In this document: one piece after another, positions 1 through 64,000 of the stretch
Layout: every line of letters begins with the position of its first letter
How positions within the stretch are numbered: position 1 is the first letter of the stretch
NCBI GenBank assembly: GCA_913058255.1
Contig: CAJXQU010000006.1
Coordinates: forward strand, 62,001-126,000
Reading direction: 5' to 3'
Origin: an uncultured Pseudomonadota bacterium
GTDB lineage: Bacteria > Pseudomonadota > Gammaproteobacteria > CAJXQU01
DNA: 64,000 nucleotides
Translations under genes and position numbers: made by a program
Notes under the pieces: model-generated
Told to the model about the DNA's origin: nothing
The model's database searches: none
The model's input: only the letters and a program-made list of their open reading frames with translations

Positions 1-2
1 AT

Positions 3-65
3 ATATCAAGCCCTGAAACTGAAAAACCGGTACGACTTAACCCTGTCCATGAGGAAGGCATTTAG
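3..65 (+). CDS. 3' end of an unidentified upstream gene (partial)
   Basis: An open frame enters from the left edge and stops at TAG 63-65. Its last residues read SSPETEKPVRLNPVHEEGI. The stop shares one base with the GTG start of the kinase, and the kinase's ribosome binding site lies inside this frame, which suggests translational coupling in one operon. Twenty codons are too few to name a family. The other two plus frames either stop early or run into the kinase out of phase. Confidence 0.4.
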   Translation: MSSPETEKPVRLNPVHEEGI

Positions 66-1363
66 TGACTACACAACTACCTGAAAAAATCGGAAAATAT
101 TCAATAACGGGTGTAGCAGGAAAAGGAGCTATGGGAATTGTCTATATAGGACATGACCCTTATGTTGATCGAAAAGTCGCCATTAAGGTTAGTTTGAGTG
201 GGGGCATTGGTGAGATCCAGCTTGATGACTCGATAACCGAAGATGACCATAGTCAGTTTTTTAACGAAGCAAAAGCTGCTGGAATTTTGGATCATCCAAA
301 TATTATTAAGGTTTATGAAGCTGGAGATGCAAACGGGCAAGATTATATTGCGATTGAGTTTGTTGAAGAAGCAGATACATTACGAACTTTTCGTAAAGAA
401 GATAAATTATTACCTGTAAACCAGTTGCTACATTATATTCGACAATGTGCTGAAGCTTTAGATTATGCACATTCAAAAGGTATTACTCATCGTGATATTA
501 AGCCAGCCAATTTACTTTTAACGACGGATGGTGATATAAAAATTGCCGATTTTGGTATCGCGGTTAGAAAGACGAGTGATAAAACGGCGACAACTAAGGG
601 CTTCGGCTCACCACTATACATGTCACCAGAACAAGCGGGAGGGACTAAGATTTCAGCAAATACAGACATGTTTTCATTAGGCGTTGTTCTTTATGAGCTA
701 CTGACAGGCACCCACCCATTTCAAGCGAATACGATGCCTGCATTGTTTAAAAATATAGTTTCTGAAACTCAAAAGCCATTGAGTTATTACAGAGGTGGAT
801 TACCAGAAGCACTCGAGATTATAGTCGCTAAAGCATTACAAAAAGAATCAGAAGATCGTTATGAAAACTGTGCAGAATTCGCAAATGCACTTATTGAAGT
901 TGAGCAAGAGTTAGAACATTTTGGAGAGGACTTAACCGATGTTCATAAGCTTGAACTTCTCTCAAAATTAAATTTTTTCAATGATTTTTCAGCAGAAGAA
1001 ATTGAAGAGGTTTTAGAACAAGGTGATTGGGAGGTTTTTACAACAGGATCAGAAATTTTGACTGAAGGCGCAGAGGATAAATCTTTTTATGTAATAACTT
1101 CCGGTAATGCATCCGTTAGTCGACTTAATAAAGAAATCGCATCTTTAGACGAAGGTGATTGTTTTGGTGAAATGGCGTGGCTATTAGGTGGAAAACGATC
1201 GGCGTCCGTTGTAGCTATCACGAAAACCATAGTCCTTAAACTGGATGAACCGCTTGCTGAGTGGGCTTCGCTTTCTTGTCAATTAAGAATAAATAAAACG
1301 GTACAAAAAGTCTTAATGGACCGTTTAAATGAAACGAGTCAACGTTATGCTCGTTCACTGTAA
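65..1363 (+). CDS. Ser/Thr protein kinase with C-terminal cyclic-nucleotide-binding domain
   Basis: This is a Hanks-type kinase of 432 residues that would phosphorylate Ser/Thr on target proteins in the cytosol. Residues about 12-275 form the kinase. The glycine loop GKGAMGIVY is at 19-27, the ATP lysine K41 in VAIK, the catalytic HRDIKPAN with D144, DFG at 162-164, and the activation segment ends in YMSPEQ. Residues about 300-420 look like a cNMP-binding beta-roll (the GDCFGEMAWLLGGKRSASV phosphate-binding cassette), so activity may respond to cAMP or a related ligand. No membrane segment is visible. GTG is chosen as start because AGGAAGG lies 6-12 bases upstream and overlaps the previous stop. 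The gene ends 3 bp from convergent mshP. The target is unknown; the pilus and exosortase genes next door are candidates only by proximity. Confidence 0.9.
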   Translation: MTTQLPEKIGKYSITGVAGKGAMGIVYIGHDPYVDRKVAIKVSLSGGIGEIQLDDSITEDDHSQFFNEAKAAGILDHPNIIKVYEAGDANGQDYIAIEFVEEADTLRTFRKEDKLLPVNQLLHYIRQCAEALDYAHSKGITHRDIKPANLLLTTDGDIKIADFGIAVRKTSDKTATTKGFGSPLYMSPEQAGGTKISANTDMFSLGVVLYELLTGTHPFQANTMPALFKNIVSETQKPLSYYRGGLPEALEIIVAKALQKESEDRYENCAEFANALIEVEQELEHFGEDLTDVHKLELLSKLNFFNDFSAEEIEEVLEQGDWEVFTTGSEILTEGAEDKSFYVITSGNASVSRLNKEIASLDEGDCFGEMAWLLGGKRSASVVAITKTIVLKLDEPLAEWASLSCQLRINKTVQKVLMDRLNETSQRYARSL

Positions 1364-1366
1364 ATA

Positions 1367-1792
1367 TTAGAAGTTCCCTACTATACGACCATGCAGTGTT
1401 CTTGAGCTGAAGTCAGTATCTCCAAAATCACTATTTTTTGTACTCGCAGTGACCTGCACATCAAAGATATTATAATCATTGATACCTTCGGAAACATTCG
1501 TGACATTACAGCTGTTTAATTCTAGGCTGATCGTAAAATTCCCAATATCAAACTCTTCAGGCAAACTAGGACAGCTATCATTCGTTCGCACAAACCATGC
1601 TGCCCATTCCATTCCACTTTCTGCTGCGTATAGTGCCCGATTAGATTGCAGTGATAGTGAGGTGCTTGTGTGCTGCATGGCATTTAATGACAACATAAAA
1701 ACCCCTACCGCCGACAACACGACCATAATAAAAATTGATCCAATTAAGGACATGCCTGATTGTTCTTTGCGTAAGTTAGTTTGCATGATCAT
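1367..1792 (-). CDS. mshP: MSHA biogenesis minor pseudopilin MshP
   Basis: A 141-residue pseudopilin-like protein with the hydrophobic N-terminal helix SLIGSIFIMVVLSAVGV after a short basic leader, then ALYAAESGMEWAAW, a block typical of MshP. It lacks the Glu+5 of normal pilins, as MshP and PilX families commonly do. It would be a low-abundance component of the MSHA pilus in the inner membrane and pilus. Its ATG overlaps the mshO stop by 4 bases, so it is the last gene of the msh operon. Its stop lies 3 bases from the stop of the convergent kinase, leaving no room for an intergenic terminator. Confidence 0.82.
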   Translation of the reverse strand: MIMQTNLRKEQSGMSLIGSIFIMVVLSAVGVFMLSLNAMQHTSTSLSLQSNRALYAAESGMEWAAWFVRTNDSCPSLPEEFDIGNFTISLELNSCNVTNVSEGINDYNIFDVQVTASTKNSDFGDTDFSSRTLHGRIVGNF

Positions 1793-2697
1793 GGTGTGTT
1801 TTTCACGTGTATTTGCTGGACTAAAGTGACACTTTCAACATGACCCGATGGCATAGTTTCACTTAGTTTTAATCGAATGGTGACTAGGCCGCTGCGAGTG
1901 GCAGAACCGGAATTGTATTCAAAACTACACTCATCAATTTTGTCTGCAACTAACGCGTTATTTGCCCCAAGGCTAGTTAACTCAGATGCTTGATCAACGT
2001 TCGCATGACTCGCCGTTATAGGATAGTTTTCATAACGTCTGATCGTGTCGGCAGTGGTATCACATATGAAACTGATCGGTGTATCGATAATACTAAAGCG
2101 CTGCATTAGGGATGAGGTTGGAAATGCTTCTTGAGTCCCTTGAAAGGCGAATGTGATAATGGAAGGTGTTCCAGAAACACCGGTAATCGTCGCAACGTTA
2201 TCAAGCTGATACGCGTTATTATTAATTTGACCCGTATTAAAAATCACCAGACAGTCGGCATTGCCGGTAATGCAGTCGCCAGCGTCTGAGCTAGTAGCAA
2301 TGCCTCCCGGATTCGACAGCGGCCCTAATACTTCAAAGCCATCGCTGTTATCGTCTATCGATGGATCAAAGCTTAAAACATTACCTGAGCTTACTAGGTC
2401 GTCGGTTGGGTGTAAACGATATCTTCCACCATCAATGGTGCGTAAAAACTCAATACTATTATTTGTTGTGTTTATCCGAATACTGTTGGGCAACGCACTA
2501 CGAATTTCACGAGTCATTCTTTCTAGCGAGCTTTCAGCAGAGTCTACTAGTTGAGCACGTAGACTGAGGTTGGCATAGGCGGTTACAGGACGACTGATCA
2601 GCTGACTTGTTACTAGCGCGATTATCGAGCCAACGGTCATTGTGATGACTAATTCAATGAGGGTAAAGCCTTTGTAATTTCGATCGCGCATGATCAA
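1789..2697 (-). CDS. mshO: MSHA biogenesis minor pseudopilin MshO
   Basis: 302 residues with a class III prepilin signal (KG/FTLIELVITM, Glu+5 present) cleaved by prepilin peptidase, then the helix VGSIIALVTSQLI. The segment QLVDSAESSLERMTREIRSA followed by LPNSIRI matches the MshO/PilW-like family. The remainder is a secreted globular domain with two Cys pairs. It overlaps mshD upstream and mshP downstream by 4 bases each (ATGA), so translation is probably coupled. Position between mshD and mshP agrees with canonical msh order. Confidence 0.85.
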   Translation of the reverse strand: MIMRDRNYKGFTLIELVITMTVGSIIALVTSQLISRPVTAYANLSLRAQLVDSAESSLERMTREIRSALPNSIRINTTNNSIEFLRTIDGGRYRLHPTDDLVSSGNVLSFDPSIDDNSDGFEVLGPLSNPGGIATSSDAGDCITGNADCLVIFNTGQINNNAYQLDNVATITGVSGTPSIITFAFQGTQEAFPTSSLMQRFSIIDTPISFICDTTADTIRRYENYPITASHANVDQASELTSLGANNALVADKIDECSFEYNSGSATRSGLVTIRLKLSETMPSGHVESVTLVQQIHVKNTP

Positions 2698-3167
2698 TAG
2701 TCCACTCTAAAGGCGGTCAGGCGAATATCGATGCTATCGAGATTATCACGCGTGACGATGACATCAACTCTCTGTGCTGGAGCTCCATTGAGGGTTTCTA
2801 ACGTGACATTGACATCGATATTATAAGCCTCAAGTCCTACAATAGAATTACCATTTTGGTCGACTGCTCCCGTATCATTGACACAGTTATAGTCATTAAC
2901 GTCATTATATAATGCGCGCGTTTCACCTGACTCACAGGTGTTAATATCTGCTGTTGTTGGATCGATATAGGCACGTAACATAATCTCTTCAAGATAAGTG
3001 TTGGCGATAAAGTTCGCTTGAATTCTAGCCATTGGTATGGCGCTAGTGGCTGAACTATTGTTAAAAACGCCGATGATGGCGACCAATGACACTGATAAGA
3101 TCACAATAGAAACAATCAGCTCAATTAACGTTAAGCCTTGTTGGCGGCATTGAAGTTTTTTTCTCAT
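2694..3167 (-). CDS. mshD: MSHA biogenesis minor pseudopilin MshD
   Basis: 157-residue PilV-like pseudopilin. After the leader MRKKLQCRQQG comes LTLIELIVSIVILSVSLVAI, with Glu+5 and the GspI/PilV-type helix. The segment ANFIANTYLEEIMLRAYIDP is the MshD signature in place of the A..LAENIAERM block of PilV. It likely takes part in initiating or capping MSHA pilus assembly. It starts 4 bases inside the end of mshC. Confidence 0.85.
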   Translation of the reverse strand: MRKKLQCRQQGLTLIELIVSIVILSVSLVAIIGVFNNSSATSAIPMARIQANFIANTYLEEIMLRAYIDPTTADINTCESGETRALYNDVNDYNCVNDTGAVDQNGNSIVGLEAYNIDVNVTLETLNGAPAQRVDVIVTRDNLDSIDIRLTAFRVDY

Positions 3168-3661
3168 AGATGAGGAAATCCAGTCTCAGGTTCTATCCGA
3201 ATTTGGCGTGCGCCTATTGTTATATTGGTTACGCTAGTCAGAGCGGTATCCGAACTCGTCGTGAAGGGTTGACCGATACTATCGAAATAGATATCTGTAT
3301 TCGTCACGGCTAGCCCAGCTGGAATAGGGTTAGAAAAATCACCTGTGTTTTTAGGATGTCGGATCAAGGTAGTTGGGTCACTATGATTTGAAGGTCTGCA
3401 GGTTGGCCATCGCGCGACTTCAAGATTAGTCGTATTTATTTGAACCCTTACATGACAACCACTGGTGACAGCAAGCTTCTGTGCATAACGAATTGAAGTT
3501 AATGATGCTTCTGTAAAGCCTCGCGCTTCAAAGCTACCCGTTGTTGAGAAGCGGCTTAGCCCCACAGAGGCAAGCACCCCTGTAATAACTAGCACAACGA
3601 TCAACTCAATTAGGGTGAAGCCGATCTGTTTTTGTCGATTTCCCCGCGTATTTTTAACCAT
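3164..3661 (-). CDS. mshC: MSHA pseudopilin MshC
   Basis: GspH-like pseudopilin, 165 residues from the chosen start. The prepilin site is KQIG/FTLIELIVVLV, followed by EASLTSIRYAQKLAVTSGCHV, typical of MshC/GspH. The frame is open further upstream to 3775, but that would run into mshA and add 38 residues unlike a prepilin leader. ATG 3661 gives a 14-residue basic leader and a 19-base gap from mshA, so it is preferred. The ribosome binding site is weak, which suggests coupling to mshA translation. Confidence 0.83.
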   Translation of the reverse strand: MVKNTRGNRQKQIGFTLIELIVVLVITGVLASVGLSRFSTTGSFEARGFTEASLTSIRYAQKLAVTSGCHVRVQINTTNLEVARWPTCRPSNHSDPTTLIRHPKNTGDFSNPIPAGLAVTNTDIYFDSIGQPFTTSSDTALTSVTNITIGARQIRIEPETGFPHL

Positions 3662-3680
3662 AAAATTTGTTACTTGTCGA

Positions 3681-4175
3681 TTAGATAGTATCGTCAACAA
3701 TAACTTCACCATCAAATGGCTTATACTGAATGGACAAGCTTGTATTGTCCTGATAGGTATAAGTACAGGTGGCACTTGTTGTACCCGCGGTACCTGAAAA
3801 GGCTGTTACGTACTTGATTCCCGCAGCAGATGCTACCGCTGCTTTCGGTGGGTTTTGCATGAGAGCTTCCCACAGATCTGCACAGCCTGCAGTATTTAAT
3901 GTAGCTTCATCAGGCCAGCCTCGCGCATTCGCTGCGATATTGCCTTTTCCAAACCCAGCAACGTTCGTAACAGCTCCGACGCTTCCATTGGCTGTGTGTT
4001 GCGCTTTAACCATGGCAATAGCCGTTCCAAAAGCACCACCGGTTGCGGCTACTGCTGTCTCATGCGATTTTGCACCGACATTCATAAACTTAGGCATTGC
4101 TGTTGCTGCCAATGCACCGAGAATGACCATAACAACGATCAGCTCAATGAGGGTAAAACCTTTTTGATTATTCAT
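3681..4175 (-). CDS. mshA: MSHA major pilin MshA
   Basis: 164-residue type IVa pilin. The leader MNNQKG is short; the mature protein would start FTLIELIVVMVILGALAAT with Glu+5. GGAFGTAIAMVKAQH and RGWPDE are family landmarks of MSHA pilins. A Cys pair in the C-terminal third could make the D-region disulfide (CADLW... and TCTYTY...). It is probably the main subunit of the MSHA fibre. GGGAG lies 9-13 bases before the ATG. No mshB-like second pilin is adjacent, so the distinction between MshA and MshB rests on position. Confidence 0.85.
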   Translation of the reverse strand: MNNQKGFTLIELIVVMVILGALAATAMPKFMNVGAKSHETAVAATGGAFGTAIAMVKAQHTANGSVGAVTNVAGFGKGNIAANARGWPDEATLNTAGCADLWEALMQNPPKAAVASAAGIKYVTAFSGTAGTTSATCTYTYQDNTSLSIQYKPFDGEVIVDDTI

Positions 4176-4190
4176 ACGAAGCTCCCTTTT

Positions 4191-4211
4191 GTTAAGTGTT
4201 AAGTGTTAAGT
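4191..4211. repeat. three tandem copies of GTTAAGT
   Basis: The heptamer GTTAAGT occurs three times in perfect tandem between mshA and the PEP-CTERM gene. The minus-strand stop codon of the PEP-CTERM gene falls within it, so a change in copy number would alter the last residues and the distance to the mshA ribosome binding site. Confidence 0.8.
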
Positions 4212-4831
4212 GTTTTTCTGCGCTTTGAAGCAACCCATGCACCAATTAGGCCAATTCCAGCCAGTACTAGTGGGCCTGGTTCTGGTATATCTGCTGTTGC
4301 TATCTTTTGTGAAGTAGGGTCCCAATGACCAGTAGCGCCTTGTAAAGATGCTGTTGTATTATCAAAATTGAGGCCTAACCAGTTGTAGTCATGTGAGAAA
4401 AGTAGTGCCGGAGAACCACCTAAGCCAGAAAAAGCAAAATAATCGATACCGGTAAAAACACCATCAAAGAAGCTGATCATAGGAAAGCCAAGGCCAAAAC
4501 CGATTGAGTTATTGGATGTGAAGGTGAGATCGCCCATAAATAGGCTGAGGTTATTACCAGTGCCTTGAGCAAAGCTAATAGCTTCTAATCCTGATCCACT
4601 AAGTACGGAGTAATCGAACGTTGCTTTTAAACCGACTTGATCACCTGAACTAAGACCAAAAGCATTTTCATTAGTTGCTCCTGTCGTTTCTCCAAAGAGA
4701 GTGAGATCTACAATACCCGCTTGAGCAGAGTGTGATGCAAAATTAGAAAGGCAGACTACCAGTGTAATAGCCGATAGGTAGTTGAAAAGATCGGTTTCAA
4801 AAAAAATCGGACGAAATTGTCTAATGTTCAT
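4199..4831 (-). CDS. PEP-CTERM sorting-domain protein heading the msh operon
   Basis: A 210-residue predicted exported protein. An N-terminal hydrophobic stretch (about 17-38, ending SHSAQA) looks like a signal peptide. The C-terminus has PEPGPLVLAGIGLIGAWVAS followed by KRRK: a Pro-Glu-Pro motif, transmembrane helix and basic tail, the exosortase recognition signal. The middle is Gly/Ser/Phe rich and lacks Cys apart from the signal region; I recognise no domain. GGAGA precedes the ATG. It lies 23 bases upstream of mshA on the same strand, so the two are probably co-transcribed, while the exosortase gene is divergent. Probable role: surface or matrix protein processed by the adjacent exosortase. 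Confidence 0.88.
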   Translation of the reverse strand: MNIRQFRPIFFETDLFNYLSAITLVVCLSNFASHSAQAGIVDLTLFGETTGATNENAFGLSSGDQVGLKATFDYSVLSGSGLEAISFAQGTGNNLSLFMGDLTFTSNNSIGFGLGFPMISFFDGVFTGIDYFAFSGLGGSPALLFSHDYNWLGLNFDNTTASLQGATGHWDPTSQKIATADIPEPGPLVLAGIGLIGAWVASKRRKTLNT

Positions 4832-5237
4832 ATTGGTTCTCCATCAATATCTAACTAGCTTCAATCCATCGAAGCTTTCTAGCCTTATATATCGGCCAAG
4901 ATTGAATAATCTTTAAGCAAGTTTTGAATAGTTCTTAGTTGCAATAAAATGACGTGTCTAGAACACCTACACAGTCACCAATAGCTCTCTTAATATTGAA
5001 TAATAGATGTGAGTTATTAATGATCTGACTAGAGGTAATTTAAGTAGGTTTAAAACATATGAGATGATTATTCATCAAGATCTAGAACTGAAATTTTACA
5101 TATATTAAAAATAGAGAAGCTCCAGAATCATTGCTGATACGTCAGGATTGTTAGATGATGAAGTTGAGCTAAAAACTTAAGTAAACTTTAATGATTGCCG
5201 ATAGTCGAAGGACTAAGGAAAATAGATAATTATAAAT
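4832..5237. promoter_or_regulatory. divergent intergenic region between PEP-CTERM/msh operon and exosortase
   Basis: 406 bases, AT-rich, with no convincing gene. It must hold promoters for both directions. Visible structure: a small hairpin AGCTTC-N8-GAAGCT at about 4858-4877 in the PEP-CTERM leader. I looked for sigma-54 elements (TGGCAC-N5-TTGCA), which often drive exosortase-linked genes, and saw none I would defend. AAGGA at 5215-5219 is rather far from the exosortase ATG. Confidence 0.5.
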
Positions 5238-6815
5238 ATGGAACTCTCCCAAACCCAGGCAACGTTGGAACGTGATCTTGTGAAGCACATAAGTGCACCT
5301 ACCACAGCACTGATCATAGTATTTTCAATACTACTATTAGTTCTCTACAAGGAAACTGTTGGCTACTTGCTGCATGATTGGACACAGTTTCAAAATGGCG
5401 AATATGCGCACGGATTTGTTGTTCTAGGTATTGTGGCTTTCATGGTTTGGGGGCAAAGATCGATATTAGAACAAACAGCGATCAGGCCGAGCTTATCTCC
5501 AATTATATTAGTTCTAGGTTTTTCGATGACATGGATGATAGGCATCTTGCTAGGTATCCGCTTTGTTGAGAGTTTAAGTTTTTTCTTATTAATCCCCTCT
5601 ATTATTTTAGTGTTGGCTGGGCGGCAGTTCGTAACAAAACTTTTGTATCCTATTCTATTTTTGTTAGTAGCATTTCCTGTCTGGGAGCAGTTCTTACCTT
5701 ATCTACAATCACTGGCTGCATCACTTTCACATATTCTTTTGAAAATAACGGGAACTACAGTGTTACGCGAAGAAGCATACTTGATCGTGCCGGCAGGAAA
5801 GTTTCTGGTCGCAGAAGGCTGCAGTGGGTTGCGTTACTTACTCGCAGCAATGACTTTTGGCGGTTTTTATATCTACTTAGAAAGGCTTACACAATGGCGT
5901 GCGGTAGTATTTTTTGCCGTTGTTATTATTGCAGCGATTCTCTCTAATGCGATACGAATTACAACAGTAATCATCGCTGGAAACATGACCAACATGCAAC
6001 ACCCTTGGGTGCATGAACATCTCATGTTGGGCTGGTATATTTTTGCAGGCATGCTAGTTTTGGTTTTTTGGTTAGGTAACAAATTAAGCGCTATCGAAAT
6101 TGAGCAAGACAAAAAATTAACAACTTACAAAGGGCAGTTAATAACACGAGGCGCAGTAAAATATACCGTGCTTTTACCGCTGCTTATAATTGCTATGATT
6201 GCAGGACCCTTGCTAAAAAATGTATTGGTTGCACGTGCCGAAGCTAATATGAATTATGAGTTACAACTAACCACTCCTGAAGGACAAGGGTTGTGGAAAG
6301 CAACTCGGTATGCTTCAGCAACAAAAATTTCTCTTAACCCCGTTTATAGTGGCGCAGACAATATTATTGATCAACATTATTTTGATGGTGTTGAAACGGT
6401 AAGGTTATATGCCGCTCTCTATCAGCAACAGCAACAAGATAAAGAGTTGATCAATGTACATAATTATTTATTTAATGAAGAGCATTGGCAGGCTATGACG
6501 ACAGAAGTTATTACTCCAGAAGGTTCAGTGCATAATAGTGATAAGAAAGTTCTACAGGTTCAATTAAAGAATAATGCTGGACAGAAAAAAGTTATCTGGT
6601 ATTGGTATGAAGTGGCTGGCTCTACGACAACAAAACCGATCATGACGAAATTACTAGACCTTTACGGTTTGTTCAGTGGCAATAACAGTGCCTCTGTCGT
6701 GATGATCGCCATGAATAGCGAAGCTGGTGTTGAGCAAGCACAAATTGTACTTGGTCGTTTTTATAGCAGTATGAATGGGCAGATTGATTCAAAATTGAAT
6801 ATTATGAAGAAGTAA
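5238..6815 (+). CDS. xrtA: exosortase (XrtA type) with C-terminal EpsI domain
   Basis: A 525-residue polytopic membrane protein that would cleave PEP-CTERM proteins at the inner membrane. Residues about 20-285 contain about eight hydrophobic helices with the invariant exosortase residues: C195 in AEGCSGLRYLLA, R240 in SNAIRIT, and a His in HPWVHEHLMLGW (H259 or H261). After a further helix near 310-330, residues about 330-525 are soluble, periplasmic and EpsI-like (GLWKATRY, VIWYWYEV). Fused exosortase-EpsI proteins belong to the XrtA/EPS-associated class. It is followed 27-36 bases later by the PrsT-like gene, so they likely form an operon. Two PEP-CTERM substrates occur in this window. Confidence 0.93.
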   Translation: MELSQTQATLERDLVKHISAPTTALIIVFSILLLVLYKETVGYLLHDWTQFQNGEYAHGFVVLGIVAFMVWGQRSILEQTAIRPSLSPIILVLGFSMTWMIGILLGIRFVESLSFFLLIPSIILVLAGRQFVTKLLYPILFLLVAFPVWEQFLPYLQSLAASLSHILLKITGTTVLREEAYLIVPAGKFLVAEGCSGLRYLLAAMTFGGFYIYLERLTQWRAVVFFAVVIIAAILSNAIRITTVIIAGNMTNMQHPWVHEHLMLGWYIFAGMLVLVFWLGNKLSAIEIEQDKKLTTYKGQLITRGAVKYTVLLPLLIIAMIAGPLLKNVLVARAEANMNYELQLTTPEGQGLWKATRYASATKISLNPVYSGADNIIDQHYFDGVETVRLYAALYQQQQQDKELINVHNYLFNEEHWQAMTTEVITPEGSVHNSDKKVLQVQLKNNAGQKKVIWYWYEVAGSTTTKPIMTKLLDLYGLFSGNNSASVVMIAMNSEAGVEQAQIVLGRFYSSMNGQIDSKLNIMKK

Positions 6816-6851
6816 TTATTTAGTGATCATTATCAAAAGGAAATGATAATA

Positions 6852-9551
6852 ATGCAGTATCAAAAGAGTCTAGGATGGACTTTAAAAATAGTTTTTTTAT
6901 CAACGTTAATTCTTACAGGTTGTAATAAAAAAACACCTGAGGAAACGATTGCATTAGCGAAAGAATTCCATGCTCAAGGTAATTCACAAGTTGCTGTTAT
7001 TGAGCTTAAAAATCTCTTGCAGGAAAAACCCCAGCAAATTTCCGCATTAATTTTATTGAATAAGATCTATACAGATAAAAAACAATACCCAGCGATTATA
7101 AAATTACTAACTAAGCCTGTTGCAACAGGCATAGACACACAGGAGATTGTTTTCTCACTCACTGATGCTTTGATTCAACAAGCTAAGTTTGCAGATGCGT
7201 TAGCTATTACTCAGTCTTACCCTGATCATTTTCAATTAGGCCAAGGGCTGGCGCTTAAAGGTCATATCTTTGCTGGACTTAACCAAGTCGTTAAAGCGAT
7301 TCAGTTTTATGAGCAAGCATTAGTTTTAAATAATGATTTAATTTCAGCACATTTAGGCTTAGCGCAAGAATATATCATATCAACAGAGGAACATAAGGTT
7401 CAGCAAGCGTCCGTATTAAAACGTTCAAGTAATAATTGGGTAATTAAAACTACACCTGTCGATAAAATAGGGAATGAACCTACAGAAAAAGCATTAGAGC
7501 ATCTCAGGAAGGTTCTCAGCCTTGAGGAAAATAATGTCGTGGCGAATTATCTGTTAGCAACAATTTATTATTTGAGTAAAGATATCTCGGAAGCACAGAA
7601 GTCTATTAACAAGGTGCTCGAAGTTGATCCTGAACATAAAGAGAGCTTATTGTTGATGGGTAAACTGCACCTTGAATTGGCACATATTGATAAAAGTGAA
7701 AAATACCTAAAAGAGTATATCAAACTAGCTCCAAAAGATTTAAAGGCTAGAATGTATTTGTCTTCAATTATGCTTCGAAAAAAGCAACCGGACCTTGCTT
7801 TGGAACTAGTCGTTGATTATAAGGAAGAAGGTTCCACTGATGCGGAATATTTACTTATTCTGGGTAATATTTACTTGGCTAAAAGAAACAACGATCTCGC
7901 GATAGATTATTTTGCTAAAGCGCATGATATTTTTCCGCAATCAGCCTTAGTGAAAATGTATTTTGCCATGGGGTATCTAGCACGTTCAGATCAGTTGAAA
8001 GGGGATCATGCTTCGGCAATTCATCTATTAGAAGAAGTCCTGGCTATTGAGCCTGACAACAGTCAGGCAGGCATTTCATTGATCACAACATTATTACAAA
8101 TAGAAGATTATTCAACAGCAATTTTAATAGCTGAAGCGATGATAGTTCGCTCACCGAAATCACCAATGCCTTGGTATTTATCAGGTATCGCATATCAATC
8201 ATTAAATAAAATAGATAAAGCTATTCAAGCATTTAAAAAGACACTTGTACTAAACCATTCTTTTGTGCCAGGAACAATAAGATTAGCAAAAATATATCAA
8301 GCACAAGGCGATCTTTCATTAGCTAAAAAACAATACGAAACGGGGCTTTATGACTCGCCATACAATGCTCAGATAATGACTGAAATGGCTCTTCTTGAAC
8401 AAAAAGCTGGAAATAAAATTAAAGCTATTGAGTTGCTAGAACTTGCTAGGGATCGAAATAGGGAGGCACTCTCACCTCGGTTATTATTAGGTACTTATTA
8501 TTTACGCAAAGGACAAGTCAGTGTTGCAAAGCAGCTGATGGCTGAGTTAGAAAAACTAGCTCCATCTAGGCCTGACGTGCAAATGTACTTTGGACAGGTT
8601 CAATTAGCAACAGGGCGGGTATCCGAAGCTGTTACTACATTCTCAGGATTGATCCAACTTCAACCAAGCTCTCCAGACATTCTGGCTAAATACGGGAGTG
8701 CTTTAAGATTGAGTGGCCAGCTTGCCGAAGGTAGAAAGGCTTTCGAATCCGCTATAGGTTTGTCTGATAGTCCATCTTCTGAGGTTCTTATTGAGCTTGC
8801 TAAGCTTGAATTGACTGCAAATGATTTTCAAAAAACACGCGATCTTATCGTAAAAATAAGATCTAATTTTGGAGAACTGGCGAGCGGCCAATTACTGGAA
8901 GGTGATCTCGCCATGCGGTTAAAAAATCCAAGCGAGGCAGTTAATTTTTATGAGAGAGCAAATGAGTTAAATCATGCGACAAGCACGATCTTAAAACTCT
9001 ACGAAGCTTATTCACAAGCGGGCATGAGTGATAAAGCATCTTTGTTTTTAAAGCGATCAGCTAAGGATAACCCTAATGATTTACGCTTAAGTATGACGCT
9101 CGCTAATATTAAACATCAACAAGGTGACTCAGAGGCTGCTATTGAAATCTATCAAGGTCTTTTAGAACAATATCCGAAAAATGCATTAATATTAAATAAT
9201 CTTGCATGGGTTTATGATTTAACGAATTCGAAAAAAGCACTTTTTTTTGCTGAAAAGGCCTATCTGTCGACTCCAGATTTACCACAGATTATCGATTCAT
9301 ATGGTTGGTTTTGCATACACGAAGGACGCCTTAAAGAAGGAGTTAGTCTGCTCAAAACTGCAGTGCAAAAATCACCGGCAGATCCTGAGTTTCGCTATCA
9401 CTTAGCAGAGGCTTTGTTTAAATCGGGTAAAAAAGGCTTGGCAAGAGAGTCGTTAGAAATAGCTTTGGCTAGCCAACAAAATTTTAATGGTAGAAATGAA
9501 GCTGAAGACTTGTTGTTGAAACTTAGTCGCTCTGAAGTGGTAACGAATTAG
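6852..9551 (+). CDS. prsT: PEP-CTERM system TPR-repeat lipoprotein PrsT
   Basis: About 900 residues. The signal peptide ends in a lipobox, LILTGC, so the protein is probably lipid-anchored. The rest is a long array of tetratricopeptide repeats of 34 residues (for example LISAHLGLAQEYI, NVVANYLLATIYYLS, NALILNNLAWVYDL). This length and layout match PrsT proteins found with XrtA, thought to assist polysaccharide export or PEP-CTERM handling. An ATG at 6843 is also in frame, but AGGA at 6838-6841 is only 1-2 bases from it and 10 from the ATG at 6852, so the latter is chosen. A 907-residue paralogue lies at 30197-32920. Confidence 0.88.
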   Translation: MQYQKSLGWTLKIVFLSTLILTGCNKKTPEETIALAKEFHAQGNSQVAVIELKNLLQEKPQQISALILLNKIYTDKKQYPAIIKLLTKPVATGIDTQEIVFSLTDALIQQAKFADALAITQSYPDHFQLGQGLALKGHIFAGLNQVVKAIQFYEQALVLNNDLISAHLGLAQEYIISTEEHKVQQASVLKRSSNNWVIKTTPVDKIGNEPTEKALEHLRKVLSLEENNVVANYLLATIYYLSKDISEAQKSINKVLEVDPEHKESLLLMGKLHLELAHIDKSEKYLKEYIKLAPKDLKARMYLSSIMLRKKQPDLALELVVDYKEEGSTDAEYLLILGNIYLAKRNNDLAIDYFAKAHDIFPQSALVKMYFAMGYLARSDQLKGDHASAIHLLEEVLAIEPDNSQAGISLITTLLQIEDYSTAILIAEAMIVRSPKSPMPWYLSGIAYQSLNKIDKAIQAFKKTLVLNHSFVPGTIRLAKIYQAQGDLSLAKKQYETGLYDSPYNAQIMTEMALLEQKAGNKIKAIELLELARDRNREALSPRLLLGTYYLRKGQVSVAKQLMAELEKLAPSRPDVQMYFGQVQLATGRVSEAVTTFSGLIQLQPSSPDILAKYGSALRLSGQLAEGRKAFESAIGLSDSPSSEVLIELAKLELTANDFQKTRDLIVKIRSNFGELASGQLLEGDLAMRLKNPSEAVNFYERANELNHATSTILKLYEAYSQAGMSDKASLFLKRSAKDNPNDLRLSMTLANIKHQQGDSEAAIEIYQGLLEQYPKNALILNNLAWVYDLTNSKKALFFAEKAYLSTPDLPQIIDSYGWFCIHEGRLKEGVSLLKTAVQKSPADPEFRYHLAEALFKSGKKGLARESLEIALASQQNFNGRNEAEDLLLKLSRSEVVTN

Positions 9552-9620
9552 AGAGTTATTCTAATACTAAATACTATTAATCATTGAGTATTGAATAGCG
9601 GTATACTTTATTTTTTCAGG

Positions 9621-10718
9621 TTATAATAGTTTTTGAGCTGCTTTTTTTAGGCCTAATTGAACTTTACTTTGTATCCCTAAAGGGATTAGTACAGCTTGAT
9701 CAGTCGCGTATGACTCAGTCCATTTGAATTTATAATCTTCTTCACCGCGTAAGAAATCAAAGATAATATTTTTTTCTAATATAGCCTGTTGAATGGCGTG
9801 AGCCATTATTTGTGTGCCGGGGCTATAACGTTGCCAGAACTGATCAAAACCAGATTGGTAAAACGAGACTGTTCCGTTGTACTGGAAGCAGTGCAGGGCG
9901 GCTATGCTCGTCTTGCCTACATTTAGAGTGTAACTACGGAGAAAACCTGCCTCGAGAAAAATTGTGGCAAGCTTCGTATGAAACTCTATCATTTTTTGAT
10001 TTGTAAATAGGCCTTCGTTATCCTTTCTTTGCTGAGAGGCTGTATGAAGCTCAACAAGTATCGTAATAAACTCTTCTACTTCCTCTTTTTCAGTTATTTT
10101 TTTAAAATTGATCATACTAGGATAATCTTTTTCTAATCGCCTCTCAAAGCGACCAAGGTTATACCGCATACTTTTTCCATAAGATTGTTTTAAAGTAGCC
10201 CAATCATCTGGTAGCGTTAAATAAGGACAAATATTCTTACTAATTTGCATCTGACCATTTGTCTGCTCAAGTAATTGTAACAGAGTGTTTGAACCTGACA
10301 TCATTCCATCTAATGATATTTTTTGCCAATGAGTTCGAGAGGACCAAATCTTATCTGTAAACAAATGGGAAATACTCATTTCAAAATCTTTGTGGATAAT
10401 GAAATCAAGATGATCGGGTGCAGCATCTCCATTACCGATAAAGGATAGGGTTTTCTCTTGTAGGCCTAAATTGAGTGTATCTTTTATGATAAGAGGTGCG
10501 ATACCTAGCAGTTGATTCGTATCTTCTTGTCGACAAATTATCATCCAGAGCGCATTGTTTTCGTGAAAACAATCCCACCAGGTAGAAACCCACTCCCAAG
10601 TCATGAATATAGAGTCACATGAAGAATATTCTAATAGTTCATTCCATTCATTTTTGAGTTCGAGTAATTGCTCATGAGTTTCAAGGATATTAATTGAAGT
10701 TTTTGTTGTATTGGTCAC
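9621..10718 (-). CDS. GNAT-fold FemAB/CelD-like acyltransferase, exosortase-linked
   Basis: 365 residues resembling the CelD/BcsL acetyltransferase-6 family related to FemAB. Landmarks are SIFMTWEWVSTWWDCF near residue 36-51, LLGIAPLIIKD, and in the C-terminal GNAT half SIAALHCFQYNGTVSFYQSGFD and DFLRGEEDYKFKWT. Members are cytosolic and often sit in exosortase/EPS loci, where they are suspected of acylating a sugar or lipid precursor; the substrate is not known. It converges with the PrsT gene, 69 bases away. No signal peptide is visible. Confidence 0.8.
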   Translation of the reverse strand: MTNTTKTSINILETHEQLLELKNEWNELLEYSSCDSIFMTWEWVSTWWDCFHENNALWMIICRQEDTNQLLGIAPLIIKDTLNLGLQEKTLSFIGNGDAAPDHLDFIIHKDFEMSISHLFTDKIWSSRTHWQKISLDGMMSGSNTLLQLLEQTNGQMQISKNICPYLTLPDDWATLKQSYGKSMRYNLGRFERRLEKDYPSMINFKKITEKEEVEEFITILVELHTASQQRKDNEGLFTNQKMIEFHTKLATIFLEAGFLRSYTLNVGKTSIAALHCFQYNGTVSFYQSGFDQFWQRYSPGTQIMAHAIQQAILEKNIIFDFLRGEEDYKFKWTESYATDQAVLIPLGIQSKVQLGLKKAAQKLL

Positions 10719-10921
10719 TATGGGTTCAGTTTTTTCGACGTGATGATTGAAAGGTGAAAGAAGCTCTGCTGTGGTGACATAAAAGGCTCACAAAATTAAA
10801 TGACAAAAGTAGATTTAATTCTTATATCTACCATATAGTTTATCGGCATTTATATCGATATCTTAAAATAAGAAGAGTACGCAGAAAACTATATTGACTT
10901 CTGTTGCTCAGGAAATAGATT

Positions 10922-11809
10922 TTAGGTTATGTTCTTTTTAAGAATACTTATTGCTTGATCAACCCAACTTTCTCTACGAATTCGTCCAGGAAACTTAATA
11001 ACCATTTTTTCGAGTCTATCAATTTCTTTTTCAGTTAACTCAGCTATTTGGTTGAAGGAGATTATTCCTTGAGAGTGTAGTTTTTTAGCGATGGCAGGGC
11101 CGATACCTGAGATTTGCTCAAGATTATCTTTTGCCATGTTTTCTATCAATGCTTTCTTCGTTTCTTTAGTTGTTTCTTTCTTTGCAGTCGATTTTACTTT
11201 TGATTTGGTGTTTAAGTTGTTTACATCTAAAAAATCAAACCACTGTGACCAAAGCTCGAACTGTAACTCAATGCAGCCATTCATGGCTTCTTGAATTTTT
11301 TGCGCAGCATTGAAGAACTCTTCCGTGGAGAGCTCATTAACCTTAACGTCCTTTGTCCATTGGTCTAACCAATCAGTTTGTGATGTTAATGAATTTTCTA
11401 CGGTCGATTTCCAAAGAACTAAGTTATTAACAAGACGTTGAGAATCTTCGAATGAATCTGTTGATTCTTCTATCATTTTAAACCAATAAGTCCATAGCTC
11501 CGTTTGGTTTTCTGACCAGCTACTCATAGATTCTTGTATATGGTTTATCATATCTACTTTGTCTGTAGGTGATAGGGGGACACCACTTTGCATTTGACCA
11601 AGCCAATGATCAAGCCAGTGTGATTGTAAATCCATTGATTGTTTAACGGCCGACTTTCCCCAAGTCATAAAAGGGGATAAATGGAGGAATTCCCAAGGGT
11701 TCTTTTTTTTAGTATTGAGTTCGATGTTAGGTAAGTTCATAGGCAGTTTATTAATAAACTGTCGCTGCATTTCTTGCCATTCCTCAAACATTGCGCACCA
11801 ATAATTCAT
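10922..11809 (-). CDS. Trp-rich repeat protein with C-terminal helix-hairpin-helix
   Basis: 295 residues, not confidently assigned. Residues about 45-195 are helical and contain two tandem copies of a unit of about 82 residues. Each unit has two W-x3-W helices: QSHWLDHWL (62-70) pairs with QTDWLDQW (144-151), and QTELWTYWF (102-110) pairs with QFELWSQWF (183-191). A Lys/Thr-rich linker (about 200-222) leads to a helix-hairpin-helix domain, LEQISGIGPAIAKKLHSQGI, ending GRIRRESWVDQA, as in the Rad51/DUF4332-like HhH proteins. The repeat part is reminiscent of phasins, but I cannot assert that. It follows the DUF934 gene by about 68 bases on the same strand. Confidence 0.6.
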   Translation of the reverse strand: MNYWCAMFEEWQEMQRQFINKLPMNLPNIELNTKKKNPWEFLHLSPFMTWGKSAVKQSMDLQSHWLDHWLGQMQSGVPLSPTDKVDMINHIQESMSSWSENQTELWTYWFKMIEESTDSFEDSQRLVNNLVLWKSTVENSLTSQTDWLDQWTKDVKVNELSTEEFFNAAQKIQEAMNGCIELQFELWSQWFDFLDVNNLNTKSKVKSTAKKETTKETKKALIENMAKDNLEQISGIGPAIAKKLHSQGIISFNQIAELTEKEIDRLEKMVIKFPGRIRRESWVDQAISILKKNIT

Positions 11810-11877
11810 AGAGACTCCCCCAAAGAAACATTGTCCTCAATAACTATAGCACAGCAAGTTTGTGCCGCTAGGCTAGA

Positions 11878-12351
11878 TTAACGTAATTCAGAAATAATTT
11901 TTTGTTGGTCTTCAGAAGATTGATAAGGAGTACTTAGTTCGGTAAATGCCTTTAATGCATCCTCTGCATTACGGTGCTCTGTGAGTTTAATTAGGTTTAT
12001 CCCACAACGTTCCATTTGGGCAACTTGATCTCTGAGAATATCACCAACGGCAAGTAAATCACCTTGGTAGTTATAGGCGCCCCTTAATAGACTGGCATGA
12101 GAGAAGCAACGACCATCAACATAAACAGGAAACTCTAAAGCAATGATATCCAGCTGATCTAGATCATCAGTAATGGCTTCAACGGCTGTGTCGCCGTTAA
12201 GTAAGACACCCGTTTTTCCAGAACGCGAGCGAAGAACTTCTTTGTTTTCAGCATATACGTGATAAGGAAAAATCACGTTACCTTCTGTGTTAGCTTGCTC
12301 GCTTATTTCCCAGTCAATGTTGTCAATCTTATGGTCTTTTATTACTTTCAT
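11878..12351 (-). CDS. DUF934 protein, sulfite reductase partner
   Basis: A 157-residue cytosolic protein of the DUF934 family, whose genes lie directly downstream of CysI-type sulfite reductases in many proteobacteria. Landmarks are LLNGDTAVEAI, IALEFPVYVDGRCFSHASLLR, YQGDLLAVGDILRDQV and MERCGINLI. It is presumed to help sulfite reduction, perhaps in siroheme or electron supply; the biochemical role is not established. The gap to the reductase stop is 42 bases on the same strand, so an operon is likely. Confidence 0.85.
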   Translation of the reverse strand: MKVIKDHKIDNIDWEISEQANTEGNVIFPYHVYAENKEVLRSRSGKTGVLLNGDTAVEAITDDLDQLDIIALEFPVYVDGRCFSHASLLRGAYNYQGDLLAVGDILRDQVAQMERCGINLIKLTEHRNAEDALKAFTELSTPYQSSEDQQKIISELR

Positions 12352-12393
12352 TGTGCTCTCTCTTCTTGTCTTACCTTTAACGCATGGGCTTGA

Positions 12394-14046
12394 TTAGGCA
12401 TAAACGCGTTCTTTGAACGGTTCAACACCAATTCTAAGGCAGGTTTGTAGGAAGGTTTCATCTTCATTGTGACGATTGCTCAGGTAAACTTCTAGAATTT
12501 TTTCGATAGTGTCAGCAACTTTTTCTTTTGCGATTGCTGGTCCTAAACGATCACCCAACCTAGAGTCTGTTTCTGCTGAGCCACCTAAAGTAAACTGATA
12601 GAATTCAACGCCTTTTTTATCAACCCCTAAAATACCAATGTGGCCAACGTGGTGATGTCCACAGGCATTCATACAACCAGACATTTTAACCTTAACTGGT
12701 CCAAGGTCATGGAGGTAGTCTAGGTCATCAAACTTATCGTTGATTTGTTTTGCAATAGAAATAGAACTAGCATTTGCGAGCGAGCAGAAATCTAAGCCTG
12801 GGCAGCAAATCATATCGTTCAATGTACCTATGTTAGCCGTCGCTAAAAGGTGTTCTTGTAGCGCTTGCCACAATGCGTAGAGATCGGATTGTTTAACATC
12901 GGTTAGCACCATGTTTTGATCATGTGTTGTGCGTAACTCGCCAAAACTGTACTGATCAGATAGATCGGCAACAGCATCCATTTGTGTACTGGTGATATCA
13001 CCCGGTGCTACGCCTGGCGCTTTCAGTGAGATATAAACCGCACGATAACCCTCTATCTTATGAGCGTAGGTGTTTTGTTTGTACCAACGACTGAAAGCTT
13101 TATCGGCTTCAAGCTTTTCGGCCAAGCTAGTGTCTTCAGCAGCATTTTTTTCATAATCAGGCTCTGTGAAAAAGGCTGAAACGCGATCAAATTCTTTCTG
13201 ATCAATTTGTAAAACTGAGCTCTTAATTCGCTCCCACTCTTTTTCAACTTTTTCACGGAAGACGTCAATACCTTGCGCTTTTACTAACACCTTAATTCGT
13301 GCACGGTGAATATTATCTCGACGACCTTCAAGGTTGTAGATCCGTAAGATTGCTTCCATATAAGAGAGCAGGTGCTTTTTCTCAATAAATTCTTTTATGA
13401 CAACACCAACGATAGGCATACGGCCTAAACCACCACCGACGAGAATTTTAAAGCCGACCTCACCTTTATCATTTTTGATTAGGTAGACACCAATATCATG
13501 AAATTGAACCGCAGCACGATCATTTTCGGCACCTGAAAAGGCAATTTTAAATTTACGAGGTAGCCAGTTGAACTCAGGATGAAAGGTCGACCATTGACGG
13601 ACTATTTCACAATAAGGTCTTGGATCTTCGATTTCATCTTGGGCGACGCCAGCAAGGTGATCGGTTGTTGTGTTACGAATACAGTTACCACTCGTTTGGA
13701 TCGCATGCATCTGAACCGTTGCTAGATCGGCAAGAATATCAGGTACACGCTCTAGTTCCGGCCAGTTATACTGGATATTCTGGCGGGTACTAATGTGACC
13801 ATAATCCTTATCGTATTCACGAGCGATATAGGCCAACATGCGTAGCTGTTTTGAGGCCAATGTTCCATAAGGAATAGCAACTCTGAGCATGGGAGCATGT
13901 GTTTGAATATACAAACCATTTCTCAGGCGTAAGTGGCGAAATTCTTCGTCCTCAAGCTCTCCTGCTAAGAAACGTTTAGTTTGCTCTCGATACTGTTCGA
14001 CGCGTTCATCGACAGCTTTCTGGTCATATTGGTCGTATTGATACAT
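12394..14046 (-). CDS. cysI: sulfite reductase hemoprotein (nitrite/sulfite reductase family)
   Basis: A 550-residue siroheme/4Fe-4S enzyme that reduces sulfite to sulfide in assimilation. The cluster ligands follow the pattern C-x5-C ... C-x3-C: C415 and C421 in CCPGLDFC, C458 and C462 in SGCMNACGHHH. Siroheme/substrate-binding Arg/Lys lie in the N-terminal half (RVAIPYGTLASKQLRMLA; HISTRQNIQYNW). The length and adjacent DUF934 gene match the Pseudomonas-type CysI (about 550 residues) rather than the NADPH-linked E. coli enzyme. A nitrite reductase role cannot be excluded from sequence alone, but no nitrate gene is nearby. Confidence 0.88.
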   Translation of the reverse strand: MYQYDQYDQKAVDERVEQYREQTKRFLAGELEDEEFRHLRLRNGLYIQTHAPMLRVAIPYGTLASKQLRMLAYIAREYDKDYGHISTRQNIQYNWPELERVPDILADLATVQMHAIQTSGNCIRNTTTDHLAGVAQDEIEDPRPYCEIVRQWSTFHPEFNWLPRKFKIAFSGAENDRAAVQFHDIGVYLIKNDKGEVGFKILVGGGLGRMPIVGVVIKEFIEKKHLLSYMEAILRIYNLEGRRDNIHRARIKVLVKAQGIDVFREKVEKEWERIKSSVLQIDQKEFDRVSAFFTEPDYEKNAAEDTSLAEKLEADKAFSRWYKQNTYAHKIEGYRAVYISLKAPGVAPGDITSTQMDAVADLSDQYSFGELRTTHDQNMVLTDVKQSDLYALWQALQEHLLATANIGTLNDMICCPGLDFCSLANASSISIAKQINDKFDDLDYLHDLGPVKVKMSGCMNACGHHHVGHIGILGVDKKGVEFYQFTLGGSAETDSRLGDRLGPAIAKEKVADTIEKILEVYLSNRHNEDETFLQTCLRIGVEPFKERVYA

Positions 14047-14140
14047 TTGAACTCTGATATTAGCTAATAATGGGCGTGAAGATACCAGTTATTGCTTAGG
14101 CTTAAAAGGACTATGTTCTGCTATGAATATAACAATAAAG

Positions 14141-14184
14141 CTGGGCAGAGAACTCTATTCCATAATGAAAGAGTCTCTACCCAG
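14141..14184 (-). terminator. hairpin downstream of the pilin/pilY1 operon
   Basis: CTGGGCAGAGA...TCTCTACCCAG forms an 11-bp stem with one mismatch, extended inward by CTCT/AGAG with one bulge, loop about 13 bases. It lies 20 bases beyond the stop of the last pilY1. On the minus strand it is followed by CTTTATTGTTAT, T-rich but not a clean U-run, so it may be a moderate terminator or mRNA-stabilising hairpin. Confidence 0.6.
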
Positions 14185-14204
14185 AGTCACCAGTTACTTC
14201 AAAC

Positions 14205-17200
14205 TTACTTTATTTTTTTCCAATTAAGAAATTTAATTTTGTCAAAATTTTCATCTTCAGCAACTTTACCAACAATTAATTTTGTTGGTTTTGCCTTATC
14301 ACCAGCAACATATGTGGGGTGGTATTGAATGACTTCAGTCGGGATACCTTTGCCAGATAAGCTTTTGGAGCGGTTGCCGGCTGTGAGGTTCTCAGGAGGA
14401 GTGTCGTCATCGTAGAAGTCTTTAACAGGCGTGGCATTATCAAGGTTTACAAGATAAAATCGGCCAGAGCCGCCACCGCCACCGCAAGTTTTACTCGTTG
14501 CGCCTTCATTTGCAGGTGTGAAGGTTGTGAAGGTTAGTTTCCCATCAAAGATTAATAAGGGAGTAAGGCTTTTCTCGCCCTTATCTTGGAGTTTTAATAC
14601 CCAACCTTGTTTGTTGGTAAGATTCGTTTCTTCACCCTCTTTTTCTGATGGGCTACCTTCACCAATTTTATTGTCTGTTATATCCAACAAATGGTCATTG
14701 ACAACAGTTGACCAGTTTGCTTTAGGAGCGCCTGTCTCATAATTTGTATCACGAATCATATAGATTTTATCGTCTACGGTTGTAGAGTTTGGGTGTGCTC
14801 GAAAACCAGACCCTGTAGAAACAGCAAAGTAGAAGCCGGTCGAACCTTTAACCTTAGCGATCTCAGGTGGTGAGAAGAATCGTCTCAATTGCGACTCATC
14901 AACATCAGAAGATAGATCGGCTATACGATAGCCTGATATATTTTTATCATTATTGTTGTCTACTAAATCAACTCTCCAAATTTGCCCGCCCATATCTGAA
15001 AAATACAGCCTATCTGTTAGCCTGTCATCATTAGTGTCGATGGTTCTGATATCGCTCGGGATGCTATAACTCATATTGTCCCCTGTGTCGATCTCGCTAT
15101 TTCCTTTTGTAGCAGTCCAAAGCATTTGGCCCGTTTTAGCATCAGCGATATAGATCGCATTACCAATATCATCAGGGGTACGAACGACATAGTCATCTTG
15201 GTCTTCATCATAGCCACCACCAAAAATTAGAGCTGTTTTTATACTTCCTCCCGTCCACTTTATATTTACCGGAGTAAGTTTTGACCATGTTTGTCCAAGT
15301 TTCGCGTAGTCGCCGATCCCGCCTTCTATACGCCACTGAAGGTAAGGTGAGGAAAGGTTTGAAACATCGAGTGCATAGTAATTTCTACCACCACGGCGCA
15401 TACCAAAGTATATGTAGGCCTTTTCTGAATTATTAACGATACGATCATTGTTTGTATCATCATGAAAATAAGATAGAACTCCATCTAGGCCATAGAGGTG
15501 ACCTGCAGAGTTTAGGTTTGCTTTATGATCTTTAAGCTTAGGTAACAAGGCTTGAGGGATAAAGGCAAATATTTCAGAGCCGCCACTGTAATCTTTGAAG
15601 GCTACTGGTTTTGTTGTATCAAAGGCATGTAAAAGGCCTTGGTTAGTCATGGAAAACAGTACGTTCTTTTGAACACCGGGAGAATCTTCATAAATAAGTG
15701 AAATCGGCTTAGCATGTAAAGGATCACCCATACCCACATCATTTTGAAGCCAGTTTATAAGATCTTCTTTTTCAGCATCATCGACAACGTTGAGTAGTTG
15801 TGGCGTAATCGTAGTCTCATTAATGGTAATCTCAGTCAGTGCTGACGCATTAGGTGCTGCCGTATCGGTATAAGTATAGATAGTTCGTGCATTGTCGTGC
15901 TCTATCTCTGCCGAGGCTCCCCCAAGTTCAACAAAGTTACCATCTGGGCCAGATGACCAAAAGCTTCTAGCTAGGTCGCTGAACTTATCAACATTGTCAT
16001 CATCGATAGTAACGGCAGGATTTCCATCAACATCAAGTAAACCCGTTGAATCAATAAAATACCCTTTTAAATTACCCTTCCATGAACGCGTGTTACCTGG
16101 TTTGAACATATTCAGGAATACTCGGTTATCTGAAGAAAGAGTGCTTGCTTTAATATTGGTTACTAGGCTGGAAAAACTTTCATTTTCACCCGTGATGGAA
16201 TCCAATATCTGTTTGAATGCATCTTCTAAGTCTGATGCATCTGAAGCAGAGTAGAAAACACCTTTGCCTTTATCCGCTAGGGTCTCAAGATAGTCTTTAC
16301 CTTGCCCACTTACATTAAAACCTATGGTGTAAGTAAAGACCTTACTTCCAGTGACATTATTGATTTGATCATTATTAGCTAGATACTCGACTAACTCTGG
16401 TCCGCAAAGGCCATGTTCTAGCCCCGGAATTTCTGCACATTGACTTTTAATAATGTCATTTTCTATATCCCACTTATGATAAGAATTTGTTGGTTCTCCG
16501 TCAGAAAGTAGAACGATATAACTTGCTTGACAGCTATCTTCGATAGGACTGTTATAGGTTGCACCTAGCCATGCTTCTTGCCAATATTCATGGCTACAAA
16601 CTGTACTTGTAACACTTTGATAATTATGACAGCTACATGTTTCATTTTCAGTACCTGGGTTTTCACATATCCAATCTGTACATTGTGATGAGGTAATATC
16701 CTTACAATTATTAACTTGAAGTCTGTCAGGGTATCGAGTGAACCCTGGCTTACAAGTTGTGTAAGGACCAGAGTCGTAAGTACAGGTTCCCCACCTTTTT
16801 TCACCTTCTTGAGTCCATGCTTCAGGCCCTGGAGTTGGGGTGTAGGTCAGTGCATGAGGGCTATCATACTCATCGTAATAACCATTATTCCACTCAGGTG
16901 GTTTGTAACCACTCCAACCTGAAACTTCATCACCTCGGTAATACTTGGCCGTTTCGTAAAGAGCACCAACGATGTTAGTTTTATAACTTGGATCTATGTA
17001 GATCTGCTCTAATTGTTTAGGGATTTGGTTGTAGACATAAAAAGTATCCTGAGGAACAGCAAGATCTAAATCATGTAGGTCCGCTGAAATACTGGTTGCT
17101 GGATAATTGATACCATTAGACCATGTGTTGAACCAGGTGAAGCCAACTCTAAGGTTTTCATTACCTTTATTCTCTTCTAATACATTTGTTAAGGCTTCTA

Positions 17201-17432
17201 GTAGAATTTCTTTTCGACTTTCACCACTTCCAGGAGAAGTCTGAGTACCGTCAGGAGTGTTAAGCATACTACCTGACAGGTCAAAGATGAACATGACATT
17301 GACCGGAGGGCTGCTGGAATTTGCTGCACCGTATATTTCAATATCATCGGCATGCACGGGGTTTATCGTGAAAGCTAAAGATAAGCTCAACGTAGCCAAA
17401 GCCATTTTTATTACAAGTAAAAATTTATTCAT
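14205..17432 (-). CDS. pilY1: PilY1-type pilus tip adhesin (copy with Cys-rich insert)
   Basis: 1075 residues. A signal peptide (residues 1-28, ending NPVHA) precedes a von Willebrand A domain with the MIDAS motif DLSGS (D51, S53, S55) and LLSDGEPT. Residues 217-279 hold a compact insert with eight Cys that the paralogue at 18598 lacks. The C-terminal half (about 560-1050) is the PilY1 beta-propeller: DPLHAKPISLIY, LLHAFDTTKP, FAFIPQALLPKL, a Ca-loop-like DTNNDRIVNNSE, and FGMRRGGRNYYALDVS. Predicted role: calcium-responsive tip protein promoting extension and adhesion. It follows pilX by 54 bases. Confidence 0.92.
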   Translation of the reverse strand: MNKFLLVIKMALATLSLSLAFTINPVHADDIEIYGAANSSSPPVNVMFIFDLSGSMLNTPDGTQTSPGSGESRKEILLEALTNVLEENKGNENLRVGFTWFNTWSNGINYPATSISADLHDLDLAVPQDTFYVYNQIPKQLEQIYIDPSYKTNIVGALYETAKYYRGDEVSGWSGYKPPEWNNGYYDEYDSPHALTYTPTPGPEAWTQEGEKRWGTCTYDSGPYTTCKPGFTRYPDRLQVNNCKDITSSQCTDWICENPGTENETCSCHNYQSVTSTVCSHEYWQEAWLGATYNSPIEDSCQASYIVLLSDGEPTNSYHKWDIENDIIKSQCAEIPGLEHGLCGPELVEYLANNDQINNVTGSKVFTYTIGFNVSGQGKDYLETLADKGKGVFYSASDASDLEDAFKQILDSITGENESFSSLVTNIKASTLSSDNRVFLNMFKPGNTRSWKGNLKGYFIDSTGLLDVDGNPAVTIDDDNVDKFSDLARSFWSSGPDGNFVELGGASAEIEHDNARTIYTYTDTAAPNASALTEITINETTITPQLLNVVDDAEKEDLINWLQNDVGMGDPLHAKPISLIYEDSPGVQKNVLFSMTNQGLLHAFDTTKPVAFKDYSGGSEIFAFIPQALLPKLKDHKANLNSAGHLYGLDGVLSYFHDDTNNDRIVNNSEKAYIYFGMRRGGRNYYALDVSNLSSPYLQWRIEGGIGDYAKLGQTWSKLTPVNIKWTGGSIKTALIFGGGYDEDQDDYVVRTPDDIGNAIYIADAKTGQMLWTATKGNSEIDTGDNMSYSIPSDIRTIDTNDDRLTDRLYFSDMGGQIWRVDLVDNNNDKNISGYRIADLSSDVDESQLRRFFSPPEIAKVKGSTGFYFAVSTGSGFRAHPNSTTVDDKIYMIRDTNYETGAPKANWSTVVNDHLLDITDNKIGEGSPSEKEGEETNLTNKQGWVLKLQDKGEKSLTPLLIFDGKLTFTTFTPANEGATSKTCGGGGGSGRFYLVNLDNATPVKDFYDDDTPPENLTAGNRSKSLSGKGIPTEVIQYHPTYVAGDKAKPTKLIVGKVAEDENFDKIKFLNWKKIK

Positions 17433-17486
17433 GGTTTTTTCCTTACAAGCCCTTCTTTTGTATGTTGCATGAGTTATTTAAGAAAC

Positions 17487-18098
17487 TTATGGACAGTTTC
17501 CTGTACGGCCAACAGCAGGTTTACTGATAGAACCTCGTTGGTCGTGGTTAGCCGACGCTCCAGTGGCTGAGAGTGTTGTCATGCCGTGAATACTATAATA
17601 ATGCTCGACATTGGGACTAGCGGTTAGATCGGAATTACGAGAGTGATCCAAACCATTATGACCTTCATAACAGTATTGAATTGTAGCTTTTGCACTGAAG
17701 TCTGCTTTAGCACTTGCTGCGTGGCTAGAGCTGGCTGTTTCAGTATCAAAAAGCGCATCAAATGGTTCTCGTCCAGTAACCTGTAGAACCTCTTTTAGTG
17801 GAGGATCTATAATTTGAGCTGGTGTATGTTCCATGATCGTTTCAATAGACCATAGACTTTCAATCACAGACTCTGAGACTTGATATGTCGAACTCTTTTG
17901 CTGGAGATTCGCGGAGATCATTTCATTCATAGTGGTACCTCTAATTGAAGAGACTCCAATTAGCGTGATGAGTACTAAAAAAATGAGGCTAATAACTAGA
18001 GCAACACCTTGTTGTTTATGCCTATTTTTTACTTGTATTTGCCCCTCTTCTAGATCGAAGCTTGGACTAATATTTTTGTTCATACATAAATATTTCAT
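17487..18098 (-). CDS. pilX: PilX-type minor pilin (second copy)
   Basis: 203 residues. A long basic leader (about 30 residues) precedes KQQG/VALVISLIFLVLITLIGVSS, with no Glu+5, as usual for PilX. RGTTMNEMISANLQQKSSTYQVSESVIES is a PilX landmark, and the Cys pair (YCYEGH / GNCP) is conserved with the copy at 21687. PilX sits in the tip-associated minor pilin complex with PilY1. The start is uncertain: ATG at 18098 and 18083 both lack a good ribosome binding site. Confidence 0.85.
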   Translation of the reverse strand: MKYLCMNKNISPSFDLEEGQIQVKNRHKQQGVALVISLIFLVLITLIGVSSIRGTTMNEMISANLQQKSSTYQVSESVIESLWSIETIMEHTPAQIIDPPLKEVLQVTGREPFDALFDTETASSSHAASAKADFSAKATIQYCYEGHNGLDHSRNSDLTASPNVEHYYSIHGMTTLSATGASANHDQRGSISKPAVGRTGNCP

Positions 18099-18177
18099 AT
18101 TTCAAAATAAACCTTAACTCAAAGCAAATACTGTACCGAGTTAATCTAAAGTTTTAGAAGTTAAATGTGGTTAACAT

Positions 18178-18591
18178 TTACTTCCAACATTCAGCTAGTG
18201 TTTTTGAACCGGCTTTGCCTTTTGCGCTGGTGTTGGTGAGAGTGAGGTTTCCACAGTTGTCCTTGGCTTGGTTTGTTGTCGCTGTTGCAGTCAGTGTGAA
18301 GGAACTGTTATCCGCAGAAGTTGTAGCTGTGACTGTATAAGCCCCACTGTCTGTTTTTAGTGGAGAACCATAACCTAGGTTTGTCAGATCATTCGTAAAC
18401 TGCATATTGTCAGAATGAAACCGTTGTTGTTTAGTTGCAGTGCCCAGTAAAAGGTTTTGTGCTTCGGTTCTTTTGCTTGTCCGTACCTGTTCTTGATAAG
18501 CGGGCAGGGCAATAGAGCTTAGGATTGCCACAATAGCTACGGCTATCATCACTTCGATTAAGGTAAAACCTTTTTGTTTTTTTGATATCAT
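18178..18591 (-). CDS. pilE: PilE-type minor pilin
   Basis: 137-residue type IV pilin. The leader MISKKQKG is cleaved before FTLIEVMIAVAIVAILSSIALPAYQEQV; Glu+5 is present. RTEAQNLLLGTATKQQRFHSDNMQFT is the alpha1-C/alpha-beta region of PilE. A C-terminal Cys pair (DNCGN / AECWK) can form the D-region loop. Placed between the two pilX-pilY1 pairs; it starts 6 bases past the stop of the upstream pilY1. Part of the fimT-pilVWXY1E operon type. Confidence 0.9.
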   Translation of the reverse strand: MISKKQKGFTLIEVMIAVAIVAILSSIALPAYQEQVRTSKRTEAQNLLLGTATKQQRFHSDNMQFTNDLTNLGYGSPLKTDSGAYTVTATTSADNSSFTLTATATTNQAKDNCGNLTLTNTSAKGKAGSKTLAECWK

Positions 18592-18597
18592 TCAAGG

Positions 18598-21500
18598 CTA
18601 CTCCACTTTTTTCCAGTTGGCTCTATGTACGGCGCTACTACTATTACCAATGATACCTTTGCCAACGGTTTCTTGTGTGCCACCGCCATTCATAGGATCA
18701 AGGAATCTGCGAACAACTTCTGTTGGTATTCCTTGACCTGGAATGACTTTAGAGCGATTTACGGCTGTCAGATTTGCAGTGGGTGTAGTGTCATCATAGA
18801 AGTTTTTAACGGGCATTCCATTTTCGAGATTGATTTGATAGTAACGTCCAGTGCCACCGCCGCCGCCGCAACTATTGCTGTTTGCCGTGTCCTCTTCGGA
18901 GGTAGGTGTAAATGTTGTAAATGCTAAGTGAGAATTAAAAATTAACATGGGAGTCATGCTTTTTTCACCAAGATTTTTTAAGTGTAACCGCCAACCTTTT
19001 TTAGTTGCCATACGGCGCTCGATTCTAGCCTTATCGACATTATTCGTTATGTTAAGTAAGTGGCCATTATATACGATGGCAGGGCTAACACTGGGTGGGC
19101 CTGTTATCACATTGGTATCTTTTATCATATAAACCCTATCCTGAACGGCAAGCGAGTTTGGATGAGCTCTAAAACCACTGCCAACAGCAACTGCGTAGTA
19201 GAAGCTTGAATCTTTTTCCATTTTTGCCACTTCAGGAACTGAATAAAAACGTCGGTAGTGCTTATTGCTGTCGTTGGGTGTCAGTCTAGCTATAACATAG
19301 CCAGAAATGTCTTTTATATCTTTATTATCAGCACTTTTTCCGTCAACTAAATCGATCCGCCAAATTTGGCCACCAACATCAGAGAAATAAAGTCTATCAG
19401 CAATCCTGTCGAAGTTACTGTCGATCACTCTGATATCTCCAGGAATACTGAATTTCATTCTACTCTTAGCATCGACCTTACTTTCACCTTTAGTAGCGCT
19501 CCATAAATGCTTACCTGTGAGGGCATCTACTATAAAAATAGCATTACCCATAGTGTCGGGAGTTCGTGTTAGGTGATTATCTGCATTTTGATCATAACCA
19601 CCACCAAAGATAATGACTTTCTTGGTACTTCCTCCATTCCAGTTGATAGTCGTTGGAGTGGGGCGAGACCATGTTTGTCCTAGCTGTGTAAAATCGCCGG
19701 TGCCACCTTCAATACGCCAGGTTAACGAAGGTGAAGATAGGTTGGAAATATCGAGGGCATAGTAGTTTCTACCACCACGGCGCATTCCAAAGTAGAGATA
19801 GGTCTTTTCTCCAGGGTTAACATAGGTGTCATTATTAGTATCGTCATGATAATACGATAAAGCCCCATCCAGTCCATATAGGTGATCAGAAGAAACTAGG
19901 TTCGCCTTATGATCTTTAAGGTTTGACAGCAGGGCTTGCGGAATGAAAGCAAAGAGTTCTTCACCACCATCATACTCACTAAAGCCACTAGGTTTTGATG
20001 CATCAATTGCATGAAGCAAACCTTGGTTGGTCATTGAGAAAATGATATCTCGTTTATTTTTACCGGTAGAGTTTGCATAGCTAATCATCAGAGGCTTAGC
20101 GTGCAAAGGATCTCCCATTGATGAATCATTCAGTAACCAGTCTAGAACCTCTCGTTTTTCACTAACGCCAATTACTCCCATCATTGCGGGGGTTATCTTT
20201 GAGTTGTTTGTGGTTATTTTAGTCAGCGCAGACTTGTTTGGTGCGTCATCTTCTGTATAGGTATAAATTTGACGTGAATTATTATTTTCTATTTCACCAG
20301 AAGCTCCTCCTTGATGAACAAAATTCCCATCGATGTTATTAGACCAAAAACTTCGAGCTGACTCTTTAAATTTATCAAGCTTCCCGGGACCATCGGGATC
20401 ATCCATGACAGCACTATTTCCATCAACATCAAGTAAGCCTGTTGAATCGATAAAATAGCCTTTTGTGTTTCCTTGCCATGATCGAGTCTCTGCAGGTTTG
20501 AACATATTCAAAAAAACGCGATTATCAGATGATAGTGTGCTTGCTCTAATCGTAGTTACCAAGCTAGAGAAGCTTTCATTTTCTGCGGTAATAGAACGAA
20601 TGATGTTGTTAAAAGCATGTTCCAAATCGGATGCATCTGAAGCTGAATAGAACTCTCCATTACCGTTTGCAGCGAGACTTTGAAGAAAAGTCTTCCCTTT
20701 ACCTGTAATATTGAATCCGATACTAAAAGTTCTTATATCGGTGCCTGTTTGGTTTTCTAGTTGATCATTATTGGCGAGATAGTGGACGAGTTCGGCTCCA
20801 CATTTACCAGAGTCTAAGTTGGGAATATCTGCACAGGTAGTGCCTGTCATCGCTTCTATTTTCTTGCGTGCATCATAGCTACTGCTGGTTGGTTCACCAT
20901 CAGAAAGCAATACAATAAAGTTTGGTGTGCAACGGTCTATTATTGGAGATATATATTTTGCGCCATTCCAATATCCTGAACCATTTCTGGTTGAATCTGT
21001 ATAGGTCTTTCTCATTGCAGGCCACAAACGGCGTCTTTTTTCTTTGTACTGACCTGTGGATGTATTCCAAGTGTCGGCTTCATTTTTACCGGCCCACACT
21101 TCTCCTCCACGAAAATATTGGCTAGCTTCGAATAGGGCTTGAACGATGCCTGTACTACCGCTGGGTTGTGCATTAGTCTCAAGTAGATGAGGGATTATTT
21201 CGTAGGACTTGTATGCGCCAGCAGGAATGTCGTTATCAATGTCGTGGGCATCAGCTAGAATATCGGTTACCGGCCAGCGTATACCTGAAGAATTGGCGCT
21301 GAACCAGGAAACACCAACTTTTAGGTTGTTAGTATCTTTGTTTCCATCTAAGACCTTTTTTAATGCCTCCAGCATGATTTCGTAACGACTCTCACCAGGT
21401 TCAGGGTCCCGGTCCCCATCTTTCCCCCATCCCATACTGCCGGATACATCAAAGATGAATAATACATTGACGGGTAGGTTTTCTGATTCAGAAACACCAT

Positions 21501-21600
21501 AGATTTCAAGATCGTCAGCGTAGGCTGGAGGTGTTATCAGGGCTAATAATATGCTAGATACTATCAATGATTTTGTTAGTGCAAGGATTAAATTTTTCAT
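18598..21600 (-). CDS. pilY1: PilY1-type pilus tip adhesin (copy 1)
   Basis: 1000 residues from the chosen start. Signal peptide MKNLILALTKSLIVSS...AYA, then a von Willebrand A domain with DVSGS and LLSDGEPTSSS, and a C-terminal beta-propeller with DPLHAKPLMISY, LLHAIDASKP, FAFIPQALLSNL, DTNNDTYVNPGEK and FGMRRGGRNYYALDIS. ATG 21600 is chosen because it begins a normal signal peptide; the frame is open to 21684, but that start has no ribosome binding site and would add 28 non-signal residues. It lacks the eight-Cys insert of the paralogue at 14205. Downstream of pilX by 86 bases. Confidence 0.92.
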   Translation of the reverse strand: MKNLILALTKSLIVSSILLALITPPAYADDLEIYGVSESENLPVNVLFIFDVSGSMGWGKDGDRDPEPGESRYEIMLEALKKVLDGNKDTNNLKVGVSWFSANSSGIRWPVTDILADAHDIDNDIPAGAYKSYEIIPHLLETNAQPSGSTGIVQALFEASQYFRGGEVWAGKNEADTWNTSTGQYKEKRRRLWPAMRKTYTDSTRNGSGYWNGAKYISPIIDRCTPNFIVLLSDGEPTSSSYDARKKIEAMTGTTCADIPNLDSGKCGAELVHYLANNDQLENQTGTDIRTFSIGFNITGKGKTFLQSLAANGNGEFYSASDASDLEHAFNNIIRSITAENESFSSLVTTIRASTLSSDNRVFLNMFKPAETRSWQGNTKGYFIDSTGLLDVDGNSAVMDDPDGPGKLDKFKESARSFWSNNIDGNFVHQGGASGEIENNNSRQIYTYTEDDAPNKSALTKITTNNSKITPAMMGVIGVSEKREVLDWLLNDSSMGDPLHAKPLMISYANSTGKNKRDIIFSMTNQGLLHAIDASKPSGFSEYDGGEELFAFIPQALLSNLKDHKANLVSSDHLYGLDGALSYYHDDTNNDTYVNPGEKTYLYFGMRRGGRNYYALDISNLSSPSLTWRIEGGTGDFTQLGQTWSRPTPTTINWNGGSTKKVIIFGGGYDQNADNHLTRTPDTMGNAIFIVDALTGKHLWSATKGESKVDAKSRMKFSIPGDIRVIDSNFDRIADRLYFSDVGGQIWRIDLVDGKSADNKDIKDISGYVIARLTPNDSNKHYRRFYSVPEVAKMEKDSSFYYAVAVGSGFRAHPNSLAVQDRVYMIKDTNVITGPPSVSPAIVYNGHLLNITNNVDKARIERRMATKKGWRLHLKNLGEKSMTPMLIFNSHLAFTTFTPTSEEDTANSNSCGGGGGTGRYYQINLENGMPVKNFYDDTTPTANLTAVNRSKVIPGQGIPTEVVRRFLDPMNGGGTQETVGKGIIGNSSSAVHRANWKKVE

Positions 21601-21686
21601 AGTTATTACGTCTCTGAACAAACTTTTTATATAGAGGTTTTCATTTTCCGGTGTGTATGAATTTATGTTGAGATAATTCATCATGT

Positions 21687-22226
21687 CTATGGGGCATCTG
21701 CTGATGGGCAGTTTCCAGTTCGGCCAACGGCGGGTCTCTTTATGTAGCCACGTTGATCATGATCGGCATGGGCATTAGCCTTAGGAAGGCTAACATCACC
21801 ATGAATGCTATAGTAGTGGTAGACAGTAGCACCGATGCCTTTTGATTCACCGAAAGTATTGTGGCTTTCTTTACAGTACTGAATGGTGGCGGTGGCGTTA
21901 AAGTCAATGGCTGAACTTGCACCTGCTGGAACATCAAACATGTCATCGAATTTAAGAGCATTTACATCCTTATCGACGACGACTTTATCAGGGTTGTCTA
22001 GCTTTTCTGGTGTGTTCTCCAGAATAAAAGAGACATTCCAGGTACTTTCAATGACAGATTCTGCAACTTGAAATGTTGAGCTTTTTTGCTGGACATTGGC
22101 AGTCATCATTTCGTTCATGGTGGTACCACGCATTGAAGATACGCCAATAATAGTAATCAAGACTAGAAAAATCAGACTAACAGCCAGCGCTACGCCTTGT
22201 TGTTTCTTGAAACTTTGTACGCACAT
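21687..22226 (-). CDS. pilX: PilX-type minor pilin (copy 1)
   Basis: 179 residues from ATG 22226, which has a strong AAGGAG ribosome binding site; the frame continues upstream to 22289 without one. MCVQSFKKQQG/VALAVSLIFLVLITIIGVSS gives a short leader and PilX helix lacking Glu+5. MRGTTMNEMMTANVQQKSSTFQVAESVIES is nearly the same as in the copy at 17487, as is the ending RPAVGRTGNCP. It is expected in the tip complex with the adjacent pilY1. Confidence 0.88.
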   Translation of the reverse strand: MCVQSFKKQQGVALAVSLIFLVLITIIGVSSMRGTTMNEMMTANVQQKSSTFQVAESVIESTWNVSFILENTPEKLDNPDKVVVDKDVNALKFDDMFDVPAGASSAIDFNATATIQYCKESHNTFGESKGIGATVYHYYSIHGDVSLPKANAHADHDQRGYIKRPAVGRTGNCPSADAP

Positions 22227-22292
22227 ATCTGCTCTTCTCCTTGTCAAATTTTTGGTTTGTAGAAAATTCATTTTAGTTTGAGTAGGCAACTT

Positions 22293-22418
22293 TTAGACCT
22301 GACTTAATTTCTTTTCAGTTGACGGCTCTATTTTTACCGATCTCGTAGAGTCATAAATGAATGACACACTAAGAGCTAATGCAGCGGTCTGTTGTTTTTT
22401 TTGAAGGGTAATTCTCAT
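22293..22418 (-). pseudogene. 41-codon pilX-like remnant
   Basis: A short frame between pilW and pilX starts at ATG 22418 with GGAAG 8-12 bases upstream, and reads MRITLQKKQQTAALALSVSF then diverges and stops. KKQQTAALALSVSF aligns with the KKQQGVALAVSLIF at the start of the neighbouring PilX, then the hydrophobic helix is lost. It looks like a truncated duplicate of the pilX 5' end, though a translated small ORF or chance similarity remains possible. Confidence 0.45.
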
Positions 22419-22454
22419 TTATTAACTTCCATATCAGTACAATGAAGACCTAGG

Positions 22455-23171
22455 TCATTTCATTTGGTTACGAATTAAGATGGTCGAGGTAAAAACTTTG
22501 TGTAACTTTCGATCATTAAAGTTCGCCGAGTTGCCATCAAGTAATGGATAAGGTTTAGACTCTGCCGCCGGCTTAATGTCTTGCTCTGAGTTAAGTAAAA
22601 GAGCAATTCGGACACTGGTGACACTTTCTTTCCAGCCAGCATTAGTTGTGACGGTTGTAGCGCTGACATAGCGATCAGCAACGCCATCGCCACCATCGTC
22701 TAAACCATAAAGAATTTGCATTTGGTCGACACCTGTAATAATGGTTTGAGGCGCAGCGGCTCCACCGGCATTGCCAGTGCAAATTAGTTCTCCATTGACG
22801 ATCTCTAATGTATTTTCAGCAAACCCACCATGAGTCGCTGTCGTATCAGCACCTACGCAGTCTTGATCAGCTTGAAATCTGACCGTTAGTTTTTCGAAGA
22901 AGCTGTTATCAGCATTAGGAAAAGGATCGATAGCATCTTCTGAGTCATAGCTATCTACATAACCAGCCATTTGAATATTGTTTCTAAGAGAGGATAGTGC
23001 AAACCGTCCATTTTCTTGCAATGTGCGCATCGATTGGTTGACCCTCGATGACTGAGAGCTATTAATATAAACACTGACAACGCCTCCCATTAAGAATAAG
23101 CCGATAACCATTGCGATCATCATTTCTATTAACGAGAATCCAGCCTGATTTTTTTGAGTATTAAAATACAT
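22455..23171 (-). CDS. pilW: minor pilin PilW
   Basis: 238 residues. Prepilin site NQAG/FSLIEMMIAMVIGLFLMGGVVSVY with Glu+5; the block MRTLQENGRFALSSLRNNIQMAGY is diagnostic of PilW. The C-terminal part is a secreted globular domain with Cys residues (DQDC, LICTG). It acts with PilV and PilX to prime pilus assembly and place PilY1. It lies 23 bases after pilV. Confidence 0.9.
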   Translation of the reverse strand: MYFNTQKNQAGFSLIEMMIAMVIGLFLMGGVVSVYINSSQSSRVNQSMRTLQENGRFALSSLRNNIQMAGYVDSYDSEDAIDPFPNADNSFFEKLTVRFQADQDCVGADTTATHGGFAENTLEIVNGELICTGNAGGAAAPQTIITGVDQMQILYGLDDGGDGVADRYVSATTVTTNAGWKESVTSVRIALLLNSEQDIKPAAESKPYPLLDGNSANFNDRKLHKVFTSTILIRNQMK

Positions 23172-23194
23172 TTTGTATATCTCCGAGATAGAAC

Positions 23195-23725
23195 CTAAGG
23201 CAAAATGACGTGCTGAACTGATTTAACTTTAGTTTCATCAGTATTATCGGATTTTAATTCGGTTTCGCTCCAGCTGGCTTGAATGGTATATGTTGATCGG
23301 TCAGTGCATACCGCGTCATTACAGGCAATGGTTAACTGACCATTAGTTAAGAGTGCCTTGACGCCATTGCTACCCATAGCACTACCACCTTGACCACAAG
23401 ATGCTTGAAAGGTGTCGAATGTTGCCAGCTGAGCAAATGTGCAACTTGCAGGTGAAGATCCCTCGCAAGATGTCACTGTGGTAGCACAGTCCACATTACT
23501 AGAATCAAAGCCATCGTAATTCATATTTGCTATGGCCTCAGGGTTCGCGCGCATTCTCTCTGCAATATTTTCAGCTAGATAAGTTGCTTGGGTTCTGGCA
23601 AATGAGTTATTGGATTGTTTGATACCCGTCGCCATGAGATGAGCTGTACCTAACAAACCTATCGAAAGAACCATTAACGCGACCAATGATTCAAGTAAGG
23701 TAATGCCTTGTTGTGATGTTTTCAT
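23195..23725 (-). CDS. pilV: minor pilin PilV
   Basis: 176 residues. MKTSQQG/ITLLESLVALMVLSIGLLGTAHLM is the PilV/GspI N-terminus with Glu+5. ARTQATYLAENIAERMRANPEA is the conserved PilV helix. Four or more Cys in the secreted part probably form disulfides. Second gene of the operon, 15 bases after fimT. Confidence 0.9.
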   Translation of the reverse strand: MKTSQQGITLLESLVALMVLSIGLLGTAHLMATGIKQSNNSFARTQATYLAENIAERMRANPEAIANMNYDGFDSSNVDCATTVTSCEGSSPASCTFAQLATFDTFQASCGQGGSAMGSNGVKALLTNGQLTIACNDAVCTDRSTYTIQASWSETELKSDNTDETKVKSVQHVILP

Positions 23726-23740
23726 ATGAATTCTTAAATC

Positions 23741-24256
23741 CTAATGAGCCTTGATTCGGCCGACGCCGCTGAGTATTATGCTTTTGCTCTTACTGGCTAG
23801 GCTGAGTGATAAAGTCCCTGGCTGTTTCGTTGAACCATTCTCTACAAACGATATAAAGTTAGCCGTAGAAGCATCACCAGAAAGTGTCGTACCTGTAGAT
23901 AAAGCCTCATGCACCTGAATGGTAGTCTCTGTTGCATCTAGTGCATTATCGTTATCTTCATCAGCAAAGATGAGCCAGCCAGCACTCCAGTCTCCGCTTG
24001 TCGTACAGCTGCTTCCATTGGCACTTTTACACATAATCACCTGATGCCCACGTTTAACAGCTTCACTCCGAGTTAACTGCAAAGAGGAAACAAAGTCATT
24101 GGAGGTACTAGAAATACGACCATTTCGCATCAAGTCTTGAAAGCTCGGCACAGCGACACCGAGTAAAATTCCAGCAATGCCCACAGTGATCATGAGTTCC
24201 ACTAAGGTGAACCCGCGTTGATTTTTGTCTAAATTTCTTTTCATAGTCACTAACAT
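23741..24256 (-). CDS. fimT: minor pilin FimT/FimU (GspH family)
   Basis: 171 residues. NQRG/FTLVELMITVGIAGILLGVAVPSFQDLM is the GspH-type N-terminus with Glu+5. SSLQLTRSEAVKRGHQVIMCKS and DWSAGWLIFADEDND are typical of FimT/FimU. First gene of the minor pilin operon on the minus strand, so its promoter lies right of 24256. ATG 24256 or 24244 could be the start; neither has a clear ribosome binding site. Confidence 0.88.
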   Translation of the reverse strand: MLVTMKRNLDKNQRGFTLVELMITVGIAGILLGVAVPSFQDLMRNGRISSTSNDFVSSLQLTRSEAVKRGHQVIMCKSANGSSCTTSGDWSAGWLIFADEDNDNALDATETTIQVHEALSTGTTLSGDASTANFISFVENGSTKQPGTLSLSLASKSKSIILSGVGRIKAH

Positions 24257-24588
24257 AGTTTTTATTTAATTATGATCAACACCTTAGAGGGCGAGCGGTC
24301 ATTATTTGCCGACAAAAGGTTTATTTGTGGTTTTTGAGCCTAACTTTAAGGCGTCATAACACAACAAATATGGTTTATTAGCACAAGCTAGCGGCGAGAT
24401 CTTATAAAACTTTAAGCTCTAACTTATTGATTGGTTGATGAAAAATGTTTTCGGAAGGGTGGCGTGTTAAAAAATTAGCTTCTCGGATCTAGCCAACCTG
24501 GCTGAATCCGAGAAATTTAAAGGCTAGAAAGGGAATGATGAGATGAGGGAGCTTAAATTTATTTGATAATACTTACTTGATTAAATGA
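24257..24588. promoter_or_regulatory. intergenic region: pyrD terminator and pilin operon promoter
   Basis: 332 bases between pyrD and fimT, both on the minus strand. It holds a strong hairpin (24480-24514, listed separately) and, to its left, about 220 bases upstream of fimT that must carry the pilin operon promoter. A small hairpin GCCTTAAAGTTAGGC-like inverted repeat lies near 24338-24353. I see no gene and no certain -35/-10 pair. Confidence 0.45.
24480..24514 (-). terminator. rho-independent terminator of pyrD
   Basis: TTCTCGGATCTAGCCA - ACC - TGGCTGAATCCGAGAA pairs over 16 positions with a 2-base mismatch and a 3-base loop. On the minus strand the stem is followed by GCTAATTTTTT. It lies 75-109 bases past the pyrD stop. 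Confidence 0.85.
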
Positions 24589-25521
24589 CTAGCCATTTAA
24601 GCTCAAGGTACCGACAAGTTCCGAAATATTGGTCAGTTTGTGTTTCTGTAAATATTCAGAAATACCGTTATTGATCTGCTTGCATACTAAAGGATCATAG
24701 AAGAGGGCTGTGCCTACCCCAACCGCAGACGCACCAGCGATCAAGAATTCGATCGCGTCCTCAGCGGAACAGATCCCGCCTTGGCCTATGATTGGAACAT
24801 TGTGCTGCTTTGCGACTTGGTGCACCTGATGAACTTTTAATAGAGCCACGGGTTTGATTGCGGGACCAGAAAGTCCACCCTGATTATTTCCAATAACGGG
24901 TTGACGGGATTCGATATTGATCGCCATCCCCATCAAGGTGTTGATCGCTGCGAAGGCATCAGTACCAGCCTCAATACAACGTCGTGCATTTTCAGCGATA
25001 TCGGTTTGGTTGGGAGACAGCTTTGTAATTAGCGGCTTATTCGTCACACGGCGACAGGCTTCAACCACTCGCGCCGACATGTCAGGGTTGTTCCCAAAAG
25101 TGACACCACCTTCTTTAACATTTGGGCAAGAGATATTGATCTCGATGGCATCGATCGGCGAATCATTAAATAGGCGTGTGACTTCTTCGTACTCTTCTAT
25201 TGTAGAGCCTGAAACATTCGCGATGAATTTGGTTTCATCAAAATCTAAGGTTGGTAAGATATTATTGATGACAGCAGCTGTCCCTGGATTTTGTAAACCA
25301 ATCGCATTGATCATTCCTGCGGGTGTTTCAGTGACACGATGGGGTTGATTGCCAGCTCTTGCCGCCAAGGTTGTACCTTTTAAACAAACCGCCCCAACAT
25401 CACGGTTGGAAAAGCCTTCAACGCGGGTATACTCTTCTCCGAAACCGACACAACCAGAAAGTAACACGAGTGGTGTGTTGAAATTTAATCCACAAAACTC
25501 AGTAGCCAGATTTTTATTCAT
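24589..25521 (-). CDS. pyrD: dihydroorotate dehydrogenase, class 1B-like
   Basis: 310-residue FMN enzyme oxidising dihydroorotate to orotate in pyrimidine synthesis. The sequence follows soluble class 1: catalytic C132 in INISCPNVKEGG, FMN-contacting NKPLITKLSPN, INTLMGMAI, PIIGQGGICSAEDA and GASAVGVGTALF. Class 2 membrane enzymes, usual in gammaproteobacteria, use Ser and an N-terminal helix, both absent here. Class 1B enzymes normally need a PyrK electron-transfer subunit; none is encoded nearby. Divergent from trmL. Confidence 0.88.
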   Translation of the reverse strand: MNKNLATEFCGLNFNTPLVLLSGCVGFGEEYTRVEGFSNRDVGAVCLKGTTLAARAGNQPHRVTETPAGMINAIGLQNPGTAAVINNILPTLDFDETKFIANVSGSTIEEYEEVTRLFNDSPIDAIEINISCPNVKEGGVTFGNNPDMSARVVEACRRVTNKPLITKLSPNQTDIAENARRCIEAGTDAFAAINTLMGMAINIESRQPVIGNNQGGLSGPAIKPVALLKVHQVHQVAKQHNVPIIGQGGICSAEDAIEFLIAGASAVGVGTALFYDPLVCKQINNGISEYLQKHKLTNISELVGTLSLNG

Positions 25522-25594
25522 TTGATTCCTTTGTTATAAAAAAGCACTTAAATTTCGTTCGCTATTGGATAGTCACCAAAATGAACTTCAAAAC

Positions 25595-26059
25595 ATGATA
25601 CACATTGTTCTTTACCAGCCGGAAATTCCGCCGAACACAGGGAATATTATACGACTTTGTGCCAACACTGGAGCAAAACTACATCTAATCCATCCTTTAG
25701 GTTTTAAGTTGGAAGATAAAGCTTTGCGTCGCGCAGGGCTTGACTATCATGAGTGGGCCGAAGTTAAACAGCACGACTCCTTTGCAGAATTTATGCAGCA
25801 GGCCTCGCCTAAGCGTCTTTTTGCGCTTTCAACTAAAGGTCAAAGAGTTTACACCGATGTCGAATATAAGTCTGGCGATGTACTGATCTTTGGGCCAGAA
25901 ACTCGTGGACTTCCTGATGATATTTTGGAGTCAATTGGACAAGAACAGATCCTACGCTTACCCATGAAAGCAGAAAGCCGTAGCTTGAACCTTTCTAATA
26001 CCGTGGCCGTTGTACTTTACAACGCTTGGGCAAATTTGGATTTTCCTGATTCAGTGTGA
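25595..26059 (+). CDS. trmL: tRNA (cytidine/uridine-34 2'-O)-methyltransferase TrmL
   Basis: 154-residue SPOUT methyltransferase that methylates the wobble ribose of tRNA-Leu isoacceptors using [23 protein letters not shown] is the canonical start; the trefoil-knot motifs FGPETRGLP and [17 protein letters not shown] follow. The frame is open back to a TTG at 25565, but ATG 25595 matches the family N-terminus and length. Divergent from pyrD with a short shared upstream region. Confidence 0.93.
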
Positions 26060-26189
26060 TCGATGTCTCTTCAAGCAAAACGGATAAAATTAGCCCTAAT
26101 CTTTGCTTGCTCGATAAAAAGCTCTAGAATGGTTAATTCCTGGAGGGGAACATCTTTGCATCTTTCAAGCTTCATTGAAGAATAAATTT

Positions 26190-29114
26190 ATGAACAAATA
26201 TATCGCGAAAATGGCACGAGTTACTATGCTGATTATTTGCTTTGCAATAAGTCTTTTTTATATCTCCATTAGTCATGCAGAAAATTCAACTCACCGAGAG
26301 TGGATTGATGAAATGAAACAACGTGATCGTGGCCCATTCACTCGGTTACGTTGGTTTTGTAAAGATGGCAGTGTGTTAGCGCCGCAACCTTACGCGTGTA
26401 GCGATCACGGTGGTGGCGTTCAGCATGGTGAATGGAGCAAGCATATCAAAGCACTGAGAGAGCAGGGCTATTTTATAGCGACCTTGCTCGGTGATGAAAG
26501 CGCTGATCTAATGGCAGAACCCACTCAGGCAGAACCGTTTAGACAACTGTTGATTGAACGGTATTTGATGACTGTTGACAATGGCTGGATTATGCGTAAA
26601 GCGCGCTTCTATCGTGGTTCGATGCAAGCTGAGGATGAAGTTCGAGGGGCAAGGAATGTGCTGCAAAAACTGGTTCAGTCTAAGAAATGGCTAACCGAAG
26701 GTTATACGACATTAAGAACGAGTGTTAGTGTTTTGCCGCATGGTATTGACACGCCATCGGTATTGAAAATGCGTCAAATAGCGATAGACCTGTCAACGGA
26801 AGATGAAAAATTCTTATTGATCAGAAATAAGATTCATATTTCACCAGATGCATCTGATGCCGAAACGGTAAGAAACTACGCGGCAAAATTAAGTAAAAGC
26901 AAAGCTAATAAATATATAAAGTTAGCGAACCTTATAGACGAGATCTATGCACGTCCGGCATTGAATTTACCGATCTCTCGTCTATCCAAACGTGTACGTA
27001 AAATGCCAGATATGTCTCGATCATTACGTGATATGTCGGCGCGGTTGATTAGCTCAAGTGATCCCGAAGTTTTGTTTGCGACGACAGCGAATACGATGAT
27101 GGTGTTGCGTGATCATATTGTCGATGTGACAAAGGCTGGCGTTCGGTTGGATGTCTTGGATACGAGTGTTTTATTAGAAGCCGAACATTTTGATCTGGGC
27201 AGGGAGTTAATTGCAGATATAAAAAATACCTCACGTGCACAACGTTTGGTTTGGTTAAAAAGTAGCTTGAAAGCAACGTATGGAACAGGTGTTTTATCTC
27301 GCCGACAGTTTGATGCTATGGCGGCCTCTCTGGAACGGTTGGATCAACAAGAAATTGCACTAACAGATTATAAAAAAGAATTAAATTATTTAGCTCGTGT
27401 ACCGGGTTGGGCAGGACAAAATCTTCGTGCAAATTTTTATCAGGCATTAAAAAAACTAGCTGAGATTGAGCCTTTAGCAGAACTTTTTATTCAAGATCAA
27501 TTACGTGGTGGGCCATTATTATTTTATGTCGATGTGCTCGATTCACTCGTACGTGATGCGAATCAATTAGTTGGCACACAGTCGCAATTATTTGATACTG
27601 AAGTTGGGGCGGGTTTGAGAAGTCTCAACCCAGGATTATCGCGCGGCGTATTGCACCTATCAAGTGTGGGAGGAAATGTTGCAAGTTTTGATCAGAATGG
27701 CATTTACTTGTTACCTGAAACAGTTGCAGACTTGCCGCCAGTCGCTGGTATTTTAACGGCGGGTGAAGGCAATCCCTTATCTCATGTACAACTGCTTGCC
27801 AGAAATTTAGGCATACCGAATGTTAGTATCGATGAAACTTTAATTGAAAGACTGCGGCCATATGAAAACAAAAAAGTAATTTTAGCGGTAAGTCCCAATG
27901 GTGCTGTTCGTCTGTTTGAAGATGATGGTAGTTATGAGAATATTTTTGCAGAAAAGGTCGCAGAATCAAGTACTACTATTAGACCTGATATGGGTAAGAT
28001 TGATCTAGAAAACCTTAACTTCATTCCGTTGAGTGAGTTACGTACAGAACAGTCAGGTGTAACGGTAGGCCCAAAAGCGGCAAAACTAGGCGAGTTATAT
28101 CACAACTTTCCAGATTCTGTGGCGAATGGCTTAACCATTCCTTTCTCAGTGTTTAACCAACTATTAAAACAACCTATGCCTGGGGCAGGGAAAAGTGTTT
28201 TTTATTGGATGGTGAGTCAGTATGAGCTCTTGGCTGCAATGCCTGATGGCTCAGACCAACGCGAAAAGGCTGAAAAAGCATTTCGTAAAAAGCTAGATAA
28301 CTGGATCGTTAATGCTAACCCTGGTCAAAGTTTTAAGTTGCGACTAGCTCGAGATATGGAAAAAGTTTTTGGTGCAGACGGTAGTTATGGTGTGTTTGTC
28401 CGTAGTGATACCAATGTTGAAGATCTGCCTAATTTTACTGGTGCGGGTTTGAATTTGACGGTTCCAAACGTTGTCGGATTTGAGAATGTTCTCAAGGCGA
28501 TTTCGCGTGTTTGGGCATCACCTTTCTCTACAAGAGCATTCGCTTGGCGTCAGTCACACATGGAGCAGCCAGAGCATGTCTACCCTGCTATTCTGTTAAT
28601 GCGTAGCGTACCTGCAGAAAAGTCTGGGGTGATGGTGACACGTGATATTGATACGGGTGATTCTGGTTGGTTATCTATTGCGGTGAATGAGGGTATTGGT
28701 GGTGCTGTGGATGGCCAAGCTGCTGAATCTATTAAGGTTAATCTTGATTCTGGTGAAGTTATATTAATCGCCCAAGCTAGCATGCAAACAAAACGAATCA
28801 TTGAGAAGTCAGGTGGGATACGTAAAGTTGCTGTGTCGGGAGCCGAGACAGTTTTAAAAACAGCAGAAATTCAACAATTGATCGAGTTTTCAAAACAAAT
28901 TCCAGAGAAGTTTCCAGAGATTATGAATGAAGATGGAACTGCTGGGGCAGCCGATATTGAGTTCGGTTTTCTAGAAGGAAAGTTACAGTTATTCCAAATT
29001 AGGCCTTTCTTAGAAAGTGCCATAGCTCGTAGTAGTGAGTATCTCATCTCTATGGATAAAGAGATGCCCCCCGCCCAACTAGATAGTGTTAACTTGACTC
29101 AAATTCCTCAATAA
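26190..29114 (+). CDS. exported or membrane-anchored PEP-synthase/glucan-dikinase-like protein
   Basis: About 974 residues. An N-terminal hydrophobic segment (about 9-30, ending SISHA) resembles a signal peptide or anchor. Residues to about 500 are unassigned helical sequence. A phosphohistidine swivel domain follows: GILTAGEGNPLSHVQLLARNLGIPN, with the His kept. A PPDK/PEP-synthase ATP-grasp domain ends the protein: GPKAAKLGEL, VRSDTNVEDLPNFTGAG, AADIEFGFLEGKLQLFQIRP. The order His domain then ATP domain is that of glucan water dikinase, the reverse of PEP synthase, and no PEP barrel is present. The function is unknown. ATG 26190 is preferred over the in-frame TTG 26175. Confidence 0.75.
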   Translation: MNKYIAKMARVTMLIICFAISLFYISISHAENSTHREWIDEMKQRDRGPFTRLRWFCKDGSVLAPQPYACSDHGGGVQHGEWSKHIKALREQGYFIATLLGDESADLMAEPTQAEPFRQLLIERYLMTVDNGWIMRKARFYRGSMQAEDEVRGARNVLQKLVQSKKWLTEGYTTLRTSVSVLPHGIDTPSVLKMRQIAIDLSTEDEKFLLIRNKIHISPDASDAETVRNYAAKLSKSKANKYIKLANLIDEIYARPALNLPISRLSKRVRKMPDMSRSLRDMSARLISSSDPEVLFATTANTMMVLRDHIVDVTKAGVRLDVLDTSVLLEAEHFDLGRELIADIKNTSRAQRLVWLKSSLKATYGTGVLSRRQFDAMAASLERLDQQEIALTDYKKELNYLARVPGWAGQNLRANFYQALKKLAEIEPLAELFIQDQLRGGPLLFYVDVLDSLVRDANQLVGTQSQLFDTEVGAGLRSLNPGLSRGVLHLSSVGGNVASFDQNGIYLLPETVADLPPVAGILTAGEGNPLSHVQLLARNLGIPNVSIDETLIERLRPYENKKVILAVSPNGAVRLFEDDGSYENIFAEKVAESSTTIRPDMGKIDLENLNFIPLSELRTEQSGVTVGPKAAKLGELYHNFPDSVANGLTIPFSVFNQLLKQPMPGAGKSVFYWMVSQYELLAAMPDGSDQREKAEKAFRKKLDNWIVNANPGQSFKLRLARDMEKVFGADGSYGVFVRSDTNVEDLPNFTGAGLNLTVPNVVGFENVLKAISRVWASPFSTRAFAWRQSHMEQPEHVYPAILLMRSVPAEKSGVMVTRDIDTGDSGWLSIAVNEGIGGAVDGQAAESIKVNLDSGEVILIAQASMQTKRIIEKSGGIRKVAVSGAETVLKTAEIQQLIEFSKQIPEKFPEIMNEDGTAGAADIEFGFLEGKLQLFQIRPFLESAIARSSEYLISMDKEMPPAQLDSVNLTQIPQ

Positions 29115-29128
29115 AAATAATAACCTAT

Positions 29129-29154
29129 AGATAACCTAGAACGTTGGGTTATCT
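29129..29154 (+). terminator. hairpin after the dikinase-like gene
   Basis: AGATAACC - N10 - GGTTATCT, an 8-bp perfect stem 15 bases beyond the stop, followed by AAGCTTTT. The T-run is short, so termination may be partial. Confidence 0.5.
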
Positions 29155-29396
29155 AAGCTTTTAGAGGGTTACTTAAGCTCTAGATAAAACTTTAACCAAT
29201 GTACGAGACAATCTTTAACAGTTTGCTCTCTTTCGGCAATTGACTCGTAAAGCCTATCCGTTATTAACTGGAACAGATATTTAAAGTGATCCCTGAGAAG
29301 TTGGTGATTAAGCTTCTCATATCAATTAATAATACAACAGAGTAGCGACTCAGGCTTTATCCAAGAGTGGCTGATATTTATAAATGGAGGGACTTC

Positions 29397-30128
29397 ATGA
29401 AAATGAATAATATCTTTAAAGTAGTTGTTTTATCCGTTAGTTTGGGCTTAGTCTCTGGTGCTCAAGCAGCAACATATACCTATCAAATAACTAACCCTCA
29501 TGGGGGCGATGAAGCTGGCGATATAACTCAATTTTCGACGAGTTATAACTCAGACACACAAGCGTTAAGTTGGCAATCAACATTAACCGAAACAAATGGT
29601 GTCATTGCAAATTCATTCTGGTTAGTTTTGAGTGATGGACCTGATCCGATGATAGATCGGAATGAATATGCCATTTTGTATGGTGATAGTTACTCAGGTA
29701 ATGTGGCCGCTTATGTTTACAATGGCTTGAATAGTGGCAGCAGCTGGAATACACCGGGTGAATTTATTCATAACTATGGTGGTGTGTTTGAAACAACGGA
29801 GACGAATGTTGGTGAACGGACATTTAGTTTTTCGATCGATGCTTCAATCTTGAATAGTTACCTACCAACAACACCGGGAACTAACGATTGGGATGGTGTT
29901 CAATTCGATGAAACTATTGGTGTTTGGTATCACCCCGCTTATATCGATAAGCCAGCAAGTTTCAATGCTGATGGATCTTTACTAGAGTTTCCTGAAATTG
30001 TTTCAGGTTTTTTTGATCTAAGTGAACAATATACAGTAGCTTCTGTTCCTGAACCAAGTTCTCTTGTCTTAGTTGGTGTTGGTTTGATCGGATTATTCGC
30101 TAGACGACAATCAAAAAAGTATAATTAG
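29397..30128 (+). CDS. PEP-CTERM sorting-domain protein (second substrate)
   Basis: 243 residues. Signal peptide MKMNNIFKVVVLSVSLGL...GAQA, then an Asn/Thr/Tyr-rich, Cys-free body with no domain I recognise, and the tail VPEPSSLVLVGVGLIGLFARR ending KKYN: PEP motif, helix, basic residues. GGAGGG lies 5-10 bases before ATG 29397, which is why that start is preferred over the frame opening at 29367. Substrate of the exosortase at 5238. A hairpin GAGAAG-N12-CTTCTC (29295-29318) lies in the upstream leader. Confidence 0.9.
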   Translation: MKMNNIFKVVVLSVSLGLVSGAQAATYTYQITNPHGGDEAGDITQFSTSYNSDTQALSWQSTLTETNGVIANSFWLVLSDGPDPMIDRNEYAILYGDSYSGNVAAYVYNGLNSGSSWNTPGEFIHNYGGVFETTETNVGERTFSFSIDASILNSYLPTTPGTNDWDGVQFDETIGVWYHPAYIDKPASFNADGSLLEFPEIVSGFFDLSEQYTVASVPEPSSLVLVGVGLIGLFARRQSKKYN

Positions 30129-30143
30129 ATTACAATATTTAAG

Positions 30144-30180
30144 CCTCCCTGTTTGAGCCTATAAAGCTAGTATAGGGAGG
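30144..30180. terminator. hairpin between convergent genes
   Basis: CCTCCCT - N23 - AGGGAGG, 7-bp GC-rich stem placed 15 bases past the PEP-CTERM stop and 16 bases past the stop of the convergent TPR gene. The plus strand continues TTCTTTAAG; the minus strand continues CTTAAATATTG. It probably serves both genes weakly. Confidence 0.55.
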
Positions 30181-30196
30181 TTCTTTAAGTCCTGAC

Positions 30197-32920
30197 TCAC
30201 ATCTTCGCGAGCATTCGCTTAGCTTCATCTCTCTCTTTGAATGGACTTTGATTAGACAGCGCTAACTCTAAAAGTTTTTTAGCTGAATTTGATTCACCAA
30301 TTTCATTTAAGCCTTTCGCAAAGTGGTACTGATATGAGGGGACTGTTGGAGCACCGAAGACTGCTTGCTCCAACGCTTCTAAACCTTCAGCTTGACGTCC
30401 TTTTTGCAAACAGATACTTCCATATGTATCTAACACTTGAGGGCTTTCAGGAATAATTGCATGTGCTTTTTGTGCATAACCCCATGCGACACTTTTATTA
30501 GAGTGCAATGAAAGAAGTGCCAGCTTATTTAGGATTAAACCATTGTCAGGTTGAATTTGAATAAAGCGTCTTGCTTCTTTGAGAGCTAAGGTGACATTCT
30601 TAGCTTGAGAAGAATCTTCAGACTGACTTAATTGAAAGTAATAATTAATATAGAGCAAACTAATAGCTGGGTTATTAGGTAGTTTTTTAGACCATTCATT
30701 CAAAAATGCATCTGCATCCTTTTTCTTTACAGACTGTAAATAGGCAAGTGATATTCTTTTGATAGCCTCTATTTTTTTACTGCTTTTTATAGCTTTTGAA
30801 TAAATACTAATCGCTTTATCTATTTTATTTTCTCGAACGAGCAGATCGCCATAAAGTAAATACCCTTCAGTAAGATCAAGTTTAGTTTTTAGAATTCTTT
30901 TTATATTTTTTCTAGCTGATTTTATATCGTTCTGCTGAATATCAAGTTCTGCTAGCGAAATTAATGCAGGTGATGAATGTTCACCAAAAACATCAATAGC
31001 TTTCTGTAAATGAATTCGAGCTGTGTTAACCGAGCCATTTTTAATTAATGCTCTACCAAGGTTTAATTGATGATAAGGATTGCCGGGCATTTTTTTTACG
31101 AGTGACTTATACATTGTTACTGCTAGGGCAGAGTTACCTAACTCCAGATATGTATCTCCAATAAACTGAACCGCTTCTATTGGTAAAGGTTCAACTCGAC
31201 TTAAAATTCTTTTCATCTCAAGTGCTTTATTAAGATTCCCATTCTTGAGATAAAGTTGTCCTAAGACGACTTTGGGTAATGGTTCTTCAGGGTTCTTTTT
31301 GCTTACACTATATAAACGCTCGATAGCATCTTGATATTGGCCTTTTTGGTCTTCTAATAATGCTATTTCGGTAGACAGCTCTATATGATTGGGATCTAAA
31401 ACTAACCCGTCAAATAATAGAGATTCTGCCGCTGCAGATTGATCTTCATTATTTAGAATACGTGCTAAACGAATTCTTGAAGGAAAGTACCTTGGGTTGT
31501 TTGAGATGGCTTGATTATATTTAGTGCGAGCTCTCTCTATCTCTCCTTGATGCTCATACAATAACCCCAATATATGGTAGGTTGATGGCGACTCAGGATA
31601 TTGTCCGGGTAAGGTTCTTGCTATTCTTAATGCGGGTTTAAACTTGCCTGACATCAAGTAGGTATCTATCAACCCTTGGCTAATCTCAAGATTATTGAGA
31701 TCATTTAGATGTGCATTACGATATTCATTAATCGCAAGTTGATGCTCGTCGTGCCTAAGGTAAGCTGTTCCTAATTGTGCATGTGCGAAGGCGGAATTAG
31801 GGAAAAGATCAACTGCAAGTTTAAAATAGCCTAATGATTTTTTTGAATCATTTTCGAGAGAATGAGATATGCCTAAGTTTATATAGAGATCTTCATTCTT
31901 GAGTGCTTGTTTGATAAAAGGTTTTAAAATGTTCTCTGCATCATTAGCATGGCCTTGCCGAAGGTAGATCGATGCCAATGTATTGCTTGCTAAAAGGTGA
32001 GAGCTTTCAATAGCGAGTAGCTGAATTAAATCATGCTTTGCGGCTTGATAATAACCTAACGATATATTTGCTTTTGCAAGTAAAAAGAGTGCTTGAATAT
32101 TTCTTCCATCAAGGTCTAAACAATGATTTCCTACTTTTATTGACTGGGTAAATAGACCACGAAGATAAAATATTTCTGCCTGTAACAAGTTAGCTTCAAG
32201 ATCTTGAGGTGTTTGTAAAAGTAACTTTTGAATACTTGTGTCACCTTTGACTAGTTGATCTTTCATATCCTGTGATAAGTAGATGTGTTCAGATCGTAAG
32301 GGTAGTTCTAGTAAATATTGCTCTCCGGGAAGTGTCGTATTGAAGTACGCTGGGTGAAATGGAATCGATTGTTTCGTTTTTTGAATCGACAAACGGGCAA
32401 GTCCAATTTGAGCATCATGTCTATTGTCGGGGTTATTTAATAGCTGCGAATAAATACTTTCTGCTTCCGTAAATTTTCCAAGCCCAATTAGCGTTTCTGC
32501 TTCCAATAAAGTCAGTTTTGTTTTATCTGGATTGTTCGTATTTGAGGCAGACTTGATACTCTCTATTTGATCTAACGCTTTTTGAAACCTCTCATCCTTT
32601 AGGTAGGCCTTTGTGAGAAGGAAAGAAATTCTAATATCACTGAGACCTGCTTGTTGTGATTTTATTAGAAATGGCAGCAGTTCTTTATAACGTTTCGGTC
32701 CCGTTGTGATCTCATCTAACAATAATAACGCGGGCATATCAGTCGGGTTTAAATTTAACGCTTTTTTAAGTTCTACCGCCGCTGCGCCATGATAGCCTCT
32801 CGCTATATAGGCACGAGCGTTTTTAAAATGCTCTTGATCAGCTTCTTCGCTAAAAAAGCACCCTGAAAGCATTACGGCTAAGGCGACTAATATTAAAACT
32901 AGGGTCTTTTTTGTTTTCAT
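30197..32920 (-). CDS. PrsT-like TPR lipoprotein (paralogue)
   Basis: 907 residues. Signal peptide with lipobox VMLSGC (C21), then a continuous array of tetratricopeptide repeats (ALFLLAKANISLGYYQAA, AFAHAQLGTAYLRHDEHQLA, PYHQLNLGRALIKNGS). Length and layout match the PrsT-like protein at 6852-9551, and both share the opening pattern of an N-terminal ARAYIARG/AKEFHAQG helix followed by AAVELKKAL/AVIELKNLL. It is probably a second XrtA-system lipoprotein; its closeness to a PEP-CTERM gene supports this. Divergent from the serine hydrolase gene. Confidence 0.82.
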   Translation of the reverse strand: MKTKKTLVLILVALAVMLSGCFFSEEADQEHFKNARAYIARGYHGAAAVELKKALNLNPTDMPALLLLDEITTGPKRYKELLPFLIKSQQAGLSDIRISFLLTKAYLKDERFQKALDQIESIKSASNTNNPDKTKLTLLEAETLIGLGKFTEAESIYSQLLNNPDNRHDAQIGLARLSIQKTKQSIPFHPAYFNTTLPGEQYLLELPLRSEHIYLSQDMKDQLVKGDTSIQKLLLQTPQDLEANLLQAEIFYLRGLFTQSIKVGNHCLDLDGRNIQALFLLAKANISLGYYQAAKHDLIQLLAIESSHLLASNTLASIYLRQGHANDAENILKPFIKQALKNEDLYINLGISHSLENDSKKSLGYFKLAVDLFPNSAFAHAQLGTAYLRHDEHQLAINEYRNAHLNDLNNLEISQGLIDTYLMSGKFKPALRIARTLPGQYPESPSTYHILGLLYEHQGEIERARTKYNQAISNNPRYFPSRIRLARILNNEDQSAAAESLLFDGLVLDPNHIELSTEIALLEDQKGQYQDAIERLYSVSKKNPEEPLPKVVLGQLYLKNGNLNKALEMKRILSRVEPLPIEAVQFIGDTYLELGNSALAVTMYKSLVKKMPGNPYHQLNLGRALIKNGSVNTARIHLQKAIDVFGEHSSPALISLAELDIQQNDIKSARKNIKRILKTKLDLTEGYLLYGDLLVRENKIDKAISIYSKAIKSSKKIEAIKRISLAYLQSVKKKDADAFLNEWSKKLPNNPAISLLYINYYFQLSQSEDSSQAKNVTLALKEARRFIQIQPDNGLILNKLALLSLHSNKSVAWGYAQKAHAIIPESPQVLDTYGSICLQKGRQAEGLEALEQAVFGAPTVPSYQYHFAKGLNEIGESNSAKKLLELALSNQSPFKERDEAKRMLAKM

Positions 32921-33060
32921 CTATCGCGTATTCATAAAGTGATCTGTAATATCCCTGTATCGGCCTCGAGTCTGGTCTCTTGAACATAGCTTGGTCTGTG
33001 AAGAAAGGCGGGAGTTGAGATTGCTTATTATTAATCGACACTCAATATTGGAAACTGATC

Positions 33061-34347
33061 GTGAAAAAACTCAGCATTAAGGCTCTAACGTTATTTATTC
33101 TTCTTGTGGCCATAGAGCAGAATCAGGCATACCCCATTTTTGATAGTGAAAATAGGGAGATTCGTCGATTGGAAGCTGTGCGATTGATTCAACAGGGTGA
33201 GTTGCGTGGTTCTAAACAACCGAGTGGAGCTTTGTTGTCACTTGAGCAAGTCGACATACGCCTCGCTAATCAGAAATACTTAGAAATACCTGAAATAGAT
33301 GAAGCTTTCACTCGAAAAGTGAAGCGTTATTTACGTGGAAATCTCAATAGATACTCTATCTCGGTACTTGATTTATCTGATCCAGATAATCCTAAATATG
33401 CCCAACATGCGGGTGAAAATCGACGTAATCCGGGAAGTGTAGGAAAGATCATCGTTGCGATAGGTCTCTTCCAAGCACTGGCCTATGCATATCCTGATGA
33501 TATCGAAGCACGGCAGAAAATTTTACGAAATACAATCGTTACAGCTGATCAGTTTATTCTCAGCGATCATCATGAAGTGCGGTTTTGGGATGCTGAGAAG
33601 AACCGTGTCAGACAGCGGGCATTACGTCGCGGTGACACTGGTAGTTTATGGGAGTATTTGGATTGGATGCTATCGGCGAGTTCAAATGCTGCTGCTAGTA
33701 TGGTGATGAAAGAGGCTATGTTGATTCGACATTTCGGTAAAGAGTATCCCGTTTCGATCGAGGAATCCGATCAGTTTTTCAAGGAAAGCCCTAAAAAAGA
33801 ACTCAAAAATTTGTTAGTCGAAACGATTCAAGCACCACTGAGGCGGAATGGGATTGATCTTGAGCAGTTACGCCAAGGTAGTTTTTTTACTTGGAAAGGT
33901 AAGCGTTTAGTTCAGGGAACCAACAGTTATGGCACAACGCACGAGTTGATGGACCTGATGTTAAAAATGGAACAAGGCAATTTGGTTGACGACTTCTCGA
34001 GTCGTGAGATAAAACGCTTACTTTATATGACGGAACGCCGTATCCGCTATGCCTCACATCCAGCCTTAAAAAATTCGGCTGTCTATTTTAAGTCAGGCTC
34101 ACTCTATAAGTGTGAAGACGATCTCGATCCGGAATTTGTGTGCGAAAAATATCATGGTAATGTGCTGAATTTAATGAACTCTGTGGCGATTATTGAAACG
34201 CCAGCAGGTGAAAATCACTTACATTATATCGTCACCTTAACCTCTAATATTCTTAAGCAGAATTCAGCGGTGGCTCATCAAACGCTTGCCATGCGAATTC
34301 ATCGTCTGATCGAAAAAATGAATCCTGCAATTCAAGGAAAGAAGTAG
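33061..34347 (+). CDS. secreted beta-lactamase-like serine hydrolase
   Basis: 428 residues with an N-terminal signal peptide (about 1-23, ending NQAYP). Serine penicillin-recognising enzyme motifs are in order: S126-x-x-K129 (NPGSVGKI), S207-S-N209 (SASSNAA) and K344-S-G346 (YFKSGSLYKC), the class A beta-lactamase/PBP set. It might be a periplasmic peptidase or amidase of unknown substrate; antibiotic resistance is not implied. It begins with GTG, divergent from the PrsT-like gene. A Cys pair near 351-364 may form a disulfide. Confidence 0.75.
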   Translation: MKKLSIKALTLFILLVAIEQNQAYPIFDSENREIRRLEAVRLIQQGELRGSKQPSGALLSLEQVDIRLANQKYLEIPEIDEAFTRKVKRYLRGNLNRYSISVLDLSDPDNPKYAQHAGENRRNPGSVGKIIVAIGLFQALAYAYPDDIEARQKILRNTIVTADQFILSDHHEVRFWDAEKNRVRQRALRRGDTGSLWEYLDWMLSASSNAAASMVMKEAMLIRHFGKEYPVSIEESDQFFKESPKKELKNLLVETIQAPLRRNGIDLEQLRQGSFFTWKGKRLVQGTNSYGTTHELMDLMLKMEQGNLVDDFSSREIKRLLYMTERRIRYASHPALKNSAVYFKSGSLYKCEDDLDPEFVCEKYHGNVLNLMNSVAIIETPAGENHLHYIVTLTSNILKQNSAVAHQTLAMRIHRLIEKMNPAIQGKK

Positions 34348-34463
34348 TTTGAAAAATAATCAAAAATTATCAAGCGTGTACAGATAAGTTTTAGTGTCAT
34401 CATATTCTCTATTTTGGGTTTAATTTAAGAAGGAATGGCTTGAAAATTGCTTTGTAAGTTGCC

Positions 34464-37400
34464 ATGCGCTTAAAATATTTTTATCAACTTACCTTATGTT
34501 TCGTTTTGTTCTTCACGGCATCCGCTTCTGCAGTGCCGATCGCTGAATATCATCTTAACGAGTTTTTCTGGGACTCTTCACCTAAAGAAGTCATTGATAG
34601 CAGTGGTAATGGCTATCATGGGCAAGTTCTTGTTAATACGAGTCCCTCAACAGCCTCACCTGTAACCATGGGTAATCCAGGAACGTGCGGCTATGCTTCA
34701 ATGGCTGGCGGAGCCATTGCGCTGACAGGTCTTCCTGTCTCTACAGCCGCTGGAGCAAAAACAACGGTTAGCTTTTGGATGAACTGGGATGGTTCTTCAA
34801 GTGTCATGCCAATTGGCTGGCAAGTTTATGATCTCTATTTTTCTTCTAATTCTTTCGGGTTTAATAGTGGAGTTGGGGATATTTATGGAATTCCTTCGAC
34901 GGGTTTAGCAAATGGTTGGCATCATGTTTCCGCTGAGTTTACCAATGGAAATATGTATGGAAATAGGTTAGTGATAGATGGTGTTGAGCAAAGGCTGACA
35001 CAGCGATTAAGCAGACCTAATAATAGCCGGACTTATGTCGGCAGTGAACTTCGAGTGGGTGGCTGGATCATTAATGGAGGCTACAAGTTTTCAGGTGGCA
35101 TTGATGAAGTTCGTGTACATAATGGTGCATTATCGGTAGCTGAAGTACGGGCTATAATGGATGAATCAGAGTCTTGCGTGACAAAAGAGCCTATTGCCGA
35201 CTGGCATTTCGATGAGCTGAGTTGGTCGGGAATTTCTCAAGAAGTAAAAGATAGTAGTAATAACGGCCATGATGGCGAGGCATCCATCGGCACCACGACA
35301 ACGGATGAAGCTCAGCTATGTCGAGCGGCTGATCTGACCGCCGACAGTATCAAAGATTATGTTGTTTTGGATAACGATGCATTACATGGACTCAATGATT
35401 TCTCAGTATCGTTATGGGCAACCGTACCGAACTCTCCAAGTGGATTAATCTCTGCTGCAGGCTCTAGTTCTAATAATGAGCTGCTCATTTTTAAGACCAG
35501 TGCTACAAAGATACGTCTTTACTTACACAATGAGTCTCGCCAATTTACCGTTCCAAATTTGGAGGATGGGCTATGGCATCACTTCGTTTGGACTAGGACA
35601 GGCACAAATAATTGTTTATATGTTGATGGTAGCTTAACTCAATGTGTTTCAACCTATAGGGCTGCTAAGTTATTAAATGTGCAAGGGCTGGTTATAGGGC
35701 AAGAACAAGATGCCGTACTGGCTCGGTTTGATAAAGGCCAAGAACATGAAGGGTTGGTTGATGAAGTTTCTATTTATAATAGAGCAATCAATGCTGTTGA
35801 AGTGGCGGAGTTGCATGACAATATAAGCGCAGGGAAAAATGCTGATGGAACGGTTAGGCACTGTCCAGGAACGCCTGTCGCTGAATGGCGCTTTGATGAA
35901 CCATTTTGGAATGGAGCTACTGGAGAAGTTATTGATAGCAGTGCCAACCAATTGCACGGAAAATCTATTGCTAATGCCATAACAGATGCAACGACACCAG
36001 CATTGGCCGGTCGCTCAGGTACGTGTGGCTATGGCGTTTTTGATGGAACGGCTGGTGGTAAGACTGGACAGCACATTCAATTGCCGAATGACTCTAATTT
36101 AAACTCGATCAGTGATGCTTTAACTTTAACTGCTTGGGTCAATGTTTCTGAATCAGGCCCGTATAACTATATTATTTCTAATGATCGAGACTGTTGTGGT
36201 TCTTACAAAGGCTTCTCACTGAGCGTTCGGTATGGTGGTAATGTGCCAGAATTTAAGATTTGGGATAATGCGGGTTCTTCTCATGTTGTTCATGGTACTA
36301 GGTTAAATTTATCACAGTGGTATCACCTTAGCGCTACATTTGATGGTAAGGAAATGAAGCTTTATGTCGATGGAGTTTTGGCAGGAACAACCTATTATAC
36401 GGGGAAAATAGGAACGGACTCTAGCTATGACACTGTGCTTGCGGGTCTTGGACATGCCCCTAGTACTTATAATCTAACAGGGCTTCTTGATGAGGTTCGG
36501 GTTTATGATGCGGCATTGGATGAGACGGCTATATTAGGTGTTATGAACGATACAAGAGCTTGCTCTGATAGCTGTAATATTAGCCACGATTATTTATTGT
36601 TTGAAGATGATTTTGATGATGGTGATTTTTCTGGTTGGGATATACATCGTTTTAATGGCAAAGGGTGTGGCTGGACTGTTGAAAACGGCCGATTAAAAGA
36701 GCAACGAAATTCATGCTCAGGGTTTTTGGGACATGGGCTTAAAACCAGCGAGAGGATTCTAAAAGACTATGTGATCAAGGCTGATATCGATGCCCGACCC
36801 GCAGGTGGAAATAACGGTGTTGGCTTGGTATTCGGCTATGTTGATGATAAAAACTATTATATCGTTCGGTGGCGCGATTATGGTACTGCTTATACAAGCT
36901 CCTCAACTCATCGTAATTTTGAATTACTCAAAGTTAGTGCCGGTGTCACGAGTGTTTTAGATAGACAAACACAGTTTGTCTTACCTGACTCCTTCGAAAT
37001 GACGGTTGATGTCACTAATAAAAACGGCATCAACGTTTTTATTGATTGTGGTATAAGCTTGCAGGCAAGTGAAGACTTCCCTGAAGTCCAAGAGTTTGGT
37101 TTATACACTCATGATAATGATAGCGCTGTTTATTATGACAATGTTCGGGTTTATGGAAAAGTTGTACAGCCACCCGAACCACTCGCTTTATTTCACCTTG
37201 ATGGTTCTAATTGGTCAGGATCTGCGAATGAGATAGTTGACAGTAGTGGTAATAATCATCATGGACAAGTTTCTGCGAACACGAGTCCTACGAATGCCTC
37301 ACCGGTAAAAAATACCGATCCTGGTACCTGTGGTTATGCCTCTCAAAATAGAGGAAGTATTTTAATACCTAACTTACCCGTATCCACAACTGCTGGTGAT

Positions 37401-39899
37401 AAAACGACGATCAGCTTTTGGATGAAGTGGGATGGAACTAATAGTGTTATGCCGATAGGTTGGGAACGATATGATTTATGGGTTTATTCCGGAAACATTG
37501 GTTTTAATACAGGAGCTGGAGATAATTTTGGTACATCTACCCTCGGACTAGATTCTGGCTGGCATCATCTGTCAGCAGAGTTTACCAATGGTAATGTAAA
37601 AGATAATCGGATAGTGATTGATGGAGTCGAGCAGACACTGTCGCAGTTGCGAAATTTTCCAAGTAATACTTACGCTGTGGTTGGGCCGGATTTACATATA
37701 GGTGGCTGGGGAGTCAGTGGAGGGTATCGTTTCACAGGGGATATTGATGAGTTACGAGTTGATAACGGTTCTTTAAGTGTTGAACAGGTTCAAACAATAA
37801 TGAATCAAACGCATCCTTGTAGCGGAACGACACTTGACCACTTTAAGATTTCTCATGATGGGGCCGGTATCCATTGCGCAGATGAGACAGTTATTGTATC
37901 TGCAATCGATGGTAATGGTAATTATTTGGAATCTTATACAGGAACAGTCACGCTAGATACACAGACAAGCACAGGAAGTTGGGTTAGCACGAGCGGTTAC
38001 GGAGTATTAAATGATTCAGTCGCTGATGATGGTGTTGCAACCTATACCTTTTCTTCCGCAGATAAAGGTTCGGTTAGTCTAAGGCTAAGGTATGAAGAAG
38101 GTCCAGCCACGTTTAATATCGATGCTTATGATGGTGGGATCCGCGATGATGATAGCGAAGATGATTTTACCTATGCCGCGAGTGGTTTTTTGCTGACGGC
38201 AAACCCGATTAGTAATCCTCCGCCAACATCTATTAATGATCCTATTTTAACGCAAACATCAGGAGCAGATTTCCCTGTTTATATAACAGCGTATGGACAA
38301 TCTGCGACACACCCTGAATGTGGGGTTATCGAAAACTATACCGGGAATAAACCGATTCGTTTTCAAGGTGACTACATTAATCCAACAAGCGGTACGCGCA
38401 GTATATCTGTCAATGGTGATCCGATCAGAATGGGAGGCCTAGACTCATCGAGAATAATAAAATTTTTAAACGGTAAAGCAGAATTGACTGTTAATTATAA
38501 AGATGCAGGCAACACGAGAATACGTGCTTACGATACGACAGAGGCTGACAATGTTTATGGTATTAGTAATGCCTTTGTTGTGAAACCAGATGGCTTTAAG
38601 TTTGAAGTTAAACGAAGTAGCGATGATGCTCCAAATCCAGCCGCTGCAAACGCATCTGGGGATGACTTTGTGGCAGCGGGAGCAGGTTTTGATGTCAAGG
38701 TCTCCGCCGTTGATGTTAACGGTGATACCACACCTAATTATGGCAATGAATCAACTCCAGAAAGTGTCAAAATTTCACATGCTCTAGTTGCACCTATTGG
38801 TGGAGCTGTAGGGAGTATGGATATAGTGGACAGTTTAATTTCGAAAGGCAATGGTGTCTTTAGTGGGACCTACAGCTGGGATGAAGTGGGAATTATAAAA
38901 CTCACAGGATCGGTCTTAGATGATAATTATTTGGGAGCCGGAAACATTATATCCGACTCTGATAATATTGGACGTTTTATCCCCGAACATTTTGCAATTA
39001 ATAATAAACAAGATGGTAATTTAAGTAAGAACTGTACTGTGCTCCCTGGCGTTTCTGGATTTAACTATATGGGACAGGAGTTTGGTTATAGTTTAGGAAA
39101 TCGTCCAACATTTGATATTGAGGCAAAAAATCTAGCGGGTGTAACAACAGATAATTATGAAGGTGGTTTTGCAAAACTTAGCATTGCTGGAGTCTCAATT
39201 GCAACCGTCAATAAAGATGCGAGTAATGGGATGCCGATTACACCGGATGAAGGAACAGCAAGCTTAGCGGCCTTTTCAAAAGGTATTGCTACTTATACAT
39301 TTGGTGAAGATAAATTTACTTATGCTCGCAGTACGGCTATCGGTAAATTTAATAGTGATATTGATCTTTTAATTGAGAGTATTAAAGATAGTGATGATGT
39401 CAAAGATAACTTTTCAACCACTGAAAAACTAGAACCAAGCGAAGTCGAATTACGTTATGGCCGATTGATGATTAACAGTGCATTTGGTTCGGAGTTGCTC
39501 GATCTTATTTTACCGATTTCACTGCAGGTTTATGATGATGCAACTGGTGGTTTTAGAACAGATACTGACTCAACGGATAATCACAGCTGTGCTGTGTTTA
39601 CTGTCTCCCCACTTGAAATGTTAGATGGTTTAGACCCCAGTTTGGTCTCAACGAGTCTTTCTCCATTGACTAGTGGAGGAGAGGCTGCATTTACCAATGG
39701 AGAGGCTGCATTGACTATTACAGCTCCGGGAGCGGGGAACCGAGGTACCTTAGGTGTGACATTAGATGCACCATCTTGGCTTCAATTTGATTGGGGCAGA
39801 CCATTAACAGAACCTAACCGGTTAGATCCAAAAGCCACTGCTACATTTGGGATCGATGCTGGTAACGATGCCTTTATTTATCAGCGAGAGGTTCGGTAA
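34464..39899 (+). CDS. mshQ: MshQ-like giant LamG/DUF6701 surface protein
   Basis: 1811 residues, secreted (signal peptide 1-23, SASAVP). Four LamG/concanavalin-like modules lie at about 25-236, 243-455, 468-700 and 905-1117; between the third and fourth is a beta-sandwich (about 712-896, DDFDDGDFSGW). From about 1125 to the end it resembles the MshQ/DUF6701 C-terminus (HFKISHDGAGIHC, ELRYGRLMINSAFGSELLDL). The first and fourth LamG modules are close copies (STASPV...NPGTCGYAS and NASPV...DPGTCGYAS; VMPIGW; GWHH.SAEFTNGN). Normally mshQ follows mshP; here it lies about 33 kb away. Adhesin role is inferred. Confidence 0.8.
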   Translation: MRLKYFYQLTLCFVLFFTASASAVPIAEYHLNEFFWDSSPKEVIDSSGNGYHGQVLVNTSPSTASPVTMGNPGTCGYASMAGGAIALTGLPVSTAAGAKTTVSFWMNWDGSSSVMPIGWQVYDLYFSSNSFGFNSGVGDIYGIPSTGLANGWHHVSAEFTNGNMYGNRLVIDGVEQRLTQRLSRPNNSRTYVGSELRVGGWIINGGYKFSGGIDEVRVHNGALSVAEVRAIMDESESCVTKEPIADWHFDELSWSGISQEVKDSSNNGHDGEASIGTTTTDEAQLCRAADLTADSIKDYVVLDNDALHGLNDFSVSLWATVPNSPSGLISAAGSSSNNELLIFKTSATKIRLYLHNESRQFTVPNLEDGLWHHFVWTRTGTNNCLYVDGSLTQCVSTYRAAKLLNVQGLVIGQEQDAVLARFDKGQEHEGLVDEVSIYNRAINAVEVAELHDNISAGKNADGTVRHCPGTPVAEWRFDEPFWNGATGEVIDSSANQLHGKSIANAITDATTPALAGRSGTCGYGVFDGTAGGKTGQHIQLPNDSNLNSISDALTLTAWVNVSESGPYNYIISNDRDCCGSYKGFSLSVRYGGNVPEFKIWDNAGSSHVVHGTRLNLSQWYHLSATFDGKEMKLYVDGVLAGTTYYTGKIGTDSSYDTVLAGLGHAPSTYNLTGLLDEVRVYDAALDETAILGVMNDTRACSDSCNISHDYLLFEDDFDDGDFSGWDIHRFNGKGCGWTVENGRLKEQRNSCSGFLGHGLKTSERILKDYVIKADIDARPAGGNNGVGLVFGYVDDKNYYIVRWRDYGTAYTSSSTHRNFELLKVSAGVTSVLDRQTQFVLPDSFEMTVDVTNKNGINVFIDCGISLQASEDFPEVQEFGLYTHDNDSAVYYDNVRVYGKVVQPPEPLALFHLDGSNWSGSANEIVDSSGNNHHGQVSANTSPTNASPVKNTDPGTCGYASQNRGSILIPNLPVSTTAGDKTTISFWMKWDGTNSVMPIGWERYDLWVYSGNIGFNTGAGDNFGTSTLGLDSGWHHLSAEFTNGNVKDNRIVIDGVEQTLSQLRNFPSNTYAVVGPDLHIGGWGVSGGYRFTGDIDELRVDNGSLSVEQVQTIMNQTHPCSGTTLDHFKISHDGAGIHCADETVIVSAIDGNGNYLESYTGTVTLDTQTSTGSWVSTSGYGVLNDSVADDGVATYTFSSADKGSVSLRLRYEEGPATFNIDAYDGGIRDDDSEDDFTYAASGFLLTANPISNPPPTSINDPILTQTSGADFPVYITAYGQSATHPECGVIENYTGNKPIRFQGDYINPTSGTRSISVNGDPIRMGGLDSSRIIKFLNGKAELTVNYKDAGNTRIRAYDTTEADNVYGISNAFVVKPDGFKFEVKRSSDDAPNPAAANASGDDFVAAGAGFDVKVSAVDVNGDTTPNYGNESTPESVKISHALVAPIGGAVGSMDIVDSLISKGNGVFSGTYSWDEVGIIKLTGSVLDDNYLGAGNIISDSDNIGRFIPEHFAINNKQDGNLSKNCTVLPGVSGFNYMGQEFGYSLGNRPTFDIEAKNLAGVTTDNYEGGFAKLSIAGVSIATVNKDASNGMPITPDEGTASLAAFSKGIATYTFGEDKFTYARSTAIGKFNSDIDLLIESIKDSDDVKDNFSTTEKLEPSEVELRYGRLMINSAFGSELLDLILPISLQVYDDATGGFRTDTDSTDNHSCAVFTVSPLEMLDGLDPSLVSTSLSPLTSGGEAAFTNGEAALTITAPGAGNRGTLGVTLDAPSWLQFDWGRPLTEPNRLDPKATATFGIDAGNDAFIYQREVR

Positions 39900-39900
39900 A

Positions 39901-40893
39901 CTAATTACGGCATTGGTAGTGATGACAAGCGGGAGCATGGGCTTCAATTTTTTCTGAACACCAAGCCAACATATCCTCTTGCAAGTCTTGACGGTATGCG
40001 ATCATACCGTCGGACTCTTCTAACGGTCCTGCAAAAAGCTTTTCATCAGGATAGAGCTTCGTCATATTCTTGAAATATCCTTTGGGGACACGAAAAGCGC
40101 CAACGCTGATTGAATGGATCTTTGCTAAATCAAGTTGTTCAAAAACAGTATTAAACATTTCACCATAATGGGATTTGTAGTCATCCATATAGATCAAAGG
40201 TTCAAAACGAATCCCAACATTCCAACCGGCTAACTGCAGCTTTTTCATCGCTTCAATGCGATGAGAAAGCGAAGGTGTTTTATCTTCCAGTGCTTGGGTA
40301 ATATTCTCCGGAGATAAACTAAAAGCGATCACACAATTTGGAATAGGTTCAGCTTTAAGTAGTGAACGAATTTGGGTGCTTTTGGTTCGAAACTCAAGAT
40401 GTGCGAGAGGTTGTTGACGAAAGAATGGTAAAATATATTCAGCAAAGTTTGTTACCGGGTCTAATGCTAGACTATCGCAATCATAACCTGAATAGAACCA
40501 AACTTTTTCGCCATTATGAATAGATAGTTTTTTATTTATTTCGTTAGAAAAATCTTCATAGTTTACAAAAAGAACATAGTGAGCTGACCGATACATTCCT
40601 TGTAAAAAACAATAGCGACAGTCATATATACAGTTGAGCATATGAGAAAAGTAGTAATTGTTATCGCCGCCAATACCATAACTATCAGGCGCTTCCAATA
40701 CAAAACCCTGATGCTTTTTTGCGAGAATTAAAGAAGGCTGTTTCTTCTGCAAACGGAAGTTTTGTGATTTACGATTGAACACTTCAGTATAGCGATCACA
40801 TTCAATCAATGTGGCCTTTGGAAACCTGGCGAGAACTTCTTTCGTAACAGCGTGCTGACGGATTTCACTCTCAATGTAAATAGTAGAAATCAT
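39901..40893 (-). CDS. radical SAM protein, spore photoproduct lyase-like
   Basis: 330 residues. The radical-SAM cluster motif is C88-x3-C92-x2-C95 in NCIYDCRYCFLQ, followed by SPL-family features (GYDCDSLALDPVT, RTKSTQIRSLL, AFSLSPENI, KLQLAGWNVGIRFEPLIYMDD). The spore photoproduct lyase in Bacillus repairs thymine dimers of dormant DNA; this organism shows no sporulation genes here, so the substrate is probably different. C139 lies near the region of the Bacillus hydrogen-donor Cys but not obviously aligned to it. The ATG overlaps the stop of the upstream nucleosidase gene by 4 bases. Confidence 0.82.
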   Translation of the reverse strand: MISTIYIESEIRQHAVTKEVLARFPKATLIECDRYTEVFNRKSQNFRLQKKQPSLILAKKHQGFVLEAPDSYGIGGDNNYYFSHMLNCIYDCRYCFLQGMYRSAHYVLFVNYEDFSNEINKKLSIHNGEKVWFYSGYDCDSLALDPVTNFAEYILPFFRQQPLAHLEFRTKSTQIRSLLKAEPIPNCVIAFSLSPENITQALEDKTPSLSHRIEAMKKLQLAGWNVGIRFEPLIYMDDYKSHYGEMFNTVFEQLDLAKIHSISVGAFRVPKGYFKNMTKLYPDEKLFAGPLEESDGMIAYRQDLQEDMLAWCSEKIEAHAPACHHYQCRN

Positions 40894-41708
40894 GATTGAA
40901 AATAAATCGATTGAGAGCTGATTATTTTATCTAAATGTTGAATTATTTTTTGACTCGATGATGAATTAATAACTTCTGATAGGTTAATGGATGTTTTAGG
41001 ATTTAATAATTTAATCTGTCTTAAACGAGCTTTAACTAGCAACTGCTCCGAGTGAGTTAGTCTTACTTGATCATTAATTTTATCAAACAGTTCGGGTATC
41101 TGGTTAACGGTTTCTAGCGCGTTACTTACCTCTAATAAATGATTAGTTAAGCTACTAATATCGCGCATATTGTTTTCAACCATTTCTGTCACTTCATGTT
41201 TTTGGAATTTTCTAACAGGCGATTGTTTATTATCAGAAACAACTTTGTAACACTGGACCAGTTCACCACTACTAAACCGGCTTGCCGTTGCATAAAAGGC
41301 GGCTGCTTCCATATCAACCCCACCTTGTTGATGATACTCGCTGTCAGGCTGGTCAACCGTATGTAATTGATCAGTTATACAAGAAGGGGTGAATGTTATC
41401 GGTGGATAATAGGTTTTCTGTGTCGAGCAATCAATGATTTTGTTGGCAATAAATCCTGCTCCTAACTCAAGATCAGAATGTCCTGCAATACCTATATTTA
41501 ACCATGCCGAGTGAGACCTTAAATTTGTTAAAGCATGGATAAACCCAACTGCACTAGCTGCCGCAGTTTTACCTAAGCCCGATACGATTAAAGTTATCTG
41601 ATCATTTTTATAGATCTGAAATGCATTTATTTCTGTTTGTTTCTTAAGGTTGTATTTCGAAACAATGGGAGCTCCCTCACAAGGTAGTGCTGTGAGTATG
41701 ATTAACAT
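40890..41708 (-). CDS. nucleosidase/phosphorylase-like protein (PNP/MTA-SAH family)
   Basis: 272 residues. Features of the PNP-UDP/MTAN fold: ALPCEG near residue 7-12, NIGIAG at 71-76, VDMEAAAFY at 131-139 and VVSDN at 156-160, matching the substrate-binding glutamate and SD positions of MTA/SAH nucleosidases. The C-terminal 80 residues are an unassigned helical extension. It would release a base from a nucleoside or nucleotide. Coupled by an ATGA overlap to the SPL-like gene, which suggests a shared substrate. Confidence 0.72.
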   Translation of the reverse strand: MLIILTALPCEGAPIVSKYNLKKQTEINAFQIYKNDQITLIVSGLGKTAAASAVGFIHALTNLRSHSAWLNIGIAGHSDLELGAGFIANKIIDCSTQKTYYPPITFTPSCITDQLHTVDQPDSEYHQQGGVDMEAAAFYATASRFSSGELVQCYKVVSDNKQSPVRKFQKHEVTEMVENNMRDISSLTNHLLEVSNALETVNQIPELFDKINDQVRLTHSEQLLVKARLRQIKLLNPKTSINLSEVINSSSSQKIIQHLDKIISSQSIYFQS

Positions 41709-41751
41709 TCTGTCGGTATCCTTGAGTTTAAAACTCTAATTGATCTTTCTT

Positions 41752-42204
41752 TTAATCTTTATTTGGTACCGATAATACCGGAATGGTGGAGCTTCTAACG
41801 ACTCTTTCTGCAACGCTTCCTAACAGCATATGAGAAAGCCCTGTACGGCCGTGAGTACCAACAATTATCAGGTCGGCATTTATTTCCTTAGCGGTATGAA
41901 TTATTTCTACGTAGGGTACACCCTCGACTAAAGTTGTATTAATAATATTCAACGCATCATCCGTATATTTTTTCTTTAATTTAGCTAATTGAGATTCTAA
42001 TCGTTCGACATAGCCTTCTTGAATGGATAGATCAATTGGGGTGGCAAGATCAGCCTCAGGCAAGCTAAAAGAAGGATATTGATAAACATGGACGAGGTGT
42101 ATCTTTGCATTGAGCTCTGTTGCGAGTTCGATTGCAGTTTCTAATGCGTGGGTCGAGGTGGTTGAGAAGTCAACAGGGCAGAGTATCAGTTTGAAGTTAA
42201 TCAT
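41752..42204 (-). CDS. universal stress protein UspA family
   Basis: 150 residues, cytosolic. ILCPVDFSTTSTHALETAIELA at the N-terminus and VGTHGRTGLSHMLLGSVAERVVRSS near the C-terminus give the G-x2-G-x9-G-S ATP-binding signature. It probably binds ATP and modulates stress responses. Lone gene between the nucleosidase and rhomboid genes, same strand. Confidence 0.9.
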   Translation of the reverse strand: MINFKLILCPVDFSTTSTHALETAIELATELNAKIHLVHVYQYPSFSLPEADLATPIDLSIQEGYVERLESQLAKLKKKYTDDALNIINTTLVEGVPYVEIIHTAKEINADLIIVGTHGRTGLSHMLLGSVAERVVRSSTIPVLSVPNKD

Positions 42205-42303
42205 AAAAACTCCTCTAATTATGAAAGAATAAACTTATCATTAGTTTAGCAAACATAATAAAGTTTTTACTAATAAATATAAAGGGTTATGACTCTATAA
42301 CAT

Positions 42304-42999
42304 TTAACGCTTAATAGCTGGATTAAAGAGCTTCACCTGTTTGAATTTGAAGACGGAAATCAATAGCATCCCGGTAACAAACCCACCAATATGCGCCCAC
42401 CAAGCGACACCACCTTCGCCGGAAACGACAGTCGTACTGCTAAAAAGCTGCATTGCAAACCAAATCCCTAAGACAAACATCGCAGGAATACGAAAAGTAA
42501 GAGGAATAATGATGGGAACGACGACCAGGACTTTTGCATGTGGATGTAGCAATAAATAAGCACCTAAGATACCAGACACTGCACCACTTGCACCGATCAT
42601 CGGGATAGCCGAGCTAGGCTCAATTAATGCTTGGCTAAGGGCTGCGGCAGCGCCACAGATAAGATAAAAAAGAATGAAGCGAGTATGTCCCATACTGTCT
42701 TCAACATTGTTACCGAAGATCCACAGATAAAGCATATTACCAGCAAGATGCATAAAGCCGCCGTGCATAAACATAGAGGTTATGACGGTCACTTCCGCAG
42801 GAACGATATAAAGTTCTGTTGATAGCTGAGAGTGATCGAAGAGCACAGCAGGGATCATGCCGAGTGAATAAACGATCATATTACCAAGCTCTTCACCAAG
42901 CGTGATTTGCCATAGGTAAACGAGGATACAAATAACGATTAATCCTATCGTGACAAAAGGATTAATCGTGGTGGGATTATCATCGTGTAAAGGGAACAT
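42304..42999 (-). CDS. rhomboid family intramembrane serine protease
   Basis: 231 residues, about six to seven membrane helices. Catalytic dyad: S138 in MIGASGAVSGILGAY and H203 in WAHIGGFVTG. The helix before holds MHGGFMHLAGNMLYLWIFG, the rhomboid H-x4-H-x3-N oxyanion region. Cleaves substrates within the membrane; the substrate is unknown. Confidence 0.92.
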   Translation of the reverse strand: MFPLHDDNPTTINPFVTIGLIVICILVYLWQITLGEELGNMIVYSLGMIPAVLFDHSQLSTELYIVPAEVTVITSMFMHGGFMHLAGNMLYLWIFGNNVEDSMGHTRFILFYLICGAAAALSQALIEPSSAIPMIGASGAVSGILGAYLLLHPHAKVLVVVPIIIPLTFRIPAMFVLGIWFAMQLFSSTTVVSGEGGVAWWAHIGGFVTGMLLISVFKFKQVKLFNPAIKR

Positions 43000-43085
43000 T
43001 CGGACAGCCTTGAACTAGAGAGGTTTAAGTTCTATAGAGGTCGTTTATTTACCTTGGTTCAAAATGGCTAACTTTCTAGCATTAC

Positions 43086-43451
43086 TCAACCAAGAATTTC
43101 ACGAACAGCTTTGCAGGTGTCGCTGGCTTCGAGCCTAACTAGACCGAGATTACCATTAGCTGGGGCACGAACCGCAAGCACACCTTCACTGCCTACTTTA
43201 TAAAGTAGCAATAAGCCTTCTTCACCTTTAACCATTGTCTCAGTGACTTCACCCAAGGTCGCATTTTGTGCTATCCGAGCACCTAAACCTGAAGCCGCGG
43301 CACCAACGGCTGCGATACGTGCACCTTCATCATCGGGAAAATCAGATGCGATCGACAAACCATCAGTGCTTGCCACCATTACACCCGTAATATCAGGTAC
43401 GTTTTGACGTAAATCATCGATCAGTTTCTCTAGTTGTTCTTGTTTTGTCAT
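43086..43451 (-). CDS. Roadblock/LC7 domain protein
   Basis: 121 residues covering one Roadblock/LC7 domain: LIDDLRQNVPDITGVMVASTDGL, then RIAAVGAAASGLGARIAQ, EEGLLLLYKVGSEGVLAV and NLGLVRLEA. Bacterial Roadblock proteins act as GAPs or scaffolds for MglA-type small GTPases that control polarity and pili. The next upstream gene on this strand (43492-44769) is probably its partner, 40 bases apart. No MglA is in the window. Confidence 0.85.
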   Translation of the reverse strand: MTKQEQLEKLIDDLRQNVPDITGVMVASTDGLSIASDFPDDEGARIAAVGAAASGLGARIAQNATLGEVTETMVKGEEGLLLLYKVGSEGVLAVRAPANGNLGLVRLEASDTCKAVREILG

Positions 43452-43491
43452 CAGCTTATTCCTTTGCTTTTATTAAATCATACTGAGTTGA

Positions 43492-44769
43492 TTAAGAAGT
43501 TTTGGTCAAATTAGACCAGAGTGAGTTTATCAAGCCAGATTTTTTGTGTGGTGATATTTCCCTGATAATTTCTGACTCAATAGTATTATCGTCTTCAATA
43601 ACATTGAGATCTTCATCTTTAGCAGACATTTCAACTTTCTCGTCATGAGTAATGTCTTCATTGCGTAGTAATTGAATCGCATCGCAAGCGTTACAAAAAT
43701 CAATAATCGTTTTTGTGTCGATATTAATATCATTGTTGATCGCTTCAAGATTCTTATGATTATTAACCAGAAACTCTGCTGTAGTCACGTGATCAGCTGT
43801 ATGTGGGATCATCCCAAAATAGGGCATATGCACTAAATGGAAAGGTTTTTCGCTGTCGAGATTTTCTAACAACCGACCTTCCGAACCGAATAATGCGGCT
43901 GTAAATAGTAATTTCCATAATGATTGCGGTAAACGACCACTAAATAACTCGTCTTTAATGTCATTATCAAGGATATCTAGGGTAAATGATTCAGCAGGTT
44001 CGCGGAACATTTCAGGATAACTATCGAGCTCTTCAGTAAAAATAAACCAACCGTTGTCAGGGAAGATCCTTAGAACTGGGTAGTTTGCGTGGCTGATTTG
44101 GGTTGTTTTGCCACTTTCGATACTATTAAAAATCAGTCCTAGCAATTGGGTTTTCGCAACAAAAGTTTGGTTGCTTGGTTTTTGTTGAACAAAATTATTG
44201 CTTGATATTACTTCAGAGGTAAGCGGTTCAGTTTCAAATTCTTCGACTTCATCTTCAGATAGCCAATCAATTTTATGTTTAGTTATTTCATCGGTGTTTA
44301 TTTTTTTGACATCAGCCTCGTTTGAAACTTCCTGTGCAATTTTTTCGGTCTGTTCGATTACTTGTGTATTATTCACCTCAACTAAACCTTCCCGCTCAGT
44401 AGAATCTTCTAAATTTACAATAGGGGCCGCTTTGACGCGTTTTCGAGAGTTTAGTTCTGCTTCTAGTTTCTTCAGGAGTGACGTAATACTTTTGTATGAG
44501 AGAGGAGAAACAAGTGTAAGCCCGTTTATTTTATGCTCAGCAGAATTTGTGTAGGGAATAACTAAAGCGCCAGTTTGACTAGGCTCTTGTTGCAGAATGG
44601 CTTGTCCTTCAGGCGTTTCCGTATTAGCAATAATCACTTGGGCTGTTGCTTGTTCACTAACAATTTGCCAGCGGCCGGTTTCGATCCCCGCCGCGAGATC
44701 TATTGTTGTTTCTAGTAATGCATGTTCACGGCTTTCAAGGCCTACCGCTGCAATTTTCCATATCGCCAT
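43492..44769 (-). CDS. unknown protein paired with Roadblock gene
   Basis: 425 residues, no recognised family. The N-terminal 110 residues look alpha/beta (MAIWKIAAVGLESREHALLE, QVIIANTETPEGQA). Residues about 125-195 are an acidic, low-complexity linker. The C-terminal part (about 195-370) is more hydrophobic (TQLLGLIFNSIES, GWFIFTEELDSYPEMF, PQSLWKLLFTAALFGSEG, HLVHMPYFGMIPH) and may be a folded domain, with one Cys pair FCNACDAI. Possibly a signalling or polarity adaptor for the Roadblock protein; this is inference from position. Confidence 0.55.
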   Translation of the reverse strand: MAIWKIAAVGLESREHALLETTIDLAAGIETGRWQIVSEQATAQVIIANTETPEGQAILQQEPSQTGALVIPYTNSAEHKINGLTLVSPLSYKSITSLLKKLEAELNSRKRVKAAPIVNLEDSTEREGLVEVNNTQVIEQTEKIAQEVSNEADVKKINTDEITKHKIDWLSEDEVEEFETEPLTSEVISSNNFVQQKPSNQTFVAKTQLLGLIFNSIESGKTTQISHANYPVLRIFPDNGWFIFTEELDSYPEMFREPAESFTLDILDNDIKDELFSGRLPQSLWKLLFTAALFGSEGRLLENLDSEKPFHLVHMPYFGMIPHTADHVTTAEFLVNNHKNLEAINNDINIDTKTIIDFCNACDAIQLLRNEDITHDEKVEMSAKDEDLNVIEDDNTIESEIIREISPHKKSGLINSLWSNLTKTS

Positions 44770-44921
44770 AAAGTTTTAGCTCGCTGTCACAATGTTATGA
44801 AATTCATAAAGAATCCTAAAATTCCGTAGCACTATCTATACCATGTTGCGTCAAACAACTTCAATCATTGAATAGTAAACTTGTGATGCTGTATGTGAAA
44901 GAAGGACGGTTTGGGAGATTT

Positions 44922-45446
44922 TCATGCTTTTCTGAGCAATACGTAAACGGCACCAGTCCCTCCATCATTTTGTCGGGCTGAGCAAAAAGCCAAGACCTCA
45001 TTACGTTGACGCAGCCAATTGTTGACCTTGTTTTTGATCACGGGTTGTCCGTTTTTTGAACCACGGCCTTTACCGTGAATAATTCTAATGCACCGAATAT
45101 CCTCAAATTTACATTGAAATAGAAAGTTTGCTAGGTTCTCCCTAGCCATGGTTACTGTCATGCCATGCAGATCGAGCTCGCGTTGAATTTTGATCAAACC
45201 TTTTCGTAGTTTTCTAAAGTCTGCTTTGGAAACACCTGGTTGGAAAAAATGTAGTTCATCACCTGTTTCGAGGCTGGCGGCTTCAAAGTCTTCTGAAAAC
45301 ATGTCATCAATAATTTGCAGCTCTTGAGTCGAAGCATCATTAGGTTTTATTACGGCTTTACCACGAGCAGGTTTAATTCCATCAAACTTTATCTGTTTAT
45401 CGACGCTGACAGATTGTCGAAAAAGATTGAGGTCATCATCCTTCAT
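44922..45446 (-). CDS. Smr domain protein (SmrA-like)
   Basis: 174 residues. C-terminal Smr domain with the LDLHG motif, the conserved IHGKGRGSKNG block and GTGAVYVLLRK, as in SmrA/MutS2-type nickases or ribosome-associated Smr endonucleases. N-terminal third is a charged tail. No MutS domain is attached. Substrate (DNA or RNA) cannot be told from the sequence. Confidence 0.88.
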   Translation of the reverse strand: MKDDDLNLFRQSVSVDKQIKFDGIKPARGKAVIKPNDASTQELQIIDDMFSEDFEAASLETGDELHFFQPGVSKADFRKLRKGLIKIQRELDLHGMTVTMARENLANFLFQCKFEDIRCIRIIHGKGRGSKNGQPVIKNKVNNWLRQRNEVLAFCSARQNDGGTGAVYVLLRKA

Positions 45447-45563
45447 AAGGTATTTTTTCTATAAGGAAATAGTAACTATCAAGCCGCATTTTATTCTTTG
45501 TCGATCTTCGGGGCAAGTTAGAGTGGCAATAGGGGTAAAAGTTTAATAAAGATCAGAGAACTT

Positions 45564-45597
45564 ACTCATCAGCCAGCTAGGCACTTAGCTGATGAGT
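45564..45597 (-). terminator. hairpin after the fhc operon
   Basis: ACTCATCAGC - N14 - GCTGATGAGT, a 10-bp perfect stem 9 bases past the fhcC stop. No T-run follows on the minus strand. The loop contains AGCTA-N6-TAGCT, which overlaps the outer stem by 3 bases and forms a competing fold. Confidence 0.5.
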
Positions 45598-45606
45598 AGT
45601 GATGAA

Positions 45607-46440
45607 TTATTGAAGAATTAACAATTCACCTTGACCTTTAATACTTAAATCACCCACATAACGAGTGACCCAAGATGAATTTTCTTTAAGGTTCTTCAAG
45701 CGTTGGTTAGAGTTTGCTAGCGAGTTAAAGATCAGCTTTAAGAAAGCCAATTCAAAAGAGCCACATTCGTTAAATGTTGCTGGCATGCTCGTGGGTTGAT
45801 CGGAGAGGATAATAGTCCCACGTTTCATTCCAAAGCCAGTATTGCTGCCCGCTTGTCCACAGATCATGATGGTTCCCGCAATCATGCGTGAACCTGTGTA
45901 ATCGGCGGTGTTACCTTCAACCACGATCATACCGCGACGCATTTTATCGCCCGTACGTTCTCCAGTATCACCAAAGACATGAATAGTCCCACCACGTAAG
46001 CCGTGTGATTGACCGGGTAAAGCGCCACCGAGGAATTTTCGTGCATTTTTTTGTACTTCTATTCTGCCGTCACGCATTCCCGTTCCGACCCAATCGCCAG
46101 CATTGCCTTTGATCGTGAGTTCGCCACCATTCATATCTTGGCCAGCTCGGTCTCCAACGGAACCACGGACTTCAATCGAACCTTGGTTCATATTCCGACC
46201 AATGCTATCAAACAAATCTACCGCTTTTTTGAAGATTATTTTTTGAGTATCTTCGCCACCGATGTCGAATAGTTTTTCGACGGTTAGTTTTTTGTTTCCT
46301 ACCGCGATTTTTATTTTAGCGATTTTTTCCAGCGGCTTGCCTTCAAGTTGATTTGGGATCAACGCGGATAAATCGATACGTTGGATAAGTTTTTCTTTCA
46401 ATGTGAAAGTTAATGGTTTGATCATTTTATTTTGACTCAT
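45607..46440 (-). CDS. fhcC: formyltransferase/hydrolase complex subunit C
   Basis: 277 residues. The central region is a right-handed parallel beta-helix of repeats G-x-x-x-G-x-x-M-x-x-G (GDRAGQDMNGGELTIKGNAG, GTGMRDGRIEVQ, GDKMRRGMIVVEG), as in FhcC/FwdC. It joins FhcA, B and D to transfer the formyl group from formyl-H4MPT to methylofuran and hydrolyse it to formate. Last gene of the minus-strand fhcBADC operon, 9 bases after fhcD. Confidence 0.95.
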   Translation of the reverse strand: MSQNKMIKPLTFTLKEKLIQRIDLSALIPNQLEGKPLEKIAKIKIAVGNKKLTVEKLFDIGGEDTQKIIFKKAVDLFDSIGRNMNQGSIEVRGSVGDRAGQDMNGGELTIKGNAGDWVGTGMRDGRIEVQKNARKFLGGALPGQSHGLRGGTIHVFGDTGERTGDKMRRGMIVVEGNTADYTGSRMIAGTIMICGQAGSNTGFGMKRGTIILSDQPTSMPATFNECGSFELAFLKLIFNSLANSNQRLKNLKENSSWVTRYVGDLSIKGQGELLILQ

Positions 46441-46449
46441 TTTTCATTC

Positions 46450-47346
46450 TCACTTAAGAATTTTTCGTAAATGAAAATGGTGAGGGCCGAGATTACCGCC
46501 ATAGTTACCAGCACTAATTCGCTTGATGCCTTTTTTGCTACCTAATGAGCAAGCAGCTAAAACTCCAACACGTGTGGCTTCACTGATCGCTTCTTGTGAA
46601 AGACCGTCGATGACGATCTCCATCACTGAACCGATGCTGCTATCCAATTCAGATTTCACTTGGCCTTTTAGAGTGGGACAAAATGCATCGTTGGTTGAAG
46701 CTGGAAGTGTTGGATACTTTGATCCAACTTTTGAACCGGATCGAACAACGCCGCCAGGGAAGGGCATGATCACATCAGGTATCTTCTTCATGGCGACAAT
46801 GGCTTTTTCACAAGCCTTGAGGGCGACCTCTTGATTTTCTGCCAATACTAAAAAGTTACCACCACCAATCGCTTTCGTCATATGGGTACTTTCTTCGACC
46901 AGAAACTCGCCATCCATCGCAGGAATACGCCAATAGCGCACGCCGTCAATTTTTTTCGCAATTTGATGACCATCACCGAAGTAGCGAAGGTTTTTACCCA
47001 AAGCTAGCTTCTCACCTTCATGCATGCCGCTGAAACAAGCACTGGTCGGAGAGGTGAGAACACACTGACCAACTCGGTTTTGGATCTGCTTGATCATTTC
47101 TTTTTTGCTCATAGTAAATAGCAAAACTGAAAGTCCAGGACGTCCATCAGGCGTTTCAGAAGGTTTAAGCTCTTTCTCAATGGAAGATTCACAACCACAA
47201 GCAATAACCGAAGTTGCAAAACCTGTCATCGCGTTAGCTGAGTGATAAGCCCATTTTAAATTTAGCGCGGTGATAATGATCCGCGTTGCTTTCATTGGGA
47301 AAGCTTCTGCGAAGGTATCATCAATCGTTACACCATTAATTTTCAT
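46450..47346 (-). CDS. fhcD: formylmethanofuran:H4MPT formyltransferase subunit
   Basis: 298 residues. Family landmarks TFAEAFPMKATRIIITA at the N-terminus, GGGNFLVLAENQEVAL, FPGGVVRSGSKVGSKYP and AGNYGGNLGPHHFHLR at the C-terminus, as in archaeal Ftr and methylotroph FhcD. It moves the formyl group between H4MPT and methylofuran. It starts 4 bases inside the fhcA end. Confidence 0.96.
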   Translation of the reverse strand: MKINGVTIDDTFAEAFPMKATRIIITALNLKWAYHSANAMTGFATSVIACGCESSIEKELKPSETPDGRPGLSVLLFTMSKKEMIKQIQNRVGQCVLTSPTSACFSGMHEGEKLALGKNLRYFGDGHQIAKKIDGVRYWRIPAMDGEFLVEESTHMTKAIGGGNFLVLAENQEVALKACEKAIVAMKKIPDVIMPFPGGVVRSGSKVGSKYPTLPASTNDAFCPTLKGQVKSELDSSIGSVMEIVIDGLSQEAISEATRVGVLAACSLGSKKGIKRISAGNYGGNLGPHHFHLRKILK

Positions 47347-49016
47347 GCGTTGGTGTCCTCCCGTGAGCAGTGATGCTGGGTAATACTACCGCGTCCCTCA
47401 TCAATAATTTCGTCGTCCGAGACAACGATATTGTCTAATGCAACGGTGTGGTATTTTTTGTAGAATTCGTCGAGTGATTTCTCAATACTCTTGTCATAAT
47501 CAGGTTTGATCACATGGGTTGTGCCTTGCGTAACCTTGACTATTTTGCCATTTTTAGCAACCAGCTCACCGTCTTTAAAGACGTACTCTGGTTTTTCGAA
47601 CATCTTCTCTTTGTTATCGATTTCTTTATAGACAGCAATATCCGCTGCTGCGCCGACACCAAGTTGCCCTCGATCGGTCAGACCAAGGCTTTTCGCAGGA
47701 GCCGCCCGAGTCATTATGGCAATTTCATATAAGGAATATTCACGTTCAATTGATCCGAGAACGGTCATGTCAGCAGCTTCTTTATTGACGGTGTGCAACA
47801 TGTCATTTCGGAATGAACGATCCATTAGTAGTCGGATCAAATGAGGGTATGAAGTAAAAGGTGCACCATTTGGATGATCTGTCGTTAAGAATACCCGCCA
47901 AGGATCATCAACCATCAAGAAGGTTTCTAAACCAATCGCCCATTGCAACGCATTAACAAAACTCTTATCGGTATATTTAAACGGAACAACACCACAGCCG
48001 TTGTCACATTCGATATCCATTACAACCCACTTGTTCGGGCTGCCATGTGAATGTCCAGCGTATTGCCGCATTGTGTCACCAGAAGCGGTAACCGTTTGGT
48101 TGAACATGATCTGACCAACGTCGATGGAAATATTTTTATGGCTATTCACCATCTCAGCAATTCGTGCTGCGCCAGAAGAGAAGTTTTTATCACCTTCAGT
48201 CGCAAAACTATGGAACTGAATATGCGTCATGTGCATAGGCAGACCTTCCATGCCACGGATCGTATCGAGTGTTGTTTCGACATTACCCGGAACACCTAAA
48301 TTACAACCATGTACATGAAGAGGGTGCTGCACTTTTAGATCAACTAAGGATCGAGAAAGTGTTTTTAACACATCACGCGGCGTGATCTGATAGTGAGTAT
48401 GTTTTTCATCCAAGTCGAGCTGACGCTGGTTGAATTTAAACGCACTGATGCCACCCGGGTTTACCACTTTAACCGCCATCGCTTGGAAGTTAGAGATTGT
48501 CCAGCCTACATAGTCATTCATGACCTCCTGTTCAACACCCTGCGCCATCATGCGCATAAACATGTCATCGTTACCGAGCATGACATAAGCCCCTTTGTCG
48601 ATGATCGGTGTGTCAGCCATTTCCATGTGGGCTTGTCGAGCATTGGCCTGCAACATGGCGGGCTCAAAACCAGCGGTGTAACCCATTTCGACATAACGAT
48701 AGCCTGCCGTCAGCGTTGAGGGTGCAGCATGACCACAACCCGCTCGCGTTAATGGCGTACGACTGACTAAATCTTGCTCGTGATCTTCGGGCAACATCAT
48801 GCGTGCGATATTCACTTTGCCGCCGCCGATATGCGTATGAGGATCGATTCCACCAGCCATGACGACACGACCTTTTACATCGTATGTTTTATGAATGGTT
48901 TCATCTTTAGACGGCTTATCAACGATGCGCCCATTACGAATGAAAATATCTTTAATCTGGCCGTTGACCCCATGCATGGGATCATAAACTTTGCCACCTG
49001 CTAATTTGATCAGCAT
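47343..49016 (-). CDS. fhcA: formyltransferase/hydrolase complex subunit A
   Basis: 557 residues, amidohydrolase fold homologous to FwdA/FmdA. The metal motif H60-x-H62 lies in MAGGIDPHTHIGGGKVN, with further metal His in HVHGCNLGVPGNVE and MTHIQFHS. It hydrolyses formylmethylofuran to formate. 17-base gap from fhcB, 4-base overlap with fhcD. Confidence 0.96.
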   Translation of the reverse strand: MLIKLAGGKVYDPMHGVNGQIKDIFIRNGRIVDKPSKDETIHKTYDVKGRVVMAGGIDPHTHIGGGKVNIARMMLPEDHEQDLVSRTPLTRAGCGHAAPSTLTAGYRYVEMGYTAGFEPAMLQANARQAHMEMADTPIIDKGAYVMLGNDDMFMRMMAQGVEQEVMNDYVGWTISNFQAMAVKVVNPGGISAFKFNQRQLDLDEKHTHYQITPRDVLKTLSRSLVDLKVQHPLHVHGCNLGVPGNVETTLDTIRGMEGLPMHMTHIQFHSFATEGDKNFSSGAARIAEMVNSHKNISIDVGQIMFNQTVTASGDTMRQYAGHSHGSPNKWVVMDIECDNGCGVVPFKYTDKSFVNALQWAIGLETFLMVDDPWRVFLTTDHPNGAPFTSYPHLIRLLMDRSFRNDMLHTVNKEAADMTVLGSIEREYSLYEIAIMTRAAPAKSLGLTDRGQLGVGAAADIAVYKEIDNKEKMFEKPEYVFKDGELVAKNGKIVKVTQGTTHVIKPDYDKSIEKSLDEFYKKYHTVALDNIVVSDDEIIDEGRGSITQHHCSREDTNA

Positions 49017-49033
49017 AATGATTCCTATAATGT

Positions 49034-50317
49034 TTAAAGTTTTTGATAAATTTTTTCGAAGATATGCGCCACACTTGGTAGGCCAATATCGCGTATTTTT
49101 TTCATAGGAAGTGAGACGACAGCATCCACTCGAACCATCAGACCTTTATGATCAATCCCGGGTGTCCCAGCAGGAATGAAAACATCAGGAGTGGTTTTTA
49201 ACTTCATGCTGGGTTCACCAATAACGATCGTCGGGATCTTGGTTTCAGGTGGAAGTTTATTCGACGAGATGGTGGATACCCAGACCAAAGCATCGGCTTG
49301 ATCTGAAGATAAAATTTCTTCGGTACTAAAGCGGCTTGGATTATATTCTGGATAACCTTTCGCAAAACTGACGCGAGTCGGATACCCCGTTTGCCATGTG
49401 CAGACGGCGATCGAAGTTGCCGCAGCATCTCCACCACCTAATGAAAAGCCCGCAGCTCTTTGAGTTTTTGTTAGTGTTCTAACCACATCACTGATAGCGC
49501 CAACGGCAAGCTCAGCATTGGGGAAATTTAATTTCGGTGGAGACCAAATGAAAACAGGATATTCAGCTGCGGTCACTTTATCGGCTAGCTTTTGTAAATT
49601 CGTGATCGTCGTGCCGCCGACTTTTTTCGCTTGTAACGAGGTGCCTTCGATTAATGCATTAAGCGCATTCATAATGGCTGGAATTTCTGGTATATCACAA
49701 GAAATCGTGGTTGGTTTTTTTCCATTTGGACTGATACCGGGTTTGGTGTTTAATTTCTTACCAAGGTAAACCACTTCTCTTTTTTCGCGCTCAACAAATA
49801 AGGCTTCTTCAGGCCAAATGATGCGTTCATGGAAACGTGAATGTTCAGTAGCATCGGTGCCGACAAAAATAACTAAATCTGCACGGTTTTTAATTTCGGT
49901 TAATGTAGACATAACCCAACCGTGATCACTCAGGGCAAGTATATTACGCATCACTCCTTCGCTAAGCATGTGATCGACAGTACCGCCAACCTTGTCGGCA
50001 ATCTGGAGAATATTTCTATTACCAGAAACATCCGTACCTAGACCAGCAAAAAGTGTATTGTTGGATTTTTTAATAATACTCGTCGCTCTAGCAATGGCTG
50101 TATTGAGATCAACATCTTTACCATTAACTTGGGGACTTAAACTGGATGGCAACTTTCGCTCAAATCCTGCTTTTGTAATGGGACAATCAGTGTTAGTTAC
50201 TTTTATTTGATTATCTGATATCGTTATTTGAAGATCGTCGGGTAGGGTTCCACAAAAAGGATTGGGAACATCTACCACATTGCTCGGTAAAGCTTTTTGA
50301 TTAGTGGCTATATTCAT
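49034..50317 (-). CDS. fhcB: formyltransferase/hydrolase complex subunit B
   Basis: 427 residues. Homologous to the FwdB molybdopterin-family subunit, but the methylotroph version lacks the redox cofactor role. Landmarks: VDVPNPFCGTLPDDLQI, DHGWVMSTLTEIKNRADLVIFVG, HERIIWPEEALFVE, FSLGGGDAAATSIAVCTWQTGYP. First gene of the fhc operon, so the promoter lies in 50318-50645. Confidence 0.95.
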   Translation of the reverse strand: MNIATNQKALPSNVVDVPNPFCGTLPDDLQITISDNQIKVTNTDCPITKAGFERKLPSSLSPQVNGKDVDLNTAIARATSIIKKSNNTLFAGLGTDVSGNRNILQIADKVGGTVDHMLSEGVMRNILALSDHGWVMSTLTEIKNRADLVIFVGTDATEHSRFHERIIWPEEALFVEREKREVVYLGKKLNTKPGISPNGKKPTTISCDIPEIPAIMNALNALIEGTSLQAKKVGGTTITNLQKLADKVTAAEYPVFIWSPPKLNFPNAELAVGAISDVVRTLTKTQRAAGFSLGGGDAAATSIAVCTWQTGYPTRVSFAKGYPEYNPSRFSTEEILSSDQADALVWVSTISSNKLPPETKIPTIVIGEPSMKLKTTPDVFIPAGTPGIDHKGLMVRVDAVVSLPMKKIRDIGLPSVAHIFEKIYQKL

Positions 50318-50645
50318 GGCTGGTATGGTCTTAAAAATAAATTCGGTTAATCGGGAAATTATCGAAAAAAAATCGGGTGCTCTTGCAGGAGTACTCTCAA
50401 ATAACTTTCAAAAATCTCATCGGAAAATTTTTATGCTGGTGGTTAGGTTGGATAACGAGGCGTTTCCAGACTGACTGATAGTTTGGCATAACGACATCCA
50501 GCATTTGAATCTTAAAATTAGCACAGATTTCACAGTGTCTCCACAAGCAGGGGAGTGAAACGCATAAAAACAACTAAATTCAATAATAAGAAGAAAAAAT
50601 AAGAATAAAAGTATCTAAATTATAAAACCTTGAGAGAAAATAAAA
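50318..50645. promoter_or_regulatory. divergent intergenic region fhcB / SulP
   Basis: 328 bases, carrying promoters for fhcBADC (minus) and SulP (plus). The right 80 bases (about 50565-50640) are very A-rich (AATAAGAAGAAAAAATAAGAATAAAAG), which may act as an UP element or unstructured leader. ATGCTGG at 50433-50439 and CCAGCAT at 50502-50508 form a distant inverted repeat. A 54-codon plus-strand frame starting at 50316 is not counted as a gene. Confidence 0.45.
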
Positions 50646-52298
50646 ATGACCCAATTAATACATGGATTACATTTTAAAAATATACGTGGTGACATCTTCG
50701 GCGGTGTAACGGCTGCCGTTGTTGCATTGCCGCTCGCTTTAGCCTTTGGTGTTGCCTCAGGTGCAGGTGCGATAGCAGGACTTTATGGTGCGATCATTGT
50801 CGGTTTTTTTGCTGCACTTTTTGGCGGAACACCATCGCAAGTTTCGGGCCCTACCGGTCCGATGACCGTTGTAATGACCGCGATTATTATCGACTACCTG
50901 GGTAAGTTTCCAGAGTCAGGTATGGCGATCGCATTTACCGTTGTAGTGATGGGTGGACTACTACAAATTTTAATGGGTGTTTTGAAACTGGGCCGTTATA
51001 TTAATCTCGTTCCTTTTCCTGTGTTGTCAGGTTTTATGAGTGGTATTGGTGTCATCATCATCATTTTACAACTAGCTCCTTTAGTCGGGCATACGACCAC
51101 GAAAGAGGGCATTTTTGCAGCCTTTCAAAATCTGCCAGGAGTACTTTCATCACCTGTCATCGATGCAGCAATTTTAGGCATGATTACCCTTTTCATTGTT
51201 TACCTCTGGCCACCAAAGTTGAATAAATTGTTTCCATCACAGCTGCTCGCTTTAATCGTTGGCACGGCACTTTATATGATTTTCTTTCGAGGAGGTGATG
51301 CTAAGGTTTTAGGTGTGATCCCAACGGGGATACCGGCGTTACATATGCCTTCTTTTAATGTTGAACTTTTGGTTGATATGTTTAAATCAGCATTTGTTTT
51401 GTCAACATTAGGTGCGATTGATTCCTTATTGACATCACTTGTAGCGGACAACAAAACGCGAACACATCACGACTCAGATCGCGAATTAATCGGGCAAGGT
51501 ATTGGTAATACGATTGCTGGACTATTTTGGGGATTGCCTGGCGCCGGCGCGACGATGAGAACGGTGGTTAATATACGTGCAGGTGGGGAGACACCGACCT
51601 CAGGAATGCTACATTCTTTGCTACTGCTTGCCATCGTTTTAGGGGCCGGTTCCTTAGCTGAAAATATCCCGCATGCCGTTCTCGCAGGAATACTAATTAA
51701 GGTCGGTATCGATATTATAGATTGGGAATATTTAAAAAGAACCATGACAGCACCACGAGTGGATGTTGTCATTATGATGGTTGTCTTATTGATTACGGTC
51801 TTTATCGATTTGATCACCGCGGTTGGTGTGGGTGTTGTTGCGGCCAGTTTGATCTTGGTGCAACGCTTGACCAATCTACAACTTGAACAAGTAAAACTGA
51901 TCACCGAACCTGGTGAAGAAGCTCCTTTGTCAGTAGAAGAAGCTGAAATAATGGCAGACCTCAAAGGGAAAGTGCTACTGTTTCACCTCTCTGGACCGAT
52001 CAGTTTTGGCGCCGCGAAGGGAATGACACGACAATTGTCAGGTGTTGAAGAATATAAAATCATGCTCCTAGACATGTCTGATGTACATATGATCGACACA
52101 ACATCGTGCAAGGCGATTGAAGATATTATTCATGACCAATTAGCTACTGATCGAGAAATTTATCTGATCGGATTCAATGATAACGTCTATGATGTATTAA
52201 AAAGAATGGATGTATTGCAACTATTAGACAAAACACATGTGGTTTGGAGCCGGATTGAAGCATTACGTTCCGCACAATTAAAACTTCAGGCGACTTAA
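50646..52298 (+). CDS. SulP family anion transporter with STAS domain
   Basis: 550 residues. Residues 1-430 hold about 12 helices with the SLC26/SulP motifs (GGVTAAVVALPLALAFG, QVSGPTGPMTVVM, SVSGF-like LSGFMSGIGVIII, NTIAGLFWGLPGAGATMRT). The C-terminal STAS domain (about 435-545) contains MLLDMSDVHMIDTTSCKAIE. It moves sulfate, bicarbonate or another anion; the substrate is not fixed by sequence. It lies between fhcBADC and the H4MPT genes, so bicarbonate or a C1-related anion is possible. Confidence 0.85.
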   Translation: MTQLIHGLHFKNIRGDIFGGVTAAVVALPLALAFGVASGAGAIAGLYGAIIVGFFAALFGGTPSQVSGPTGPMTVVMTAIIIDYLGKFPESGMAIAFTVVVMGGLLQILMGVLKLGRYINLVPFPVLSGFMSGIGVIIIILQLAPLVGHTTTKEGIFAAFQNLPGVLSSPVIDAAILGMITLFIVYLWPPKLNKLFPSQLLALIVGTALYMIFFRGGDAKVLGVIPTGIPALHMPSFNVELLVDMFKSAFVLSTLGAIDSLLTSLVADNKTRTHHDSDRELIGQGIGNTIAGLFWGLPGAGATMRTVVNIRAGGETPTSGMLHSLLLLAIVLGAGSLAENIPHAVLAGILIKVGIDIIDWEYLKRTMTAPRVDVVIMMVVLLITVFIDLITAVGVGVVAASLILVQRLTNLQLEQVKLITEPGEEAPLSVEEAEIMADLKGKVLLFHLSGPISFGAAKGMTRQLSGVEEYKIMLLDMSDVHMIDTTSCKAIEDIIHDQLATDREIYLIGFNDNVYDVLKRMDVLQLLDKTHVVWSRIEALRSAQLKLQAT

Positions 52299-52357
52299 AA
52301 GATGCAAATATTTAACGACTATTTTATAGGTAATAAATTGAAAGGATTAGGCCCGTT

Positions 52358-53326
52358 TTGAGTCAGATAGGAAAAGCAGTCACAGTCACAGCACCCGCGC
52401 GAATTCATCTTGGGTTTATGGATATGAACGGTGAGTTAGGACGAAATTTTGGTGGCTTAGGACTAACCTTAGCTGGCTTTAATACGCGGTTAACCGTTAG
52501 CGCTAGTGATGAAATTACGGCCACGGGTCCCTCATCAAAACGTGCAATGAAATACGCAAAGTTATTACTCGAAAAATATGCACCTGATCGCAGCGTCAAT
52601 ATTGAGATCCATGAGGCTATACCTTCGCATGCAGGGTTGGGATCTGGTACTCAAATGGGGCTGGCGGTTTGTTCAGCCATCGCTCATTTATTTGATTTAG
52701 ATATCGATATTACAGCGATTGCGAAGTTGACTGATCGTGGCGCACGTTCAGGAATTGGTGTCGGTGCGTTTCAGCAGGGTGGTTTTATTGTCGATGGTGG
52801 TCGTGGTGGTAAAACGATAGTACCTCCGGTTATTTGTAGGATGGCTTTTCCAGAACAATGGCGACTAATCTTGATTTTTGATAATCAAAAGATCGGACTT
52901 AATGGTTCATCAGAAAAGTCAGCGTTTAAAAAGCTACCTCCAATGGACCCGGGTATTTCGGGCAATCTTTGCCGAACCGTTTTGATGCGTGTATTGCCAG
53001 CGTTAGTTGAGTCAAATATCCAAGACTTTGGAAAAGGCATCACACATGTTCAGCAGATGGTTGGAGATTATTTTGCCAATTACCAAGGGGGCCGGTTTAG
53101 TAGTAATTTGGTTGCTGATGCTTTGAGCTGGATGGAAGATCAGGGGATCACTGGTATAGGACAGAGCTCTTGGGGGCCTACAGGTTTCGCACTGGTTGAA
53201 AATGAGGTGGAAGCAAATCGTTTGGTAAAAAAAGCCACTAAAGCTAGTAATAAAGAGTTAATTTTTGAAGTATGTCAGGCATCTAACAAAGGTGCTTCTA
53301 TTGAAATTTCGAGCAACGAAGCGTAA
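52358..53326 (+). CDS. beta-ribofuranosylaminobenzene 5'-phosphate synthase
   Basis: 322 residues, GHMP-kinase fold. It condenses p-aminobenzoate with PRPP, the first committed step of H4MPT biosynthesis. TAPARIHLGFMDMNGELGRNFGGLG is typical of RFAP synthase, and the GHMP motif is AIPSHAGLGSGTQMGLAVC. The start is TTG 52358 with AAAGGA about 12 bases upstream; no ATG upstream fits the family N-terminus. Followed 23 bases later by mtdB. Confidence 0.9.
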   Translation: MSQIGKAVTVTAPARIHLGFMDMNGELGRNFGGLGLTLAGFNTRLTVSASDEITATGPSSKRAMKYAKLLLEKYAPDRSVNIEIHEAIPSHAGLGSGTQMGLAVCSAIAHLFDLDIDITAIAKLTDRGARSGIGVGAFQQGGFIVDGGRGGKTIVPPVICRMAFPEQWRLILIFDNQKIGLNGSSEKSAFKKLPPMDPGISGNLCRTVLMRVLPALVESNIQDFGKGITHVQQMVGDYFANYQGGRFSSNLVADALSWMEDQGITGIGQSSWGPTGFALVENEVEANRLVKKATKASNKELIFEVCQASNKGASIEISSNEA

Positions 53327-53349
53327 GCGAGTTGATTAAGGAAAAAAAT

Positions 53350-54267
53350 ATGAAAAATGCTCCCTACTTATTACATATGTTTAACCCGACGAAAAATGTC
53401 AGTCCGTTTGATGTAAACATGGCTTATGAGGCCGATTTTGATCGCGTTATCCCTTACACCAGTGTCGAATTAGAAGATATTCATGGTTTGACTCAAGACA
53501 CTATATTTTCACGTGGCCCTGCGGGTGTAAAACGAACCAGTATTTTTATTGGAGGCAGAGATTTTTCTCTAGCTCTAGACATGCTCAAGCGTGCAAAAGC
53601 AGCGATGGTGCCACCTTTCGAGGTCTCTGTATTTGCTGACCCAAGTGGCGCGATAACCACCGCAGCCGCTATTGTCGCGACGATAGAACGCTGGGTCGAT
53701 AAACAAGGTTATGGAAGTTTGGAAGGTAAAAAACTTAGCGTTATCGGCACTGGCCCTGTTGGTGTTTGTGCAGGCGTTTTGGCTGCAAAATGTGGTGCAA
53801 ATGTTTCTTTGGTTAGTTATCTCGGACCCGAAGTAGGACAGGAAATTGCTGATGAATATAACCTGAAGTTTGCGGTCGATATGAAAGGTGTGGGCAGCCG
53901 CACTGACGATGAAATTGCTTATTTCTTAAATACTGCAGATATCGTTATTGGTGCTGCTAAAGCGGGTATCCGTATTTTACGTACGGATCAATTACAGAAG
54001 GCTGAAAACTTGATCGTGGCAGCGGATGTCAATGCGGTTCCGCCTTTGGGGATCGAAGGTGTAGCAATAAATGATATGGGCAAGGTTATTGATGCTACAC
54101 CTAAAAAAGCGGTTGGAATTGGTGCATTAGCGATTGGTGACATCAAATATAAAGTTCACTATAACTTATTCAAAATGATGGTTGAAGAGAAAGATAGTCC
54201 AATCTATATCGATCATGATGAGTCTTTTAAAGTAGCAAGACAGGTTGCAGCTGAACGTATCAAATGA
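53350..54267 (+). CDS. mtdB: NAD(P)-dependent methylene-H4MPT dehydrogenase
   Basis: 305 residues. Oxidises methylene-H4MPT to methenyl-H4MPT with NAD or NADP. Landmarks: LLHMFNPTKNVSPFDVNMAYEA at the N-terminus, FIGGRDFSLALDMLKRAK, the Rossmann motif VIGTGPVGVCAGVLAAKCGANVSLV, and NAVPPLGIEGV. ATG 53350 with AAGGA 8-12 bases upstream is preferred to the in-frame TTG 53332. MtdB rather than MtdA is supported by the surrounding H4MPT genes. Confidence 0.94.
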   Translation: MKNAPYLLHMFNPTKNVSPFDVNMAYEADFDRVIPYTSVELEDIHGLTQDTIFSRGPAGVKRTSIFIGGRDFSLALDMLKRAKAAMVPPFEVSVFADPSGAITTAAAIVATIERWVDKQGYGSLEGKKLSVIGTGPVGVCAGVLAAKCGANVSLVSYLGPEVGQEIADEYNLKFAVDMKGVGSRTDDEIAYFLNTADIVIGAAKAGIRILRTDQLQKAENLIVAADVNAVPPLGIEGVAINDMGKVIDATPKKAVGIGALAIGDIKYKVHYNLFKMMVEEKDSPIYIDHDESFKVARQVAAERIK

Positions 54268-55339
54268 TCAATACCTGATCTTAGGTCAGTCTGGTCGAAT
54301 GTTGGCTAGATCGGCTTATGATGCTGGATTTAACGTCGCTGTTATTGATCAGTATGGTGATCAAGATACACATCGTTACGCTCAGGTAGTTAAAACATTA
54401 TCTGAGTTTAGCGATGCTTTAATTTTTCGTAATATTGAACAGTTATTTCTAACCTTCCCTTTTGAAGGCATTATTTTAGCTAGTGGTTTTGAATCAAGGA
54501 CCGATCTAGTTGCAGAGTTGGAACAGCGTTGGATTATTTTCGGCCCTTCAGCAGCGAGTATTTCTTTTGCTAAGCAACCGCTACACCTAGCCAAACTACT
54601 TACTGACAATGATATTTCATTTCCAATTACACAATTGGAGGCTCCTCAATCAGATCAATGGCTTGTTAAGGAGAAGGGCGGCAGTGGTGGTGATCATGTT
54701 GAATGGTTCAACAGGCAGGAGAAATATTCTGAAGACAGTTACTATCAAAAATTTCAATCTGGGGTCACTGGATCAGTTCTTTTTCTAGCAACATTCGAAG
54801 ATGCACAGATTGTTGGCTATAGCCGGACTTGGAGCGTCGGTGAGCATTCTTTTCGTTATTCAGGGGCTGTAGGCTGGAATAACATTGAACAGCAGGCAGA
54901 GTTGGCTAGAGTGGTTAAGACAATAAGTCGTTTGTTTAAACTCGTTGGATTGTGTGGGATCGACTTTATTTTGGATGACCAAGGCGGGATCCATATCCTC
55001 GAAATCAACCCCAGGCCCGTGTCAACAATGGATTTACACGACAATAACCCATTAAATTTGTTTAAAGCACACCTCAATGCATGTCATCAAAACCTTGAAA
55101 ATTTTGTGCTTGATCAAGCTATTTATTATGCTAAAACAATACTTTATGCAGATAGGGATTTGTCTATAAATATTAGAAAGTGGCCGAAATGGGTTGCAGA
55201 TATGCCACAATACGACGAGAATATAGAAATGGGTGCACCAATCTGCACCGTTTATGCTGAAGCCTCAGGCGCTAACCACGCTAGAAAACTAGTGCATGAC
55301 AGAGAAATAAAAATAAAAGAGTTATTAGGCCTTTTGTAG
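54245..55339 (+). CDS. ATP-grasp protein of the H4MPT/methylofuran cluster
   Basis: 364 residues, ATP-grasp fold. N-terminal QYLILGQSGRMLARSAYDAGFNV is the pre-ATP-grasp segment; WLVKEKGGSGGDHVEWF is the ATP-binding part, and GIHILEINPRPVSTMDLHD carries the metal-binding E-x-N. It probably makes a peptide or amide bond in H4MPT or methylofuran side-chain assembly; related genes occur in the H4MPT clusters of other methylotrophs. It starts within the end of mtdB (TTG 54245 or CTG 54251), overlapping by about 20 bases. Confidence 0.72.
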   Translation: MQLNVSNDQYLILGQSGRMLARSAYDAGFNVAVIDQYGDQDTHRYAQVVKTLSEFSDALIFRNIEQLFLTFPFEGIILASGFESRTDLVAELEQRWIIFGPSAASISFAKQPLHLAKLLTDNDISFPITQLEAPQSDQWLVKEKGGSGGDHVEWFNRQEKYSEDSYYQKFQSGVTGSVLFLATFEDAQIVGYSRTWSVGEHSFRYSGAVGWNNIEQQAELARVVKTISRLFKLVGLCGIDFILDDQGGIHILEINPRPVSTMDLHDNNPLNLFKAHLNACHQNLENFVLDQAIYYAKTILYADRDLSINIRKWPKWVADMPQYDENIEMGAPICTVYAEASGANHARKLVHDREIKIKELLGLL

Positions 55340-55396
55340 GACTGATAGCACTAAAAGGCTTCAGCGCGAGTATGATTTTGTTCAATATTATTAAGC

Positions 55397-55424
55397 TAGG
55401 GTAAAAGGAGATTCCTTTTGCCTA
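55397..55424 (+). terminator. hairpin after ATP-grasp gene
   Basis: TAGG-GT-AAAAGGA / GAT loop / TCCTTTT-G-CCTA: a stem of about 11 pairs with a one-base bulge, followed by AGTTTTAAC. It lies 58 bases past the stop. Possible terminator separating the mtdB segment from mch. Confidence 0.55.
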
Positions 55425-55430
55425 AGTTTT

Positions 55431-55454
55431 AACTGATCAGCCAAGAACTGATCA
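55431..55454. repeat. direct repeat AACTGATCA upstream of mch
   Basis: AACTGATCA occurs at 55431-55439 and 55446-55454, a 15-base period, between the hairpin above and mch. The copies contain the near-palindrome CTGATCAG. The pair could be an operator, but no regulator is known here. Confidence 0.5.
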
Positions 55455-55522
55455 CTATCAACAAAAAACTAACGATCGCTCTCGAGTCTTTATTTAATAT
55501 TTAAAAAAGTAAAGAGGGAGTC

Positions 55523-56494
55523 ATGTCTCAACAATTCAAACCTAGCGTTAATCAATTAGCTGCCCCGATAGTAAAAAAAATGATTGATAATGCTCAAGCT
55601 CTGCGTGTCTGTGTCGAAAAATTATCAAATGGTACTACCATTATCGATGCTGGTGTTAATGTTCCTGGAGGTCTTGAGGCGGGTCGTTTGATTAGCGAAA
55701 TTTGTCTAGGCGGATTAGGGACCGTTACGTTCAATTCCACAAATAACTTTAATAAATGGCGCACTAACGTTGATGTTCATACATCAAACCCAGTTCTCGC
55801 TTGTTTGGCCAGCCAATATGCGGGTTGGAGCTTGACTCACGGTGAAGGCAAAGAAAAGTTCATGGCGTTAGGTTCAGGCCCTGCGCGGGCGTTAGGTAGC
55901 AACGAGCCTCTTTTTGAAGCGTTAGCTTATCGAGATGAAAGTGAAACTGCCATAATGGTGATCGAGGTTGATAAAAAACCTCCTGTTGAGTTGGCTGATG
56001 ACATTGCTCAACGCTGTCATGTTAACGCCGACAACTTAACGATTATTCTGACACCAACTTCAAGTTTAGCAGGAGGGGTTCAAATCGTCGCACGTTCATT
56101 AGAAACATCCTTACATAAAGCACATGAGCTACATTTTCCATTAGAAAAAATCATAGATGGTTTTGCCACAGCGCCGGTATCACCACCACATTCAGATTTT
56201 GTAAAAGCGATGGGGCGTACCAATGATTCAATCCTCTTCGGTGGAGAAGTTCATTTGTATGTCGATGCTGAAAATGATGAAACCGAAGAGCTTGCGAAGA
56301 ATTTACCGAGTAGTTCGTCTAAAGATTATGGCAAACCTTTCGCTGATATTTTTAAAGATTCAGGATATGATTTTTATAAAATTGATCCCATGTTATTCAG
56401 CCCTGCTAAAGTTACAGTAACTACTGTAAAAACAGGCAAGAGTTTTTATGCTGGGAAATTGGATGAAAAACTACTTGATCAATCTTTTAGTTAA
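55523..56494 (+). CDS. mch: methenyl-H4MPT cyclohydrolase
   Basis: 323 residues. Converts methenyl-H4MPT to N5-formyl-H4MPT. Landmarks: [74 protein letters not shown] and [31 protein letters not shown] precedes the ATG by 3-4 bases. It has its own upstream region (183 bases). Confidence 0.95.
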
Positions 56495-56612
56495 TATGAT
56501 TTAGATCGAAAAGTTAAAAAAATTAAAGATTAATAACTTGTCGCTAAAAGAGAACATTGTTTATGATATAAACTCTCTATTGTATGATTTAGTGAAAAAA
56601 TATAAATAATCT

Positions 56613-57548
56613 ATGACGCTCCCAAATCAGATCGCCATAATTACAGATGATCCTGGCTGGCATGGCCGCCAATTAAAATCAGCGTTCACAAAGCGAGGTT
56701 TTGAGAGTGGTTTTGTTTCGTTAGTCGATTGTCATCTTGCTATTCGAGGGCAAAACTCTGCTCATGAAACGGCCATTGTAATCCCCGGGTTTTCAGCTGA
56801 AAATCTGGCAGGAGTTTTTGTGCGTGGTGTTCCCGGAGGAAGCCTAGAACAAGTCATATTGCGATTAGATATTCTTCACTTACTCTATGACACAGGAATG
56901 ATTGTTTATAACAACGGTCGAGCAATCGAACGAACGGTTGATAAAGCCATGACAAGTTTTTTATTAAATTTTCATGGAATACCAACTCCAGATACATGGG
57001 TTTGTGAATCAAGGGATCAAGTCCGTTCAACTATATTGGAGCAGACTTACAAGGGTAATGTTTTAGTTATGAAACCCTTGTTTGGTTCACAAGGTATTGG
57101 CTTGATAAAGATCGAAAGCATAGAAGATTTACCTGATGACTTTGAGCTGTATGGTGATGTCTTTTATATACAAAAGTATATTGATAAAACAGCTGATAAA
57201 CATCATGACTGGCGAGTTTACGTTATCAATGGTCGTGCTGAGGCAATGATGCTACGCTCGGGTGAACATTGGATTACTAATCGGTCACAAGGCGCTACCT
57301 GTGAGTTTATGAGACATGATCCACAATTAGCTAAATTGGCAGAGGCAGCAGTAAAGGCTGTTGATATAGACTATGCAGGCGTTGATTTGATGCAAGATGA
57401 GCAAGGTCATTATTTGGTGACAGAGGTCAATAGCGTACCCGCTTGGTGGGGATTACAAAAAGTTTGTGACTTTAATATTGCAGAACGTATGTCCGATCAT
57501 TTTCTTTCGAAAGTAGCATCCTCACTAAAAATTGAAGTTCTAAAATGA
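56613..57548 (+). CDS. RimK/MptN-like ATP-grasp ligase
   Basis: 311 residues. ATP-grasp of the RimK type: VLVMKPLFGSQGIGLIKIE, WRVYVINGRAEAMMLR, YAGVDLMQDEQGHYLVTEVN (E-x-N). In archaea MptN adds glutamate to H4MPT; in methylotroph clusters such proteins are suspected of ligating an amino acid to H4MPT or methylofuran. Start ATG 56613 lacks an obvious ribosome binding site. It overlaps the CitG-like gene by 4 bases. Confidence 0.78.
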   Translation: MTLPNQIAIITDDPGWHGRQLKSAFTKRGFESGFVSLVDCHLAIRGQNSAHETAIVIPGFSAENLAGVFVRGVPGGSLEQVILRLDILHLLYDTGMIVYNNGRAIERTVDKAMTSFLLNFHGIPTPDTWVCESRDQVRSTILEQTYKGNVLVMKPLFGSQGIGLIKIESIEDLPDDFELYGDVFYIQKYIDKTADKHHDWRVYVINGRAEAMMLRSGEHWITNRSQGATCEFMRHDPQLAKLAEAAVKAVDIDYAGVDLMQDEQGHYLVTEVNSVPAWWGLQKVCDFNIAERMSDHFLSKVASSLKIEVLK

Positions 57549-58417
57549 CAGATAGATCAAAAAAAATCTCCGAAATAGTTACACAGTCAGTCTATAAAAG
57601 CTGCATAACTGAGATCAATGCATTTAAGCCAGGTAATGTCAGTATTCATTCTGCAGGGCATGGCATGGAAGCGAAGGATTTTATTCGTAGCGCTGAACTA
57701 ATAAGCCCAGTAATGGGTATGCCCGATTTATCTGTCGGAGAACGTATTTTACAAAGCGTTCAGTTAACGATGTCGCAGGTTGGCTGTAATACGAATTTAG
57801 GTATTATTCTTCTTGCCGCACCATTAGCGCAAGCTGCCTTTGTAAAAAAAGAAAGTGAGTTTATTCAACAAACAATTTTTAGCATTTTGAATAATCTTTC
57901 TGTTAATGATGCGACGTTAACTTTTGAAGCTATTGAGTTAGCAAATCCTGGTGGGTTAGGTAGTGCTGAATCTCATGATGTACGAAAACCTGCAACTGTA
58001 AATTTATTAGAGGCAATGCAAGCCGCACAAGAACGTGACCGAATTGCTTGGCAATACTCTCATGGTTTTAAGGATGTTTTTGAAAGCGGTATAAGTGCTC
58101 TTCGAATGCAGCTTTTACGATGGAAAAATATCGACAAAAGATTGGAATGGTCAACGGTCGCGTGTTACTTAAACTTCCTATCAAAATTCCCTGACAGTCA
58201 TATTGTGCGTAAGCATGGAATAGAGAAAGCAGAACAGGTTTCTGAGCATGCAAAAAAAATAGAAAAAATGTTTTTATCAGGTGCTGATCCGACGGTTGCA
58301 AAAGCCCAATTGCAGGACTATGATGACACTCTTAAACGGGAAGGTATTAATCCTGGGACTAGCGCTGATTTAACTGTTGCCAGTTTAATTGCGTTATCTT
58401 TGGAAGCTCTCTTGTGA
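57545..58417 (+). CDS. triphosphoribosyl-dephospho-CoA synthase-like protein (CitG family)
   Basis: 290 residues. ALPHA-helical CitG/MdcB-type protein: CITEINAFKPGNVSIHSAGHGM, NTNLGIILLAAPLAQAA, NPGGLGSAESHDV, FSHGFKD-like YSHGFKDVFESG, and NPGTSADLTVASLIALSLEALL at the C-terminus. True CitG makes the citrate lyase prosthetic group; no citrate lyase is here, so it probably acts on an H4MPT or methylofuran intermediate. Coupled to the RimK-like gene by ATGA overlap. Confidence 0.75.
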   Translation: MTDRSKKISEIVTQSVYKSCITEINAFKPGNVSIHSAGHGMEAKDFIRSAELISPVMGMPDLSVGERILQSVQLTMSQVGCNTNLGIILLAAPLAQAAFVKKESEFIQQTIFSILNNLSVNDATLTFEAIELANPGGLGSAESHDVRKPATVNLLEAMQAAQERDRIAWQYSHGFKDVFESGISALRMQLLRWKNIDKRLEWSTVACYLNFLSKFPDSHIVRKHGIEKAEQVSEHAKKIEKMFLSGADPTVAKAQLQDYDDTLKREGINPGTSADLTVASLIALSLEALL

Positions 58418-58434
58418 ATAGTATTTCTAATACG

Positions 58435-58476
58435 CCGCTACTTTGCGGTTTCTATTAACGGATGAGGAAACTCGTC
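58435..58476 (+). promoter_or_regulatory. two tandem hairpins in the fae leader
   Basis: CCGC-TACTTT-GCGG (58435-58448) is a 4-bp stem, and GATGAG-GAAA-CTCGTC (58461-58476) is a 6-bp stem (one GT pair) capped by a GAAA tetraloop. They lie between the CitG-like stop and fae. They may stabilise the fae mRNA or act as weak terminator or regulator. Confidence 0.5.
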
Positions 58477-58577
58477 AATAAATTTTAAGGTGACAAGCGA
58501 TGTCAATATTCAGAGGACTCGTCGAAGAATCATCTACAACAAATTCTACTTCAACTCTAAAAACAGGAGATAAAACA

Positions 58578-59087
58578 ATGGCAGTTATTGACCGAGTATT
58601 GGTTGGTGAATCTTTGGTAGGCGACGGTAACGAGGTTGCACATATTGATTTAATCATGGGCCCACGTGGTTCAGCAGCAGAAACAGCATTTTGTAATGCA
58701 CTGACAAACAACAAAGATGGTTTCAGCACACTGCTAGCAGTTGTTGCACCCAACCTTGCTGCTAAACCAAGCACTATTATGTTCAACAAAGTTACTATCA
58801 AAGGCGCTAAGCAAGCAGTACAAATGTTTGGCCCAGCACAACGTGGCGTTGCCATGGCTGTTACAGATTGTGTTGAAGACGGCACAATTCCAGCTGACGA
58901 AGCTGATGACATCTTCATTTCTGTTGGTGTTTTCATCCATTGGGAAGCTGAAGACGATGCTAAAATCCAAGAATACAACTACGAAGCTGTTAAAGAGTCT
59001 ATCAAACGTGCGATTGCACGTGAGCCAAAAGCTCGTGACGTTGTAGCAAATAAAGCAACGGAACATCCGTTTGCTGCAAACTCTTAA
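58578..59087 (+). CDS. fae: formaldehyde-activating enzyme
   Basis: 169 residues. Condenses formaldehyde with H4MPT to methylene-H4MPT. Family block [20 protein letters not shown] at the N-terminus, the catalytic His being in that block; [34 protein letters not shown] and GVFIHWEAE follow. ATG 58578 with CAGGAGA upstream matches Fae N-termini. The frame is also open back to ATG 58500 (with AAGGTGA upstream), which would add 26 residues. A strong terminator follows. Confidence 0.95.
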
Positions 59088-59140
59088 TTTTTATTTAGCT
59101 GGTGTTATTCGTTAAGCCAGCGAAATAGATTAAGATAGAA

Positions 59141-59168
59141 ATGCCTCGGCTTGCCGGGGTATTTTTTT
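59141..59168 (+). terminator. rho-independent terminator of fae
   Basis: CCTCGGC-TT-GCCGGGG stem flanked by AT pairs, followed by ATTTTTTTG. Located 54 bases past the fae stop. Confidence 0.9.
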
Positions 59169-59200
59169 GTTTAAAACTTGCTTGAAATTAATTTTTATCA

Positions 59201-59887
59201 TCATTTTTCGAAAGTCAGCTTACCATTGTGCAGTGCACTAGCGATTAATGCTCCACCAGTAGCAGAATCTTTTAGGCGCTCCAAATCTTTTTGATCTCTT
59301 ACTCCTCCTGCAGCATAGAATATCTTTTTTGAGTGCAGTGTTTGAAATCTTGTCATCAGGCTAAAGTTTGGGCCGCTATTACTTCCAACGGAATCTAATG
59401 ACATCAGGATGATTTCATTTGGCCAATGCTGAGCTTGATCTAAAATTTCTTTAGGCCCAAGTAGATGACCATCTTTGAAATCCAATGATAAGATGCTATC
59501 TGATGTTAATACCTTAAGAAGTTGGGAAATATCAGAATGGCTTTCTGTGCCGATTACGGGTTTTAAGTTTGGTATGGTTTTCCATAATGTTAGTTTATCT
59601 GATGAATCGAAACCAGCATCTACCCAAAAGGATTGATCTGGAAATTGTTGGGATAATAAATGTATAAGCCGAAAGTTATCAGGAGTATTTTTTTTGTTTT
59701 CGATAGCATCAAGATCGGCTAAATATAGAACCTTAGCTTTTGTTTTATTTATTAACGTCTTGGTAATTTCTAGGGGATTGCTAGAAGAACATAAACTTGA
59801 CTGAATCGGTTGATAGTTAGAGCGCTCACCTTTTATGGCTTGTACAACCTGATTATTTTTTATGTCTAAGACTGGAATTATTTGCAT
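59201..59887 (-). CDS. HisA-related TIM-barrel protein of the C1 cluster
   Basis: 228 residues with the HisA/HisF barrel pattern: MQIIPVLDIKNNQVVQA with D8, LYLADLDAIE, SILSLDFKDG with D136, and phosphate-binding FYAAGGVRDQKDL and GGALIASALHNG. D8 and D136 match the two catalytic aspartates of HisA. It is short of a histidine-operon context and belongs to the HisA-related group found with H4MPT genes; a sugar-phosphate or furan-forming step is possible but not shown. Its ATG (59885-59887) directly abuts the ATG of the plus-strand neighbour (59888). Confidence 0.75.
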   Translation of the reverse strand: MQIIPVLDIKNNQVVQAIKGERSNYQPIQSSLCSSSNPLEITKTLINKTKAKVLYLADLDAIENKKNTPDNFRLIHLLSQQFPDQSFWVDAGFDSSDKLTLWKTIPNLKPVIGTESHSDISQLLKVLTSDSILSLDFKDGHLLGPKEILDQAQHWPNEIILMSLDSVGSNSGPNFSLMTRFQTLHSKKIFYAAGGVRDQKDLERLKDSATGGALIASALHNGKLTFEK

Positions 59888-60880
59888 ATGAAGATCCTTG
59901 TTTCTGAGTTTATCACGGGCGGTGGTTTGATTGGTGAGTCATTGACGACTTCACTACTGCAAGAGGGACGCTTGATGTTAGATGCGATAGTGTCAGATCT
60001 TGGCGAAATTAATTCTGTTGAAGTTTTCATAACATTGGATCCCCGTTGCGCTATGCGTGAGATCCCAAGGAATTGTCGTTCATATATAATCAAAGAAAAT
60101 TACTTTAAGTCATTGAGTGATTTCTGTCATAACGTTGATGCTGTATTACTCATTGCGCCAGAGTCTGATGGTTGTTTGGAACAGATTTCACAGCTAGTTA
60201 TTGATGCTGGGAAATTACTTCTCGGCAGCTCACCTGACGTTATTAAGTTAACAGCCAGTAAATTGTTGACGGCAAAATTTTTTGTTGATAAAGGGATCTC
60301 AGTAGTAAAAACGACTCTTTTTGACGATAGTAATATAAAAGCATTTACTCAGGAAAATAATCAGGCTTGGATCGTAAAACCAGATGGTGGTGTTGGCTGT
60401 AAGGATATTTCGATCTGTTACTCCATTAATGAAATAAAAGATGCTGCAGCTAATTGTCATCAAGCGATTGTACAACCAAAAATCGAAGGTATTCCAGCAA
60501 GTATCTCTCTCTTGTGTTATCAGGGTGAATGCCTTGCTATCGGATATAATGAACAATTAATAAAGTGTGTTGAGAATAAATTAAGCTTGGTTGGTTTGAG
60601 GATAAATGCACTTCTTCATTTTCAAGAGCAGCTTGGGCTGTTGGCGAAGCAGGTTTGTGCTGCTCTTCCGGAACTTAAAGGGTATGTTGGTTTGGATGTG
60701 ATCATCTCTGAAGATGACATCGTGCTGATAGAAGTGAACCCGCGAATGACAACCTCGTATGTTGGGTTGAAAGAATCAATAAATACAAATCCAGCAAAAT
60801 TATTGCTCGATATGTTATTCGAAAATACGTTACCTATACTGGATAGTTCAGAATTTAAAATGATCACGGTTAATATTTAA
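59888..60880 (+). CDS. MfnD-like ATP-grasp ligase (tyramine-glutamate ligase type)
   Basis: 330 residues. KILVSEFITGGGLIGESLTTS, AWIVKPDGGVGCKDISIC and DIVLIEVNPRMTTSYVGL give the ATP-grasp ligands (E-x-N) and match the MfnD group, which joins tyramine to glutamate in methanofuran synthesis. Methylofuran in methylotrophs is built similarly. ATG 59888 starts on the base after the HisA-like ATG. First gene of MfnD-MfnF-pabB-MfnE-like run; overlaps the next gene by one base. Confidence 0.75.
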   Translation: MKILVSEFITGGGLIGESLTTSLLQEGRLMLDAIVSDLGEINSVEVFITLDPRCAMREIPRNCRSYIIKENYFKSLSDFCHNVDAVLLIAPESDGCLEQISQLVIDAGKLLLGSSPDVIKLTASKLLTAKFFVDKGISVVKTTLFDDSNIKAFTQENNQAWIVKPDGGVGCKDISICYSINEIKDAAANCHQAIVQPKIEGIPASISLLCYQGECLAIGYNEQLIKCVENKLSLVGLRINALLHFQEQLGLLAKQVCAALPELKGYVGLDVIISEDDIVLIEVNPRMTTSYVGLKESINTNPAKLLLDMLFENTLPILDSSEFKMITVNI

Positions 60881-61905
60881 TGTATAAAAATTATTATATG
60901 GGGTGGGATATTGGTGGTGCTCATTTAAAAGTGGCTGTGCTGGATCAACAGGCGACAGTTATTCATATCGAACAAATTGAAACACCATTATGGAAGGGGA
61001 TTGATGTACTTGATGAGGCTGTTGCATCGATCCCTAGAACATTTATTGATGCTGCTGTGTGGCATGGCATCACGATGACAGGTGAACTTGCAGATATTTT
61101 TCCTGATCGTATTTCAGGTGTAACAGAATTGGTTGAAAAATTCAGACAATTGTTGAGTAAAAAACAGCATGTTTATGCGGCTAATAAAGGCTGGGTTAAT
61201 AGTAGTTCGATCGAAGGTTGCGAGATAGAAATAGCCTCAACGAACTGGCATGCAACAACAACATTTGTTGCGAACCAAATCGAGAGTGGGCTTCTAATTG
61301 ATATAGGCTCTACCACGACTGATATTATTCCGATAATTGATCATGCCCCCGAAAGCATTGGAATGACAGACAGTGAAAGAATGCAGCAGGATGAGCTGAT
61401 TTATACTGGAGTCAATCGAACACCTGTCGCCTCTGTTGTTTCACAAGTCCCTTTTGCGGGCAACTGGCAGCAAATAGCGACAGAATATTTTTCTTCTATG
61501 GCAGATATATACTGTCTGACTAGAGACATGCCTGAGAATGCGAGTTTCTCAACAGCAGATGGAGGTGGGACAAGCATGTTGGATTGTGCAAGACGATTGG
61601 CGCGTGTTGTCGGTCGAGATCTGTATGAAGCTGAGCTTTCTGCTTGGCAACAACTCGCCAGTTATATAGCAATGCAGCATAACCAGCACATCAGTCAGGC
61701 GATATATCGTGTAAAATCTCGTTACCCTGGTAGAGAAATGCCAATCGTCGGGGCCGGTGCTGGACGTTTTTTGATCCGTCTGCTTGCAGAAAGGCAAAAC
61801 TATCCCTACATTGATTTTGCAGATTTTTTGCAAGGAGATGAGAGGCTAAAACAGGCCGCTGCGATCTGTGCTCCAGCAACTGCTTGTGCCGCATTACATT
61901 TATGA
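60880..61905 (+). CDS. MfnF-like protein (hydantoinase/ASKHA fold, H4MPT-linked)
   Basis: 341 residues. ASKHA-type phosphate motifs: MGWDIGGAHLKVAVL (phosphate-1), LLIDIGSTTTDIIPI (phosphate-2), ADGGGTSMLDCARRLAR, PIVGAGAGRFLIRLL. This is the H4MPT-linked C1-transfer family that includes MfnF, joining the furan and tyramine parts of methanofuran in archaea. Start overlaps the preceding stop by one base; end overlaps pabB by 4 bases. Confidence 0.82.
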   Translation: MYKNYYMGWDIGGAHLKVAVLDQQATVIHIEQIETPLWKGIDVLDEAVASIPRTFIDAAVWHGITMTGELADIFPDRISGVTELVEKFRQLLSKKQHVYAANKGWVNSSSIEGCEIEIASTNWHATTTFVANQIESGLLIDIGSTTTDIIPIIDHAPESIGMTDSERMQQDELIYTGVNRTPVASVVSQVPFAGNWQQIATEYFSSMADIYCLTRDMPENASFSTADGGGTSMLDCARRLARVVGRDLYEAELSAWQQLASYIAMQHNQHISQAIYRVKSRYPGREMPIVGAGAGRFLIRLLAERQNYPYIDFADFLQGDERLKQAAAICAPATACAALHL

Positions 61906-63296
61906 GAAAAATAGAAATACCATATTCAGAAGATAGTAGTTTAGCTTATGGGCATCTTGCACATTTGTCAGGCTTCATTTTTCTAGACAGTGGATATCCC
62001 AATATCAAGCTGGGTCGTTTTGATATCCTTGCTGCCGAACCATACTTAGAAATTACAACGCGTGGAAAGTTAACAGATTGCAAACAAGACGGTAAGCACT
62101 GGCAAACAAGTGATGATCCATTTCAGGTTTTACAACGATATTTAGGCGAAAAAGTTGAGTATGATCCGAACCTACCTTTTGTCGGTGGTGCATTAGGTTA
62201 TTTTAGTTATGACCTTGGTCGAACAATAGAAGACTTGCCTGCTACAGCAAAAAGTGATTTAACGTTGCCAACATTAAAATTTGGTTTATACGATTGGGCT
62301 GTCGTAGTTGATCATAAAAAACAAAAGAGCTGGTTGGTGGGGCAGGGGCGAGATAAAAAAACATTTCTTCAATGGGATAAACGTTTAGAACAATTAAACC
62401 AACCGAAAGCCGCAACTATTACAAAACCTTTCAAAGTAAACTCAAATGTAAGTTCAAACTTTAGTAAAGAAAATTACGCTAAGGCTTTCGAACGAATCAA
62501 ACATTACATTCATGAAGGTGACTGTTATCAGGTCAACTTAGCACAGCGTTTTGTTGCTGATGTGGCAGGTGATCCATGGGATGCTTATTTGCGATTAAGA
62601 ACGATGAATCCAGCACCCTTTGCGGCCTATATGGCGGTCGATAGCATTGAAGATAATAGTTATATACTAAGCTCATCACCAGAAAGGTTTTTGTTGATCA
62701 AGGATAACTATGTGGAAACAAAACCGATCAAGGGTACACGTCCGCGAGATGAAGATCCTAAACGTGATCAAGAACTGGCTGAAGAGTTAAAGAATAGTCA
62801 AAAGGATCAGGCTGAAAATGTCATGATTGTTGATCTACTACGTAATGATATAGGTAAAAACTGTGCGGTTGGTTCTGTGTCTGTACCGAAAATATTTGAG
62901 ATTGAGAGTTATAAAACAGTTCATCATTTAGTCAGCACTGTTATAGGCACTCTCGCTGAAAATAAGCACGCATTGGATCTGATCAAAGGAGCATTCCCTG
63001 GAGGTTCGATTACCGGAGCACCAAAACTTCGTGCGATGGAAATCATCGAAGAGCTGGAACCACACCGACGGAGCGTTTATTGTGGCTCGATAGGCTATAT
63101 TAGTTTTGATGGACAATCAGATACTAATATAGCGATCAGAACGATGATTTGGGATCAAGATAAAATTCATTTCCAAGCGGGTGGTGGCATTGTGCTTGAT
63201 TCAGAAATGGAAGCTGAGTATCAAGAAACCTATGATAAAGCAGCTGCTATGTTAAATGTTTTGCAATCTGCGCAAAGCGATTCTAGAGCTGATTAA
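61902..63296 (+). CDS. pabB: aminodeoxychorismate synthase component I
   Basis: 464 residues. Converts chorismate plus ammonia (with a PabA partner) to aminodeoxychorismate, leading to p-aminobenzoate. The key PIKGTRPR (with the ADC-synthase Lys instead of TrpE's Ala) and SSSPERFL, LLRNDIGKNC, FPGGSITGAPKLRAMEIIEEL and YCGSIGYISFDG are present. ATG 61902 overlaps the MfnF-like stop (ATGA). It supplies pABA for RFAP synthase (52358) as well as folate. Confidence 0.94.
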   Translation: MRKIEIPYSEDSSLAYGHLAHLSGFIFLDSGYPNIKLGRFDILAAEPYLEITTRGKLTDCKQDGKHWQTSDDPFQVLQRYLGEKVEYDPNLPFVGGALGYFSYDLGRTIEDLPATAKSDLTLPTLKFGLYDWAVVVDHKKQKSWLVGQGRDKKTFLQWDKRLEQLNQPKAATITKPFKVNSNVSSNFSKENYAKAFERIKHYIHEGDCYQVNLAQRFVADVAGDPWDAYLRLRTMNPAPFAAYMAVDSIEDNSYILSSSPERFLLIKDNYVETKPIKGTRPRDEDPKRDQELAEELKNSQKDQAENVMIVDLLRNDIGKNCAVGSVSVPKIFEIESYKTVHHLVSTVIGTLAENKHALDLIKGAFPGGSITGAPKLRAMEIIEELEPHRRSVYCGSIGYISFDGQSDTNIAIRTMIWDQDKIHFQAGGGIVLDSEMEAEYQETYDKAAAMLNVLQSAQSDSRAD

Positions 63297-63298
63297 TC

Positions 63299-63904
63299 AT
63301 GTGGGTTGTAAAGCTCGGAGGCAGTTTTTTTGATGCTCCAGAACTGATCGATTGGGTAAAGACGATCGTTCAATATGGAGCCGGTAAAATTGTCCTAGTT
63401 CCTGGTGGTGGGCCTTTTGCTGATCAAGTACGCCATGCACAAAAACAGTATCAGTTTAATGATCAAGTGGCTCATCACATGGCATTACATGCAATGGATC
63501 AGTTTGGGTTATTTTTGATCGGCATTGCTGAGTCTCATGGGCTCGAGATCATTCCTGCAAGTTCGCTGGAAGAAATTGAACAGGCTTTAATGGAACAACA
63601 AATACCTGTTTGGTTACCTTCATACCAATTAAGAACAGTGCAAGAGATTAAGAAAAATTGGGATGTTACGTCCGATAGTTTGTCAGCTTGGTTAGCTAGA
63701 CAATTGAATTCGGAACAACTTATTTTGATCAAAAGGGTTCATGTGGATTTAAAGATGACTCTTGCAGAACTTCAAAGGCATAATCTTGTTGATAGTGCAT
63801 TTAAAGATTTTCTTGAGAAGGTTAATTTCAAAACGATTTACTTTTCATCTAATCAACAGTTAGCGCTGAAAGAAATGTTGATAACTTATCATAGTAAGCC
63901 CTGA
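63299..63904 (+). CDS. amino acid kinase family protein, MfnE-like
   Basis: 201 residues. AAK fold: WVVKLGGSFFDAPEL, IVLVPGGGPFADQVR, NWDVTSDSLSAWLARQL and LILIKRVHV. Shorter than aspartokinase and lacking an ACT domain. Related archaeal MfnE phosphorylates an aminomethylfuran phosphate in methanofuran synthesis. 2 bases after the pabB stop, in the same operon. Confidence 0.78.
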   Translation: MWVVKLGGSFFDAPELIDWVKTIVQYGAGKIVLVPGGGPFADQVRHAQKQYQFNDQVAHHMALHAMDQFGLFLIGIAESHGLEIIPASSLEEIEQALMEQQIPVWLPSYQLRTVQEIKKNWDVTSDSLSAWLARQLNSEQLILIKRVHVDLKMTLAELQRHNLVDSAFKDFLEKVNFKTIYFSSNQQLALKEMLITYHSKP

Positions 63905-63913
63905 ACATAATTG

Positions 63914-63930
63914 ACACCTAGGTTAGGTGT
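63914..63930 (+). terminator. weak hairpin after MfnE-like gene
   Basis: ACACCTA-GGT-TAGGTGT, a 7-bp stem 9 bases past the stop, followed by ATTATATTTTAA. Probable operon terminator. Confidence 0.6.
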
Positions 63931-64000
63931 ATTATATTTTAATAAATCTCATTGATATTTAGGTCGATAAGATATCTAACACTTTATATTCATCGATCAA

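Follow-up and report, generated by a model that had tools for sequence, protein, structure and literature searches.

A tryptophan-repeat protein with a helix-hairpin-helix tail, probably of the phasin type, in an uncultured gammaproteobacterium

Phasins of the families PF09361 and PF05597 are helical proteins of polyhydroxyalkanoate (PHA) granules. In Caulobacter, the phasin PhaH binds both PHB granules and DNA, a finding attributed to Salinas et al. 2023 in the review PMC13052382. According to the same review, PhaM, PhaF and PhaH hold the granule with their N-terminal end and bind DNA nonspecifically with their C-terminal end; PhaH makes this contact through a helix-hairpin-helix (HhH), whereas PhaF and PhaM bind the nucleoid via a histone-like domain. 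A C-terminal HhH is also noted for the PhaC of Haloferax in PMC12028471. Our search for literature on tryptophan-rich or HhH phasins, in which subscription journals were thinly covered, returned as relevant only papers on PhaH or citing it.

Here we analysed a gene in a window of 64,000 nucleotides (the whole stretch of DNA examined) whose product joins a tandem tryptophan repeat to a C-terminal HhH (Table 1). The product is probably a PHA granule-associated protein of the phasin type, and its HhH tail may serve as a tether, most plausibly to the nucleoid. Like PhaH of Caulobacter crescentus (NF045508), it would combine a granule-binding N-terminus with a C-terminal HhH, and the HhH modules of the two are of one type. 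Unlike PhaH, its N-terminus is a tryptophan repeat that NF045508 does not match; the model scores 47.4 bits, over residues 196-287 only, against a cut-off of 250 bits. By layout the protein is PhaH-like, but it falls outside the PhaH family, and its N-terminal half belongs to a different, unnamed tryptophan-repeat family. It further resembles PhaF and PhaM in its lysine-rich segment and in what would be binding of granule and nucleoid by one protein, as PMC13052382 describes for them, but has an HhH where these have a histone-like domain.

The first-pass annotation had proposed two tandem units of about 82 residues, each with a pair of W-x3-W helices, followed by an HhH. The tandem units hold on self-alignment: when residues 36-118 were aligned against 119-200, residues 52-114 matched 134-195 with a local BLOSUM62 score of 103. 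The highest-scoring of 2000 full shuffles reached 63, and of a further 2000 with hydrophobic positions kept in place, 80; none of either set reached 103. The helix pairs need correction, as W-x3-W was found only in the first helix of each unit (W65/W69 and W147/W151). The second helix carries W98-Q102-W106-W109 (W-x3-Q-x3-W-x2-W) in unit 1 and C179-Q183-W187-W190 in unit 2, where Cys replaces the first Trp. An extra N-terminal helix bears W11, giving the helix order A-B-A-B-A. Six columns (W11, Q102, W106, W133, Q183 and W187) are invariant in all 21 aligned relatives, and the protein has the invariant Trp and Gln of this unnamed W-x3-Q-x3-W repeat family.

Table 1. Features of the tryptophan-repeat gene, in window coordinates
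Feature	Position	Strand	Basis
Whole gene, 295 aa	10922..11809	(-)	Open reading frame with ATG start; orthologues in genus genomes G001 and G002, 56-60% identity
N-terminal helix with W11 and Q15, residues 3-21	11747..11803	(-)	Helix 3-21 in predicted model; W11 column invariant in 21 aligned relatives
Trp-repeat unit 1, residues 37-118	11456..11701	(-)	Self-alignment; model helices 44-74 and 81-117
Trp-repeat unit 2, residues 119-198	11216..11455	(-)	Self-alignment; model helices 123-154 and 162-198
Linker, lysine-rich, low-confidence, residues 199-224	11138..11215	(-)	pLDDT <50 at 199-223
HhH module, residues 225-291	10937..11137	(-)	PF14520 above cut-off; module common to NF045508 PhaH, L21, NuoE, S2, PDB 8yy9 and 9wqv

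In the predicted model (mean pLDDT 74.3, pTM 0.47) the N-terminal helix is followed by two hairpins, which make up the four long helices of the repeat part, then by the low-confidence linker and by a confident HhH (pLDDT 88-97 in blocks from residue 231). Foldseek found no match in the PDB at E 0.001 or better, and a sequence profile search of the PDB gave weak matches only, the best being a designed bundle. A second structure aligner returned designed bundles, PA28 and similar structures with Z up to 11.3, which may reflect no more than the common arrangement of helical bundles; we make no claim of a new fold. A scan of positions 10600-14300 found fewer promoter-like sites than the shuffled mean and as many terminator-like sites as the shuffled mean.

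Pfam and NCBIfam scans gave convincing matches only in the HhH part, where HhH_5 (PF14520) reached 31.7 bits at residues 229-264 against a gathering cut-off of 27, bearing out the annotated C-terminal HhH. The annotation had known of no named family with this layout. That is right for the tryptophan-repeat half, which reached no Pfam or NCBIfam family cut-off, but not for the plan of a phasin ending in an HhH, which PhaH represents. Neither Phasin_2 (PF09361) nor PHA_synth_III_E (PF09712, PhaE) was listed for the protein in the Pfam scan at E up to 5, and PF05597 gave no match there. When 15 members of the repeat family were scanned against all of Pfam, Phasin_2 (7 members, best 0.0018) and PHA_synth_III_E (5 members, best 7.1e-7) were met most often; PhaE came top in the NCBIfam scan of the same set (3/15). 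Membership of Phasin_2 was rejected: the sub-threshold matches in the 7 members were not borne out by comparison of the profiles, which gave only 0.75%.

Aligned by hhalign, the repeat profile (15 proteins) matched a PhaE profile (18 proteins) at 94.9% (E 4.7e-8), and the match was restricted to the N-terminal half of PhaE, with 95.5% for columns 1-200 and 0.58% for columns 201-400. As a further control, a coiled-coil profile gave 0.06%. Once gappy columns had been removed, the real score was 59.1, and none of 200 column shuffles exceeded 23.0. In a run that retained the gappy columns, one column shuffle among 60 scored 135, above the real 61, which we take to be an artefact of leaving those columns in. 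Because the three genus proteins alone gave only 7% against PhaE, the link runs through the wider family. On sequence grounds, the tryptophan-repeat family has an apparent tie to PhaE. At the level of profiles, the two may have the N-terminal W-x3-Q-x3-W helix motif in common, and some PhaE proteins end in an HhH, but our protein lacks the PhaE core, and the host genome has a separate, true PhaE (222.6 bits) with phaC as the next gene. The host also encodes two Phasin_2 proteins over the cut-off and, judged by its gene content, makes PHA.

A search of genome contigs with the repeat profile found 23 loci. An HhH lies downstream in 12 of them, including one (L078) where the record has masked bases and the HhH is read in a different frame; 10 have none, and one (L072) is cut by the contig end. 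The HhH-bearing loci come from the genus and mostly from MAGs named Competibacteraceae or Contendobacter. The examined stretch contains a PhaC homologue at all five non-Pseudomonadota loci (L060, L064, L066, L067 and L068) and at none of the 18 Pseudomonadota loci. The gene order is thiolase, SDR, tryptophan-repeat gene, phaE, phaC in a Nitrospirae MAG (L068) and tryptophan-repeat gene, phaE, phaC, SDR in an Anaerolineales MAG (L064), where thiolase and SDR are what we take these genes to be by recognition. In an Acidobacteria MAG and two Vicinamibacterales MAGs (L060, L066 and L067) the tryptophan-repeat gene stands directly upstream of the phaC homologue, and no PhaE match was found at these loci. 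Two same-genus paralogues (L053 and L056) likewise have a phaC homologue as neighbour; the third, L055, is too close to a contig end to be counted. Beside the class-I-like phaC of the host itself, we saw no copy of such a phaC-adjacent paralogue.

Within the class, the repeat profile matches 13 of 369 genomes. A PhaC homologue, defined as a match to the host's PhaC at E 1e-15 in the same genomes, is present in 12 of the 13, compared with 103 of 369 overall (hypergeometric 1.4e-6, kinship ignored); the 12 genomes represent 6 families, so the figure overstates the amount of independent evidence. The match in the thirteenth genome (L052 in G089) reads as an outer-membrane-efflux-like protein and is likely false, although it is still counted; a weak match in G002 (L057), also efflux-like by sequence reading, was taken as false. 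Together, the adjacency of relatives to phaE and phaC, the co-occurrence with PHA synthase and the likeness to the PhaE N-terminus support well the phasin-like granule protein that the first-pass annotation had offered as a guess. It is quite likely that the protein resides on PHA granules or is bound to the synthase.

The same observations also bear on a role as a subunit or activator of PHA synthase, PhaE-like or PhaM-like, rather than as a coat. In such a protein the tryptophan bundle would contact PhaC or PhaE and set the start of synthesis, with the HhH as a docking tail. We regard this as a real possibility, although not the favoured one. It would fit the loci where the gene occupies the usual place of phaE directly upstream of phaC without a PhaE match, the profile similarity to the PhaE N-terminus, and the N-terminal helix common to the tryptophan-repeat protein and its PhaE neighbour in L064 and L068 (BLASTP E 1e-6 and 3e-6). 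However, the rest of PhaE is missing from the family, and a full PhaE is also present in the host, in L064 and in L068.

The genomic position of the gene points elsewhere at first sight. It follows genes that we take, by recognition from sequence and with no scan, to encode sulfite reductase and DUF934, a placement that the annotation had called odd for a DNA-binding protein. The placement is real: the orthologues in both other genus genomes occupy the same place (3/3), and no PHA genes lie beside the gene in any of the three. This conserved place, and the presence of an HhH, would be expected of a nucleoid protein or a sulfur-assimilation protein unrelated to PHA, but such a protein is very improbable, given that relatives outside the genus are located elsewhere, partly at PHA genes, and that the family co-occurs with PHA synthase. 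Because those relatives sit in other places, the sulfite reductase neighbourhood is a peculiarity of this genus and hardly informative. A DNA-repair or sulfur-metabolism role was rejected as the main reading since non-genus relatives lie elsewhere and track PHA genes.

What the tail binds is a separate matter. The C-terminal module is larger than bare PF14520, and the same stretch is found in the NCBIfam models for L21, NuoE, S2 and the phasin PhaH, in PDB chains 8yy9_O and 9wqv_a, and appended to a complex I subunit and a photosynthetic reaction-centre chain. Because the module occurs on so many proteins, an HhH alone does not mean DNA. The annotation's ascription of DNA contact is plausible by the precedent of PhaH, and is tempered by the same module ending ribosomal protein L21 and a complex I subunit. 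By that analogy the tail may contact DNA and tether the granule to the nucleoid, with chances that we put a little short of even.

Several granule proteins carry the module. One PF05597 phasin (L004:1471-2142 in G069) ends with it, and the same genome also has a tryptophan-repeat protein with an HhH (L014); our protein shares the module with this phasin but matches neither phasin family. The PhaE proteins of G044 and G184 (L093 and L095; class III PHA synthase) also end with it; in many other PhaE a lysine-rich tail takes this position. A tree was built from 47 modules on only 64 columns, and many of its forks are weak; in it, the 14 modules of the tryptophan-repeat family group with that of the PF05597 phasin and one outlier row (support 91/87); the two PhaE modules were outside the set. 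The host genome encodes three more proteins ending in the same module (L025, G000:C14:25599-25829; L015, G000:C4:27946-28191; L026, G000:C12:25750-25968), which by recognition we take to be a ribosomal L21-like protein, a membrane protein and a coiled-coil membrane protein, respectively.

The wide distribution of the module, on L21, S2, NuoE, the complex I subunit and the reaction-centre chain, would suit a protein-protein docking device unrelated to DNA, through which granules would be connected with some other protein or with the membrane. The linkers of the Competibacteraceae relatives, which are mostly acidic, agree with such docking, and we consider it a credible if somewhat less probable reading. 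Against it, the linkers are lysine-rich in the genus, and acidity is lower in the 14 modules of the tryptophan-repeat family than in the other 33 that we collected (Mann-Whitney 2.6e-5, the rows being related). In PMC13052382, moreover, the HhH of PhaH is reported to mediate nonspecific DNA binding. The 60 residues preceding the HhH have a net charge of +2 in our protein and of +12 and +4 in the two orthologues. Counting against the tether are the 10 of 23 loci without an HhH, the mostly acidic Competibacteraceae linkers and the charge of the HhH itself, which ranges from +2 to -3 within the genus.

For a tethering granule protein we propose the following mechanism. The tryptophan-repeat part would fold as a four-helix bundle, its first helix motif related to the PhaE N-terminus, and would bind the granule surface, the PhaE-PhaC synthase or both. 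Through the flexible linker and the HhH the granule would be anchored to another partner, of which the nucleoid is the likeliest candidate by the proposal made for PhaH, so that granules could be spread and shared at division. More speculatively, the W-x3-Q-x3-W repeat may mark undescribed PHA synthase partners of several phyla that share an origin with the PhaE N-terminus, to which the genus and the Competibacteraceae added a nucleoid-linking HhH tail, a second, separately assembled tether of the PhaH type; we put this forward tentatively and think it rather less probable than not.

These results provide a functional handle on an unannotated tryptophan-repeat family that occurs in Competibacteraceae and, within PHA operons, in lineages ranging from Nitrospirae to Anaerolineales. 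The occurrence of HhH tails on a PF05597 phasin, PhaE, the tryptophan-repeat protein and PhaH suggests that such tails were fused to granule proteins on more than one occasion, so that tethering of granules to the nucleoid can be tested beyond Caulobacter, Cupriavidus and Pseudomonas.

Other genes near the locus were noted in passing. Window positions 6843-9551 and 9621-10718 encode a long TPR protein and an acetyltransferase-like protein, which by eye look like parts of an exosortase/PEP-CTERM-type system. A large protein that appears PilY1-like by eye is encoded at 14205-17432, and its counterpart in G001 is flanked by pilin-like genes.

Follow-up and report, generated by a model that had tools for sequence, protein, structure and literature searches.

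We describe a gene pair in which a radical SAM protein with the fold of spore photoproduct lyase (SPL) is encoded next to a nucleosidase. The two genes are co-inherited in unrelated bacteria and fused in Fusobacterium; their folds are known, but the subfamily and the gene system are new. Our preferred reading, which we hold tentatively and by analogy, is that the SPL-fold enzyme and the adenine-nucleoside-type nucleosidase may be the core module of one pathway and carry out consecutive steps in it. Among radical SAM enzymes, SPL is the textbook case of DNA repair, and the pair offers a testable handle on what its relatives do in bacteria that form no spores: the genetic partner is strict, the natural fusion protein lends itself to biochemistry, and two pathway genes recur. 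What it would reveal is either an SPL scaffold turned to new radical SAM chemistry or an inbuilt means of disposing of an inhibitory SAM by-product.

A co-inherited gene pair

In the window, by which we mean the whole analysed stretch of 64,000 nucleotides, both genes lie on the minus strand, with the nucleosidase-like, MTAN-like gene (272 aa, 40890-41708) upstream and the SPL-like radical SAM gene (330 aa, 39901-40893) downstream. The preliminary description had reported an ATGA overlap between them, and the open reading frames and the sequence confirm it at 40890-40893, where the nucleosidase stop meets the SPL-like start. Pfam assigns the SPL-like protein to SPL (PF20903, 2.5e-24) and the nucleosidase to PNP_UDP_1 (PF01048, 28.2 bits against a cut-off of 25.1), and neither protein fits any NCBIfam equivalog. 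The end of a convergent gene for an 1811-aa, repeat-rich LamG/concanavalin-like secreted protein (34464-39899) is a single base away from the stop codon of the SPL-like gene. The host had been taken for a methylotroph, which it very probably is, since Ftr and further fhc-like genes for C1 oxidation linked to tetrahydromethanopterin are present in the window (45607-49016). Between this cluster and the pair lie a Roadblock/LC7 gene and a gene for a 425-aa protein without a Pfam match (43086-44769).

A genome scan returned 44 related loci, in most of which the nucleosidase gene is adjacent and upstream. With further genomes added, the set comprised 69 non-redundant loci (85% identity), and the neighbour counts drawn from it are lower bounds, as a frame on the opposite strand was sometimes chosen and a number of contigs are short. 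In 50 of the 69 loci the gene immediately upstream, and on the same strand, is that of the nucleosidase. This, together with a Fisher p of ~1e-54 for co-occurrence (323 genomes, over 30 families, without phylogenetic correction), places the arrangement far beyond chance. Among the 323 Gammaproteobacteria, 52 genomes have both genes, five have an SPL-family gene only and none has the nucleosidase only. When called at 450 bits or more, the SPL-like gene is present in 42 of these genomes, 40 of which also encode the nucleosidase. Ten further genomes combine an SPL-family variant of about 430 aa with a short nucleosidase of about 200 aa, and two have SPL-like fragments and the nucleosidase. The five exceptions are three genomes of one family with an SPL-family gene at 145-160 bits, and the genomes G076 and G288, which are described below. 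Only in G097 did a nucleosidase match (43 bits) occur where no SPL gene is present, and this gene scores 179 bits as a classical MTAN.

In an independent set, all 30 genomes with the SPL-like gene also have the nucleosidase; the unlinked cases include methanotrophs that encode the nucleosidase elsewhere, several times beside a GT2 glycosyltransferase gene. Frequent occurrence of either gene alone, which had been named as grounds for giving up the pairing, was therefore not what the survey found. In a 299-genome sample of the phylum, neither gene was detected outside G000 except for weak matches of other SPL-family or nucleosidase genes, and the system is thus patchy. A search of the literature returned nothing relevant on SPL with a nucleosidase, on SPL with SDR or GT, or on SPL in Fusobacterium.

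In Fusobacterium vincentii (NZ_CP084075) a single 623-aa frame comprises the nucleosidase, its helical domain and the SPL-like part (L101:5104-6975) and is followed by a gene for an SDR reductase. A fecal contig (L103) carries the nucleosidase, the SPL-like gene and the SDR gene in a row. The joint action proposed from the gene overlap is supported both by this fusion and by the co-occurrence of the two genes even where they are unlinked. The Fusobacterium record (NZ_CP084075.1, 2.1 Mb) is filed as a plasmid and looks like a chromosome. Two fecal records named 'Bacteriophage sp.' (MT835514.1 and MT835770.1) contain the module; they are unverified and look like bacterial DNA. A viral origin of the pair was rejected, as the viral-contig scans yielded no relative.

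Folds, residues and domains of the two proteins

Structural modelling had been suggested as a check, and the AlphaFold2 model of the SPL-like protein (pLDDT 91.6) resembles SPL structures along its entire length, with a TM of 0.86 (Foldseek, 4fhg/4fhc). Its scores lie far below the equivalog cut-offs, with 95.5 bits against 400 for TIGR04070 (spore photoproduct lyase) and 77.1 bits against 437.55 for TIGR03886 (SPL family protein). The radical SAM cluster motif C88-x3-C92-x2-C95 with Y94 (40609-40632, minus strand) is invariant in these four residues in the 69 loci. In SPL repair, C141 (Bs) is the hydrogen donor and Y99 and Y97 regenerate SAM (PMC5368176). The phmmer alignment places Y137-D138-C139-D140-S141-L142 (40468-40485, minus strand) in the hydrogen-donor loop of SPL, and the position of the donor cysteine, C141 (Bs) or C140 (Gt), is taken by Tyr137. 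The preliminary description had drawn attention to C139 near the expected donor region. This residue does lie in the SPL loop, but it aligns two residues after the catalytic cysteine position and is not its counterpart. D138 and D140 are found in all 69 loci and C139 in 64; the other five have A, G or T, so that C139 is not essential across the family. As it is also absent from the 430-aa variants, we rejected it as an essential catalytic residue. Sequences from Fusobacterium and the gut have a cysteine at position 134 instead.

The equivalent of Y97 (Bs) is Tyr94 in 69/69 loci and the Y99 (Bs) position is Phe96 in 63/69, so the full Y97/Y99 radical relay is not found in the SPL-like protein. 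With Tyr137 and Phe96 in place of the SPL residues, regeneration of SAM as in SPL is unlikely, and judging from these residues the enzyme probably consumes SAM. Net charge was uninformative, as the median pI of the SPL-like proteins (6.7) is like that of Nostoc SPL (6.8). The second SPL-family type of about 430 aa has an extra N-terminal region and the motif GQ[SA]SDSL or similar. At L073-L079 and L092 a gene of this type, with the motif GQSSDSL, replaces the SPL-like gene in genomes that have a GT2-nucleosidase-SDR operon, and in most of the variant genomes examined the short nucleosidase belongs to such an operon.

The best fold matches of the nucleosidase model (AlphaFold2, pLDDT 92.5) are MTANs and futalosine hydrolase (Foldseek). 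E11 (41676-41678), by motif the catalytic Glu of MTAN, and the MTAN-type ribose-binding motif M133-E134 (41307-41312) are invariant in 50/50 members; in the MTAN-type general acid motif S158-D159 (41232-41237) the Asp is kept in 50/50 and the Ser in 49/50, all three lying on the minus strand. The protein reaches none of the NCBIfam cut-offs: its best score is 24 bits where 124.7 are required, PRK05584 for MTA/SAH nucleosidase gives 17.6 bits against 169, and the HpnG model TIGR03468 gave no match to it up to an E of 1. Classical MTAN is absent from the window genome, where the PNP superfamily is otherwise represented by HpnG and an MTIP/MTAP-type phosphorylase. In the larger survey classical MTAN (TIGR01704) occurs in 32/323 genomes and in 0/57 with an SPL-family match, with about 5.6 expected. 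This is only a mild avoidance, and a replacement of MTAN by the pair's nucleosidase was rejected.

Not all copies of the nucleosidase are intact. G076 and G288, which belong to one genus, have a frame that is still open and is flanked by the GT2 and SPL-like genes; the catalytic Glu, the Met-Glu and the Ser-Asp are lost from it, and what it retains is the C-terminal helical domain and the YP segment. The same dead but open pseudo-nucleosidase is found on a gut contig (L102). Apparent pseudo-nucleosidases of this kind, without the catalytic motifs and with the helical domain, lie at L090:4396-5058, at about L139:4200-4905 (between GT2 and the SPL-like gene) and at L102:5511-5993. Hydrolysis must be dispensable in G076, G288 and L102, or another enzyme performs it.

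The helical domain itself spans approximately residues 192-272 (40890-41135, minus strand), is modelled as helices and is missing from the nucleosidases that are paired with the 430-aa SPL variants. An hhalign comparison with the N-terminus of these variants aligned 71 columns at a score of 22.1, with a probability of only 14% and an E of 0.002 for a single comparison. As controls, 60 shuffles of the columns stayed at or below 13.1, the reversed profile gave 14.1, and segments taken from the nucleosidase core or from the other families reached 17.6 at most. The similarity between the two regions is no more than suggestive. The nucleosidase probably contacts the radical SAM enzyme via this domain. 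At L030 a 201-aa nucleosidase accompanies an SPL-like protein of normal length, and there the helical domain is therefore absent.

Partner genes and possible functions

An SDR reductase gene lies directly downstream in 44/69 loci and a GT2 glycosyltransferase gene upstream in 29/69; the remaining neighbours each occur in at most 10/69 loci and look lineage-specific. The SDR motif residues S135/Y148/K152 and the GT2 motifs D86-x-D88 and E174-D175 are invariant. An assignment to the arsenosugar GT2 family (TIGR04283) was rejected, with 76.6 bits against a cut-off of 182 and as one among many GT2 matches. In three marine Alphaproteobacteria loci (L030, L043, L044) a predicted exported methyltransferase-like gene is located directly upstream of the nucleosidase, and a relative of it follows the SDR gene in two methanotroph loci (L012, L015). 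A methyltransferase-like gene (cluster 12) adjoins five loci, which is a weak lead. The window methylotroph has the core pair only. At E 1e-40 the GT2 and SDR families are absent from its genome and from the sister genome G001, so that these genomes have either a reduced form of the system or unrelated enzymes.

The paired genes and their SDR and GT2 neighbours point to a biosynthetic pathway rather than to DNA repair. In the pathway that we propose, the SPL-like enzyme would cleave SAM without regenerating it and give a 5'-deoxyadenosyl-containing product, from which the nucleosidase would remove the adenine. The freed sugar aldehyde could then be reduced by the SDR and the resulting product glycosylated by the GT2, so that one or both of these enzymes would complete the pathway in most carriers. 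A more specific form of this proposal, possible though on the unlikely side, is that the SPL fold, so far associated with DNA repair alone, acts as a 5'-deoxyadenosyl transferase or another SAM-consuming synthase whose product passes to the tethered nucleosidase, the SDR and the GT2. The end product would be a glycosylated metabolite of methanotrophs, marine bacteria and their relatives, with Fusobacteria using a core version. We know of no precedent for an HpnH-like adenosylation by an SPL-fold enzyme. The nucleosidases without catalytic residues in G076, G288 and L102 speak against this biosynthetic reading, as do the lack of GT2 and SDR families in the window genome and G001 and the fact that C139, the obvious hydrogen donor, is not universal.

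A different possibility is that the pair's nucleosidase is dedicated to 5'-deoxyadenosine and relieves product inhibition beside an SPL-like enzyme that performs other hydrogen-abstraction chemistry with SAM as co-substrate; dead nucleosidases could then be accommodated wherever another enzyme clears the by-product. Radical SAM enzymes are known to be inhibited by 5'-deoxyadenosine (PMC8102628), and the absence of classical MTAN from the 57 SPL-family genomes fits such a role. But most MTAN-less genomes also lack the pair's nucleosidase, radical SAM enzymes elsewhere manage without a nucleosidase of their own, and the SDR and GT2 are left unexplained; we regard this as an unlikely account. The pseudo-nucleosidases, which stay open and keep the helical domain, also raise the question whether the nucleosidase is primarily a subunit of the SPL-like enzyme, with a helical domain that docks it or delivers substrate and with hydrolysis as a secondary function. 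The Fusobacterium fusion and the resemblance of the helical domain to the N-terminus of the 430-aa variants are in line with this. It is nevertheless rather unlikely, given that the domain is missing at L030, that the hhalign probability is low and that all 50 intact members retain the catalytic motifs, which means that hydrolysis is under selection in most of them.

The preliminary description had read the pair as a nucleic-acid or nucleotide repair or salvage step. Salvage survives as one rival among several: the nucleosidase might free a modified base that the SPL-like enzyme then splits, with the SDR acting on the fragment. Queuosine hydrolase (QueK) and the radical queuine lyase (QueL) share this two-step logic, SPL is for its part a lyase that acts on a nucleobase product, and the module is present in gut bacteria and Fusobacterium. 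Since QueK belongs to another enzyme family (IPR023186), the neighbours of the module showed no queuosine genes and the GT2 has no place in the scheme, we consider base salvage quite improbable. Repair is the part that found no support. The full-length SPL fold would suit repair of DNA photoproducts in a non-sporulator, and a relocated hydrogen-donor cysteine is known from the SPL of Clostridium acetobutylicum (PMC5368176). Against it stand the Tyr at the SPL cysteine position, the Phe at the relay Tyr, a C139 that is not conserved in the wider family, the scores far below the SPL equivalog cut-offs and the conserved SDR and GT2 partners, so that SPL-type repair appears very improbable indeed.

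Comparison with known systems

The nearest parallel to the proposed biosynthetic order is the assembly of the hopanoid side chain by HpnH (a radical SAM enzyme whose Cys106 reduces a radical intermediate), HpnG, a still unidentified reductase and HpnI (PMC12583986). Both systems combine a radical SAM enzyme, a PNP-family nucleosidase or phosphorylase, a reductase step and a glycosyltransferase, but the family models identify neither protein of our pair as HpnH or HpnG. Separate genes for both are present in the window genome (HpnG at L094, 192.4 bits against 187.1), and HpnH occurs in 7/57 SPL-family genomes, with about 7.8 expected by chance, which is no association. To our knowledge Fusobacterium makes no hopanoids. 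The substrate must therefore differ from that of the hopanoid enzymes, and a hopanoid side chain was rejected as the general substrate. The QueK/QueL salvage route resembles the pair in the logic of a nucleosidase and a radical lyase and differs in the family of its hydrolase.

With MTAN and futalosine hydrolase the nucleosidase shares the PNP_UDP_1 fold and the motif residues Glu, Met-Glu and Ser-Asp. It differs from them in its extra C-terminal helical domain and in its tie, seen in the co-occurrence and in the fusion, to the SPL-like gene. TIGR03886, like our SPL-like protein, represents SPL-family radical SAM proteins in bacteria without spores, but it is another subfamily (about 77 bits against 437.55). 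Spore photoproduct lyase SplB (PF20903, TIGR04070) is similar over the whole chain (TM 0.86) and has the CxxxCxxC cluster, the Tyr between the second and third cluster cysteine and the SAM-site Lys. The SPL-like protein departs from it in its score (about 95 bits against 400) and in having Tyr137 at the hydrogen-donor cysteine and Phe96 at the relay Tyr, and its gene is accompanied by conserved nucleosidase, SDR and GT2 partners.
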